64,000 nucleotides of DNA, from NCBI GenBank assembly GCA_036924285.1, contig JAYKYS010000002.1:4154001-4218000 (forward strand). The letters run 5' to 3'. Under the pieces are notes generated by a model. It did not search any database and was not told where the DNA came from. It saw only the letters and a list, made by a program, of their open reading frames with translations. A program made the position numbers and the translations under genes. The stretch is from Asterella californica (lineage: Eukaryota; Streptophyta; Marchantiopsida; Marchantiales; Aytoniaceae). This document shows positions 1-64,000 of this stretch, piece after piece. Each line of letters opens with the position of its first letter. The first letter of the stretch is position 1.

Positions 1-218
1 TCTAAAACAACCTCTTCTCTGTGTACTGTCTCCGCGGCTTGCGTTGGAACTTGTGATGGACCACCCATCTCCATTGCTTTCACATTCTCTCCCTCTAGAG
101 TTGCTATCTTGCTCTCTAGTGTCCTCACCACTGTCGTCATCTCTCGAAACTCATTGAGCATGTTCTGCATGATCTCACGCATCTCCGTGCCTTGTTGCTC
201 CATGTTATTTCCACTCAT
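1..218 (-). CDS. gag N-terminus (partial, off the left edge)
   Basis: The minus-strand frame begins with ATG at 218-216 (MSGNNMEQQG...) and stays open to the window edge. The visible peptide, about 70 residues, is rich in Glu, Met, Leu and Arg with a heptad-like pattern (MREIMQNMLNEFREM, then VRTLESKIATLEGE). This is a predicted coiled coil, followed by a Pro/Gln/Thr-rich stretch. Coiled-coil N-termini are typical of retrotransposon gag, and a similar one occurs in the chromovirus gag at 45936-46124. There is no zinc knuckle or protease in view because the rest lies left of base 1. Confidence 0.5.
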   Translation of the reverse strand, partial: MSGNNMEQQGTEMREIMQNMLNEFREMTTVVRTLESKIATLEGENVKAMEMGGPSQVPTQAAETVHREEVVL

Positions 219-1216
219 TCTAACGTCTCTCAACACTCTCAGTCCTTACACCACTCGTTCTACTACCTTCAATACAATGTCAGTATCACTACACGAAAAC
301 GCCTCACGAACAAAGGTATTACAAAAGGTTGAGGCGACGAGATAACTTCTTGATAGAATGCCTCTCCAAATTCTCTCACTATTTCCTCACGGTATGTCAC
401 CTTGGGACGACATGTATAATGAACTGCGCACCAAGTGTTGAAGGTGGTTGGTGGTCGATTCAGATCCATATCCTCCTAAAGCAAGATATAGAGCGTGAGG
501 TCCCACGTAGCAACATACGTTACGATTGGAAGAATCACAGGGACAGGTGAGTTCATCACTTGCGTCATGAAAGCATCTTCGAAGTGCGCCACCAAATAAA
601 CCTGAAAATGATGACGTGCAATGTAGAGGAGTTTGATATGGAAAGGATTCAAAAACGGAAAATCTGGAACTCTATGAATCCCTCCTTCCATTTGTACCAA
701 ATTTTGCAATTTTGGCAGTTTGACCCCCTATCTTCCGAAGACCATAACTCGAGTTTCCTTGGGTCAAATCTCGCATTTGTTGAACCCTTGGATAGCTTAT
801 CTTGCCAATTTGAAATTTGCAAAGATTCTACTTGAGATTTGACAACCTCAAAACATGGCAGTGACTGTAAACTCCTTCTCGAGAGCGAAATGTGAAAAAA
901 CCGAAAAAATCTGAAAAAACCCCCTCACATTTCGAATGTCATATCTTTCAATCTATAAGTGATCTCCATGAGATTTCAAGTGTCATAGGTAGCTTAGTCC
1001 TCCCTCTATAACATACTAAAAGTTGAAATGATTTCAACTTTCTCTCGAAGTTTCACAAAGACTGTAAGCAGCTCGAGTTTTCACTATTTCTATCACTTTC
1101 TCTCACTAATATTGAAAATTCGAAATTTCTCTCCACTCATGTGCATCTAATCACAAGGTTTCTTTGCAATTCTTTCTCCTAAGAGGGGTAATCCACTCTC
1201 TCAGAAGAAGAGCCTT

Positions 1217-1228
1217 GCTCTGATACCA
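1217..1228 (-). other. Primer-binding site (tRNA-iMet type)
   Basis: The minus strand reads TGGTATCAGAGC, the canonical complement of the 3' end of initiator tRNA-Met used by many plant LTR retrotransposons. It sits 2 nt from the LTR edge, as expected. Confidence 0.8.
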
Positions 1229-1229
1229 T

Positions 1230-1622
1230 TGTAACACTACACAAACTCTAATCGCGATCCTCAAGAACACTCATGAATAGACGGAAGAACTCTCAACTCA
1301 ACTCAAGGTGGAATGTCTTTCAAGGACCATTCTCCTTCTTTATATAGTTAGAGAAGTGCACACCCCAATCCATACTACCCACTCATCAATCCTCACACGG
1401 ATTGATGACATGGCTTCCATGCAACCCACACAATCAACTACCAATCAAATATCAACACCACCACATTCTTATCCGGTCCCACATACCATGGTCCCACTAT
1501 AGTCAATTCTACACATATCTTATCCGGTCCCATATACCATGGTCCCGCTATAGTCAACTCTACACATAGTTCTAACTATGAGTATAGTTAACTATGCATG
1601 GTTACAGTCGAGTACATTCAAC
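1230..1622 (-). repeat. Probable 5' LTR of the left-end retrotransposon
   Basis: On the plus strand the block starts TGTAACACTAC, directly after the primer site, and a plausible far end is ...GTACATTCAACA near 1622. On the coding strand this gives TGTTGAATGTAC...TTACA, the TG..CA pattern of plant LTRs. A 40-bp direct duplication inside it (1469-1506 and 1521-1558, both with ATCTTATCCGGTCCCA or a close variant) may be promoter repeats. The second LTR is outside the window, so the outer end is an estimate. Confidence 0.5.
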
Positions 1623-2837
1623 ACTAAAAGGAAGAACAAGTAACGAGGTAGAACAAGAAGAACCGTAGGAGACAAACCGTAACGTAACTAGTAGAGAAAA
1701 ACACAATACCTAATCTCTACATACCACAAATCTGCACAAATCATGAAGCAAGTAACATAGTATGTTGCTGAGTTTACATCGAAAGCTCCATTAAATTATT
1801 CTGTGGTATCACCATAATCAGTTAACACCTGCAGGTCAATGTACACCAAAACTCTTTCGTCGAAAGAGAGGCCATACACTTAGTTCGGACAACAAGTACA
1901 TGTAGAGATAGTGATAATCGAGAAATTTACTTGACCATACCCCAAAAGGAGAAGTAGAACTTGCGGCATCCCCAAGTTCTCAAAATTACAAGAACATACT
2001 CCTATCATCAACAAAGAGTTATATGTACGACGTGTAGGTCCATAGTCGGTCAACGTTCTTGTAGAAGTGGATGGCAAGTCGGAGGCATATGTGAGCAGTT
2101 CCGGGTCACACTGAAACTACTTAAAGAGTTTACTAAGGTTTATATGGCAGTTTGACTCGAGCTCTTTCAAATTTCAACAGGAGTGCGGACATGTTTCTAA
2201 TAAAGAAATGAAGATCCCTAGTAACGAATTTTTTCTTACGATCAGCAATAATCATACCTTCTTGTGTACATATAACTTCTTTATTAGAAACACAAGCAAA
2301 CATATGAAAAATAAGAGTCATATATATATTTTTACTTTGCTCTTCTATCAATTGTTGTGTATGTCCATTATAAATAATATTAGAAAACATCTATACCTTC
2401 ACTTGCATAAAAACAAAAAGAAAATACACACTTATATAATATATAATAAGTTGTCTGCACATGTTGTTCAGTATATAGTGACATTATTTGTTGTAAAAAC
2501 AGAACAGAATCATTATGAAACTATTTTATCTTTTTACGTGTATTGACATGCAATACAGTTATTTTAAATGATCAATCAGATCTTACATCATAATTGGAAA
2601 TTAAAAGAGCCTCAGTGTATTATAACCACTAAAAAACTCCCACTTGAAAATTTTGAAATTTCAAATTTATATTTGAAAAACAACAATCGTACCATGTTAG
2701 ATCTATGCATTTAAAGACCAAAAAAGATATACCTCCAGCTTCGGATGTGAGCGTTGATTTAGGTTTTAATACGCTGAAAATAATTTATATTTTTCGCGTA
2801 TAATTCCGCACAAAAAATACTGTAGGACAAAATTCCT

Positions 2838-3347
2838 GATGAATCTTTAAGTATCCCAGATCGAGCTAAGCTTTTTTCAGTAAGATATATGGGACATATA
2901 CATCATATTGACCTAATTTCAGCTCGTTTTGAGATGATCGAAAAAACCGCAAACGCTACAGACAACCCATTTGGGTAAAACTTGAGAGCATTTTGTAAAA
3001 GAAGATGACTTCTCAAGTATCCCAAAACGACACAAAATTCTGTCAGTATGATATGCATAGCATATACATCATATTCTAAAAATTTCAGTTCATTCTGACA
3101 TGGTTGAAAAAACCGCAAACGCTATAGACAAGCCTTTTGGGTAACCTTTGAGAGCATTTTGTAAAAAAAGACGACTTCTCAAGTATCTCATAACGACACA
3201 AAATTCTGTCAGTATGATATCCATAGCATATACATCATATTCTAAAAATTTCAGTTCATTTTGACATGGTTGAAAAAACCGCAAACGCTATAGACAAGCC
3301 TTTTGGGTAAACCGAGAGCATTTTGTAAAAAAGATTACTTCTCAAGG
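2838..3347. repeat. Tandem repeat, 166-bp period, about three units
   Basis: Landmark AAACGC recurs at 2951, 3117 and 3283, exactly 166 bp apart. Each unit also carries CAGTATGATAT, CATATACATCATATT, ATTTCAGTTC and GAGAGCATTTTGTAAAA at matching offsets. The unit before 2951 is diverged; the later two are nearly identical. The minus-strand ORFs here are the repeat translated twice, not a gene. Confidence 0.85.
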
Positions 3348-4268
3348 ACCTTTTCAACGTGTTACCTTTTAAATTTGAATCTATATAATCATTTTGAAAA
3401 GAAAATGTTCAGTTACTTTCAAGCTCGCCGCGTGCCGCGCTTTTGAAACCCTAGGTCGTGGAGATTCATACTGGAGATGCCCTTCCAGCTGACGGCAGGC
3501 TTGAACCTTGGATTAAAGTCCATTAAAGTTTGCCGGTAGAAGGCTACAGTAAAATCTCGTTATCATCAGACTCGACGTAGTCAAACTGCCGTCGGAACGG
3601 AATGTTTCTTTCTCAAACTCTCCCGATATTAACATTATCACAATCATATAGATCTTTAATTTTATAAGAGATGTGATTTACAAATTAGATGTTAAAATAT
3701 TGCTACTAGTGTAACCAGCTACATTCTTTTTTGGCAGAGGAAGCTCTGCTTTCCTTATATTTTTATCCATTAGCTTGGTCCTCCTCCTTCTGCCTTTGAT
3801 CGAACCAACAGATTTGAAAGATCTCATAATACTTCTAAACCCTCTCAAGAACTCCAAAAGGCAGGGAAGACTCCAAAAGTTTAGGGACATAATCGTCATG
3901 GGTGGTAAACAAAGAACTTTTGAATCCCACTGGACTTGAACAACTCATAATGTACAATGGAGACAGGAAAAATGACAAAATTACGTGAAAGACTGTGTCT
4001 AGATGAAACTATGCGTAGGTGGTACCGTAACGAGTCGAATGCTGCATGAGACTTTGCTGACTCAAAATCTGTTAGCAATTGCATTATGATAGCTTCTAAC
4101 GAAAAGACAAATGGACCACCCATCAAGCAAAAGAAAGTCTGAAACATTGCTCAAATCAGACATCACTTCTCAATGTGACACCACATCAGACCCATGACAT
4201 GTTTGAAAACCAGGACTTCTACTTTAAGTATTATTATTTCTTGCTGAAGAATGTTATTTCATCCCATA

Positions 4269-4390
4269 ACGCCTAACGTACTTTAGATAACAATATATTG
4301 TTGACATCTATACACTGAAATTTTGATCTACCGTACCTTAGACAACAATATATTACTGAAATCTAAAAACATTAATTCTGATCTACTAGG
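4269..4390. repeat. Short diverged direct repeat
   Basis: Two AT-rich units of about 60 bp share CTTAGA(T/C)AACAATATATT and the ending TCTGATCTAC or TTTGATCTAC. No coding potential is seen between 3.35 and 4.86 kb. The minus ORFs at 3678-4147 and 4459-4659 have no recognisable domain. Confidence 0.4.
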
Positions 4391-4732
4391 ATCCACAGCT
4401 TCAAACTAAGATAATCATCCACAGCCAGATGAAAATTCTCATCTCCGCTCAATGAACTCTAGAAAGGTGATGTCTTCCAAGTTTTCCTTCTCGATCTGTC
4501 CCCCAGCAAACGCTCTACTGCGGCCAGTACTTCCTCGTACCACAAAAGGTTCCCTCCAAGCTTCCCACCAAATGTTCGGTTGTCATCCAACCTACACGAC
4601 AGACATAAGAGAAAAATAAACACAAGTTCGAAATTGCAACTGGTGAGGTGGATATCCATGTAGTAACATTGTTAACTAAATGTCATTGGCAGGAGTTGAA
4701 CCTGATAGAACCTCGCCAGTTGAGGTCAACGA

Positions 4733-4812
4733 CCCTAACCCCTACACCCATCTTACAAACTCATACCCTGAACCCTAAATAAACCCTTAAAACTCATACC
4801 CTAAACCCACCT
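4733..4812. repeat. Degenerate interstitial telomere-like tract
   Basis: The plus strand shows repeated CCCTAA/CCCTAAA words with spacers (ACCCTAACCCC, GAACCCTAAATAAACCC, ACCCTAAACCCACC). This resembles decayed Arabidopsis-type CCCTAAA telomere repeats. A second such patch occurs at 8349-8395, beyond the MULE pseudogene. Confidence 0.4.
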
Positions 4813-4862
4813 GCCCCCGGTGATAATTACAAACTGACAGATGTGTAACCAACTATAGCATC

Positions 4863-7374
4863 CTAACGCAACAGATCAACAGGACCAGAGTTCGTCCACG
4901 TAGCTTGCTGTCTAGTAGAATTCAAAGCATGAATGCAATCGTTCACTCGCCGTGAAAAATATTTCATGCACTTCTGGAACCGCGCTAGGAACATAGCATT
5001 GTCTGATTCTCGACGGAGGACTACTTCGATGTTCATCATGATAGTTCTGAGCTCCTCTATGATAACCTGGACGGACGAATTATCTAGCTCATGGTCAGAA
5101 TCTTCTGCTAGATTTCCTTCTTCAGTACCAAAGTGGACTGGTTCTTCGAACCATGGAACTGAATGTGCAGCTATCGTCTCTCGGTCAAAAAGTGACCCAA
5201 CAGCTCCAAAATGTAGTAAAGGATACTCGTGTCTACGATAAGTGGAAGAGAATACCAGAAACCCAGGACTTGTCAATGAATGCGCTAGTACAAGATGTTT
5301 GCATAAAAGATACGGACTATTCAGATAGCTTGGACAACTACATACCCATTTCGAGGTGCTTACCTCATGCCGCTGGTCTGCATCAGAACTCACCTTCGCC
5401 TGTAAACACCTCTTCCAGCTGAGACCAAAGTCTCGCCACCACGAAGGGAAGAACCGTCTATTCTTCATTTGCTGCAGCTGAATCTGCAAGTCTTGCACTA
5501 ACGTACGTGCTAGTATTTTGCACAATCTATTGAGCCTAGGTCTATTACACGAGTATTTATGATCATACTTCAACTTCCTCCAATGCGACTCGATGATATT
5601 TGTTGTTCGAGATAAGCAAAGATGAGGTTTAGAAGACCTGGCAAAAAATACCCACCTATCGGGACGATACCACTCATTCCAGAGATAACTCCAGAAGTGT
5701 ACCAGCTTCCGAGAGTAACACCAACCATAAGCCTCACATACAGACTCCCTGTAGTACTCTTCAGCCGTGAAGAACACTCCACAAGCAACAGGAATCAGAG
5801 GATGTCTATTAAAATGCTTAGTGAACCAAGTGTTAATATCCCGTCTCGTGTCTAATGGAGCAATATGTCTAGGAACCTCTAAGGTCGAATGTGTCCATCC
5901 TCTGTCAACAAACTCGAACAACGAACTCGCTGCGTCAGCATCATATGCATGTACATTACGCTTTACGCTGTCGACAGCTGCTTGTGCATGACGCAAACAT
6001 AATTGCACATAACTTCTATAAAAGATAGATTGCAAACCTCGTATCTGTCCTAGATCCTTATCTGTTAGGAAGAAAGTCGGTTTCAACCCACGCTCCAGAA
6101 CAGCCTAAAACCATCGGATTAACACTGATATGCGAATGCGTTCGCCTTCTCCTTGAGAGCCTCCGGTCTTACCTTTCTCATTATATTTTCTGCTGTAAAA
6201 CATGTATGCTAAAGACAGTCCAAAACCTCCGATATTCGCATTCAACGCAAAAAGGTCGAACATAACAGCATTAGTCTTAAACGTGCTATCTATTATGACC
6301 TCTGTTACCTTAGTAGCATTTGCAAAAAATGGAGTAATGAAAGCAAAGACATTGTAAATCTCGTCATTCTCAAAAACTATTGGAGAGAACCCGATGCTAC
6401 TGTATTTCTCTCTCGCTCCTTATCAACTCCTGGGCTGATGCCAACTGGTCTGAGACGTTTCGGATATAAGTGCTTGCTAAAATCTTTGCAACATGATAGT
6501 TTACCTGACTACGAGTTACAAAAACCGGATCTATAAGCTTCTCCATACACAATGCTCTATACAACTCAGTCTTTCTATATGAAGAATTCACAGCTTCATT
6601 CAAATATTGAATGGCTGCAGCAGATATAACACAATCGCGAAAAGAAGAGCGGTCGTGTTGACATAGATGCTGATAGACAATCACGCATGTCTTGTGCACG
6701 AGATCTATGTCAACCTTCACACTACCTTTACATGGAAAACATTCGATAGCTTTTCGTTTACCTGGCTGTCTCGAACTGGAGCTATCACCATCGATTGGTC
6801 TTCTCGAACCCAATCGATCATCTCGCGAAGAACACCAAAGCGAGACTGAACACTGTTCATCCGATGTTGAACCTCTGACATACTGCACTCCCCAGTAATA
6901 ACCAAACCCGCATTCGAGGTCGGGTTTCAAGTGATCTTTCACAAAGAGATCACATTTCTCTTGGATCCTATCCTTCTCGCTCATCACGACATTAACATTT
7001 CCTTGTGGAAAGACTCCATCATCAAGCTGGACTTGAATCCGAGTGCGGACGATACCGACATCGTCATCTTCATCATCAAACACCTCAGACAACACATCCA
7101 ACAAATTCTCTAAAGAACAATCAACACTCTCCATTATCTCGTCTATGCCTTCTATCTCGTCGTTATTTACCTTCAACGCGTCCTTACCATCACATCGGTT
7201 GCAACGCTTGAACTGACGAATCCCAATGAGATTCTCCACATTCCGTTCACGCATGAATTGATGTACTGATAAGGTTCTGTTACACCTCGAACATGTTCTC
7301 AGTCTGATATTCTGCTCCGTCATGCTCTCAACCCTAAACAGCACTGATGCACCTTCAACAAATAACTCGATCAC
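4863..7374 (-). pseudogene. MULE-type (FAR1-like) transposase, broken
   Basis: Two long minus-strand reading frames and the bridge between them form one Mutator-like transposase. The N-terminal frame (7374-6397) has a Cys4 pattern (RTCSRC ... FKRCNRC) and an acidic linker. The bridge encodes IIDSTFKTN, with the likely first catalytic Asp at 6290-6288. The C-terminal frame (6086-4863) has FLTDKD (second Asp, residue 9), CLRHA (C30, H33), TTNIIESHW (catalytic Glu, E166) and a SWIM zinc finger CxCx10CxH (C249, C251, C262, H264). Breaks: the N-terminal frame stops at TAG near 6397 and the sequence continues in another frame; an in-frame TAG lies near 6105, just before LERGLKPTFF. A spliced gene could explain one break but not both easily, so I call it a pseudogene. 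The family moves DNA by cut-and-paste and also gave rise to FAR1/FHY3 regulators. Confidence 0.75.
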
Positions 7375-7424
7375 ACAAACAAATAGATATGTACGTACTT
7401 TCAGCAGCAGGAATCGCCCAACTC

Positions 7425-7735
7425 ATGACAAGCAGGAGTACGAATGCTTCTCCGAGCACCGACAGAGAGAGCCTACGCGAGGGACACAGAAGCGAGAACG
7501 AAAGCACCTCCGATCTATCAAGTATCGAAACGAGCACCTAGGTCGTGGTCGCTCGTGCTCGTTTAGGTCCCGAAAGAAGCCTAGGGGTCTAGTTTGCAAG
7601 ACAAGACAGACGAGCACGAGTACGAATGCTCCTCCGAGCACCGACAGAGAGAGCATACGCGAGGGACACAGAAGTGAGAACGAAAGCACCTCTGATCTAT
7701 CAAGTACCGAAATGAGCACCTAGGTCGTGGTCGCC
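7425..7735. repeat. Tandem duplication of about 183 bp
   Basis: The block starting near 7435 (TACGAATGCTTCTCCGAGCA) is repeated near 7618 (TACGAATGCTCCTCCGAGCA). It extends through the AGCACCTAGGTCGTGGTCG landmark (7533 and 7716). The paired ORFs on both strands here are simply the repeat translated. Confidence 0.75.
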
Positions 7736-8320
7736 GTCGTCGTCATACCTAGGTCGGATCGAGCACCATCGAGCACCGATCGAGCACCTAGGTCAGATCG
7801 ACCACCATCGAGCACCGATCGAGCACCACCGATCGAGAGAGATCATGTGCGAAGAGCTCAAACGTGATCGAGCACCACCGCACCACCGGAGGATCGAGAG
7901 AGAGCCTACGATCGGAGAACAGGAGAACACCACCAAGCACCACCGAAAGATAGTCTGTGATCGGAGAGCTCCAGCAGCAGCAGCAGCACCACCACCACCA
8001 CCGGACCACTGAGCATCACCGAGAGAGAGCACCACCAAGCACCATCGAGAGCACCACCACGAGCACGAAATCAAAAATGAGCGCCACCACGAGAGCACCA
8101 CCACGAGAGCGGAATGCGGACGAGCAAGAAATCAGGAACGAGAGCTAAAGAGCGAGGAGAGCACCACCACAAGCACGAAATTAAAAATGAGCGTCACCAC
8201 GAAAGCACGACCACGACCACGAGAGAGAGAGCCACGAGCGCGAGAGAGAGACAATCGACGACGAGAGCGGTGAAGCACCGAGCGGACCGAGCACCGAGCG
8301 AAATGGCAGCCTACGCAACA
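7736..8320. repeat. GC-rich low-complexity tract built on GAGCACCA words
   Basis: This is an irregular minisatellite of GATCGAGCACC, GAGCACCACCA and ACCACGAGCACG words, including a (CAG)/(CAC) trinucleotide run at 7970-8003. Open frames on both strands (for example 7788-8104 minus, rich in Trp/Cys/Val) come from composition and are not genes. Confidence 0.7.
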
Positions 8321-8344
8321 ACTACGCGTCACCGAACGGACCGA

Positions 8345-8545
8345 CGACCTAAACCCTAACCACGATCTCAACTACGACCGCGACCCTAACCGCGAACCGT
8401 CCGGACGACGACAACGACAACGACCACGAACCCGGGACCACGACCACAAACTCGTCGACCAAGACCGCGACCACCACCACCACCGTGACCAAGACTTCGA
8501 CCACGAACCCGAGACCACGACCGCGATCACAACCGCCACGCTTCA
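8345..8545. repeat. CGACCACGA/CCCTAACC low-complexity tract
   Basis: Begins with ACCTAAACCCTAACC, telomere-like, then runs as ACGACCACGACC-type triplet-rich DNA to about 8545. No gene is seen from 8546 to 9400; a piece at 8868-8912 is a copy of the PPO 3' flank also found at 55806-55850 and 63757-63802. Confidence 0.6.
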
Positions 8546-9124
8546 CCCGATCATACGCATGTTTAGTATTAAACGGATAATTAAGCTAAGCGTGAGAACT
8601 CCACATTAATTAGTCAGACTGTGACACCACTGGACGGTACGAAGCTACAGCTGTATGGTTAATGGTAAATCTTATTAACTGTCTCTTAATTTCTTCGCGA
8701 AACATGAGATTGTCCATGTGAGTCTACCACAGGGAGACTCTTACCAGAAGCTTCCTTTAACGGTTTGCAACGCATGCAACTCCAACCGGACTCGCAAGGG
8801 ATTTAACCAAGAACTTCTTCTGAGAGGACTGGAGGCTAAACCACTTGGGACGCCTTATCCAACTTCAATCAGTAACTACTTTCCACAAGCTCAAAGCCCA
8901 TCAACCGTCCAAGCTGCAGCATCTACTCGCGCTCTGTGTACGCGTCATTTCATACGTAAGTACCATTTAACCAATAATCTGGAAATGGATCGTTTCCCAG
9001 ATAAATCCGTCTATGGGATGGCTTGGCTGTGGGCCCGGTAGCAAACCTTTAGCAGCAAATGAGTTCCGATGTTGAGCTCATCACCTTCAATTGCTTCTCC
9101 ATGCAATAACTATGCGATCGATCG

Positions 9125-9139
9125 CTCTCTCTCTCTCTC
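9125..9139. repeat. (CT)n microsatellite
   Basis: Short CTCTCTCTCTCTCTC run after ATCGATCG; no other feature nearby. Confidence 0.8.
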
Positions 9140-9844
9140 ATAGTATGGAGACGTTGCTTTACTGGTTACGTAATCTGATTCAGAAGTATTCTACCTCATA
9201 TGCGTTCCCATTTTTCTTTGCGTATCTGCATTTGAAGTAAAACACTCGATTACATTAACGACCCTCTTTAAATATTAGAACTCAGTTCTCCCGGCCAAAA
9301 TAGGCAACCGCAGCTTCTACTTCCAATTCCAGTAATCAACGTGGGACTTACGGACATGATGGTGGAACTCCCTGTTCGCTTCTCATGATCAGGACGGACG
9401 AGACATGGACGACGTAACTAAGTTTGCTTATGTTAGTTAATTAAGAATCATCGTCTAGTGTTTGATATCTCATTTCCCTTCAATGTTGCGAGTGCCCCGT
9501 GAAGTTTCTGTTGTGTTTCGGATCTTTCAGCACCCAGCTTTTCGTTTATGTTTTCGATCAAAAGCCAGTCAGACCGAACTTACGTGTAAACACAAGTTTG
9601 TTCCCTTAGAAGTTAAACTGAAGAACAGCTTCACACATGCTCTGTTCTCACCTTTTATTATCTGCAAAACTTGCAAGTGCTGCGCCTCACCTTATTACTG
9701 AACCCAATTTGGGACAGAAATCTCGATGCGGGAAGGATCTAAACCGAAACAGAAGAACACAATCCAGAAAAACTAGCTGATGATGAGTTACATCTGCGAA
9801 GCAGTACAAGCTTGAGAATGAGATCTGCGAGCAGTGACATGGTT

Positions 9845-11034
9845 TCAGTTTCGGACTGCTTCGGATTTGGAACTGAATAGACTCCCCAATAGCTCTGAAT
9901 GAGAGGAGTCGTCCGCTTTTGATATTTCCAAACCATAGTTCCAAGAAGCATCGTTCGTTTGCTCGTAGTCGTATCCCATAGCTCGATGGTCTAGAACGTC
10001 CCTTACCTTCACTCTTACCAGGTCCGCATTTCCGTCGTAAAACTGAAACTCTGCATCCAAAAAGTCCGGGTCCACGGGTTCCGTTCTTCCAGGGCCTAAT
10101 CGAGTCCACACCTACCATAATCTCTCCACGTTCCCATGGTGTGCGAAGAAAAGAGGATCCGTCGCAGCTATCGGGCCCTCAGCCATGTCTCCGCCGATCC
10201 AACTGTGTACTGCAGCGTAAGGACCGATTTCCAGTGAACCGGCTGCACCGAATGGATTTTGCTAGAACTCCTATCCAGCCCTGTACGGCACTCCGAAGAA
10301 AATTCGAGCGTTTACAGAATCGATCACCATAACATCGTGCAAAATTTGCGGATTCCTAGACACAACGACATTATCGGGCAACTGGACTCCTGCTATCAAA
10401 GCAAATCCTAGGTCAACGGGAACGGATGCTGGTGAGGGTCTCCAGATGCGGTTCAGGTGGAACAGAGGCGAACCCGGCTCGGTATACATGGCAGGAATTT
10501 TGTTCCCAGCCTTCAAGCAGCCACTTTTACCATTTCCTGGACCTGGAGCCCCGTCATTATCCCAGTTCCAGAAATGGAGCGTGAAGGTAGGATCTCCGAG
10601 CAGAACTTGCATAATGTGCTCGAGAAAATACAAGTACAAACGATGGAACGGGTGGAAGAGCCAGCTGGCGTGAATATCTGTGCCAAAGCCTGAGTTGTCG
10701 AGGCACCCAGTACTGTAAGTACAGTGGACCATATGTTGGTTTTGGAGAGAGCGAGGATCTTCAGCTGGGAGTGCGCGCATTAACTCATAAGCTCTTATCA
10801 GTCTCTCCTTGTAAACGTCAAGCTCCTCCTGATTCGGAGAGGTCTGGAAGAGTTTTGCACGAGTTTGAAATCCACGATTGGCCGTTGAGACTTTGGTGGA
10901 CAACAAAACATTTGGCTACGATGGAGAACAGGAGGTCAGCAGTTATCAAAAGATAACTTGATCGGAGCCGACCGGATCACGTGCAAACATGAGAAAAAAA
11001 TAACAGAATGCAGGAGCTTGAAACACTGCGCCAT
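9845..11034 (-). pseudogene. PPO: Polyphenol oxidase (tyrosinase) pseudogene
   Basis: This is a paralogue of the intact PPO at 56316-57527, with the same start (MAQCFKLL, ATG at 11034-11032) and the same end (SEAVRN). The CuA region is preserved (HCTYSTG, IDIH-like TDIH, FHPFHRLYLYF). It is broken by several stops relative to the intact copy: TGA at about codon 33, TAG replacing Gln262, a second TAG shortly after it, and TAG replacing Tyr315. The first CuB histidine is also changed: the intact GPHAAIH reads GPYAAVH here. The upstream deletion removes the TATA element. Together these show a dead gene, not just sequencing noise. Its longest surviving frame (10906-10271) still spells the CuA half. 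Confidence 0.9.
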
Positions 11035-11120
11035 TGTAGTTCAGTTCAGTGAGGCTGTCTGAAACGATCCTAGATCTCATTAAATAGTGGTAAAAATGTT
11101 AACCCCCAGTACCGCTATAT

Positions 11121-11147
11121 CGGGTCTGGGTAACCCAGACCGGTCAC
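11121..11147. repeat. Decayed copy of the PPO upstream palindrome
   Basis: GGGTCTGGGTAACCCAGACC is retained, but the outer arm differs from the perfect palindrome at 57669-57697. It is part of the duplicated PPO upstream block. Confidence 0.6.
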
Positions 11148-11856
11148 TTCCCTATCCGGAGATAGAGAAAGTTGGTTGTGTGGGCTACCGAGACAGAATC
11201 TTGTGATACTTGTAGTCATGCATTCTGTACAGAGAAAACGACGAGCGTTAGAAAGCGCCGGCCTTACTCTACAGTATTGTGAAAATGTAAAGCAGTTTAG
11301 TGGACTGTACAGTCCATGCGATCGTGAATATAAACAGATATCACGTCTGCGCACGAAAACAGCGAAGGGAAATATTTTGCAACTCGACTGAAAACGAGGG
11401 AAGCTGCCAAAAAACACATGGGCATCTGTCAATGTGTCTACAGGCAGTTCAAACTGCACCGATGGATCTAAGGTTTAGGAGGAGGGGATGAGCCCACTCC
11501 TCCTAAACCGGCGTATGTATGTATACTTCCTCCATCTTGACGTGGCGGAAGTGAATATACATTTTCACGTTCTCATTCAACGAACATGCTTATTTATTCA
11601 CCAAAGTTGCAGTTGAAGTCGTGAGGTCGGGACAATGAAAAATACAGACCATTTGCGATACAGTTTGCAGGATTCGAACATGTTCGGCCCGATGTTGTCA
11701 AGCATAAAATAAATAACGTTGAATTTTCGGTTCCTTTCTTTAAACGGTAGTTCATTACTCCTGTTATCATATGATACTTTCCCGTTTTTCCTTTCTCACT
11801 CATTTGTACCTGTTTGTATTCCTTGACACGTCTTCGCCACGGTGCGGACTGTGGAT

Positions 11857-11992
11857 TCAATCCGCGTGCTGGCAGGCTGATCAGAGAAAAACCAACTTAC
11901 TGTCCATTTCCGGACTGTTTATTTTTGAACATGTGCGTTGAATCCGCGTGCTGGCAGGCTGATCATAACAAAATGAACTTACTGTCCATACA
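11857..11992. repeat. Direct repeat, 82-bp spacing
   Basis: AATCCGCGTGCTGGCAGGCT occurs at 11859 and again at 11941, each followed by GATCA and, farther on, AACTTACTGTCCAT. No coding signal is seen from 11.5 to 12.5 kb. Confidence 0.75.
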
Positions 11993-12239
11993 TGATTAGG
12001 ACGTGAATTCGTGCATCTCCTTCTCTGTACAGAGACGACTGATGGTTTAACAAGAAGTAATCGTTTTTATTGACGTTAATGTTGACAAATGTAGGACATC
12101 CTGCCGTAACAGCACTGCTTTGAAAAATTAACGCACTACGCTGAAAGTTGAAGTGTTCAGTTTCACGTTTCTACAAGTAGAAGCAAAAAGTAGTGACGAT
12201 ATATAGCGTTTGAAGAACTGCTGAAATTGCAAACTGCGG

Positions 12240-12435
12240 AAATATCACCTCTGTACATTACAGTAGATGGAAACTAGAAGCCTTTACATGAAAGTAGGCA
12301 GTACGGTGGAAACCACAAGGCTTTGTACATTCAACTATGGTGGTATTTGTCCACTACAGTACCCACTAGTGTGGAAAGCAGAAGCCTGCGTACATTCAAG
12401 TACCATCCACTACGGTGGAAAGCAGGGTAACGCGG
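12240..12435. repeat. Irregular repeats of a TGGAAA(G/C)CAGAAGCC word
   Basis: The words TGGAAACTAGAAGCC, TGGAAACCACAAGGC, TGGAAAGCAGAAGCC and TGGAAAGCAGG recur about every 40-65 bp, with intervening GTACATTCAA. This looks like a decayed minisatellite. Confidence 0.5.
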
Positions 12436-12554
12436 TTTACTAAATATAAAAGGCAGTGATTAGACTTGACGTGGCAGCTACAAGGTCTGGAAATGGCTCA
12501 GAGCGAGACTAGTTAATTGGGTTCGTGAACCCTAAAAAGCAGTTTTTCATTTTG

Positions 12555-15500
12555 CTACATCAAGGTTCGAAGACCGAATCCAAGCTGTAGTGACTTCTCC
12601 TGAGCCATCGTGCGCTTCTCCACCAACTCCATAGCTGGCTGGCTCTCTGAACTAAAAAAGACGCTGAACCCTTCTAACCTTCTTCTCGCAGAAGACAAGT
12701 TCATCCTCACAAATCGATCTGCGACGGCTTCCTTGTCTTCCAAAGACATGGATATCTCTTCTACCACCGTGATTTTCTCCTTCTGTGCTCGAAAAGACGC
12801 TACTCTCAAGTCTTCCGGGGTGGAAGATCTCTTCCCACCGCAGAAGCAGTCCTCTTCGCTGCGCTTCCTCTGATCGCAGTTGGTACATCAACCCATGTCT
12901 TGACTTCTGGAGTCTTCGGAAGACTCCTTGTAGTCGCAGAAGCTTCTGTGCGATCTTGGTGCTAGACGTGTCATCTTATGAATCCGACTCGGATCCAAAG
13001 TGGATGGTGGGGAAAGATGCACTCTTTCGAGACACACTCTTAGGTCTCATCTTTCTCGGTGACGACGAGTCTTCTATGTCGCTAGAGTCGTCTTCTCGCA
13101 CCGTGACCAACTTCTGTTGTGTGCTTGGTCCTGCCTGAGACACTAAAGTGGGAGAGGAAGACATAGCAGCTGTCCTGTCTTCTTACTCTGAGGTCTCTTC
13201 CTTCAGCTCTCGCTGTCCCGCTGGTCCATACGTAGCCAACTGGTCTTCCTTCAAGTCTCCTTTGGACACGTACAGATAACAGAAGAAGGGAGTAAGATGC
13301 CCTCCTGCTGGAGTGCCCAAGTACACTAGCTCAGCCTGGATGTAGGTATGGAAGAAGGCACCCCAGTTGACGACCTGTCCTTCCCAGATAGCTTCTAGGA
13401 ACTCCACGTCCTGATCTCCAAGGTATCTCACCTTCTGGACTTTTCCCTTGAGAAAAAGATGAAGGTACAACTTCCCAAGAAGATGCTTTCTTGACTCTCG
13501 GTAAGCTTCTATTTTCCATCCGTTCCTCCCTTGTCTGTCTTTTAGGAAGAGGCACGTAGTACTTTCAGGTACATACCACTCTCTAGAGATTATCCGTAGG
13601 ATCTTCTTCTCCAGCTCGTACCAACGGTTCTCTGCTTCTGGTCGGTGGAAAGCTCTGCGTCACCACTCCATTGTCCACGAAGATGGTCTTCCTCGCGTGA
13701 CCCTTGTCTTGACAGGTTCACGGTTGCGAGGAGGCAACGCTGCCCAGACCTCTTCCAGAATACCCTCGTCTGCAAGATTCCAGTCCCATGTGAAGAAGTC
13801 GAGGCCCAACTCCTCGATGTAAGATTTGACCTCGACCAACTCAGCTGACGGTAACACCAATCCTCGAAGATACATCGACATGTTCGAGCTTCTGTTACAC
13901 TAAAACACACATACTTGTTGTGAGCCTACGGCTCAATCCTTACCAGGTCCTCACAGTCCAGCTTCCCCACTCAGAAGACGAATCTAGTCTTCCAGAAGAT
14001 AGCTATTCTGTCTTTCATAATTCTAACAGTGCTTCCTAAGTACATCTCGTCTTCTGAGCTATATCTAGATAATCTTAACTAAGCAAGACATTGCATTGAT
14101 TCCTAAAAAGACAATCCACCTTGCAATTCATCTTACTTCTTAATAGAAGATGAGAAGATACGTGAGAAGCGAAGTCTATGAATGGTTCAGAAGAAGGCTG
14201 AGGACTCTTGCGGTGACAGTGACCTCCAGGAAGACTCCCGATACAGCTTATGGTTTACTGACATACTCAGAAGACTCCCCGTAGTTAAGCTTCTCATCAC
14301 TGGTCTCACCTGTTTTTGACTTTTTACACACGATCTAGCTTCACAACAGACACAGAACATTCATACTCTATTTTCTGACTCCTCACCTCACATATACTCT
14401 AAGAAGAAGCTTGATGCGTAACGAGAAGACATGACCCTTGATCATTCTCTCCAGATTCTATCATCAAGGCTTCTCACAACTCTCTTCTAAAGTTCAGGAA
14501 GAAGAAGGAACAGACTGCTACGGGTCAGATAGAAGAGACCCGTAAAGGACCCTCACATCTTCTCGCGCATTCTGCCAGCCTTTCCAATCTTCTAGTCTCT
14601 TTAGGAAGATGTGGATTTGAGAAGTTAGGAAGATTGGGAGGCAGAGGTCTGATTCCCAATTTCTTGCTTCCTTAAACAACAATCAACTCTCAAGTTCACT
14701 CTGGATTCGTATCAAGCTTCTCTCAACACCAATTCTAATCCAATCCAACTACTTGATACGAATTGCAAACATTCGTCTTTTGAAGATGTCCAGACATTCA
14801 GACATGTCTTCTGTCCACAGATTATGAGACAAGAGCGCAGTAAGGTAAAGAAATTGATGGTCATGCCATCAAATTTGGGAATGGGAAGAAGAAAAGCTCA
14901 ATTTCAACTCGGGAAGAAGTGGGGAAGATGGTTGATGAAAATTAGACAACGCTTCCACGTCCAATCTTCTCAAAGAAATTTCAGGATAGGGAAAACGATT
15001 GATGGGCTTCCTGCAAATGATTGAGGAGGCACGGGAGACATCGAAACATAGGCGGAAGCAATAGTGAAAGAGAAAGAACATGAGAAGAACCTCAGTATTG
15101 CTTCCGGCTACGCTTCTGGTTGCTCCTTCAGTCTTCTGCGCGTTTCAACACTTCAATTTCGCCTTCAATGTTTGTCATGATCATGCTTTTGCTTCCAATC
15201 TCGAGCTGCTGTTAACTGCTTCCACAATCGAGCTCGATCTGCTGTACTCCGAAGCTTCTCTCTCAATTTCCACCCCGATCCTCAATTCCTAATCTTCTAA
15301 TCTCTTGGAGATTCCTCACTCTTCCACCTTGAGTGCGCTTCCTGACTAGAAGATGCCTTCTTCTACTCAGTCATTTATTACTATTCTTCTACTTCATTTC
15401 GCTCATGTGTGCTTCCAAGGTACTCTCCAATTCCTGAAACGAAGTAAATTAGTAAAGCGAGAAGCAGCAAGAGAGTGCTCTAGTGCTAATGCGTCTCCAG

Positions 15501-15640
15501 CTTTCCTATCTTCTTCTACGCGATTAGGGAATGGGTTCGATTACACTAGATCTATCTATTATCATGGTGACTACACGATAGGTATACCTACCCCTTATCT
15601 AGTCGGTGCGTGAGTGATACCTCCCACGGTTGCAATCATT
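12555..15640 (-). mobile_element. GAAGAC-rich LTR-family element, copy A (minus strand)
   Basis: This is one of at least three copies of a repeated family (A here; B at 17.79-20.0 kb; C at 46.4-51.4 kb). On the minus strand it holds a remnant ORF (13881-13660) reading AELVEVKSYIEELGLDFF and a long coiled-coil-like piece near 12.55-12.81 kb. Both are also present in copy C at 47.7-49.4 kb. The DNA is saturated with GAAGAC/GTCTTC and GAAGC/GCTTC words. Frames are short and interrupted, so the copy is dead. Its outer half (14.2-15.64 kb) is an inverted copy of 17.79-18.75 kb. No pol domain is seen inside, so the family may be non-autonomous. Confidence 0.65.
13183..13910 (-). pseudogene. Remnant of the family's conserved ORF (copy A)
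   Basis: In minus-strand frames, LGLDFFTWDWNLADEGILEE and EEVWAALPPRN (13881-13660) and VQKVRYLGDQDVEFLEAIWE and VYLGTPAGGHLTPFFCYLYV (13470-13183) match copy B at 19059-19843 almost word for word. The function is unknown to me; I see no enzyme motif. It is probably a gag-like or structural protein of this LTR family, broken here into several frames. Confidence 0.5.
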
Positions 15641-17530
15641 CTCTTCCTGGAAGACGTCCGAGCATTATGGTCTTCTGAGCAACAAGAAGCCTTCGAGGAG
15701 ATGAAGAAGCTTCTCTCAGAACTCCATGTCTTGAGATCACCTGCTTGGGAAAAGGTCTTCCACATTTATGTGGATGTCTCTGCTTTTGCCATAGGGGTGG
15801 TACTGAGTCAGAAAGACGAGAAGAAGAAAGATTATCTCATTTATTACGCTGGAAGACAACTCAATGATGTCGAGAAGAAGTACTCGACAACTAAAAGGGA
15901 GTGCCTTGGCATGATTTATTCTTGTAGGAAGTTTAGGCACTATTTTCTGGCTAACCCATTTGTCTTCTATGTGGATCATTTTTATTTGAAGCATTTAGTG
16001 AAGAAAGCAGATTTGTCAGGTAGGATTGCTAGGTGGGTTCTTCTACTTCAAGAATTCACTTACACTGTTGAGTACAAGCCTGGAAGACAACACGTCAATG
16101 CTGACTACCTATCCAGATTGAAAAAAAAACTCGAGAAGACGAGGTGGAAGACGAGTTCCCTGACGAGAGCTGTTCCAAGTTTTTGCAGAGAAGTCGCAGT
16201 CTGAGAGAGAGCGCACCGCCCACTCTCTTGAACCCGAGGCAAGGTCTTCTGACCTTGTTTATGCGACTTCTACAGAGGAATCTATCTTCACGGATCTGAG
16301 GAAGTTCTCGGAAGATCAACAGTACCCAGAAGGATTGGATGCCGAGCAAAAGGCCATCTTCTTACATAAGAGCAAAGCTTAAAGCCATCTTCCAAGGTAT
16401 TCTGTTTAGGAAGGGCCATGACGAGAAGTTGAGGAGATGCCTCGAACCCTAAGAGATTAAGGCAGTGATCACGGATCTTACGAAAATGTTGGAGCTCACT
16501 ATGGAGTGAAGACGACGGTGAAGAGGATGTTAGACGTTGGCTACTGATGGCCAACCATGTACAAAGACACTTTTCAGGAAATCAGAAGATGTGATGCATG
16601 CTAGAGGATGGGAAGACCTACCGTCACTACTCGATAATCTCTTATTCCCATTTTGCTTCTAGCATCTTTTAAAAAGTGAGGAATCGACTTCGTTGGACCA
16701 ATCGCTCCTGCAGCTAGAAGAATCCGAGCACGTTACATACTGATCGCTACAGACTATGCCACGAATATGATAGAGGACGAAGCCACAAGGAAGAACGATG
16801 CTGCAATGGTTACCAAATTTCTTTGAGACAACATCATCATTTGTTACGGATGTCCGCTGGAACTGATGTCAAACAAAAGAATTCATTTTCTGAATGAGAC
16901 CATTACTCTCTTGATTCAGTATTTCAGGATCAAGCTTCGGAAGATGACACCGTACAACTCGAAGGCTAATGGATTGATAGAGAAGTCGAATGATCTTCTC
17001 TACAACTATTTTGAATAAAGTAACTGTAAACCCCGCTTATGATTGAGACACGAAGCTTCCATCTGTGTTGTGGACTTTTAGGATCTCACCTGAAGTCACC
17101 ACTCAGAAGACATCTTTCTACCTAACTTATGAGATGACATCGTTGTCTCCATCAAGTTGGAGGTCCCTATCTATAGGTTGGCTGTTATTGAACGCATGGA
17201 AGAAGAGGAAAGCCAAGAGCAGTGTCTTCTGAACTTTGTGGAGTTCGAGGGAGACAGGAATGCAGTTCTCGAGAAGACTTACGAAGTGCAGGCACAACGA
17301 AAGGTTAACTATGACGGCAAGCTGAAGAAGGTGACTGTCAAGGATGGAGACCTGGTTCTCCTATAAGACAACAGACATCCAAAATTCTCTGGGAAGCTTC
17401 ATCTTCGCTGGATGGGTCCTTACAGAGTCCTAGAAGTCTTCGACAATGGTTCCTTACAACTGGAAGAGCTAGATGGTATCTTGATGACCACGCGTGTTAA
17501 CGAGTGACGTGTCAAGAAGTACTGGGCTTA
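15614..17530 (+). pseudogene. Ty3/gypsy pol fragment: RNase H and integrase, decayed
   Basis: The open frame 15614-16204 is a Ty3-type RNase H: SSEQQEAFEEMKKLLSE connector, VDVSAFAIGVVLSQ (Asp), STTKRECLGM (Glu), FYVDHFYLKHL (Asp), HVNADYLSRL (Asp). Integrase follows in broken frames: GAHYGVKTTVKRM with CDAC near 16490-16600 (zinc region, two in-frame stops), FVGPI and ATDYAT (first Asp) near 16700, LMSNKRIHFLNETI near 16870 where the usual Asp is Asn, and YNSKANGLIEKSN (Glu) near 16960. The C-terminal part (VKDGDLVLL, then HLRWMGPYRVLEVFDNGSLQ) ends near 17530. Gag, protease and polymerase are absent. Stops plus the Asp-to-Asn change make it inactive. Confidence 0.85.
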
Positions 17531-17789
17531 AAGAGTAGTTTCGATGTTTGGGGAGATGCAAACATGTGAGAGTGGGCGTATGTGGTGTCCACAATTTGCA
17601 AGATTGAAGATTTTTTAAAAACTTTTAAGTTAATGACGTGTCTATATAATTGAAGTAACCTTATTACTTAAGATTACATCCTGCTTAGCAGGAAGATGAT
17701 CTTAAGGTGAATTTGTGGAAGAAGTCGACTTCTTCCGGAAGATGTCTTCTGGAAGCCGGAAGATAGAGTACGCTTCCAAGAAGACAGTG

Positions 17790-20005
17790 AATATAACCAT
17801 GGGAGGTACCAACCGCGCACCAACTAGATAAAGGTAGGTATACCTATCATAGAGTCACCATCGCAGTAGGTAGAGCTAGGTTAGATCAAACCATTACCTA
17901 AATCGTGAAAGGAAGACAAGGAAGCCAGAGGCGCATTAGCACCATAGCTCTCTTTGTTGCTTCTCGATTTGAGAATTGAGGAGGACATTGAAAGCGCGCA
18001 GAAGTAAATTACAGTGAGTGATTAAGAGAGGACATCTTCCAGCAGGAAGTGCACTCGAGGGGAGACAGAAGTAGGATTGTGTCAAGACGAAGACATTGAA
18101 GATAAAATTGAAGCACTGAAGCGCACAGAAGACTAAAGAAGCAACCAGAAGGATAGCACATTGGAAGCAGTATTGAGGTTCTTTTCATTTCTTCTCCCTT
18201 CGCCATGGCTTCCGCCCTCTGTTGTTATGCCTTCCACGCTTCCTTGATCGTTTGCAGGAAGCCTATTGATCCTTCTCCTCCTCTAAATTTTCCCTGAGCA
18301 GATGAGACATGATAGCGCTGTCTAATTTTTGTCAGCCATCTTCTCCAACCTCTTCCTGAGAATCGAAATTTGCAAAGGCTGGCAGAATGCGCAAAAAGAT
18401 GTGAGGGTCCTTTACGAGTCTCTTCTGTCTGACCCATAGCAGCCTATTCCTTCTTCTTCCCAAACTTTAGAGGAGACTGTGAGAAGCCATGTTGGCAGAA
18501 TCTGGAGATAATTGTCAAGGGTCATGTCTTCTCATTACGCAACAAGCTTCTTCTGAGAGTGTATGCGAGATGAGGAATCGAAAGACAGAGTATGAATGTT
18601 CCGTGTCTGTTGCGAGGCTAGATTACGTGTAGAAAACCGAAGATAAGTGAGACCAGTGATAAGAAGCCTAGCTGCGAGAAGTTTTCTGAAGATGTCAGTT
18701 AACAAGAAGCGGTCTCGAGAGTCTTTCTGGAGGTCACTGTCATCGCAGGAGTCCTCAGTCTTCTTCTGATCTATTCGTAGACTTTGCTTCTCATATATCT
18801 TGTCATCTTCTGTTAGGAAGTATGATGAATTGCAAGGTGGATTATCTTCTTAGGAATCCGTGCAATCCCTTGCTTAGTTAGGATTGCTTAGATATAGCTC
18901 GGAAGACGTGATGTACTTAGGAAGCACTGTTAGAATAGTTGTCTTTTGGAAGACTAGATTCGTCTTCTGAGAGTGGAAGCTGGACTATGAGGGCTTGGTA
19001 AGGATTGATCATTCGACTCACAACAAGTATGTGTGGTATAGTGTAATAGAAGCTCAAAATGTCGATGCATCCTCGAGAGTTGATGTTATCACAAGCAGAA
19101 CTGATTGAAGTCAAACCCTTCATCAAGGAGTTGGGCCTCGACTTCTTCATATGGGACTGGAATCTCGCAGATCAAGGTATTCTGGAAGAGGTTTGGGCAG
19201 CATTGCCTCCTCGCAACCATGTACTTGTCAAGGTAGGGTCGCTCGAGAAAGACCATCCTTGTGGACGATGGAGTGGTGACGTAGAGTTTTTCATCGGTCT
19301 GAATCAGAGAACCGCGGGTAAGAGCTCGAGAAGAAGAAGATCATCACCATCATCTCAGAGAAATGGCATGTACCTAGGAGTACTACATGCCTCTTCCTGG
19401 AAGACCGACAAGAGAGGAACGGATGGAAGGTGGAAGCTTATCGGGAGCCGAAGAAGCGTCTTTTGAGAAAGCTGTACCTTCACCTTTTTCCCAAGGGAAA
19501 GGTTCAAAAGGTTAGATATGTCGGAGACCATGATGTGGAGTTCCTAGAAACGGTTTGGATAGGAGAGGTCGTCAACTGGGGCGCCTTCTTCGACGCCTAC
19601 ATCCATGTCGAGTTGGTGTACTTGGGCATCCCAGCAGGAGGGCATCTCGTCCCTTTCTTCTACTATCTGTATGTTTCCAAGGGGGACTTGAAGGAGAACC
19701 AGCTAGTCAAGTATGGGCCAGCGAGACAACGAGAGATGAAGGAGGAGACCTTGGAGGAAGAAGACCGGACAGTTGTCATGTCTTCCCCTCTCACTCTAGT
19801 GCCCAGACACTCATCAGAAGACAATTACGGTGCGAAAAGATGAATCCAGTGACATCGAAGATGCGTCGTCACCTAGAAGGATGGGACCTAGGAGCATTAA
19901 GAGCACACCTTTCTTGATCATTCACTTCGGTTCCAAGTCGGATTCATAGGAAGATACCCTCAGCATCAAGATCACCAGGAAGACAACTTCTGCGACCACA
20001 GGGAG
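17790..20005 (+). mobile_element. GAAGAC-rich LTR-family element, copy B (plus strand)
   Basis: Starts at CATGGGAGGTACC, mirrors copy A (which ends ACCTCCCACGG at about 15636), and continues with the same order of landmarks in the opposite direction. From 18.66 to 20.0 kb it also matches copy C (47.28-48.53 kb) in direct orientation. It stops abruptly at 20005 (GACCACAGGGAG), where a separate LTR begins. In copy C the same sequence continues as GACCACAGGGAGTCTTCCGA, so B was interrupted at this point. Confidence 0.7.
19059..19843 (+). CDS. Conserved ORF of the GAAGAC-rich family (best-preserved N-terminal copy)
   Basis: Two overlapping plus frames (19059-19466 and 19430-19843) carry the ORF seen in copies A and C. 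Frame one reads MSMHPRELMLSQAELIEVKP then LGLDFFIWDWNLADQGILEE. Frame two reads PKGKVQKVRYVGDHDVEFLE then VYLGIPAGGHLVPFFYYLYV and an acidic tail. The shift between them is either a frameshift mutation or a programmed shift; I favour mutation because copies A and C are broken at different places. There are no motifs for an enzyme. The ATG at 19059 has the peptide MSM(H/Y)(P/L)RE.. shared with copy A, which supports that start. Function unknown, likely retroelement structural protein. Confidence 0.45.
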
Positions 20006-20675
20006 TGTAATGTCTCAAGATTTCTCTTTTAGCTCATTGTAGCAGAAAAGATTTCGTTTCCCAAGAAGATTTATACTAGTATCGCTGCTCTAAGTTCTAA
20101 GATCTGTCCAACTCACAAACACTCAGGATTAGTCTAGAAATCTCTTCTTCTCACAAAACCACACGGCTTCTAGACCTTTCAGAAGGTGCTCTAGATCCTA
20201 TCATACAACTACTACTTAAAATACCACACAAATATCCACTGAGAAGTCCGAGAAGACGATTTCTGCTTCCAGGTCACGGCTTCTAGTCTTCTCACGACGG
20301 CTTCCAGAAGCAACTCTCGGCTTCCGGAGATTCAACTCGGCTTCTAACACCTCTAGAAGACTATCTCTACTTCGTAGATACCAAAGTACTACTCCCTATC
20401 ACATATTGTTCTTACAATTTCCAAACGGGTTAGATTAATCACATGGTGTATATCTCATGTAGTCTTCCCAAGCTTTTGCTTGCAGAAACGGTCTTCCGGC
20501 AACACTACAACGACATTCACATTCACTGATACTCAACAGAAGCTTCAAAAATCCAGTAGAAGAAGGTTTGGAAGATGAGAAGATGGGGGAAGAAGGGGAA
20601 GAAGAGGAAACCCAAACAAGAGAAAAAAGGAAACTTAAGATTCTGACAGGCTTCTAGTCCGGATCCTGATTAACA
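20006..20675 (-). repeat. LTR of a second, inserted family member
   Basis: Plus strand begins TGTAATGTCTCAAG and ends GGATCCTGATTAACA. It is the reverse complement of the LTR at 50703-51383 (TGTTAGTCAGGATCC ... GACATTACA). Both ends are TG/CA. At 670 bp it is very similar in length to the 681-bp copy. Confidence 0.7.
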
Positions 20676-22110
20676 AGCCATCCCTGCTTGTAGTAAATTG
20701 GGGAAGAAAACTACATATCTGCTTACAGTTACACTACCTTCCAGTCGAGGATGGCGTCTTCTGCTATGGAAAGAAGACTTCCGGCTTCTTCTATCGTTGC
20801 TCCGACTACTTCGACTCAGGGGACCAATCTCTCATAGGACAGTACGTGGATCCGAAGTGCTCCACTAGATGAGACAAGTTTGGACTCTACACAGCTTCTA
20901 ACAATCACCGCCACTCAACAAAAAGACTTCCCATGCATAATTGGGTATGAATTTGATGAAACCCACTCCCTAGAAGACATAGACAAAGCTTCTAAAATCC
21001 AGTCTCTGAGAAAATCATTGGCTTTTGCACACCAGCTTAGAAGCAGGACTACACGATGATGCCGTTCCCTGTCTATGTTGTCTACTACTGTCTACATCCT
21101 TACGCTCTCTTGCTGGGAGTGAAGGTGCAGACCTACTCTATGTAACTAAAACTCTGCGCACGTAGTGTCTGTGAGTGTGTGCCCACATGTGTGTGTAAAA
21201 TCTTACATTCTCATCTAATTTATACAATTGCCTTGAGTCACAAGAGGGAGATCCCTTCCTATCGCAACTCACAGCCACGGAAAGATGGGGCGTTGTCAGA
21301 AGACCACCACCTCCTAGGCTCTGGTTCCTCCTCTCAGTTTGGAAATTACTTTCTACTCCTACCGTTGCTTATCTTGTCACATGGACAGTCATTTAAAAAT
21401 AAAGAGGGAGTTGTCTATCTTAAAATAGTAGACTCAGATTCTTACAAAAATAGATAAGGTAATTAACAACTAACTACCTCTGCTACCTACTCCTGGTCTT
21501 CAGGTGTGATCCTCATGAGATCCTCCTAATTCAGCTTCTAGCACCGTGGATGGCCTTGCTAGTACCTCTGGTGTGGTTGAAGTGGCATCCTCCTCAGTGC
21601 TCATCGTGTGTGCTTCTGATATGGCTCCGGAAGTCAAAAGAGGTCCATGAGAAGCTAAATCCACCTACGCTTCCTAGCTCTTCTAAGGCACCTGCTTGAT
21701 ACTGGGAGCTGGGGTGACCTCACAGTGGTCAGAAGTAATCACCTCCTCCACTCTGAACACCTGGGAAGACACCTCTGCTTCATGTCTTCGAGAAGATGTC
21801 TTGGCTTCTTTGCTCTTCTTCTTAACTTCCAACGCTGTCACCACCAAGTGGACAGCGAGGTCGAACTCCCTCTTGTCGAGATCCGTCACAATTGCTGGTC
21901 CTGATGCACTAGAAGACGTAGCTACATGTTGAAGAATCGAGAAAAGACCGTAGAGAGTCTTCAGATCCTCGATCTGCCGATCCATGTAGTGGAACATGCT
22001 CTCCTTGTAGTCCACTAACATTTCCTTGGAAGCGTCATCCCATGTACGAGCTAGGGTCAGAAGCTTCCTTCCCGCTGTGAAGTTGAACTTCTTCGAAGAA
22101 GATGGTTATC
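20676..22110 (-). mobile_element. Internal 3' part of the inserted family member (minus strand)
   Basis: Reverse complement of about 49.23-50.70 kb of copy C. Landmarks include GAGAAGCCTT-type and TGTGATAGGATAAG-type words, and the frame 22021-21683 (MLVDYKESMFHYMDRQIEDL) that matches MDCKESMFRYLDRQVEV of copy C. It ends near 22105. With the LTR at 20006-20675 this is the 3' end of an element lying opposite to copy B, so it is a nested insertion. Confidence 0.6.
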
Positions 22111-22189
22111 TTTCTCGAAAGAGAATTTAAGGTGCCTTTTACAGACATTGGCTTTCTTTGATCTCTAGAAGCTAGAGCATGACTTTGGT

Positions 22190-22609
22190 GTGAACTTCAA
22201 AGAAAGAAGTAACCTTTCTCGGATCTTGAAGGTGAAGAACGAGAAGGACAAAGAAGTGAAGTTTGCTCACTGGTGTAGATATTTATACTTTACCTTGAAG
22301 AAAGAAGAGGGTCCAACAAGTCCTTATCCTTGGATGGTGCTGCCTTACAATGCCAAGTGCAGCATAGATATGAGTAAAATTTCAGGTTTTGAACACAAAT
22401 TCTCATTTGTGTTCGTCGATTTTGCATGGAAGCTTTCATTGATTACTTATTCCATAAAGATCACGAAGATTATCCTTGAGAACGGACTTACTTTCAGCCA
22501 GTATGCTACACTGGTGTTCACGTTTGCAGTTTATCCAAGACCAGATGTCTTGACGGTTCTAAGAGCAAAGGATTCTTTCTTGGACCGTCATGATGTTGAC
22601 GTTATGTGA
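22190..22609 (+). CDS. Unrecognised ORF, 139 codons
   Basis: The open frame reads MNFKERSNLSRILKVKNEKD ..., rich in Lys, Phe and Tyr, with no motif I can name. The start used is not necessarily real. It lies next to the end of the LTR-family insertion and before a second short frame (22676-22900, MLLFLFSEIDESENN), with stop codons between them. This looks like the remains of one longer protein, perhaps from a mobile element. AT-rich relative to the LTR family. Confidence 0.2.
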   Translation: MNFKERSNLSRILKVKNEKDKEVKFAHWCRYLYFTLKKEEGPTSPYPWMVLPYNAKCSIDMSKISGFEHKFSFVFVDFAWKLSLITYSIKITKIILENGLTFSQYATLVFTFAVYPRPDVLTVLRAKDSFLDRHDVDVM

Positions 22610-23261
22610 GGATCATTTGAGTTTCTATCCGATCAAAATCCTTAAGGACAATGGCATTGCAAATCAGATGCGATCTTGCTATTATTTTTGTTTTCGGAGA
22701 TAGACGAAAGCGAAAATAACACTCGTCGTGAACATGCTAACATGTGGACAACAGCAGTTAGGAATGTTGAGAGGCTGAAGCAAGAACTCGTAAGACTCAA
22801 CTTCCACTATGTTCCTCATGAGGATACATACATGAAGTATCCAAAAGAGCAATGCCTTAGAAGGAGACGGGAGAAGAGAAGGAAAGAGGATTGCTATTGA
22901 TATTTCGAACAACAACCTCTATTGTGCGCCAAAGTTTTCTTTCGTCAAATCTACCGGGTAGGTTGGTTAACCTTGAGATTAAATCACGTCTAATGTGTTT
23001 ATCTCTGCTTCTCCTCTTCACTCTATGATACGAAACCGTGATGGATTACTTTTCAGACGGTGTCATGATGCATGAAGTCACTATGTTGGAACATTCTATC
23101 TTTTGTTTCAGAGAGAGCGACAAGGAAGCCTAGTTTATGACAGACTGATCTCTTATCATTTTGATGTCCCGAAAGACCACAAGTTGATCAAGTACATCGA
23201 GTATTGGAAGAAGATTGGCAAGGCAACCAGGAACATCATAGTAGGATGCATCTAAGCATAA

Positions 23262-23824
23262 ATGAGAAGTCTGCGGATCAAAGAGAAAAGCATACCGACC
23301 AAAGAGAACCTAGAAGACCAAGGAGACGATCTCAACATCGATTACGATGTCGATCATAACGAACTCATCGCACAAGCACAAACGAGAAGTGCGCAAGAGA
23401 GTGCTTTGGTTACAGGCTTAGTTAATCGTCTTGTTCAAGGTGTAACTCATCAACTTGATGAACAAGCTACGAGACAAGCTACACACCAACCAGAAGAAGT
23501 TCCCCAAAAAGACAATTTGACCGTCACGGATATGGACGTAGGTGATGAACATGTCGAACCAGATAATATTGATCGTGGTCGCATGGATTGACAAACTGGA
23601 TAGAAAAGTTTTTGGTCATTGATGCTGATATAGTAGAAGTAACTACGTGGAGGACCAAAGGACTCCGACAAGATAGAGACGGACGTATTACTTCTGAAGG
23701 AGATGAAATTGATAACAAAGGACAAGGAAAGTCACTTGATCAAGATGAAAGTTTTGATCATCATGACGTAGGAGATGGGGACTACCAAGATGAAGGTGAA
23801 GATAATGACATTTCAGGAATTTGA
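23262..23824 (+). CDS. Unrecognised acidic ORFs
   Basis: Two adjacent plus frames (23262-23591 and 23588-23824) encode very acidic, Asp/Gln/Glu-rich peptides (ENLEDQGDDLNIDYDVDHNE; later SFDHHDVGDGDYQDEGEDN). The 4-nt overlap and similar composition suggest one protein split by a frameshift. A further frame (23858-24136) reads MTRQEYNEAQKEYIQRSQLL. I recognise no family. Acidic low-complexity tails occur in plant transposon proteins, but this is only a guess. Confidence 0.2.
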
Positions 23825-24136
23825 AAATCAGATCGCATAGAGTACATCATCCAAAGAATGACCAGACAAGAGTATAATGAGGCTCAAAAAGAATATATTC
23901 AGAGGTCTCAACTCTTAGAAAATGATGAACAAGAACGGTATCATAGATTTGTGTCTATTCAAAAAACACTAATGCTTGATACTCCATCTTATTCTGATAC
24001 GCATTCATGTACTTGTAGTCTTAGAGAGGTCGGATGTACAATTCATAATCTCGTCAAAGATATTACACAAATATTTATTTCATCTTTAATAATGTATTAT
24101 TTTGCTTTCGATCTTTTCTCTTCTAGTTTTATTTGA

Positions 24137-26370
24137 CTTGATTATAAAACTTGATTATTCATGCATTGTGTTGTGTTTATATTTGACATTAGTATTGAAT
24201 GTATTATGTAGAGTAAGAAGGTGAATTTATCTCTACTCATATTCCTATGGAGTTAGAACGCTGTAAGAAATTGTTGATCTTTGATTTGGAGGGCTCTCTC
24301 CTCTCTTGGTGAGAACAAACTCCATTTCCTATCATCAACAGAAGAGATAAAGAGATATGCGAAGGTCGGATTATAGTAACTCCTCGACCATACTTATGAC
24401 AATTTTTGATGTCTATATGCGACATCGCAGTGTAGAGTTCATCACGAAGATACTTGATGAATGAGATACTTCAAGCTGTATTTCCTTCTGCTCTATGATC
24501 TCAGCTCAAGTTCATATGGACTATACTAGCACCGATGTCGAATAACGTGTTTTTTGTCTAAGAATACACTAGGTATACGGCTGTGTAGAGGTATGTGGTT
24601 TGAACAAGTTGGCTCTAAACCTTGATCTTTCAACCCAAGTGTTCTCTATCTACTCTTCTAGCACAAGTGACCTAGTACAAGTGACCTTGTACCCTTCGGC
24701 TCAAAGTTAAAGTTTGCTACGATCCAAAAATACGTATAAATTGTAAAAATTTGTGTTACAAATAGATCCTTTTGTACTCTATCTGAAATACTCAGCTCTA
24801 TACTATCTATCTGAAAATAACTCTATATCAATAGAAGCATGACTTAATTGCTTTCCAGTGACACAAGCTACCGATCAATTTGACCGTCACAACTCTATCT
24901 GAAAGTAGTTACTGTACGCGTCTTTTCATTCGCAACCCCCCAACGGGGATAAGGCGTCACCTTTCCCGTTGTAGAGTGACTACTCCATACAGCTGTAGCT
25001 TCCTGAAGGTGTTCTCTCCGGGACTCCAGTATAACTTCGGTGCTAAAGTCTTGACCGACTTTGACCGCAGTAAGGTATACCACCGTAGTAGCAGTCTAGC
25101 AGAGGGTTTATCCACAGGTCACGGGCCAACTTTGACTGCGTACATATTGAACGCGACCTTGAAACCACGTAGCCAGCCTTCAGGAAAGCCGACTGCTGTA
25201 ACGATCTGCACGAGGAACACAAGGACAAACTTGACGAGGAGACGCTCGAATTTGAAAACTCCAAAATCAGGGAGTGGGATGGGGGACTTTCGCTTTGATG
25301 TTGGGAGAAAGATAGTTGGCTACGAGAGCATGCTATCATCAAAGCCGTGATCATCGTGATCTTCTGCACCGCAAAGAAAGAGAGAAGCAAGTAAAATGGA
25401 TGAAAAGGACGGGAGGATATACCGGATCAGTTCCAAAGTTGAGATGTCTAAAATACCTAGTCCCTTTTGACGAATCTGAAAGGCCAAGTGGAGTTCACAC
25501 GAGCGGACAGTAAAAGGCTACATGATCTTTAACGAACGGTGACCGAGTTGACGGAAACAAGGATTTCTCTTTGAAGTGCACAAGACATCCTTCCCCTGAG
25601 ACCAGATTTCAGCCAGACATGCCAGGAGGAAATGAGAAGGAACAGAAGAAGAACTTCCAAGTAATGGTAAACATGGCCTAAACACAACAACAAAACTGAG
25701 AACATCTCAGACTTGAGATTCGCTTGGCCTTTAGATTGGGTGACTCGTTCTGCATTTGTATGTGGATAATGCGAGAGGCTGTTGACAGGCTGGATCTCTG
25801 ACGTTAGAGATCCTTGCTTTTGACCTTCCTCACTCTCTGCGGTTTCCTGAATGCGTTTCCGGTCCGTCCTTTCCTTCCTCCTTGACTTGGATAATCGTCG
25901 ATGGTAATTCCTACGGGTCAAGTAACTCGAGTAATTTGAAGGGGACCATCAGCGCGACCAGCAACGCTTACATCAGCTGGAAGTGGGAGGGGAAGAGAGC
26001 TAGAAATCGGTCAACTAGTGGCTCAGGATCCACGTCGGCAGCACTTGTCTAGTCAAGTGCATGGCACTAAAATAAGGAACGAACGTCTGCCATTGCCCAC
26101 AGAGAAGACAAAGAAGCGTAGATTTTAGTTCCTAATTTGCATTCCAGTTGATTCGACGAACATTTGGGGAATCTGAAGGAGAGGCTCTGGTTTCAAGTTG
26201 GGATGTAGACTTGCAAGAGAAGGGGCAAAGCTTGCTTGATTTCGAGAGACGGTTGAGGGTCCGGGACAAAACCCTTCCATTTCATTGTACCAGTTCGCAT
26301 ATTGCTGCAGGTCGACGCACGGCAGAGGTGGGGACTGTTTGACAGATTCGGGATTTCGAGGATTTGGGCA
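24137..26370. other. Intergenic region upstream of the pyrophosphatase gene
   Basis: AT-rich up to about 24.9 kb, then near-average composition. A plus ORF at 24880-25350 and a minus ORF at 25043-25390 overlap on opposite strands and have no domain. They may be chance, or a spliced exon I cannot place. Another minus ORF at 25529-25921 ends in a charged Lys/Arg/Glu stretch. No clear TATA box is seen close to the ATG at 26371, as is common for plant housekeeping plastid genes. Confidence 0.4.
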
Positions 26371-28592
26371 ATGGCCACAGCCGTGAGAGCAGTGGTGTGC
26401 AATCTCGCGGCCCCCCGAGCCTTGTGCTCTTCCTCCTCCTCTTCCATTGTAAAGGTGGTTTCTTCTGCACAAGTTGGTGCCTCTCCCTTCGTAGGTGGTT
26501 TGCAAGGGAAAATTTTCACCCAATTCGGGGGCAAGCAGACAGCTGTTGTTCTTCAGAAACGCAGCATCCATTGCTTGCGAGCGCTGCACCAAGGAGAGTA
26601 CTCCACTAAGGAGGATGGAAAACCAGAGACGCTTGAGTACCGTGTATTTTTCGCCGACAAGGATGACAAGACGGTACATCATCTTCTTTTCTCTTTTCTC
26701 CTAGTTTTTTTCTTATAAATGATTGCTTTTCCTCAGTTCGCTTCCAGATTGCGCACGATGTTCTTATCATGCCTTTTCCCGAACAGGTCTCGCCGTGGCA
26801 TGATATCCCGTTGAAGGCTGGAGATGGTCTTTACCACTTCGTTGTGGAGATACCCAAGGGAACCAGTGCTAAGATGGAAGTGGCAACGGATGAGCCCAAT
26901 ACTCCGATCAAGCAAGATACGAAAAAGGGAAAGCTTAGATTTTATCCGTATGTCTTCTTATACTTCGGATTCTACTCTGTTCAGGCGATATTTACGTATC
27001 CAGATGGATTAGTGTCCTTATCAAGATAGTTTATCTGCCGAGTAGGTAATACTGGGAGAGGTGCTTTTTCTTGAGGAGAGTTCGAGTGTGTTGATTGTGG
27101 TTCCATACACTCATATGGTCATACACGCATGTCCTCGCCAAGGCGCCGTTCATTGGGACTTAGTCTGCAGTATGCTTTGGCAAACCCTCCTCCAGTTTTT
27201 CTAGATTCTGGAAAGTGTTCGGCTCCATGCTTTCGCGAGGACTTCTTGGAGTAGTTCTCGTAGTCAAATGTGGGAGAACTCCATCACGGAGAGCAAGGAC
27301 ATGTACTTTACAATGGACATTGTGTACGAGGTGAAAGTATGATTTATCTGTTTCTCCGTTGACAGATATGCCATCAACTGGAATTACGGTCTTCTACCAC
27401 AAACGTGGGAAGATCCCACACACGCCAACCCGGAAATAGAGGGTTGTCTTGGAGACAATGATCCAGGTACCTTGAAGTTATCTTGACTGCGTATCGAATC
27501 GGTGTCTACGGGAATGAATTCCCTTTTCTTCCAGTTTGATATTTCATCGGGTTGGGATTACAAGAAGAGGAACTATGCCTATCCTTCAGTTTCGCCATGC
27601 GAACGTGAAGAGTTTTTTAGATCGGCGGTAGTGCAGCAACCTTAGTGTCTTGCCATTGAAATCAGGACGCAACAGAGATTTGTTATAGAGACCTCTTGGT
27701 GAGGCCTACGTCTTTAGCTCTGTATTGTACACAGTAATATTCAAATGTTGATTCATCTCGCCCTTGATCATGGCAGTGGATGTTGTGGAGATCGGTGAGA
27801 GGAAGGCTGCGGTTGGAGAGGTGTTGAAGGTGAAGCCGTTGGCGGTTTTGGCTATGATTGACGAGGGTGAGCTTGACTGGAAAGTCGTGGCCATCTCGGT
27901 GAATGATCCCAAGGCTCCCCTTGTTAACACGATGGAAGATGTTGAGAAGCACTTCCCGGTAGGTTCCCCAAGTCCTCCCGAGCTGGGATGGTAAAGCTGT
28001 ATTGATCACGCCAAGTAAAAGTCTTGTTTCCTTTCTGTAGACGCCAAACTGTAAGTTGACAAAGTGCGAGTGCGTGATGTGTGAATAGGGTACCTTGACT
28101 GCTATCCGAGACTGGTTTAGAGATTACAAGGTCCCTGATGGAAAGCCAGCGAACAAATTTGGTCTCGACAACAAGCCTGCAGATCAGGTAACCTCCTGTA
28201 TTCCGTGTGCAGTCTCACAACTGGCAGTGAGTTGTTCAGTTTGTATGGGCCTTCCATATACAGTTGGTTTTAGCCTGTTTCAGCTTTTGCTCCACTTTGC
28301 CAATCAGAATCGGAGCATGAATACTTGTCCTAATGCTCGAAATATAAATAGCTACGCATTTGACATCTGTCTAGAAGAGACACCTGCGAGGGCTTCTTCT
28401 TTTTCCTCACGTTTAGAACCTACGTTGGTTTTCATTTTGAAGGTGGGAAAAGATCGAGATATTTGGAAAATAATATGCCTGCCTTGCTTTTGCTACCAGG
28501 AGTATGCATTGAAGGTGATCGAGGAGACCAACAATGCCTGGGCCAATTTGGTGAAAAGGTCTGTACCTGCGGGAGAGCTGTCGTTGGTCTAA
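26371..28592 (+). CDS. PPA6: Soluble inorganic pyrophosphatase, chloroplast type (6 exons)
   Basis: Hydrolyses PPi to two phosphates in the plastid stroma, pulling biosynthetic reactions forward. Exons by reading frame and GT-AG borders: 26371-26673, 26787-26947, 27366-27466, 27777-27958, 28089-28187, 28500-28592 (939 nt, 312 residues plus stop). The start gives [20 protein letters not shown], a Ser/Ala-rich transit peptide of about 70 residues. Then come [13 protein letters not shown], the core [44 protein letters not shown], the family signature DNDPVDVVEIG (residues 185-195), [15 protein letters not shown], and [17 protein letters not shown]. It ends PAGELSLV. All exons join in frame without any stop, and the order matches eukaryotic family I pyrophosphatases with a plastid extension. 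Single gene in an island between repeats. Confidence 0.95.
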
Positions 28593-29509
28593 AGTGGGAG
28601 AAAGTTTTGGTCCTAAAAGCCGTTTGAGTTCCATAGGTTTGGCGGGTTGTTGTCCAGTTCCTTTTAGGCAAACACTCACACGCTATTTCTGTCAGAAGTG
28701 TGTGAGTTGCATATTTCTGACAGATGAAAAACACATTTCTGGTAGATTTCAGCAGACGAGAGTTTACGTCTGTCTTTTATAGATGTTAAACAGTCCCAAA
28801 ATAGGTCCAAATTTTTGGATCCTCAAGCTAGCTGTAGCAGAGGATTTAGGTGGCATGTACAAATGTCACGGAGAGTTGTCGGAGCTCTTGTTTCCGTGTC
28901 TAATATCAAAGAGGCTATTTTACTTATGGAACGAATCTCAGCTCCTGGTTAAGATGGCTCGTTGAGGATGTTAATGGTGGCTTCGGATCTCTCGAGTGGA
29001 ATTTTCCCACCATCGAGTGTTGTGAAATTCTGCTTCTCTGCATTACTGGCGCGTGGATATCTCTCAGGACACCCACGTTCCAGACTTGGAACTTGTGCAT
29101 CCTTATGAGATATGAGATTCCATCTCCCAATCTGCAAGAGCTAGAGAATAATTGCATCACTGACGCTCTTACGCTGTGTCAGATGTGGGAAGTTGAGGTC
29201 GGTTCTTGCGAATGTTGGCAGATTGCTGGACTGAAGCGGAGCGCGGGAATGGTGTGCACTCAGGACACGCCCGAGTGTAAGCTGGCGGAGGTGATCTTGG
29301 TCAAAATTTGAGCACAGACCTATGGATGGACATTAGTTTTGACAGTGGCTTCGGATTTCGTTGAGTGGAGTCTTGACACTCTGCCGTGTTTCCTGTGACC
29401 ACTGGCCTGCTGAACTAAGTGGAAAAATAAACAAAGAAAATGTAAGAGGGGCAGAATGCGAGAAGAAATTCCTAATAGTCCAGTGGGACGACGAGCTCAA
29501 TATTCGATT
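28593..29509. other. Spacer between the pyrophosphatase and PsbP-like genes
   Basis: Holds the 3' UTR of the pyrophosphatase and the promoter region of the next gene. An approximate hairpin, ACGCTATTTCTGTCAGAAGT with nearby TTTCTGACAGATG, lies at 28681-28727. No additional gene is seen; the small ORFs on both strands lack motifs. Confidence 0.4.
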
Positions 29510-31089
29510 ATGAAGAGTTTTATGTCTCTATCCGCATGGAGCTCCCAGTTGACACTTCGCTATTCCCAAAGAATGTACAGGTGTGAAGTGGGTTCAGCGT
29601 CGGAAGAAGCTGGTGACGGTTCCTTAAACATTGAGGTCGTTTTCTTGCAGGTCTTCTCCGAGCCTTCCCGTCATGGATAGGAGGGAGCTTATGAGAAATG
29701 CCTTTTCTGCGCTCATGTCTTCCATAGCCTTTCCTGCATTAGCTGCCTCTGGAATGGTACGTTTTGGGAAAGTATTTGCTGTATAGTGTGTTAGCTTTTC
29801 CTAGTGGTATGTTCCGTGGTCTGATCGTGAAATTGAGAGAGGTTTGTCCTGTTCGACAAAGTGCACACGCGGTACTTGGAAACGAAGGTCATGAGATTTA
29901 TCGGAAACGTATGGATCCTTCCGAGTAGACTGGAGGCCGGTTCTCTCTGTAGTTCCCGCTGTTTACAGTTTTAACAATATTGAGTGGAACCAAGTTTATG
30001 GCCCACAAAATTACTTTCATGCCTTTTATACATGCTGAGCTTAGTGTCCGTACAGGTGCTGAAGGTGACCTCATGCTTTACGAGGATGAAACCGACAAGT
30101 ATTCGCTCCTTGCTCCTGAAGGTTAATTTTTGAGCTTCCTGCATATCATTCTTCATTTCTTCGGCTTCGGGGTATAGTTCCAATGTTATATTTCGGAAAT
30201 TTCTTCATGTCTCGCAATGTTCATTCATGTCTCAGCTTCTTGGCCGATGTGTCATGTCAGTTCCATGAACACGTTTTACTTTGCAGAGTGGGTGAAAGGA
30301 GAGGGTAACAGCAAGGAAAAGAGCAAAACACCCAAAGGAAGGTTACCGCTTTCTATCCAGAGGATGACAGTTCAGCCAACGGTATGTTAATCACTGGGAC
30401 AATATCCGCTTGTTTCGTTCGGTTATGCTTTGCGTTTCGTTCCGATGTGACTTTTACTCATACTTTCTACATCGTTCTAAAAGTGTGTCTCAGTGTGATT
30501 GCTTGGGAGGCATCTTCTAAGCAAGTTATTCTTATTGTCTTCTTCGTGCGAGTCGGAGCTTTTTCTTGAAGATTTCCGTTTGAATGCTGTGTTTTCTCAT
30601 GAGAGTGCAGTGAAAATCGTCATCACCGGGCTTGCAGCAGACTATACAAGCTTGGGCTCTTTTGGAACTACTGACATGTTTGCTGAGAGTCTGGTAAGGG
30701 TAGTCATGGCTTTGCCGCTTTGTTATTTCAGCACATCCAGATAGGTCAGCTGAGTCCATGCTACCTGGTCTCGTTACAGCAAGCAGTATCCATTTAGTGC
30801 ATTTTCTTATGTGTTACAGGTCAACAATCTCGACAGGGCGTGGCAAAAGCCTCCCGGTCAAAAAGCTAGGTTGATTGACGACTTTACCAAGAATGGTTTT
30901 TTTATTTCCTCGTCTCTTGGCTGTGGAATCCGTATGTGTTTCTTAGGTGGTTATGTTTTGGTTATGTCAAGTGACTATTTACGTCCTGCTTTTCGATGCA
31001 GTATGTATTTACATGTCATGTTCGCTAGGCAACTTGTCGCAAACCTTGGTGCCAGTTGCTTGATATTCGAACACCAGTGTCACAGTTGA
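29510..31089 (+). pseudogene. PsbP-domain thylakoid-lumen protein, probably broken
   Basis: Exons inferred: 29510-29580 (MKSFMSLSAWSSQL...), 29651-29756, about 30040-30121, 30287-30381, 30611-30693 and 30820-about 30900. Exon 2 gives MDRRELMRNAFSALMSSIAF then PALAASGM, a twin-arginine lumen-targeting signal with an AxA-like cleavage site. Later exons give LMLYEDETDKYSLLAPE, EWVKGEG, VTAFYPEDDSSAN, KIVITGLAADYTSLGSFGTT and VNNLDRAWQKPPGQKARLID, the PsbP-family core. Two problems: in exon 4 EWVKGEG and VTAFYPED lie in different frames with no fitting splice site, and the usual C-terminal part (after DDFTKNG) is not recognisable. It is therefore a pseudogene, or I have misplaced borders. Intact relatives act in photosystem assembly in the lumen. 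Confidence 0.6.
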
Positions 31090-31229
31090 ACTCTTACGCT
31101 CAGCATTGTCCATGAGCTTTAGTCAACGTACGTGGATTAACTGACCATCTAGCTCCAGATGCGTAGGTCAGCGAAGTAAAATAAAATACAATTTGTGAAT
31201 CATTCTAGAATTCAAAACGGCAACAAGAA

Positions 31230-31480
31230 GCATTACCGGTTTATAAGTTAGAAGCATTACCTGTTTACAAGGCAGAGAAACTGATAAACAAAGTGCGTTA
31301 GATTCTTAGAAGTATAAGAAGCCGGAGAGTACGAATGAACAATCCATTTGCATTTTGATTTGGCTTTTCCCAAACCTTTCCAGTTTGCAAGGGAGAGAAT
31401 TCGTAAATAAAGTACGTTGATTGTTACGTCGTGAAGTAAATGAATGAAGCCCGAGAGTACCAATTAACAATCCGGATTCA
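31230..31480. repeat. Direct repeat of about 85-90 bp, spacing about 120 bp
   Basis: TTTACAAGGCAGAGAA ... GAGAGTACGAATGAACAATC (31264-31344) is repeated, diverged, as TTTGCAAGGGAGAGAA ... GAGAGTACCAATTAACAATC (31384-31473). It lies between the PsbP-like gene and the HUH gene and could be the edge of the mobile element carrying the latter. Confidence 0.6.
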
Positions 31481-31900
31481 GACATCGTTGCATTATAGTC
31501 AGTCTCAGAGTTCGCTGCCTGGATTTGGGCCCCGTAATTATTTTTCGCGCTGTATTTCCTGAAGAAGCTAGGGTAGCCGCGGTTTTTCTTCCCATCTTTC
31601 AGAATTTCGGCTGGTGGGGGGGTGTTTACTGCAGGTATTACGACGGACGTTCTCGTCTTTTTTCTCAAGAAGAAGGGGAACGTTTGCCCCGGAAACTTTA
31701 TTTATTTAAAACCTTGTACATATAGTTTCGAAAACCGTTTCAAAACCGCAGAGAGAGCTGTCGCTTCCGTTTGTTTGCTGCTGTGCAGACTGGACTGCAC
31801 TACAGTAAGAACGAATAACTGTAAAGGTACTATGTGCCTAAAACACTACACTGCCTATGTACATAAAACACTGCACTGCCTATGTAGATAAAAGATGTCA

Positions 31901-33474
31901 CTAGACTGGTAAGCCCCTTTCATGCCCAGTGCCGCGGAGCATGGCCTCAACCAACGGAATGTAGTCGGAGAAGGTGTCCGCCTCTGTGAAAACGGTACTC
32001 TTTCTCTGCAGTCGGCTATCGAGGTCTGTCTTGTCCATCTGCCGCTCTTCTTCTGCGAGTGGCTGCTCGTCCGGCTGCCGTTCTTTTGCTGTGACTGGCA
32101 GCACTCCATCGCCTGCTGGACGATCACTGTAATACCTGCGCAAGCAATGCGCACAACGAGCAGTATCCTTATAGAAAAATATTCGGTCGATGTCCTCTGC
32201 GCTTACCTCATGAGGCCTGATGTACGAGTTCCAGAGCGAATCGGAGCGACACTTCTGTATTCCTGCTTGTGTAAGCCACCGGGGTGATGCGCTATACTTC
32301 CCAGATGCCAGCATACCCTTCAAACACCGAGCAAAAGTGGTCGACAAGGGAGTAGGGGACTTGTATCTATTATACTGCAGAGCGCGAGGAAGGATATTCA
32401 AGTATGTCAACTCCACGCGGTTTTTGGTGTCAGCTGCCCCCATAAGCATAAACAACTCCTTACCATCCTCAATCATCGTCTCGGAGATGTTCTTCATTGT
32501 AGCATAGTGATGTTGAAGGTTCTGATCCTTCAGACAGTATCCTACCATCCCAACGAAGGTATGAATACCTTTGTTAGATAAGCGCTTCACGCAAATCTCT
32601 GCTCCTACGGGCTTATCTCTGTCCCAGCCCAAAGCTTGACTGATACGCTTCTTCACCTGCAGGCAGGACTTCCCGTATATGCAAATGACACCCTGAAAGT
32701 GGAGATGGAGAAGTGACCCACCTCTCTCAACTGAAAAAATACCAGAAACGCATTGCTGCTTCAGAAAGTTCGAGATAAGAGGGAAGTAAGTAGTATCGAG
32801 GTCGGCTCCAGTAGTGCAGATGGTTACCGACACCTCTAGGCTGGGACGCCTAGCTCTGGCTTCGCGCCGGAGAGACATTCCCTCACTCAAGAGAAGTGAC
32901 GGCAAAGCACTAAGCTGTTCTCAAGGTCAACTTGAGTACAAATGCAAGGATGAGCACAAAAACGATACACTGCGTGCACAGTGGACCTCAACGAACCGTC
33001 AGCGCGGGTGAAATAAGCGGGGTACGAAAACATTCGATATCGCCTGTCCTGCAAGTAGAGATAGAAATTATCCACCGAGTACGAGAAAAAACGGAACGGA
33101 CCAGCCAGCCATCGCAAGGGAAAGGGGTGCAACTCACAGGGATGGCAGGTTTTACCTATCTTCACATAATCGAATTTAATTAAAAACTCAGGTGGATGCT
33201 CTGAGAACCCTAGCTGCAAGTAAATGTAACTGCGGTACCGTTGTAGCTGTCGATCGTCAAATGATATCATAGGCGGACTGAGGTACAGAGGCAAGAAACG
33301 GGGGATATCACCAGTAACGTCCAAGAACTCGAAGTCAGAACCAGTTTCCGCTGTCGACACCACAGCAGTAAGATCTTCTACGTCACTGCCCACGGGCTCA
33401 ACTTCCACCGCAATGTCACTCTGCGTCTCCTCGACCTCGAGGCTATCGTTACAGGCCCCGCTCAAGTCTGACAT
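31901..33474 (-). pseudogene. HUH endonuclease (Rep-like), replitron candidate, one frameshift
   Basis: A predicted single-strand DNA nicking-joining enzyme. Frame one (ATG at 33474-33472, to 32887) has an acidic N-terminus then a Cys/His-rich region (TCHPCELHPFPLRW ... YRFCAHPCICTQ), perhaps zinc-binding. Frame two (32905-31901) holds the nuclease: SLEVSVTICTTG (Rep motif I-like), LLHLHFQGVI (HUH metal motif, H67 and H69 of this frame) and MVGYCLKDQ (YxxK motif III, Tyr123 and Lys126), with a CAHC pair near the C-terminus. The frames overlap by 19 nt; reading suggests one ancestral protein of about 525 residues with a 1-nt shift. There is no superfamily 3 or Helitron helicase and only one catalytic-type Tyr. 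That differs from geminivirus Rep and Helitron and fits replitrons. Neighbours are repeats, not genes. Confidence 0.65.
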
Positions 33475-34200
33475 TGCACATTGCAAAACATCCACATTGC
33501 CCTCAAAGGCACACGAGCAGAAAGACACAAATGAAAAGAGAAATCGCAGCTCTTACGCTGCTCACAGAGCACCTCATCGCCGACACCTACACGTCCACCG
33601 TCCTGCACATGCAACACCTAAGCCAACAGCCTCGTCCAACAGCCTCGCCCACGCTGCACACCTACACAAAAGGATAAACTTCGGGCGGACGACCAACCGG
33701 CTTCCAGAACAAGAACTTACCACCCTGCGACCGGAGCATGTTTGCCAACAACAAAACGAAAAAGCAAAGCCTCGGAAATCAAACGAAATGAAGCTAAGCA
33801 AACTCGAGCATAGGCCGCGCCCCTACAAGCCACCGACGAAGAAACCACGAGCAAAGCAGACAAACGACAGACCGAGGTGACAACACCCCCGCATAGGCCA
33901 CACCCCTACAACCGAGCGACGAAAAGACCACGAGCGAAGCGAAGAAACTAAGTGAAATGAAAGACGCGGCCACCACGACGAGCCCGCACAACGCCGCTGC
34001 ACCAAGCTGACCCCGCCTAATGCCGCTCCGGCTAAACAACCTGCAGCCAAAAGATTAAACCCCGAGCCGCCCAAAACTGAAAACTCGACCTAACGCCCAC
34101 ACAGCCGCCCCGCACGCCAATAGCGAAAATCCACGCCACCGCCGCTTGTCGTTTTCCACCTCCCGCACAAAACCTCGGTTTCGACGCTTATTCATTTTAC
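33475..34200. other. GC-rich upstream region of the HUH gene, with a direct repeat
   Basis: GCATAGGCCGCGCCCCTACA ... ACCACGAGCAAAGC (33810-33865) is repeated as GCATAGGCCACACCCCTACA ... ACCACGAGCGAAGC (33892-33943), 82 bp apart. Open frames on both strands (33413-33880 plus; 33574-34074 minus) reflect base composition. Clearly richer in GC than the flanks, so it may belong with the HUH gene to one mobile unit. Confidence 0.5.
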
Positions 34201-34225
34201 TTTTTCCAAACCCTTCCAAGAAGTG

Positions 34226-34252
34226 TCCAGTAATTTTTCACTGAAAATAGTC
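34226..34252. repeat. Short perfect hairpin 5' of the HUH unit
   Basis: TTTCACTG and CAGTGAAA form 8-bp arms around AAAATAGTC. It lies at the transition from GC-rich to AT-rich DNA, so it could be the element end. HUH transposons often have a terminal or subterminal hairpin. Confidence 0.4.
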
Positions 34253-35276
34253 CAGTGAAATAGCTCACCGTAGCGCGGATATAGCTCTACATGGCTACTG
34301 TCGTATGGCAGTCTCTCTCGGTCATCCATCTCTCGTCTGTTAGAGAGTGAAAGATCAATTGTTGGATCGTGGAGTCAAGCGTGGTACAACATTCTGGACG
34401 TGGTCGATCTGTAGGATGAATGAAGAGAATGGTGCGCAGGAATTAGCGTGTCCGTCTTTTGCGTGTCATGTCTTTGTTCACAAACACGAGCCTTAGCATG
34501 CACGACGATATATAAATCGAGAATACAAACACAGTCCCGCTGTGAGGACAGATCAACCGAGAAGCAGTCGTTTCTAGAATGGCTTTTCCCGCAAGCAACA
34601 ACCGTAAGAGGATTAATTAGTAAGACTGTATATCATCACTGTCCAAGTGAACAATACACTTCTAGAGATGTACACTCGAGTGTAAATAATATGCATGTAA
34701 GATCAACTTTGGGAACTTTTGCTCGATTGTTGTCATCGGGAAAAGAAGATAAAAGTGTTGAGCAAAAATTGTAGATTAAATTCACAGAAAATATCAAAAT
34801 ATTAGATAAATGTTGAATGTTAGCCAGTCTGGAGACGTAGGAAGACCCATAAACCTATAAAAAGAAACTTTTCTCGTTTTCTTGTTTTGATATCTCCATT
34901 CTTATGCTTTGCGATGGGGACGTTTTTACTTGTCATACTATCAAAGCAGCCACATTCGAAGTCATTCTGCGTGTTGGCTTCCATGCGCTGTGACCAAGTT
35001 TGGCTCATAAAGCATAGGTCGGGACAAAGAGACAACCTTTCGCTAAGGGGTGTTCAAGTGAATAAGCATGCTCAACCACCTGTGCGCAACTTTTGTTCGG
35101 TATTTGTTATCAGGAATAGTATAATTATTAAATATAAATATAAATTTTATTTATATTGAAAATAAAAAGTAATATATAATTATTAAATGTTAGAGTACTG
35201 CAGAAATGTCCAGAGAACTCATACGTGAAATCTGGACACTTATTTACTAAAATGATTATTTTTATGATTATTTTAG

Positions 35277-35481
35277 TTTATTACCTAACCATTCTCATCA
35301 GAAGGGTTAGATAATAAATTAAGCTTACTACCCTCTTCCATTCGAAGATGCTTATTTACCTCTCTTCCAAGTTTTGAAAAGCATACATATTCACCTTCTT
35401 GAAAGTTCAGAAGAGGAAAAATACGCATAAGTGGTTAAATTTACTGCTTAATCCTTCTATCTAGAAGGGTTATGCATTAAA
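35277..35481. repeat. Hairpin-family copy 1 (two stems)
   Basis: The first stem is TTTATTACCTAACC with GGTTAGATAATAAA (35277-35318; 13 of 14 pair). The second stem is TTTACTGCTTAATCCTTCT with AGAAGGGTTATGCATTAAA (35440-35481; loop ATCT, a few mismatches). Between them CCTCTTCCATTCGAAGATG (35332-35350) is a decayed form of the CCTCTTCCATC stem. Confidence 0.6.
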
Positions 35482-35886
35482 TTTATTCATTCATTAAATA
35501 ATTATATGAGTTCAATTGGACGTACTTATATTCGGAAAGATACCTCTAGACTCTCTCTTTTATGGATTAAGTGTTTGGAGCATGTATGTACGTTTAGCTG
35601 AATTTTATTTTTAGTTGACACTTGTCTAAAGACGCAGCGGAAAGAGGACTCTCATAGCAAGCATGAACACATCTTTAGTTTAGAATGTCTTATGTCTGTC
35701 CTTATCCAGTTGATTTTCTGCAAACAAAGAAATACTATAAAAACTAATCCATTCCAAGATTAAAAGATGAAGATCTATCCCAAGCAAGATATCCAACAAT
35801 AACTATATCTGATTTTTCTCTTTACTCTATTCTTTTGTTTTCTTCTGTCTTCATGTTGAAACCACACTTTGGATTCATATTCACCC

Positions 35887-35958
35887 CTTCCATCTTCAGA
35901 TGGAAGAGGTTTAGATCTTCAGATGGTTTATTATTCACCGATGGAAGAGGTGAATAAT
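35887..35958. repeat. Hairpin-family copy 2
   Basis: CTTCCATC-TTCA-GATGGAAG (35887-35906) is a perfect 8-bp stem with a 4-nt loop. ATTATTCACC with GGTGAATAAT (35930-35958) is a perfect 10-bp stem with loop GATGGAAGA. Confidence 0.75.
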
Positions 35959-37646
35959 TTCAGTCCTTTAGATCCAAATTTTAATGCAAACAAAGGACTA
36001 CATGTAGGAGGCACCGACATAATATAGAGTTCCATAAAGTCGGAGAGTTAAGAATTAACTATTAGTGTGAGTAGCGGGAAGATAATAATATATGAATTCT
36101 ATCTAGTAAATATTATATCAAAGATATATATTCTAAGGGTATGCAATTTGAAGTTTTTTTCGCACCGAAATGAGAAGGAGAAATATAGAGCTTGGATGAT
36201 AAATCAGGGTGTTCGTCAAGAATTATTCTCATCATTTTAACATAAGTTGGGAAATTTTTTTCCTACTAAGAGATCTTTCTTGAGGAAATTTTCTGTGTTA
36301 ATGTTATTGAAAATACGGATCTTAAATTAAAACTAATCAGACTAAATATGATTAAATTAAACATATTTCATATCATCCGACAGTAACACAAAAAAACTGG
36401 TGAAGTATTAGTAAACGTATTCTTAAAACTAAGTGAGAAGTTATCAAGTTTTATAAAAAAGAATCATTCAGTTTTTAATTTATTTTCTAACTTTTTACCA
36501 TAATAATTAAAACTTAAACTCCTCAATTCTTGACTCTTGAGCGATTCAAGAGCAATGCTACTTGAAGTACAACTTAGACTTCTCTAAGAGTGCTTGGATT
36601 TGAATGGAAGTCCAGTGAACAATATTGTCATATTTTGATGAGTTCTTGGTAACATTTGGTGATTGTTTTGGCAAAGAAAGTGTTTTTGGCTTACACGTGC
36701 ACCAGTCTCTCTGCATAATTGTTTACTGACTTTCAACTGAATAGCAATAGTTCGAGCAACCTCCCGTCCACGATTGCTCCCCTTATGGGACAAAGTGATT
36801 TTCCTGTGTGAAGAATTACTCAATCCAATATCACCTTTGCAACAACACTAATTAAACAGTAAGATAACAATCCAAATGTCATTTTATATTTTTCACAATA
36901 ATAATCATAACTTTATCTAGATTATGTTCTATGTATTATAAACCCACATGTCTTTCAAAACCATCAATTGGTTTTTATCCGAAGTCCTTTATGAGAATAC
37001 AAACTGATTTGGAACTCAAAATGGACCGAGTTAAGAAAGTAGAAAGCGAGTTGATGTATATGCTTTGAAAGGCCTATCGTGGCCATTCGTGGCCCTATCA
37101 TGGCCTATCGTTAATATGCCATGATTGTATGTTTAAGTAATACATAACCAGAGTTTAGATCGTTACAATCGCTTTATAGTTAAAGTAGTTTAGAAGAATT
37201 CAGGACCTATGCCACTGAGTACAAAGTATTTATCTACTCGAACTAGACCTATGTCTTGGTGGAAGCACTTTCTGACAAGTAAGTGAATAAGCATCTCAAA
37301 CGGCTAAACGGCAGTTTGGGGAACGGCGTTGTGCCGGAGGGAACTAAATTCTGCATTTAGCCGTCTCCAGCGTAACGCTGAGAGAGATAATTTCCGTTTT
37401 GCATTAAATTCGGGATCCCTGGCAGCATTTATCGCCTGTTCCTAGAAGCTTTTTTTTTCGGGAGCGGGAGCAGTTTTCTTTATGTTACAAGAAATAATAT
37501 AACTGTTATATGAATATTTTAGATTAAATTTAATAAAAATATTAAATAACATTAAATATTATCTGTTAATTGTTTCAGGAACAATGGAAATGTTATTGGA
37601 AAACCTATAAGTGGTGTACAGGTCTACTACACAAAAATGATACATT

Positions 37647-37752
37647 AATAAATACATTCATTTATTACCTAACCCTTCTCGTTGGAAGAGTTAGGTAATA
37701 AATGAATGTATTTATTAGCTTGCAGTCCTCTTCCATCTTCGGATGGAAGAGG
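37647..37752. repeat. Hairpin-family copy 3 (27-bp perfect stem plus TTCG hairpin)
   Basis: Left arm 37647-37673 and right arm 37690-37716 are perfect reverse complements over 27 bp, around a 16-nt loop that itself contains CTTC/GAAG. Next to it, CCTCTTCCATC-TTCG-GATGGAAGAGG (37727-37752) is a perfect 11-bp stem closed as C(TTCG)G, the extra-stable tetraloop if transcribed. Confidence 0.85.
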
Positions 37753-38222
37753 TGAATAAGCAACCATGCTAATATGACCTTGTGACTATATTTCCATCTT
37801 GAGCATTGAGGACCCAAACAGTCCAAGACTCCATATGTGAAGAAGAGGTCAAAGTTCACCTACAAGCTCCTTTCTCCTTACAACATTACTTAAATAATCA
37901 TCATCATCAACTAATTATCATACCTCTGCAATATTTCTCATGAAATCTATTAGAGAGTAACGATACAAAATCCATTCAGTATTGCCAATAAATTCTTAAA
38001 TGAGAAAAAACTCTAGAAAAGACTCTCATTTGTTTCTCATCTGGTAAAAATAATGAAGGAGGAAAAAGACTAGAAGTGAAACTACTTCATCTCTCTAGAT
38101 ATTCTTGTGCATATAATTCTTCCCAAACTTGAGGTGAAACACTGTAGAAAGATCAACACTTATAGGAAGACATTCCAAGAAGAGAGAGTGAGTAGACAAA
38201 GAAGTAAATAAGAATGAGAGGA

Positions 38223-38262
38223 GAGACGTTTCGTCTCAAGACCCTAGCTTAGCTAGGGTCTT
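38223..38262. repeat. Two adjacent perfect hairpins
   Basis: GAGACG-TTT-CGTCTC (38223-38237) is followed at once by AAGACCCTAGC-TTA-GCTAGGGTCTT (38238-38262). Related CTAGCTTAGC/GCTAAGCTAG words recur at 40075, 40111 and 40857. 38.3-39.2 kb holds no supported gene. Confidence 0.75.
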
Positions 38263-39797
38263 TATAAGTAGAAAACGACCGACATCGTGCGAAGAGAGGG
38301 TATTGTATTTTTTTTACCAAGGAGAGCCGTCGAGACGCACTGGAGGAAGATAAGGACTAAGAAGATCGGATTTCTGAGAGATTTCAGTTGTGGAGCTCTC
38401 GCAGGAAAAGAAATAAGATTTTGAGAGTTCAAATTGCATCTATTGTTGCGTTTGAGACCAGTATGCTTTCTAGTGAACGGGGGACGATCTTATTGAGTGA
38501 AGATCAACTGTTTGGAGATAAATCTGTTTGGAGAGTTGGTATCTATGGAAGACTTTAGTTGTCGCATGAAGAGAAATAAAGCATTAGTAGTTCGATTTCA
38601 TCAATTGTTGTGTTTTGAGGTGAATCTGTCTTTTGGTGAATAAGAATTGATCTTATGGAGTAAGAATCGACTATCAGACAAAATTAGACTAAGCAAGCTG
38701 GTTAGCTCTGGTCTTCTTGTTCAATCTCCTCCTCACAATTAATCATAGTTAGAGACTCACCCTTCTTGAAAGACTCTCCTCGACAGCATGAGCATGGCAT
38801 CCAACACCAAAAGATCTACACTTACAATTCGTAGTAAAATAGAGTTGCAGAGCGCATGAATCGACACTTAACAAAAGCTATGTGTGTTATGTTGAACGAG
38901 AAGACCATGCCTAGATCTTACTAAGCAGAAGCTATTTCATGTGTGGTGTATCTGATGAATCGAATACCTATAACGGTAATCTACAGTCAGATAAGCATGA
39001 TTACTCTTTTCTTAAAGTTTTCAGATGTATCTGTTATGTGCACATACTTGATCAGAACATAAGAAACTAGATCCGAAAGCATATAGATGTGTCTTCCTTA
39101 TGTATGCTTATGATAGAAAAGAATATAGATGTTACAATCCTTCTGCGAAGTAGTTCTATATTAGTAGAGATGTTATCTTGATAAGCTACAGTCTTGGTTT
39201 GCTCTTGCACCTGTCGTAGCCAACCTTGTACCTATTATAGAACCAAGATTTAGTCCACTATGGTATCTCAGAGTAGTACATTGAGTGGAGGATCTGGAGA
39301 GATCATTGATTCAATATCAAAATCAATTGCACATTATTTCTAATGTTGGAGTCCATGTAGCACAACCTAGTGAGATTAGTGTAGTTTCTACACAAGATGA
39401 GCAAGTACTATTATAGCATATGTTTTACTCGTCTAGATATGTGGATCTTCCACATCCCTTGGATACTTTCTCTTAGACCTTGACGTCTACGTCAGATCAG
39501 TTGTAAGAGGAGGTGACTAGTGCGATTATCTCTTGTAGATTTGAACGGCCGAATCTAGTGAATAAGTATATGCATGAAGTTTATCTTGTTGCACATCATG
39601 CATATTTTGATCAATTTTTTTCAGGAATAGAAATCGAGTTTGCTTGAGGAGGTGATGCACAAAGTCCAATGAGTGAGTGCTATGGAAGCTGAACTTGCTA
39701 CGTTACACCACTAACAGACTTGAGAGTTTGTGGACTTACTTGAGGATAACAATGCGATTGGTTGGATAAGGAGATTGAGCTCAATTATGTGAGCTCA

Positions 39798-39920
39798 ATC
39801 TCTATGAGATCGGTTGTCGATATCTTTACTAAGGCATTGCCTAGAGATAAGTTTGATGCTTTCAGACATTGTTTAGGAGTACAAGATGTAGAGTCGAGCT
39901 TGAAAGGGAATGTTATATAA
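39798..39920 (+). pseudogene. Copia RNase H C-terminal end
   Basis: The frame reads VVDIFTKALPRDKFDAFRHC then LGVQDVESSLKGNVI and a stop. The (A/V)DIFTKxLPRxKF...LGV ending is characteristic of the last residues of Copia polyproteins. It stops within the first bases of the LTR, as usual. Upstream pol is deleted. Confidence 0.8.
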
Positions 39921-40090
39921 TCTAAACCCTAACTACTCTGATACCAATCAGAGTAGTTAGGGTTGTTATGTACAGTTAGTTAGAGGACTAACCCACCACT
40001 AAGATTTTTCTTGTACTCACCCCGCTATATATACATATCAATCAAACAGACCCCTTGCTAAGCTAGACCTTGTTTATTAATTTCGTAACA
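39911..40090 (+). repeat. Copia 3' LTR, short, with an internal 18-bp perfect hairpin
   Basis: Begins TGTTATATAATC right after the purine tract and probably ends TTTCGTAACA (about 180 bp). It contains TATATATAC at 40032 and a perfect palindrome at 39925-39964 (18-bp arms, loop ACCA). From 40048 a 42-bp repeat (CAATCAAACAGACCCCTTGC / CAATCAAGCATGCCCCCTGC) crosses the proposed end, so that end is uncertain. Confidence 0.6.
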
Positions 40091-41000
40091 ATCAAGCATG
40101 CCCCCTGCTAAGCTAGGGACTTGCTTATTAAAAATTTCTTGACTCTTGATGTCATCTCGATGCCACTTTGGTTATACTATAGGTCATCCGATGTAGACCA
40201 AAGTTACAGCTATGGAACCACTCCATATGGCTTACATCTCTCTCATAGTCGCACTAGATAACTCTTGACATATAACCGAAGTGGCATGCGAAGGCTTAGG
40301 CCAGGAAGCCACGATTAAGAAGGACGCCGGTCCTTCGCCCCTAGATATGTAAGATGTAGCTGCATATCCAACATAGACTCCCATCTAGGAGGTCAACATG
40401 CCAGAATAGAGAACACAAGCTAGGATGATCTGATCTTGAGACCTTTTCTTCCTAGGTGGGCGTCTCTATCACTGAGGATTGTTCTATGTTCTCGTTAGAA
40501 AGAGAAGTAAAATTCATACATAAACCTAAAAGAAGTTACTTTATATTCTTTACTAGCTTTCTATACGTCACCTTTTCTATATAGTTCCATTTTCTATGAA
40601 TGAAGAGTCAAAACTATAGTACTCACTCACACCTACGCATTGTATCTTCAGATTATAGATCCAAGTCACGAGCCAAAATCGACGGATTTTTCTCTTTCAC
40701 ATTTTTCATAACTTGTAAACTACACTAACTATTGCATAGAATGCTATTTTTCACAATTAAAGGTACGAGGTCACTCTCCTCAACGAGCTCTGCATTCTGG
40801 TACTTTCACTTCAAAATGACACTTTAGCTCAAACTAGGGGGCAACTTGTCTTGATTAGCCCTAGCTTAGCTCTTACCCAGCTTGGTAAGCTCGAGTGCAA
40901 CTTCTTGTGGAAATGTCACTCGGGATGTTTTCTGGAGACTTGTTTCACCGTATGGGACGTCTCGTAGCACGACATGCACCCCCTCAAAACCTGCACATCC
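40091..41000. other. Gene-free spacer between Copia remnant and chromovirus
   Basis: No coding signal. It contains CTAGCTTAGC-type words at 40111 and 40857 related to the hairpin at 38238. Short ORFs at 40882-41134 on the plus strand overlap the decayed 3' end of the chromovirus. Confidence 0.4.
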
Positions 41001-41456
41001 TCCGTTATGTGCGTACTCTTCCACTAGTTCCCAAGTCTCCCCAAGTTGCCATCGTTCTCTTTAAGTCTTCAATGTCTTCATCAAGTAGAAGATCTTCGTC
41101 AGTATTCATGATCTGGTCTAACTCCAAAAAATAGGCTAGCTCGACAAATTCTCTTCTCTTCTTGAACAACTTGATGCGCTTATCGGCAACAACTTTCAGG
41201 TGAGACAAAACCCTAGCTTCCAGGTGGTGAACTCATCAGTTTCTTTTTATCCACCTCTTATTATGATACACCATAGTAGCTTCAGCCTAAACCTGATTGA
41301 CATCCGATAGTCCTAAGCAGTCAGCAGACCACAACTCCATCTTTAGACGAGCAGATTGTTCAGATCTACTCGGTTCCAATGTCCTTGAAGGACCTTTTTG
41401 CATGACTCTTCTGGCTCGATTCAATCCACCGCTTAGCTGGAAGAGAGCACTGCGGA

Positions 41457-41909
41457 TTATCGTCTCACAATGTATCTACGCAGTGGTTCCTGAAACTTGT
41501 ACAATGCAAGATCATCCAAGAACTCCCAAGCTTCACTTACCAATCTCGGAACTCTACTTGTCCAATGGCAAAGGTATTGAGTAATAGGTTCTCCAGCTCC
41601 ATCTGGATTATGTAATGCTCGATGACGTACTATCTCAATCAACTCAAGATCGTAAGCTCTTGATAATGCTTCTAACACCGGGTGTCATTTCTGATATCTT
41701 CCTAGCAATGACTCTAGTTCTTCACGAAACGCTTTCAGGTTAGAAACATGAATGATAGGATAATAATGCTTCATACTAGTTAGAAAATGTAACTTATACG
41801 TCACAAGACCCAACTTCTTCTCAATCAGGAATGGTCCTGCCCACTTTGAAAGAAGCTTCTTGCTAAGTCCACCCCTGCTGAGAATCTGAAGTTCTTGGTT
41901 CGTAACCAA
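41457..41909 (-). pseudogene. Integrase C-terminus and chromodomain-like end
   Basis: Frame 41909-41685 reads LSRGGLSKKLLSKWAGPFLI then GLVTYKLHFLTSMKHYYPII and HVSNLKAFRE, the GPY/F-type module after integrase. Frame 41678-41457 reads DLELIEIVRHRALHNPDGAG then ITQYLCHWTSR and WEFLDDLALYKF, a chromodomain-like sequence (Y-L-x-x-W and E-x-x-x-L pattern). Chromodomains guide insertion to chromatin. The ORF ends IVRR and a stop. Confidence 0.75.
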
Positions 41910-42064
41910 ACTCTCTGCCTTTCTTCGAACTGTACGTCTTGTCTACCACGGTTTGCGCACTTGGCATACCGTTGTTTCGTCTTCTCCATGTGTTTCTTTG
42001 CTTCATGAAAACACTGGATCCTGATTTGACCTTCTTGTGTTTTCATGCCCCTTGGTAGCTAGAG

Positions 42065-42640
42065 CTATAGGAGTCCAAGGTGCATGAGAGCCACGATAAA
42101 CCAGTTCAAATGATTTAAATCATGTACTCGAATGCTTGGTGTTGTTATATGTAAACTCCACCAAGTCCAAGTGCTCGTTCCAAACACTCTGATCTCGCAG
42201 GGTAGTTCCGAGTCTTCGAAACAAATCTTTTCAGAACTCAGCCACAAACCTCCTATCCAAGTATGAAATAATGTCTTTAGGCATCCCATGATACTTAAAA
42301 ACATATCAAATGAATAACTCAACGGCACCTTTTGACGTCACTGCTTCCTTACAAAGGATGAGGTGAGCTTGTTTGCTGAAACGATCGATGACAACTAGCA
42401 GAGCGTCAAAACCTCCTAACTCAAGTAAACCAGTGCATAAGTCTATACTTATGCTCTCCCAAGGCCCATCAGGTATTGGCAAAGATCTCAGCAACCCTGC
42501 AGGTCTCCTTCACTCAGTTCGTTGTTACTGACATGTAAGCAAGTCTACACGTAGTTGACTACATCCTCCAACATGGATGATCAATAGAATTGCTCTTTAA
42601 CTCGTTGCAACGTTCTATTCTGTCCTCCATGTCCAGCTAG
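42065..42640 (-). pseudogene. Integrase core of the chromovirus, broken
   Basis: The frame 42494-42306 reads LPIPDGPWESISIDLCTGLL then LVVIDRFSKQAHLILCKEAV, the start of the DDE integrase core (Asp in SIDL and VIDRFSK). Farther on it is in other frames, for example RDQSVWNEHLDLVEFTYN-like sequence near 42200-42140. It would join element DNA to the genome; stops and shifts make it inactive. The RNase H zone between 43430 and 43050 is weakly recognisable (LVNEPLEEC-type words) and more decayed. Confidence 0.7.
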
Positions 42641-43651
42641 TTCACAATCATGACATTCTTGCATGACTAGTGTCTTTAGTGATCCAGCTGGAACATACAC
42701 TTTGGTTTGCTTATAAAACCAAAAGCCATTGCAAAATGAGAGATTATGTACCAATGGATCTCTCTCTTGTTGGCTCGTCCAACATTGAGCTTGAGGATCG
42801 TCTGGTAATGCCTGTCAGATTCGATCCAAAAGCTCTTCACTTGTGTCTTGAGTTGTTAACGCTTGGACACGTCTGCTTAGCACATCTGCTGGAATATTTT
42901 CCTTCCTCTTTTGATATCTCCATTCGATATCAAAACGTGCAAGCTCCACTTGTCACCTCTATTGTTTCCGTGATAAACGAGGTTTACTCAGAAAGTATGT
43001 ATTACCTTTGCAGTCCGTTGTAACGGACTGCATTGCAGTATTATTCATACTGCTCAGTATTATTTGTTTGCTTTGCTTGGCAACAAATAATACTCTCAAC
43101 GTTTCAAACAATGAACAACTATGAACATCTCTTGTTCATGAGCAGGCCATTTCGTCTCAGTTTTTGAAAACTTGTGACTTTCGTAAGCCACTGGATGCTT
43201 TCTTTGTATCAACACTCCTCCAATGGCTCATTAAGAAGCATCTGTGTGAACCTCGAAAGGTTCTCCATCTTTGGAAGAGCTAGCACAAGCATTTTTGTCA
43301 GTGCTTGTTTCAACCCTTGAAACGCTCTTTCAGCTGCTAGGTTCCAAATAATCTTGGAAGCCTTGCGCAATAAGCCAAACAAAGGTGTGGCTTTATGCGC
43401 AAATTGATAAACAAAGCATTGAAAGTATGTGGCTAACCTAAGAAAAGATCTGAGCTCATGAACACTCTCAAGTCTCTTTCATTCAACAATAGCTCAAATT
43501 TAGCCCTGTTAGGATGAATACCTTGCGCATCAATCAAGCATCCTAGAAACATCACACTTTCTTGTCCAAAAGAACACTTGCTCTTCTTGAGATATAATTG
43601 GTGTTCTTCTAGGTGCTTAAACACTCTTTCAACATCTACTAGATGTTGATC

Positions 43652-44221
43652 TCAAGTGGATGAGAAGATGATGATATCGTCTAAGTACACGATAACACTC
43701 TCATCCAAGAGATCCCTGAAGATCTCGTTCATCATCTTGCAAAAAGTACCAGGTGTATTGGACAATCCAAACTGCAACACTGTATACTCAAACAAGCCAT
43801 ACCTCGTCCTTACATCTGTCTTCTCTTCATCTCCTTCTCTGATCCGGATTTGGTAATATCCAGAACGAAGATCCAACTTGGTGAAGTACCTTCCTGTGAC
43901 CAACCGATCGGTGGTTTCATCCATGAGAGGAAGAGGGTACTTGTTCTTGACAATAACTTTATTAAGTGCACGGTAGTCTACACACATACGTATACCACCA
44001 TCTTTCTTGACCACGAACAACACCGGGGCAACATAAGGTGATATACTGAGCCGTAAGATACCCTGAGCTACCAACTCTTTCAATTGAGTCTTCAGCTCTG
44101 TCAGCTCATCAAACGACATGCGTCTGGATGGCACTGCAATAGACGTAGTCCCAGGAACCAGATCAATAGCATGATCCAAGGTTCTTCTCGGAGGAAGTCC
44201 TGTTGGTAACTGATTCGACAT
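43652..44221 (-). pseudogene. Ty3-type reverse transcriptase domain
   Basis: Open frame of 189 codons with PSRRMSFDELTELKTQL, SPYVAPVLFVVKKDGGIRMC, VDYRALNKVIVKNKYPLPLM, FTKLDLRSGYYQIRI, FEYTVLQFGLSNTPGTF and the catalytic VIVYLDDIIIFS (YLDD). This is the full finger-palm set of a Ty3 polymerase. The motif LDLRSGYYQI has its catalytic Asp. The downstream thumb continues in another frame at 43624-43433 (HLEEHQLYLKKSKCSFGQES, VMFLGCLIDAQGI), so a frameshift lies near 43640. Confidence 0.9.
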
Positions 44222-44479
44222 TATGTGAGAATATCTCTCAACCAGTACTTACATATCAGGATGTATGGGAAGAGCAGCAACACGTTCTTCCTCATCTGTC
44301 TCCACCTTGGGTTTAGACATCACTGCAACCCAAGCTTCATCAACCGACTTGATCTGCTTTCCAAATTGTCTGGCTGTGCAGATATGAAATGTCATCTTAG
44401 CTCGTTGGAACCTACGAGCAGCATGGTTGGGCTCCTTGGGTCTCTCTTTGATGATCAATGGATGCGGTTGATCCAAGTC

Positions 44480-44878
44480 CTATCGATCCATGACTATGAC
44501 GTTCCCTTCTTGTACATCTAGCTTTGCCTTGGTCTCTTGTAACCAAGACCAGGACAAGATACCCTCCATCGTGTCACCTAAGCTCATAACTAGAAACTCA
44601 TGCTTCCTAGTTACCATTCCAATAGTAATAAGAACACTCATGAGTTTTTCTGTAAGGGTTGTGCTGCCTTGCACAAACCTTACCAACAACGGGCTCATGA
44701 TCTTGGTTCTAGGCACCCCTAAGGTCCTGACTAATTTTTCATCCAAGACATTCACATCTGCTCCAGTATCAATAAGCAAACAACATTGTTGGTTTCCTAT
44801 TTTCACTTCAATCCATGGCAGAAAATCCCCATGTTCTATCAAATGCTCATCAGCACATACCTCTGCTTCGGTAGTCAC
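44480..44878 (-). pseudogene. Retropepsin-type protease domain of the chromovirus
   Basis: LPWIEVKIGNQQCCLLIDTG then ADVNVLDEKLV shows the DTGA active-site loop of clan AA aspartic proteases. The later LGDTMEGILSWSWL resembles the conserved ILG-type (here ILS) flap segment of Ty3 proteases. It would cut the polyprotein. The frame is open for 132 codons but not joined to gag or polymerase. Confidence 0.8.
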
Positions 44879-44953
44879 CTCAACATGTTCTTCAACACTG
44901 GTTGTCTATTCAGATGTCAACCCACGAACGTTGCTCATTGTTGAACATTGAGG

Positions 44954-46124
44954 ACACTCACGAGCAATATGATCCTCACATCCGCATCGAAAACAAATGA
45001 TCGTCCTTGAAGGTGCAGTACTGCTAGCTCCACTAGTCCTAGTACATGAAGTCGAAGCTTGGTTTGATCATGCATTGGATGCATAAGATCTAGTAGGTCG
45101 TGTCTGAGTGGGACTACGAGTAACTCCTCGCTGCTTAGATCCATGAGGAAACCTCCTTCCTGCTGCACCAAATCTTCCACCACCACGTCCTCTACCACCT
45201 CTACTTTGAGAGGACGCTATCTGTCCTTGAAGATTGCACCAAAATCCTCTACTAGGCTCACCACCACTTATTCCACGCTGAAACTTGGAGGGCTGCATGG
45301 TATAGTTACACTCCCTAGTGTTCTCTGCTGCTTCCAGATATGCAAACAAGTCTTGCATGTCCTCAGACTTGTGAAACAAAATCCAACTATCAAACATGCT
45401 AGCATAGAAATCTTGCAGACCTTTCTTCAAGTGAAACAACAAGTTTGTGCGATCCACCATGTGCAAACGAGTGACCAACTCAGAAAATCACTAGAGGTAC
45501 TGTCTGATACTCCCTGTCTGTCTCAAGAATGAGCTCTAATCGAAACTGTGTAGCTTCATCAACGGGTATCAAATGTCGTCAGAGCTCATCTTTCAACTCC
45601 AGCCAAGTGGACATAGGAGTTGTACCGTTCAAACTCCTCATCCGCTGTTAACCTCCATACCATTCCTTAGCCTCATTTTCCATTCTACTAATAGCATAGG
45701 TGAACCAGCTGCGCTCATCGAAATTCTCCAAGTAATTCTCTATCTCAGTAACCCATAACTCAAACATGGAAAAGCTTTTCTCACTGTTAAAGACCGATGG
45801 CGTTGTTGGTTCAGCCCATTTCACTTTCCGCTTGTGCTCTTCTTTGGCTGAGTTTCCTTCTGCAACATTATCTTGCGCCTTCTGTGATCCACCTTCATTC
45901 TTATATGCTTGAGCAGTATCAACTGCTCTGTCATCTCACAGCGCTAAGTCTTTGACTTGCTCGGTTTGCGGTACAGAGACCTCTCCTTCTTTCTCATGTG
46001 TCGCTTTTGCTTGAGCTAAATCCGCCTTAAGCACCTTGTTCTCAGCTTCCACTTGCTCAAGTCGCCCTTCCAACTTCTTCAGAAATGTCTTCATCTCGTC
46101 CATCCCAATCGGCACGGCTTCCAT
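44954..46124 (-). pseudogene. Chromovirus gag with CCHC zinc knuckle
   Basis: The N-terminal coiled coil (46124-45936) reads MDEMKTFLKKLEGRLEQVEA. The middle (45478-45068) has FHLKKGLQDFYASMF and an RG/GGR-rich basic stretch (SRGGRGRGGGRFGAAGRR) that can bind nucleic acid. The zinc knuckle CFRCGCEDHIAREC (CX2CX4HX4C) at 44995-44954 is in another frame from the capsid ORF. Gag packages the element RNA; here the frame breaks show decay. The frame from 46124 starts at an ATG one codon group after MEAVPIG, close to the primer site. Confidence 0.7.
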
Positions 46125-46174
46125 TATCGACGGTGTTCAGCAAAGATTCAACTTGAACCTACTCTGATACCAAC

Positions 46175-46370
46175 TGTGACGTTCGACCACAGATCTTAGA
46201 ATCGAGTCGTTCATCTCTAATCAATGAGTCGCCGAACGTGAACCTCCCTGAAGACCTGGATACTTTATTTGTGTCTCTAGATCCAATTCGTTAAACTTTC
46301 TGTTAATAAGCACCGGGGATTTGATAATCGTCGAACGAGTTTAGAATAACCAACTAGTCTTTTGCAGGTC
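46175..46370 (-). repeat. Probable 5' LTR of the chromovirus
   Basis: Plus strand starts TGTGACGTTCGACC two bases after the primer site. The far edge is bounded by the start of the GAAGAC-family copy C sequence at about 46372, so it is at most about 195 bp, unusually short. Without a partner LTR the ends are estimates. Confidence 0.4.
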
Positions 46371-47672
46371 TCTGGATGTCACCTCAGCCGCACCAGAGGT
46401 ATCAGCAGGGCTTCCCACGATATTAGAAGCTGAATTAGGAGATCAAGTAGGTGAGAATCTAGTGTAGACCACACCTGGCGATCAGAAGTAGGCAGTAGAG
46501 GTAGATAGTCAGTTGACATGGTTAATTTTGATAGGAATTAGAGTCTGCTGATTTAAGAAAGATAACTACCGCTTTATTTTTAGGTGACTGTCTATGTGAT
46601 AGGATAAGCAACGATAGGAGTAGAAAGCAATTTCTAAACTGAGAAAAGAATCGAAGCTTTGGAGGTGGTGGCCTTCTGACAGCGTCCCATCTTTCCCTGG
46701 CTGTGAGTTGTGATAGGAAGAGATCTGCCTCCTACGACTCCAAGGCAATTGTATAAAGTAGATATCTGGATAAGATTTCAGACGCACATTTCTACACACA
46801 GGCGGGCGCACACTCACAGACGGTAGTACGTAGAGTTTTAGAGTAGCTGCACCTCCGCTCCCAGCAAGGGATCGAAAGAATGTAGAACAGGAGTAGACAA
46901 CATAGAACAAGGAATGACATCATCGTGCAGTCCTACTTCTAAGCTGGTGTGTCGAGGGGTAGTAACATGAAGCGGATGGAGTGAGCTTCCAGAAGTCAAT
47001 GTAACTTCTTCTTGAGGATTGGATTTCATATTTGATTGCAGAAGCTTTGTCTGTGTCTTCAGGATAGTGAGTTTCCTCGAATTCATATCCAATTGTGCAT
47101 GAAAAGCCTTCTTCTTGAGTGGCGGTGATTGTTAGAAGCTGTGCATAGTCCAAGCTTGTCTCATCTAGTGGAGTACTTTGGATCCACGTACAGACTGTCA
47201 TATGAGAAATTGATCCTTGAAGTCAGTGTAGTCGGAGCAAAGACAGGAGAAGAAAGAAGCATTCTTTACAGATCAATGATGGGAAGCCTAGCTGCGGGAA
47301 GTCTTTTGAAGACTTCAGTTACTTAGAAGCTGTCTCGGGAGTCTTCTTGGAGACCACTTTCACCACAAAATTCCTCAACCTTCTTCTGATCCATTCGTAG
47401 ACTTCGCTTCTCATGTATCTTCTCATCTTCTGTTAGGAAGTAGGATGAACTACAAGGTGGATTGTCTTCTTAGGAATCCATGCGATGCTTTGCTTAGTTA
47501 AGATTGCTTAGATATAGCTCGGAAGACGTGATGTACTTAGGAAGCACTGTTAGAATTCTGGAAGACAGAATAGCTGTCTTCTGAGAGTGGAAGCTGAATT
47601 GTGAGGACCTGGTAAGAGTTGAGTCTTAGGCTCACAGCAAGTATGTGTGGTATAGTGTAACAGAAGCTCAAA

Positions 47673-48362
47673 ATGTCGATGCATCCTCGAAGGTTGATGT
47701 TACTGCAAACAGAGTTGGCTGAGGTCAAACCTTTCATCAAGGAGTTGGACCGTGTATCTGTCAAGACAAGAGTCGTCCGAGGAAGACCATCTTCATGGAC
47801 GGTGGAGTGGTGAGCAGAGCTTTCCATCGGCTAGAAGCAAAGAATTGCGGATACAAGCTGGAGAAGAAGATTCTGCCGATGATCTCAACCTAGAAGTACT
47901 ACATGTCTCTTCCTGGAAGACGGATATGGGAGGAACAGATGGAAGGTGGAAGCTTACCGGGAGCCGAAGAAGCATCTTCTGGGGAAGTTGTATCTTCACC
48001 TTTTTCCCAAGGGAAAGGTTAAGAAGGTTAGACATCTTGGAGACCAGGATGTAGAGTTTCTGGAAGTTGTTTGGGTAGGAGAGGTCGTCAACTGGGGCGC
48101 CTTCTTCCACGCCTATGTCCATGCCGAGTTGGTGTATTTGAGCACCCCAACAAGAGGGCATTTCATCCCTTTCTTCTGCTATCTGTATGTGTCCAAGAGA
48201 GACCTGAAGGAGAACCAGTTGGCCAAGTATGGGTCAGCAAGAGGTGAAGGAGGAGACCCCGGAGGAAGAAGACTAGACAACTATCATGTCTTCTCCTCCC
48301 ACTCTAGTGTCTCAGGCGGGACCAGAAACTCATCAGAAGACGATTACGATGCAAGAAGATGA
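47673..48362 (+). pseudogene. Conserved family ORF (copy C)
   Basis: Begins MSMHPRRLMLLQTELAEVKP as in copies A and B but has lost the LGLDFF..WDWNLAD segment: FIKELD is joined directly to the SVKTRVV region. The distal half (47946-48362) is open: PKGKVKKVRHLGDQDVEFLE, VYLSTPTRGHFIPFFCYLYV, then an acidic Ser-rich end. Function not known. The internal deletion proves this copy is not intact. Confidence 0.5.
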
Positions 48363-48744
48363 CTCCAGCAACACGGGAGTCGCGTCGTCACCTAGAAGGA
48401 TGAGACATAGGAGCGTTCTTAGGAAGAGCACATCCTTCCCTATCATTCACTCCGGATTCTAGTCGGATTCGCAAGAAGACATCCCTAGCACCAGGATCGT
48501 CAAGAAGATAGCTTCTACGACCACAGGGAGTCTTCCGAAGACTCAAGAAGCCAAGACCTGGGTCGATGTTCCAACTATGACAGGAGGAAGCACAGAGAAG
48601 AGTACTGCTTCTGCAATGAGAAGAGATCTTCCACCTTGGAAGATATTGAGAGTAACGTCTTCCCGAGCACAGAAGGAGAAGATCATTGTAGTGGAAGAGG
48701 TACAGATATCACTAGAAGACACGGAAGCTACCACGGACTGATTT

Positions 48745-49359
48745 GTGGACATGAATCTGTCTTCTGCGAGAAGACGACTGGAGGAGTTCAGCTCCTTCTT
48801 CCGTGAGGAGATCCAACCAGCGATGGAGTTGGTGGAGAGGCGAGCGGTGGCTCAAGAGAAGCCGCTGCATCTTGGATTCGGTCTTCGGACCTTATTTCAG
48901 CAGGAGGAAGCCCAGAAGCAGAAGCTGGAAGCTCCGGAAGCTAACCTCCGCACCACGGAGAAGATTGCCACGAAGTATAAGACGGAAGCTTCTGCTTTTG
49001 TCAATGAGTTGGCACAGCTGCGGAAGAGCAACCAGGAGTTGCAGATGCGATTTCAGCAGCGAGAGCAGGAAGTTCTACGAATCAGGGGTAAGTTAACTAA
49101 TCTAGCAGAGGAGAAGACAACTTGGAATGCACTGCGGGAAGCCAAGGCTGCAGAGGAGAAGAAGCAGCGAGAAGAAGCAGAAGCCCGAGCTAAGAAGATT
49201 ATGGCGCAGATGGGAGAAGCGCTTCAAAAGAAGTTCAACTTCATTGCGGGAAGGAAACTTCTAACCCTACCTCGCACATGGGATGACGCTTCAAGGGAGA
49301 TGTTGATGGACTGCAAGGAGAGCATGTTCCGCTACCTGGATCGACAAGTTGAGGTCTGA
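48745..49359 (+). CDS. Coiled-coil protein of the GAAGAC-rich family
   Basis: An uninterrupted frame of 204 codons starting MDMNLSSARRRLEEFSSFFR. Residues from about 55 to 160 form a long heptad pattern rich in Glu, Gln, Lys and Ala (QQEEAQKQKLEAPEANLRTT; LRKSNQELQMRFQQREQEVL; KAAEEKKQREEAEARAKKIM), a strong coiled-coil prediction. It ends DCKESMFRYLDRQVEV. Copies lie in A (12809-12555 minus, partial) and in the element at 22021-21683 (C-terminal part). Likely gag-like self-assembly protein, but no zinc knuckle or capsid motif is visible, so the role is inferred only. Best-preserved ORF of the family in the window. Confidence 0.5.
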   Translation: MDMNLSSARRRLEEFSSFFREEIQPAMELVERRAVAQEKPLHLGFGLRTLFQQEEAQKQKLEAPEANLRTTEKIATKYKTEASAFVNELAQLRKSNQELQMRFQQREQEVLRIRGKLTNLAEEKTTWNALREAKAAEEKKQREEAEARAKKIMAQMGEALQKKFNFIAGRKLLTLPRTWDDASREMLMDCKESMFRYLDRQVEV

Positions 49360-50702
49360 AGACTCTCTACGGTCTTCTCCTTGATTCTCCATCATGCAGC
49401 TACGTCTTGTGGTGCACCAAGATCAGTAATTGTGGAGGACCTCGAAGGAGGAGTTTGACTTCGCTGTCCACTTGGTGGTGATAGCGTTGGAAGCCGAGAA
49501 GAAGAGCGAGAAAGTCAAAAAGACAAGATGTCTTTTGGAAGAGAGACAGAAGAGATGGCTTCGTAGATGTTCAGAGTGGAGGAAGTGACTACCTCTGACC
49601 TCGTGAGATCACCCAACTCCTAGTGTCGAGAAGATTGCACAGAAGAGTCAAGAAGCCCAGGTGGATTCGGCTTCTCAGGGACTTCTTTTGGCTTCTGAAG
49701 CCATGGCAGAAGCGCACATGACCAGCATTGAGGAGGATGCCACCTCAGCCGCACCAGAGGTATCAGCAAGAGCACCCATGGTGCCAGAAGCTGAATTAGA
49801 GGATCAAGTAGGTGAGGATCTCATAGAGATCACACCTGACGACCAGAATAGATAGTAAGGGTAGTTAGCTGTTATTACTTGGCTATTTTTTAAGAAATCG
49901 AAGTTTACTATTTAAGATGAGCAACTCCCTCTTTGTTTTTAGGTGACTGTCCATGTGATAGGATAAGCAACGGTAGGAGTACAACGTACTTTTCAAACTG
50001 GGAGGAGGAACCGAAGCGTAGGAGGTGGTCGCCTTCTGACAGCGCCCCAATTTCCTCTGGGCTATGAGTTGCGATTGGAAGGGATCTCCCTCCTGCGACT
50101 CAAGGTAATTGTATAAAACCGATGCCAATGTAGAGTTTTAAGCACACATACGTACACACTGCACGCACAAAGTTGTGTTACATAGGGTAGATCTGCATCT
50201 TCGCTTCTAGCAGGAGATCACAGAGATGTAGAAAATAGTATACATCATAGACATGGAACGTCATCATCATGCAGTCTTGGTTCTAAGTTGGTGTGTCGAG
50301 GGGTAGTGACAGAAAGTGGATGGAGTAAGCTTCCAAAAGCCAATGGAACTTCTTCTCGAGGATTGGATTTCAGATTTGATTGCAGAAGCTTTGTCTATGT
50401 CTTCTGAGGAGTGGGTTTCATCGAATTCATATCCAATTGTGCATGAGAAGCCTTCTTGTTGAGTGGCGGTGATTGTTAGAAGCTGTGCTGAGTCCAAGCT
50501 TGTCTCATCTAGTGGAGCACTTTGGATCCACGCACGGACTGTCCATGAGAGATTGGTCCCCTGAGTCAGAGTAGTAGGAGCAAAGACAGAAGAAGTCGAA
50601 AGTCTTCTTTCCACAGTAGAAGACGTCATCCTCGATTTGAAGCCAGTGTAACTATAAGCAGATCTTTGGTCTTCTTCTCCAATTTCTACAAGCAAGATGG
50701 CT

Positions 50703-51383
50703 TGTTAGTCAGGATCCGGACTAGAAGCCTGTCGGTATCTTTATTTCTTTCTTTTCTTTGATTTTTCTTCTGTTTGGATTTTCTCTTCTTTTCTTTCTTC
50801 CTTCATCTTCCCATCTACCTATCTTCTTCTATTTGATTTGCGAAGCTTCTTTTGAGTATCAGTGAATGTGAATGTCGTTGTAGTGCTGTCTGAAGACTGT
50901 TTTAGCAAGCAGAAGCCTGGGAAGGCTACATGGGACATACACCTTGTGATTAATCTAACCCATTGGAAAATCGTAAGAGCAATGCGTGATAGTGAATAGT
51001 AATTTGACATCTACGAAGCAGAGACAGTCTTCTGGAGGTGTCAGAAGCCGAGTTGAACCCCTAGAAGCCAAGAATTGCTTTTGAGAGCCGTCGTGGAAAG
51101 ACCGGAAGCCGTGATCTGGAAGCAGTAATAATCTTCTCAGACTTCTCAGTGGGTAATTGTGTGGAATTTTAAGTAGTTACTGTATGTTAAGGCCTAGAGC
51201 ACCTTCTGAAGGGTTTGGAAGCCGTGAGGTTTTGTGAGAAGAAAGGATTTCTGGACAAATCCTGAGTGTTTGTGAGTTTGAACAGATCTTAGAACTTAGA
51301 GCAGCATAACTAGTGCAAATCTTCTTGGACAACAAAATCTTTTATGCTACAATGGGCTAAAGGAGAAATCCTGCGACATTACA
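50703..51383 (+). repeat. 3' LTR of copy C
   Basis: TGTTAGTCAGGATCCGG ... GACATTACA, with TG/CA ends and 681 bp. It matches the inverted LTR at 20006-20675. It contains a T/C-rich promoter-like stretch at 50740-50830. The 19 bases before it (TTCTACAAGCAAGATGGCT) resemble the sequence flanking the other LTR, so the boundary is well supported. Confidence 0.7.
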
Positions 51384-52146
51384 TATAATAACTTCGTATT
51401 TTTGACGCCGTTGCCAGAGACTTCATTTTAGTAACGGTTCTAAGCTTCTTGGATCTGTATATCAGTTGTCATGCGCATACACATCACTACACAACATACA
51501 TCGCTGTCAGAGATACACCACACATACACATAACACATGGACGATATCATACACATACACAAGCGTACCACAATCTTAATTCTTCAAAATGTTTTCAAGA
51601 GGCCTTAGTTCTTCAAGTGATAAACGGTATGTACTCACTCCATCATGCTAACGGGCACTAAACAATCACTAAAGTCAAGCCAAATCCACTCTGTGCTCGC
51701 AGAGACTCTAGATTGCACTCACCAAGACTATCCACCGTAGCTAGGAGCTTGAAGGCTCAACTTGAAGAACTAAGGCCTCCCAGCCCTACCTGCGAAGTAT
51801 ATCCCTAGTGGGTCATCCCAAGAACTCGCCCTAACGGTACTAACGGCCCTACCAGGATTAGCCACTCCGCACTGAGCCAACCTAGCCGAGGTGCTAAACT
51901 GATGTGACACAATAGTTGGTTGCACTGGGACTAACTTGGATCGAATTTTAAGGTGGTGTGGAACTCTATCTTGTTTAGAAGACAAGAACCGCAGTCAGAA
52001 GCTGATGAGAGACATCAGGAGGAATTGGAAGAGATAGCTTCTCTGCTTCCAAGAGCTTCTTGGAAGACTTGATCTTTGAAGTTTGCAGTCGAGCGCAGCA
52101 TGAAGCATGAAAGGGAGACTAACATCTCTTCTCAACACTCTGGTGG
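51384..52146. other. Spacer with CA-rich stretch, no gene
   Basis: 51.47-51.57 kb is rich in CACATACACA-like words. ORFs here are short. Nothing else recognised. Confidence 0.4.
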
Positions 52147-53400
52147 ATGCATCCGACCAGAGGAAGAAGCAGAAGACGCGTGAATAAGGATCTTGAGTGG
52201 GTACACTCACCCCAACGAACTGCTTCTAGAGAACAAAGAATATCCTTGAGTCACCAAAAGAAAGAAGAAGAGCTCAAGAAGATCCGAACAGTAGATTTGG
52301 AAGAGCCTTCCATCTCGAGCATAATCTTTGGAGAAGACAGAAGTCAACCAAGTGATCACGTTTACAAGGTTGATTTTGGTCTCGTGTACGCAAAAGACGT
52401 CTTTCCAAGTGCGGGAGAGGCTTCTCAAGGTGAAGGAAGACTGGAAAAGATCGTTCCAGAAATCTCTAAGGGTGAAAGCGACAGCAGCTCTGATTCAGAA
52501 GATGACATTCTTGACTCAGACAAACTTGACCCTTCGAGAAGATCATCTCCATCATCTGGACTTGATAAAGGAAGAAATTGACAACTACATCAATCGACCG
52601 TCAACATGGCTTCCCATACTCGGCAGAAGTATCATCAATTCCACGATGATGATGACGATGCTGATGACTTCATCACGATGTTCGAGATCATCTCTCGATC
52701 CAACAAAGAAGACATTGATGTAGACATGCTCCGTGTATTTCCTAGTATGATCGTAGGGAAGGGAAGAAAATAGATGAAAAGCTTTAGGATGATTTAGCTA
52801 TGGCCACTTGGACTACTCCAAATGCAGCTTTTTTGAAGAGGATCAAATGAGTGGACTATGATAAGATGACTCTCATAGAACTTTAGAGGTTAGAACGGAA
52901 GAAGAAAGAGACACTGCAATATAATACCAGTTCTACGTTAAATTCACATATGAGTCGTGTCACAACACGACACTGTGAGAAAGAGCACAATCAAACAACT
53001 GATCAATATCCAAGTGCTAGGAGAAGAAATGTAAGAGATACCCAGAACTTGAAAATTTGGGACAGAAGAGCTAATCGATCTTCCTAAACATCTGAACATG
53101 CAGTTAGGAGGAGATCTGGACAAGGATGCAAAATAAAGCATGATCGAGGACGAGTACCTGGTCCAGATGGTTAAACATGCTCGAAGAGCAAGAGAAGTAA
53201 ACGACATTAGATTACATGTGAAAGAAGCATATGTTGATGAACCTACGTGCCAACAGATGAATCTATGCTATCAAGCAATAAGTCATCCAAAGACAAAGAG
53301 GAGGAAATGATGTAAAGGCCATACCATCCTAATGACTTCAAGATGATTTTGTAGAAAAGAAGACAGATAACTAAGGATCATTATCAAGCAAAGAAGGGGG
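52147..53400 (+). pseudogene. Decayed gag-like region
   Basis: Plus frame 52147-52581 is charged and Ser/Asp-rich (SDSSSDSEDDILDSDKLDPS-like). The next frame starting near 52605 reads MASHTRQKYHQFHDDDDDAD then DFITMFEIISRSNKEDIDVD and MLRVFPSMIVGKGRK. The order Phe-Glu ... Asn-x-x-Asp ... Leu-Arg-x-Phe-Pro resembles the start of a plant Ty3 gag capsid domain. Later pieces (ELIDLPKHLNMQLGGDLDKD; EDEYLVQMVKHARRAREVND) lie in other frames with stops. No zinc knuckle or protease was found. Moderate support only. Confidence 0.4.
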
Positions 53401-53532
53401 TAAATGTTATCTTTAGTCTTCATCTACAACTTAGAGGACTATCCGAAAGATATCATCAGGATGACATTGAAGATTAATTCAGAAGGTCAATCGGATCATC
53501 AAAAGGATTGTCTAGATTGTAAGTCCGGAGTT

Positions 53533-53900
53533 GTTATCAGACATCAATTTGTCCAAATAGTTAGTTTTATGGATTAGTATTCGTATTCATCTAGTCGTTA
53601 GACAATTAAGTATTTCTTGATCTTGATCTAATGGTCTACAAACGTGTTGCTATTTGACTAGTATATAAGGAGTCTTGTCTCTGAAGATCATATTCTTTGA
53701 TTGATCAGTCAAGTGTATAAGAGAATTCTGTATAAAAAGAGATTTATAATTTGGAAGAAAACTTGTGTATTGAATCTGAATGCACGGATGATGGTGGATT
53801 CAATGTTCGGATCTGTTGACAAGAGACTCTAGCGTCTTATTGTATATCACGAGTAACAATAAGCAACAATCTGCTCATAATCCTCCGAATTCAAATGAGT
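53533..53900 (+). repeat. Possible LTR following the gag-like remnant
   Basis: Starts TGTTATCAGACATC after a purine-containing stretch. It contains the TATA-like AGTATATAAGGAGTC at 53660, then GTATAAAAAGAG at 53730. No second copy was found in the window, so the LTR call is inference. Confidence 0.3.
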
Positions 53901-55420
53901 GAATGTTTTCTTCATCGCTTCATTGTTCTTGAGAGCTATGACACTAAGATCACTATCGAGACTAACTACATCTGATTTGATCCCTCACATACTGCACCAA
54001 GATCTCTACCAAGACTAACTTCATGAGATTTGGTCTTTTCACATATAGAGCTCATTCTTCCTCAGAAGAAAGATGACTCTGAACTGGAGATCTATCTACC
54101 ACATGCTCCACTACTTCACACTGTCCATGTTGTCTTTCAAAATGTGAGTGAGTTTAGTCTTTGCGTGCTTACCATCATTCGAAGTCATATGTCATTTAAA
54201 TAAAAAGTACAGTGTGTAGGACATGGATATGTTTGACACCTTTTTAGTTACTCGCGAGTACGAGATATAATGTGTAGATAAAGTTGGATGCCACAAACAT
54301 AATACACTGACCGTAGTAGAGTTATGAAAAAAATTCTCTCATTTGTCAAGAATAATTCTTCCTAACTTTGACACCCCTAGTAGTCACAAAACCATTCTCT
54401 GCATAACAGTTAAATTTCTCAGTTCTCTGAAAGCAAACCCGCAAAATAATATCTTTTGGGTCATTGAAACACTATAGTCACACTCTGGCTTTAACTTCTG
54501 GGTCATCAAAACACTATAGTCACACTCGGGTTTTAACTTAATGATGGATCGTAGATCCGACATTTCACTACAAATGGCTAAGATTAAGGTGTTCTCGCTG
54601 TGGATCTTTTTCACATCGAGGAGAGGAGTGTCCGATCGTTTTGAGAAAAGAACTGTCAAAAGTCAACATTGCCATTCTATTAGGACTAAAGTGCACTATA
54701 AGTTCATCAGTTAAGGTTTCTGGTGAAGTTTGGACCTCTCATGCATGTTGAGTTCTTGGAGGTTTGAAGTTCATTTTTTTCTCCAAAAACTTAAGTCACT
54801 GATACAAGCAATTTTACTTCGGTCTTTCAAGGCACTTTTTTTATATTTCTGCACATGGAGTCATTTTGAGAGATTACACATCAGGAAAAAAGTTAAGCCA
54901 CCAGTCATGGGTTGTCTCTAGATCCAGATGTAGCTTGTGGTTCTCCTAATACCTAATGTTTATAGAAAATTTTTAAATGAAATTTTAACATATACTAAAA
55001 TCTTATCTAATATATACACATATTTCTATAACCTAAACAATAACATCAAAACGCACCGTGAAAAGAAAAATCAAACGATGTCCTAAAACGATCTTTCTTT
55101 GACTACATGTCACTCGGACAGCTAATCCACTCGTCATATTTTGTCTTTTATACTCTCTTGTTGTCCTCTTTTCCTCTTCCAAAAGTACATTTGGCACGCA
55201 TATTATTCATCAGAGTGAAGGAAGAGGACAAATGTAGATATGGAAAAGTAAATCGTCACAACCGGTTCGATTCAAGTTCAAAAACTTTATTTGTTTTGGA
55301 AAAGGACGATATGTGGAACATTGATTCAAAATAGAACAATTATCAACAAGAACAAACATCTAAAGTTTTTCATATTTATAGTTTTTAATCTGAACTTTAA
55401 ATTTAAGTAAAAAGTTACTC
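53901..55420. other. AT-rich gene-free stretch with a 53-bp direct repeat
   Basis: GTCAT(T/C)(G/A)AAACACTATAG with TCACACTC is present twice (54459 and about 54511), each followed by GG.TTTAACTT. ORFs 54384-54659, 54730-54921 and 55107-55334 show no domain. Confidence 0.5.
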
Positions 55421-55424
55421 CTGG

Positions 55425-55640
55425 ACGTTCGAGAATTTTTTGTTTTAGTTTTCACACGCACTAATATGACGTGAACACATGCATTGGGGACCTGAACCGC
55501 ACCAACATTTCCTCCGGGACGTTAGAGAATCTTTGGTTTTAGCTTTGACACGCCCTAATATGACGTGAACACATGCATTGGGGATCTGAACCGCACCAAC
55601 ATTTTCCTCCTGGACGTTAGAGAATCTTTGGGTGAGTTTG
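55425..55640. repeat. Tandem repeat of about 105-117 bp, two units
   Basis: CACTAATATGACGTGAACAC with ATGCATTGGGGA(C/T)CTGAAC occurs at about 55459 and 55554, each flanked by TGGACGTT(C/A)GAGAAT. A third copy is at 62886-63065. It lies on the 3' side of the PPO block. Confidence 0.75.
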
Positions 55641-56315
55641 AGTTCATCATGCTTCGAATGCTGATAAACGAACAAAGCTGCTCTTAAATTTCAGTTTATC
55701 ATGGTTCATTTTCATTTTATCACGGTTCAGATTGTTGGTGAAGAAGATAACATGTTAATGTAACAATAAATGAAGTGAAGAGAAGTAGTGGAAAGCAGGC
55801 AACTTCCTCAGTAACTACTTTCAACAAGCTCAAAGCCCATCGAACCGTCCACGTCTAACGACGTAACTAAGTTTGCTTATGTTATATAGTTAAGTAAGAA
55901 TCATCGTCTAGTGTTTGACATCTCATTTCCTTCAAACGTTTCCTCGTGCCTCTTGAGTGCCGCGTGAAGTTTTTGTTGTGTTTTATATCTTTCAGCAACC
56001 AGCTTTTCGTTTTAAGTTAGACCAAAACCCAGTCAGACCGAACTTACGTGAAAACATAGTTTTGTTCCCTGAGAGGTTAAACTGAGGAACAGCTTCACAC
56101 ATGCTCTGTTCTCACCTTTCAGTATCTGCAAAACTTACAAGTGCGGAGGTTCACCTTATTACTGAACCAAATTTCCGACAGTAATCTGGATGCGGAAAGG
56201 ACCTAAACCCCGTGTGGAAACAGAAAGAACACAACCAGAAAAACTAGCTGCTGATTATTTACATCTGCGAAGCAGTACAAGCTTGAGAATGACATCTGCG
56301 AGCAGTGACATGGTT

Positions 56316-57527
56316 TCAGTTTCGGACTGCTTCGGATTTGGAACCGAATAGACTCCCCAATAGCTCTGAATGAGAGGAGTCGTCCGCTTTTGATGTTTCC
56401 GAACCATAGTTCCAAGAAGCATCGTTCGTTTGCTCGTAGTCGTATCCCATAGCTCGATGGTCTACAATGTCCCTTACCTTCACTCTTACCAGGTCCGCAT
56501 TTCCGTCGTAAAACTGAAACTCTGCATCCAAAAAGTCCGGGTCCACGGGTTCCGTTCTTCCAGGGCCTAAGCGAGTCCACATATACCATAATCTCTCTAC
56601 GTTCCCATGGTGTGCGAAGAAAAGAGGATCCCTCGCAGCTACCGGGCCCACAGCCATGTCTCCGCCGACCCAACTGTGTATTGCAGCGTGAGGACCGGTT
56701 TCCAGTGAACCGCCTGTACCCAGAGTTTTTGGTAACTCCTGTCCAGCCCTGTACGCCCCTCCGAAGAAAATTTGAGCGTTTACAGAATCCATCACCATAA
56801 CCTCGTGCAAAATTTGCGGATTCCTAGACAACAAGAAATTATCGGGCAACTGGACTGTTTCTCCGAAAGCAAATCCTAGGTCAACGGGAACGGATGCTGG
56901 TGAGGGTCTCCACCTGCGATTCAGGTGGAACAGAGGCGAACCCGGCTCGGTATACATGGCAGGAATTTTGTTCCCAGCCTTCAAGCAGCCATTTTTACCA
57001 TTTCGTGGACCTGGAGCCCCGTCATTATCCCAGTTCCAGAAATGGAGCGTGAAGGTAGGATCTCCGAGCAGAACTTGCATAATGTGCTCGAGAAAATACA
57101 AGTACAAACGATGGAACGGGTGGAAGAGCCAGCCGGCGTGAATATCTATGCCAAAGCCTGAGTTGTCGAGGCCCCCAGCACTGTAAGTACAGTGGACCAC
57201 ATGTTGATTATCGAGAGAGCGAGGATCGTCAGCTGGGAGTGCGCGCATTAACTCATAAGCTCTTATCAGTTTCCCCTTGTAAACATCAAGCTCCTCCTGA
57301 TCGAGACATTGCAGTGCCCTCCTGATCCGGAGAGGTCTGGAAGAGTTTTGCACGAGTTTGAAATCCACGATTGGCCGTTGAGACTTTGGTGGACAACAAG
57401 ACCCTTGGGAATGATGGACAACAGAAGGTCCGCAGTTATCTAACGATATCTTGATCGGAGCCGACCGGATCACGTGCAAACATGAGAAAAAAATAACAGA
57501 ATACAGGAGCTTGAAACATTGCGCCAT
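56316..57527 (-). CDS. PPO: Secreted polyphenol oxidase (tyrosinase), short form
   Basis: Oxidises phenols to quinones with a type-3 copper pair. One exon, 403 residues. Residues 1-22 (MAQCFKLLYSVIFFSCLHVI then RS) form a signal peptide, so it enters the secretory pathway rather than the plastid. CuA ligands: H112 (VVHCTYS), H130 (GIDIHAG), H139 (FHPFHR). CuB ligands: H280 and H284 (GPHAAIH), H306/H307 (FFAHHGN). Landmarks LHFWNWDNDG (161-170) and DPLFFAHHGNVERLW are typical of plant PPO. Oddities: the Cys that forms the Cys-His thioether four residues after H112 in plant PPO is Ser116; the C-terminal KFDV-type shielding domain is missing, as the protein ends at SEAVRN near residue 403 against about 500-600 usual. 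A dead paralogue sits at 9845-11034. Start chosen by signal peptide and upstream TATA. Confidence 0.92.
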   Translation of the reverse strand: MAQCFKLLYSVIFFSCLHVIRSAPIKISLDNCGPSVVHHSQGSCCPPKSQRPIVDFKLVQNSSRPLRIRRALQCLDQEELDVYKGKLIRAYELMRALPADDPRSLDNQHVVHCTYSAGGLDNSGFGIDIHAGWLFHPFHRLYLYFLEHIMQVLLGDPTFTLHFWNWDNDGAPGPRNGKNGCLKAGNKIPAMYTEPGSPLFHLNRRWRPSPASVPVDLGFAFGETVQLPDNFLLSRNPQILHEVMVMDSVNAQIFFGGAYRAGQELPKTLGTGGSLETGPHAAIHSWVGGDMAVGPVAARDPLFFAHHGNVERLWYMWTRLGPGRTEPVDPDFLDAEFQFYDGNADLVRVKVRDIVDHRAMGYDYEQTNDASWNYGSETSKADDSSHSELLGSLFGSKSEAVRN

Positions 57528-57578
57528 TGTAAGTTCAGTTCAGTAGAATTGGCGATCTGTGGCACCCTTCAATCCTGA

Positions 57579-57587
57579 GATATATAG
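57579..57587 (-). promoter_or_regulatory. TATA box of the intact PPO gene
   Basis: The minus strand reads CTATATATCTC, about 55 bp before the ATG at 57527. The same segment is deleted in the pseudogene copy. Confidence 0.6.
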
Positions 57588-57668
57588 TCGCGCAACGAGG
57601 TTGTCTGAAGCGATCTTAGATCTCATTAAATAGTGGTAAAAATGTTAACCCCCACTACCGCTATTGGG

Positions 57669-57718
57669 TGACCGGTCTGGGTAACCCAGACCGGTCACTT
57701 CTCTATCCGGAGATAGAG
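57669..57718. repeat. Two palindromes upstream of PPO
   Basis: TGACCGGTCTGGGT-A-ACCCAGACCGGTCA is a perfect 14-bp inverted repeat (57669-57697). CTCTATC-CGGA-GATAGAG (57701-57718) follows 3 bases later. They lie about 140-190 bp upstream of the start codon. The first is decayed in the left duplicate, the second is conserved there (11148-11166). Confidence 0.75.
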
Positions 57719-58553
57719 AAAGTTGGTTGTGTGGGCTACCGAGACGGAATCTTGTGACACTTGTAGTCATGCATTCTGTACAGACGGAACGACGAGCGTT
57801 AGAAAGCGCCGGCCTTACTCTACAATATTGTGAAAATGTAAAGCAGTTTAGTGGACTGTACAGTCCATGCATATATAGACAGATATCACGTCTGCGCACT
57901 AAAATAGCGAAGGGGAAAATTTTGCAATTCGGCTGAAAACGAGGGCAGCTGCCAAAAAACACATGAGCAGCTGTCCAATGTCTAGAGGCAGTTCAAACTG
58001 TACCAATGGATCCAAGGTATAGGCAGTAATTTGCTTGATCATACCTACTAATGGTGAGCTTGATTATACCTCTCTTAAGGAATGTGCTATTGATCATACC
58101 CCTGACCTGCAAGTGACTTTCTGTCCGGTGACTGTGCCATGTCATCCGACATGTAGCCCTCTATATGTCAGCATCGACGCTATGTAGTGTCTAACGTGGA
58201 ATTCGCTGTCATACGGTGTATGAAGAGCGGGAAGTATGTCAAGGATCAAGAAGCATGGATGATCTTCACTATATGAATTATCCCGAAGTGGAAAATTCAG
58301 ACCATTCATCACACCGCATTCACTGGAATGAACATGGCGCTCTCAACTCTTTTCAAATTTTGAGTCATTGTCGAAGTTTGTGAAAGTTTGGCTAGCTATG
58401 GCACAGTCCGAGAGAAATGGCAGAGAATTCACTGAAAGCGAGGAGGAGTGCCTTCATGATATGCACTTTGAGGAGATAGAACGAGAGTTTCACATGGATG
58501 CGTGGATTGATGATGGAGAAGAGGAGGCAGTGCTAGAACGTTGATGACGAGAA

Positions 58554-58796
58554 ATGCTCGATGCGCGTGTCGCTAATCGCTTACTAAGTGAGAAGTCACT
58601 TGAGTCTTTACAGGTTGCTATCAGTCGAGTGGCATTGGGAGCAGAATTTCAATCATTTAAAGACTTAGATTTTGCAGTAGACTGTAGGTTGTTTCTCAAC
58701 AGCAGAGCGAGCCAAAGGTTGAAGGATTTTCCTAACTGTAGAGTGATAGTGTGCAGATATGGCGCAAAGGCTCGTTGTCAGAAAATCATTGAGTAG
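58554..58796 (+). CDS. Unrecognised ORF inside the TIR transposon
   Basis: 80 codons, reading AEFQSFKDLDFAVDCRLFLN and LKDFPNCRVIVCRYGAKARC. The FKSF..(A)V and CRYGA..R layout recalls the N-terminal DNA-binding part of Mutator-like transposases, but it is too short and weak for a firm call. An upstream acidic frame near 58400-58545 (ESEEECLHDMHFEEIERE-like) is interrupted by a stop. Confidence 0.25.
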   Translation: MLDARVANRLLSEKSLESLQVAISRVALGAEFQSFKDLDFAVDCRLFLNSRASQRLKDFPNCRVIVCRYGAKARCQKIIE

Positions 58797-59312
58797 CGTG
58801 CAGAGATAAACAATGAAGTCCAACTCAATCACCATAGCAGTCAACCCCGGAGCTTTCATAGTATACATAGGGACGGAAGTAGACACAAAGACGAGAAGAT
58901 GGCACAACAATCCAGTCTGCACAACCCATGAAAGAAACCAGCGAATGGACATTGCGGAGAGAAATTATGTTATCTTTCAGCGGCTCGGAGTGTGTTTTAT
59001 GGAGCGCCGGGTTTAAAAAATGTGATTCAGAACTCTTGCAAGTGACGAGTCTGAGCCCAGAGGGGTAAGTTGAGTGCTCGAATTACCATAACAGTTTGCG
59101 AATTAGAGCACAGATGCCCGAGTAACATGACTTATTGACGCAGTCCGTCATCCAACTCTAAGTTCTTGGCGGCTATAATATGTAATAGAGTGACTATTGA
59201 TCCGAATGCCCTTGTTTGCAACCTGATTGAAGAGATCTGAACAAGCGGACCTCATATTATCAAATTTGGAGAAGTCGTAAACATTCACGAGATTGAGTAG
59301 AGGGTAATCAGG

Positions 59313-59645
59313 TTGCATCCTTCCACTAAATCGCATCGGTGTGTAGACGGATCAAGGATATGGACCCTTTGGATCACCATCTGTCATACGACCAAAACTA
59401 GAAATGCATCAGTAAATGAAACTATTGCAGTGAATGGATCACCGGTGAACAACGATATTACGAGAACTAGTACGTCTAAACCAGTCACAGCAACATCTAC
59501 ATTTAAGGGGCAGTCCCCTTCAGTTGTTCCAGATTGCCACGAGACTGTTACTGTTCTCATGATCGGCTGCCTTGTAACTTCTGAACTGGAACTTTTGCGA
59601 AAGCTTGTTTGTGCACAGGACAAGACTTATTCAGCTATTATTTAA
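59313..59645 (+). CDS. Unrecognised Thr/Val-rich ORF inside the TIR transposon
   Basis: 110 codons (ASVNETIAVNGSPVNNDITR; TSTFKGQSPSVVPDCHETVT; LMIGCLVTSELELLRKLVCA). The opposite strand of the same segment (59623-59384) is also open, so coding is uncertain. No motif is known to me. Confidence 0.2.
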   Translation: MHPSTKSHRCVDGSRIWTLWITICHTTKTRNASVNETIAVNGSPVNNDITRTSTSKPVTATSTFKGQSPSVVPDCHETVTVLMIGCLVTSELELLRKLVCAQDKTYSAII

Positions 59646-60134
59646 TGTCTCATATCTATTCATTCAGTTCATACACAAATGTGATAATTGCTGAACTCTA
59701 ATGAGTGACTGAATTAAGCCTCAATGCAGTAGTAGTAATCTGTCAGACTCGGTGTCATACAAAAAGAAGCTACGCATGAGGGGTATTACGATGCATAATG
59801 GAGCATGATATTGATTGTTAACCTAAGCACAAAGAAAGGAGACTGAAAGGTAGCAAATTGAGAAGGGTCGAATATAATTTTCAAGCATAATCGAGGACTT
59901 ACATGAAACCTCATAGCGCAGATAAAACAAGACTGTTTTTACACATGCAATGCACTTTCCATGATAATGCAAACATGCAAAATTTATTCACAACAGAAAA
60001 GTCACAGTTGTAGACTGAGTCTCACGTAACATTACACGTTAATGACTTATTCATTCGAGTAAACTAGTGAACCGTTCCAACTTATCTACTGCAAGTTCTA
60101 CAGCTATCTGCACATGAGAGAGTTCAGTGATAGC

Positions 60135-60590
60135 CTATATGATCTCCTGCCTAGCTGATTCAGATTTGCTATTGGTTTTGAATATTTGCTCCCGTGCTGT
60201 AGTCATTTCGGCTAGTGCGTCTCGACAATGCTGTCCATGACATGACAAAGCAATAGAAGGCTCCAATGTTCTCATCGTCTCCATTGCCGTCCGGATAGTC
60301 TCCACGCGAGGGCTTTCAGTTGTCTCGCTGCGTCTTTCATTGTCAGCTCGTCTTGCTGCGAATACAGTCCAATTGCGGCCTTCTCTACTCAACTAACATT
60401 CATTTCCAGAAACCCAAAAAAACTGATGAGTTCAATTGTTCCTTCTGCTCAAAATTTCTCTTCATATGAAACTCACTAGTGCTCATACTGATCAACGCGT
60501 CTCCAGCTTGCCACACAGTGAATGACCGATAGTCCTCAACTCTCCAATCTTTCGTGACGACTCCATTAAGGCAACTTGGAAGCGCCATGT
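60135..60590 (-). CDS. Unrecognised minus-strand ORFs inside the TIR transposon
   Basis: Frames 60588-60400 (WRVEDYRSFTVWQAGDALIS) and 60392-60135 (MSREGRNWTVFAARRADNER, then a predicted helix with ETMRTL, ALAEMTTAREQIFK) are adjacent. A W-x-x-x-D/E layout and a helical C-terminus occur in the accessory proteins of some DNA transposons. This is a weak resemblance. Confidence 0.2.
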
Positions 60591-61753
60591 CCGTGTAGAC
60601 GACGCGTTAGAGCAACAGCTGGCGGATGAAAATAAAGACAACACGTCGGACGAACTGAAGTCAATGTGTCTAGACACTCCGCCAATTGCTTTCATTTAGC
60701 AAGAGCACGCTTCGTAAGTCAGAGAAGTTGCAGAATTATGCACAATTCTCACCACTGCACATTTTATCCATCGATTTTCAACATTATCTCTGCTGCTCGC
60801 ATCTGCACTTGCATAGAACTCAGGAAGAGAACAAACTTGCATGGTCATGTTCATCTCTGTAGTCGTCTTCGTTCTCGGTTGAATGCTCGCCCTATTTTTC
60901 AATCCTCGGTCTAGTAAGAATGCAAACGCAATGTTCATGACAGATCACACGTGCTTCTTGATCCTTGACATATTTCTCGTTCTTCATACACCGTCTGACA
61001 GCGATACTCCATGTCATACAGTACATAAAGTCGAGGTTGACATATAGAGTCCGACATGTCGGATGACACGGCACAATAACCGGACAGATTGTCGCTTGCA
61101 GGTCAGGGGTATGACCAAGAGCACATTCGCTAAGAGGATTATGATAAAGCTCACCATTCGTACTGGGTGTATGATCAAGCCAATTTCTGGGATGAGCCCA
61201 CTCCTCCTTCGTTTTACACATGCAAGGGAGTAGTGAGGTCATCTTCATCTAAATACTTCTCGTATTGTATTTTTTTTATGTACTGTAGTGGCAACTTATA
61301 TTCTACAAGTTTCCAAAAAAATTTGTTTTTGATCGTATCATGTATGAGTTGTAAATCAACCAAGTAATTCACATAAATATTATATAATTATTCATGTAAT
61401 TTCTGTAATTGTGTACATTGAACTCTAAAATGGTTATTTAAATCTTTAATGTATAATTTATAATTGACATTTAAATCTTGATGTACACTAATATTTTTTT
61501 TCTTACATGCACTCTTTGTACTTCTTAATGGCACCGCCTCAAGATACTTAGAAATATATCATACAAAAAACGCGTGAACTTGATGAACGATTTAGGTTGC
61601 AGTACGGTAGTATCACTTTTTGAACTTAGAAAGAGTTCAAGACTCAACAGTTCCATTTTTTCTTCATTCAAGCTCACTAAGGACGGAAATGAGAGAGCAT
61701 TTTTCTCAACCCATGTCCTCTTATCTCCTATATTGGAAACACCATGCATATTC

Positions 61754-61843
61754 ACCTCCTCCATCTTTCCATGGAAGAGGTAAATATCCAAGGGTTTAAT
61801 TTATTATTTAACCCTTTTTGTCAGAAGGGTTAGATAACAAATT
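61754..61843. repeat. Hairpin-family copy 4
   Basis: ACCTCCTCCAT/ATGGAAGAGGT stem (61754-61781, one mismatch), then AATTTATTATTTAACCCTT paired with AAGGGTTAGATAACAAATT (61798-61843, a few mismatches). The order of the two stems is reversed relative to copy 3, so this copy lies in the opposite orientation. Confidence 0.7.
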
Positions 61844-62885
61844 AAAGTCATAATAAATTAATGTGTAAATAGCTATTGGTTAGACTTTTACCTTAGGTTT
61901 AATGTTCTGGTCTTTTCAGGTTCGGTTTAGCAGTTAATATTTATAAAATATCTGATTTTTCTTATCAATTTGTATAAAATTTCACTCAACACTTATATAA
62001 TTTTTTGATAAAAACAAGTAGCTCCGCTTACAATAGAAATGGATGGCTATGTGTTAGCAATTTTTTGGATCTATTTCTTTCTTTTCTCTTTTTCGGTTTT
62101 CATTACGACTCCGCTGGTCAAGTTCCAGCTATTTCTTTTCACTTTCCAGTTTTCACTATGATTCCATCCGTCCATTGTCGTATCTTACGTTGCATGATTT
62201 TTTCCAGGATGGCACCGGGACTTTAGCTATGAAGAACTCGTGGTGAGAAGGAGAGTGAAGCTACACAAAAATTTCACCCTGTGTGAACTATTCAAACCTC
62301 CAATCCTAACAAAAATTACAGAGTTCAGATGAGAAAATGTAAGCCTGAAGTGTCCGGCTGTGTCAAGAGCCACAAAACCTTTGTACATTTTCTACAAAGG
62401 TTATTTTAACGGTTTCAAAAGATCACGTTTACAATCATAGACGGTAGTCGTCTAGTGACTGGAAACATGTAAAATATTTATTAGCATTACGGAAATATTT
62501 TACAGCTAAGGTTTGAGTGGCCGTAAGCAAGATAGCAAGCTAAAAACTATGGAAGAAACCAGAAAACATTTGACACTTGTATAATAAGACGTGTCAAAGC
62601 TGAAACCTTTTTCATATATTCTTCAGCCGTGGCAGACTGTTACAGTTGTGGCCGGGCGTCCGTGGTACGATTCAGTTTCCTGAATCGATCGTGAATTTCA
62701 ACAGCAAGCAAATCCAGTGTTTAGAAAATATATTATATTTTCGAAATCAAAATCAAAATCTTTCAAAATGCGTTTCAAAATTTTGAAAGAAAATAAAAAG
62801 AAAATAAAATTTATAACAATTCAAAAACACCGCTTTAAACTATACACGGCTCTAGACAAAGCTTCCCTTGAAAAATTACGGCCAT
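61844..62885. other. AT-rich gene-free stretch
   Basis: ORFs 62005-62226 and 62717-62920 are Phe/Lys-rich products of AT composition. A KSKSFKMRFKILKENKKK-type Lys run at 62717-62920 has no domain. Nothing else recognised. Confidence 0.4.
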
Positions 62886-63070
62886 TTTTCTCCTGGACCT
62901 TTGAGAATTTTTGGTTTTAACCTTCACACGCACTAATATGACGTGAACACATGCATTGGGGATCTCAACCGCACAAACATTTTCCTCCGGGATGTTAGAG
63001 AATCTTTGGTTGTAGCTTTGACACGCGTTAATATGACGTGAATAAATGCGTTGGGGATCTGACTCCGCTT
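62886..63070. repeat. Third copy of the PPO-flank tandem unit
   Basis: CACTAATATGACGTGAACAC with CATGCATTGGGGATCT at 62931-62966 and a more diverged AATATGACGTGAATAAATGC at 63030. Homologous to 55425-55640. Confidence 0.75.
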
Positions 63071-63119
63071 ACAAGTATAACCGGTCACGATTTGCATGTG
63101 TCCTACGAAGGAAGTCAAA

Positions 63120-63205
63120 CGTTCACGAGATCCTTGTGTCTTCCGGGTTTCCAAGAACTCTCACGAGATTCTTGTGTCTTCCGGGTTTCCAGGAACTCTC
63201 CTCTG
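63120..63205. repeat. Direct repeat, 42-bp spacing
   Basis: CACGAGATCCTTGTGTCTTC (63123) and CACGAGATTCTTGTGTCTTC (63162) each continue CGGGTTTCCA(A/G)GAACTCTC. Confidence 0.7.
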
Positions 63206-63492
63206 AGTCAGACCTCTTTGTTGACATTGATATACTGTTGGAAGGCTCTTGATATTACCCGGCAATGAGAAAAGACAAAACATTTACTGCCAAGCCATTT
63301 CATGTTGCTTGGGCCAGCTTAGAGTACTCTACTGCTTTTGCAATTCGTGCAATAAGTTAATAATAAGTTAATCTCGATGTGTGAATTCTGGTTTATACTT
63401 TTTGGAGATGTGCGAATTGCTGAATTAATGCCGTGGTGGCTGCGCAAAAGGATAAAACTGAAAAGGAAGTAATTTGGTAGAGCCTATGGAGA

Positions 63493-63520
<28 letters not shown>
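63493..63520. repeat. (AT)n microsatellite
   Basis: An uninterrupted AT dinucleotide run of about 14 units. Confidence 0.9.
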
Positions 63521-63523
<3 letters not shown>

Positions 63524-63569
63524 ATTATAAAGAGCTTTGATATATAAATATAATATTACTAAAAAGTGG

Positions 63570-63845
63570 TGAGTTTGAGTTCATCGTGCTTCGAATGCTG
63601 ATAAACCAACAAAGCTGCTCTTAAATTTCAGTTTATCATGGTTCATTTTCATTTTATCATGTTTCAGATTGTTGGTGAAGAAGATAACATGTTAATGTAA
63701 CATAAATGAAGTGAAGAGAAGTAGTGGAAAGAGAGAGAACTGACTTCAGGAAACTTCCTCAGTAACTACTTTCAAGAAGCTCAAAGCCTATCGAACCGTC
63801 CACGTCTAACTACGTAACTAAATTTGCTTATGTTATTTAGGACAA
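63570..63845. repeat. Third copy of the PPO 3' flank
   Basis: GAGTTTGAGTTCATCGTGCT, GAAGAAGATAACATGTTAAT and CTCAAAGCCTATCGAACCGT match 55633-55885 nearly base for base. The match stops at 63840, where the right PPO block would continue toward the gene. A third PPO copy, if any, is not in this window. Confidence 0.8.
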
Positions 63846-64000
63846 AAATAAACACGTAATACTTTAAAATTTCATAAATTTTTCAAAGTGTCAAGGGCAG
63901 ACAAGTATTTGTTTTGGACTCAAGTCCTAAAACTTTCATTTGATTGAAAAACATATGTTTGAAATTCAGCCGCTGGAAAGCTCCAAATCGACTGAAACTT

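Follow-up and report, generated by a model that had tools for sequence, protein, structure and literature searches.

The open reading frame at 31901..32905 on the minus strand of the window, meaning the whole 64-kb stretch of Asterella californica DNA that was analyzed, very probably encodes a Replitron-type single-tyrosine nuclease that is predicted to nick DNA and pass on the copied strand by copy-and-paste (probability about 0.9). Replitrons are already known as a kind, including in liverworts, and the window copy is a further member. Two features set this liverwort-type Replitron apart. Its HUH pair is complete, whereas none of the eight Riccia relatives covering the site has the first histidine, and an uncharacterized stretch upstream of the nuclease recurs in one of these relatives.

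Motifs and family assignment of the HUH frame

The HUH frame encodes 334 amino acids when counted from a TTG and 325 when counted from the ATG at 32878. Its translation contains VTICTTG at residues 26-32, the HUH motif HLHFQG at residues 67-72 (32690..32707, minus strand), and the single-tyrosine motif GYCLKD at residues 122-127 (32525..32542, minus strand) with Tyr123 as the predicted nicking residue. The start of GYCLKD lies 55 residues past the start of HLHFQG. The original prediction had placed the three motifs in this order and at this spacing in the 32905-31901 frame, and all of them were recovered there. The Cys/His clusters it described on both sides were likewise found, with TCHPCELH and CAHPCIC in the translated upstream frame and CAHC toward the C-terminus of the HUH frame. 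With 339 codons, the HUH frame is the longest open stretch in the six frames of 31901-33528. In 1000 mononucleotide shuffles of these 1628 bases, the longest open stretch averaged 113.7 codons and reached a maximum of 235; 339 codons without a stop would not be expected by chance.

A search against Pfam with hmmscan matched residues 34-149 to Replitron_HUH (PF21859) with 62.7 bits and an E-value of 5.5e-17, above the cut-off of 28.5. Both HLH and YCLK fall inside the matched stretch, so that the HUH residues singled out beforehand lie within a curated Replitron profile. VTICTTG precedes this stretch, yet it aligns with the relatives. Residues 195-244 (32174..32323, minus strand), positioned where Replitrons have their C-terminal domain, gave a sub-threshold match to Replitron_C (PF21860) with 12.8 bits and an E-value of 0.16, under the cut-off of 27.

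Replitrons are defined by having one catalytic tyrosine, within a YxxK motif, and no fused helicase, while Helitrons carry a two-tyrosine Rep domain fused to a helicase and the Reps of CRESS-DNA viruses consist of a nuclease followed by a superfamily 3 helicase. The single tyrosine is present in the window protein as GYCLKD. No helicase family was found on the HUH frame or the upstream frame (hmmscan, Pfam), and a pattern scan for Walker A (G-x4-GK-S/T) returned no match in either. Across all six frames of the window, only one Walker A pattern occurs, at 47281 on the plus strand, in an open stretch of 59 amino acids about 14 kb away, in agreement with the earlier remark that no helicase is visible. 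A Helitron was rejected on the one tyrosine in the motif and the lack of a helicase family and of a Walker A pattern in the two frames.

The HUH frame is predicted to adopt a Rep-like nuclease fold. The model resembles the Reps of circoviruses and nanoviruses, but unrelated folds tie with them. Foldseek returned no match in the PDB and 122 matches in BFVD, both at E ≤ 0.001. Among the best 50 of the 122, four were named, three as Rep or replication proteins and one as a parvovirus nonstructural protein. A sequence search of the PDB yielded two chains at an E-value of 1.2, which were irrelevant. No PHROGs family was found for the HUH frame.

Relatives of the nuclease

The protein search identified nine relatives at E ≤ 0.01 among 1006 candidates. 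All nine belong to the liverwort Riccia sorocarpa and share 37-53% identity with the HUH frame. The alignment search yielded 12 relatives at E ≤ 0.001 among 7144 candidates, namely 11 Riccia proteins and P0012, a JGI protein of 237 amino acids. The PF21859 cut-off was passed by 11 of the 12, with P0011 under it at 19.4 bits. Replitron_C occurred below its cut-off in ten, with none listed for P0007 and P0012, and even the highest score (23.6 bits, E 6.9e-5) stayed under it. Most of the Riccia relatives already bear UniRef names as Replitron HUH proteins. The naming as a Replitron in the original prediction stands on the profile match above cut-off and on these homologues, and weakly on the predicted Rep-like fold.

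The first HUH position is covered by nine of the 12 relatives (P0001-P0006 and P0010-P0012) and gapped in P0007, P0008, and P0009. It is occupied by Asn in seven, Lys in one, and Arg in one (P0012), with His in none of the nine, and by His in the window protein. The second His is retained in eight of these nine, P0011 having Asp, and the motif tyrosine in 11 of the 12. Most of these database sequences may be defunct copies; alternatively, a different residue may suffice at the first position.

Liverworts are among the Replitron hosts in a 2023 review (PMC10741241), and the word Replitron does not occur in the main text of the Riccia genome paper (PMC11735767). Relatives outside the protein databases were searched for with tblastn on contigs selected by pattern scans. 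None was found among the viral contigs (two scans with 34 and 6 matches, the 34 coming from the scan with the relatives' alignment) or among the genome contigs (11 matches).

The upstream Cys/His-rich frame

Upstream of the HUH frame lies a Cys/His-rich frame of 195 amino acids from an ATG (32887..33474, minus strand), or 213 if counted from a GTG further upstream. At 195-213 amino acids it stays under the shuffle maximum of 235 codons, and its length alone is therefore weaker evidence. No Pfam or PHROGs family matched it at E ≤ 1, and none of 83 candidates in the protein database reached E ≤ 0.1. Its structure model was useless, with a mean pLDDT of 35.1.

One relative of the nuclease does resemble it. 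This is P0010, a Replitron protein from Riccia of 632 amino acids in which the PF21859 match begins at 351. Its residues 106-159 share 22 of 54 residues (41%) with the upstream frame at a pairwise E-value of 2e-7, to be corrected by a factor of about 12 because P0010 had been picked by eye among 12 proteins ahead of the test. The alignment score of 85 was reached in none of 2000 shuffles (mean 32.1, maximum 60), while the other 11 relatives scored 23-35. P0010 was reached through the alignment search with the HUH frame, after the database search with the upstream frame, and its absence from the latter is probably due to its length, by which it was not taken as a candidate. Through this match, the upstream stretch and a Replitron HUH domain occur together in two proteins, the window pair and one of the 12 relatives. 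The idea that a long Cys/His-rich N-terminal part belongs to the element holds as far as the likeness to P0010 goes, and falls short in that only one of the 12 relatives has it.

The HUH frame opens at 32920, one base out of register with the upstream frame, which ends at 32887, so that the open frames overlap by 34 nt. The ATG at 32878 follows shortly after the upstream stop. The intron search was confined to the range between the conserved upstream stretch and motif I. It gave three GT-AG candidates, 50, 80, and 86 nt long, whose removal would connect the two frames, and all three were judged weak. A frameshift mutation explains the offset equally well.

The upstream frame probably belongs to the same element as a second component. 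It may encode a protein of its own, or an N-terminal portion that is joined by a small intron or split by a frameshift, and its Cys/His clusters might, as a guess, serve DNA-end recognition or partner binding. If the shared stretch is confirmed in more copies, it would hint at an accessory component of Replitrons. A wider proposal from the protein alignments is that Replitrons of a liverwort lineage possess a second conserved module ahead of the HUH nuclease, which is rich in Cys/His, has no name in Pfam or PHROGs, and would work with the nuclease, and that the first metal-binding His would be dispensable in this lineage, given that every one of the nine relatives covering the site has Asn, Lys, or Arg instead. 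The two parts together make a doubtful, tentative reading.

Element ends, copies, and neighboring features

Replitron ends are described as short direct terminal repeats of 5-11 bp with target site duplications of 2-8 bp in the same review (PMC10741241). Ends were searched for as direct repeats of at least 6 with target duplications of at least 3, in 2200 bases upstream and 1700 downstream. This gave 48 candidate pairs with a best score of 12. In 100 sequences shuffled within 50-base blocks, there were 32.8 pairs on average, the best score averaged 12.2, and 66% attained a score of 12. No element end is named, since the best candidate repeats do not outscore those of the shuffled sequences, and the mobile unit of about 2.3-3 kb that had been proposed stays putative. 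The repeat finder reported no long repeat pair bracketing both frames. It listed one direct pair flanking them, 13 nt at 92% identity, at 31693 and 35142, which is AT-rich. No second copy was found within the 64-kb window, where the other tblastn matches had E-values of 0.64-0.83 and were taken as chance.

Directly past the stop of the HUH frame, two tandem copies of 25 nt (88%) occupy 31830..31879, and an AATAAA polyadenylation-like signal lies 3' of the frame at 31701..31706 on the minus strand. Further downstream, 31257-31345 and 31377-31473 match each other at 73% about 120 nt apart. Upstream of the two frames, 33808-33948, in a strand-skewed and GC-richer stretch, holds two direct copies of 58 nt (81%), 83 nt apart.

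Other mobile sequences and genes were also observed in the window. Two frames at 4863-6086 and 6397-7374 (minus strand) possibly form a Mutator-like element, the former with a weak sub-threshold match to a MULE transposase (13.7 bits, cut-off 27.6). Fragments of retrotransposon-type reverse transcriptase and RNase H domains lie at 43652-44221 (minus strand) and 15614-16204 (plus strand). A polyphenol oxidase gene with Tyrosinase and PPO1_DWL matches is located at 56316-57527 (minus strand), which, like the liverwort relatives of the nuclease, is consistent with plant DNA. The shorter frame at 10271-10906 (minus strand), about 45 kb away, has a closely similar protein text when compared by reading and is likely a truncated duplicate of that gene.

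Alternative explanations

Of the other readings of the locus, decay is the most serious, although it is given somewhat less than even odds. The element would then be a Replitron copy whose single frame was split by an indel and which is now immobile, and this is compatible with the family assignment. The one-base offset with an open overlap of merely 34 nt fits such a history, as does P0010, which has both parts within one predicted protein. The HUH frame nonetheless stays open far past the shuffles with its motifs kept, the candidate introns could join the frames even if none is strong, and the ATG just past the upstream stop would allow two separate proteins. Rather unlikely is a different split, in which the upstream frame does not belong to the element and resembles P0010 only by chance or through an effect of gene modeling. 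P0010 is itself a predicted gene model that was selected by eye and is alone among 12 relatives in showing the likeness; the empty database search and a length not beyond shuffles point the same way. Against this, no shuffle reached the observed score, and in both the window and P0010 the shared stretch is situated upstream of a Replitron HUH domain.

Whether the nuclease still belongs to a mobile element, or came from one at all, bears on two further readings. A Replitron protein domesticated and retained by the host as a gene is improbable. The long open frame, the undetected ends, and the lack of a further copy in the window would suit it, but end repeats are hard to see from a single copy, and the 11 Riccia proteins differ from one another, which suggests a family with multiple copies. 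An integrated Rep gene from a CRESS-DNA virus or plasmid is extremely improbable: it would account for the predicted likeness to circovirus and nanovirus nuclease domains, but the sequence falls in the Replitron profile PF21859 and matches it better than viral Rep profiles, no Walker A motif follows the nuclease, and the 34 pattern matches on viral contigs held no relative.

Proposed mechanism and comparison with known systems

From what is known of the family, we infer the chemistry and a copy-and-paste cycle that would draw on a host helicase and polymerase. The His pair of the HUH motif would hold a metal ion, and Tyr123 would attack one of the two strands where the element ends, staying joined to the nicked strand. 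Replication by host helicase and polymerase would displace the newly copied strand, and the Replitron protein would join this displaced copy to a new site.

The Replitron class, reportedly described by Craig in PNAS in 2023, is said to combine a single-tyrosine Rep domain, no helicase, and a non-seed plant host type. The window protein agrees in all three and may differ in its extra upstream frame. With the Rep nuclease domains of CRESS-DNA viruses it shares the motif order and, at low confidence, the predicted fold, while it is without their helicase part and its sequence match is to Replitrons.

The closest comparison is with the Riccia sorocarpa Replitron proteins (P0001-P0011), whose HUH domain and following region align with the window protein from motif I to about residue 245, while the tails past residue 245 are unlike. 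The models P0007-P0009 and P0011 are without parts of the aligned region. Several relatives carry KRRPGRPPG-like repeats before the HUH domain, which we take to be AT-hook-like and which were not seen in the window frames. The upstream stretch is found only in P0010 among the Riccia proteins. At the first HUH residue, the eight Riccia proteins covering it have Asn or Lys where the window protein has His, and comparing the window copy with these relatives would test what the Replitron nuclease requires.
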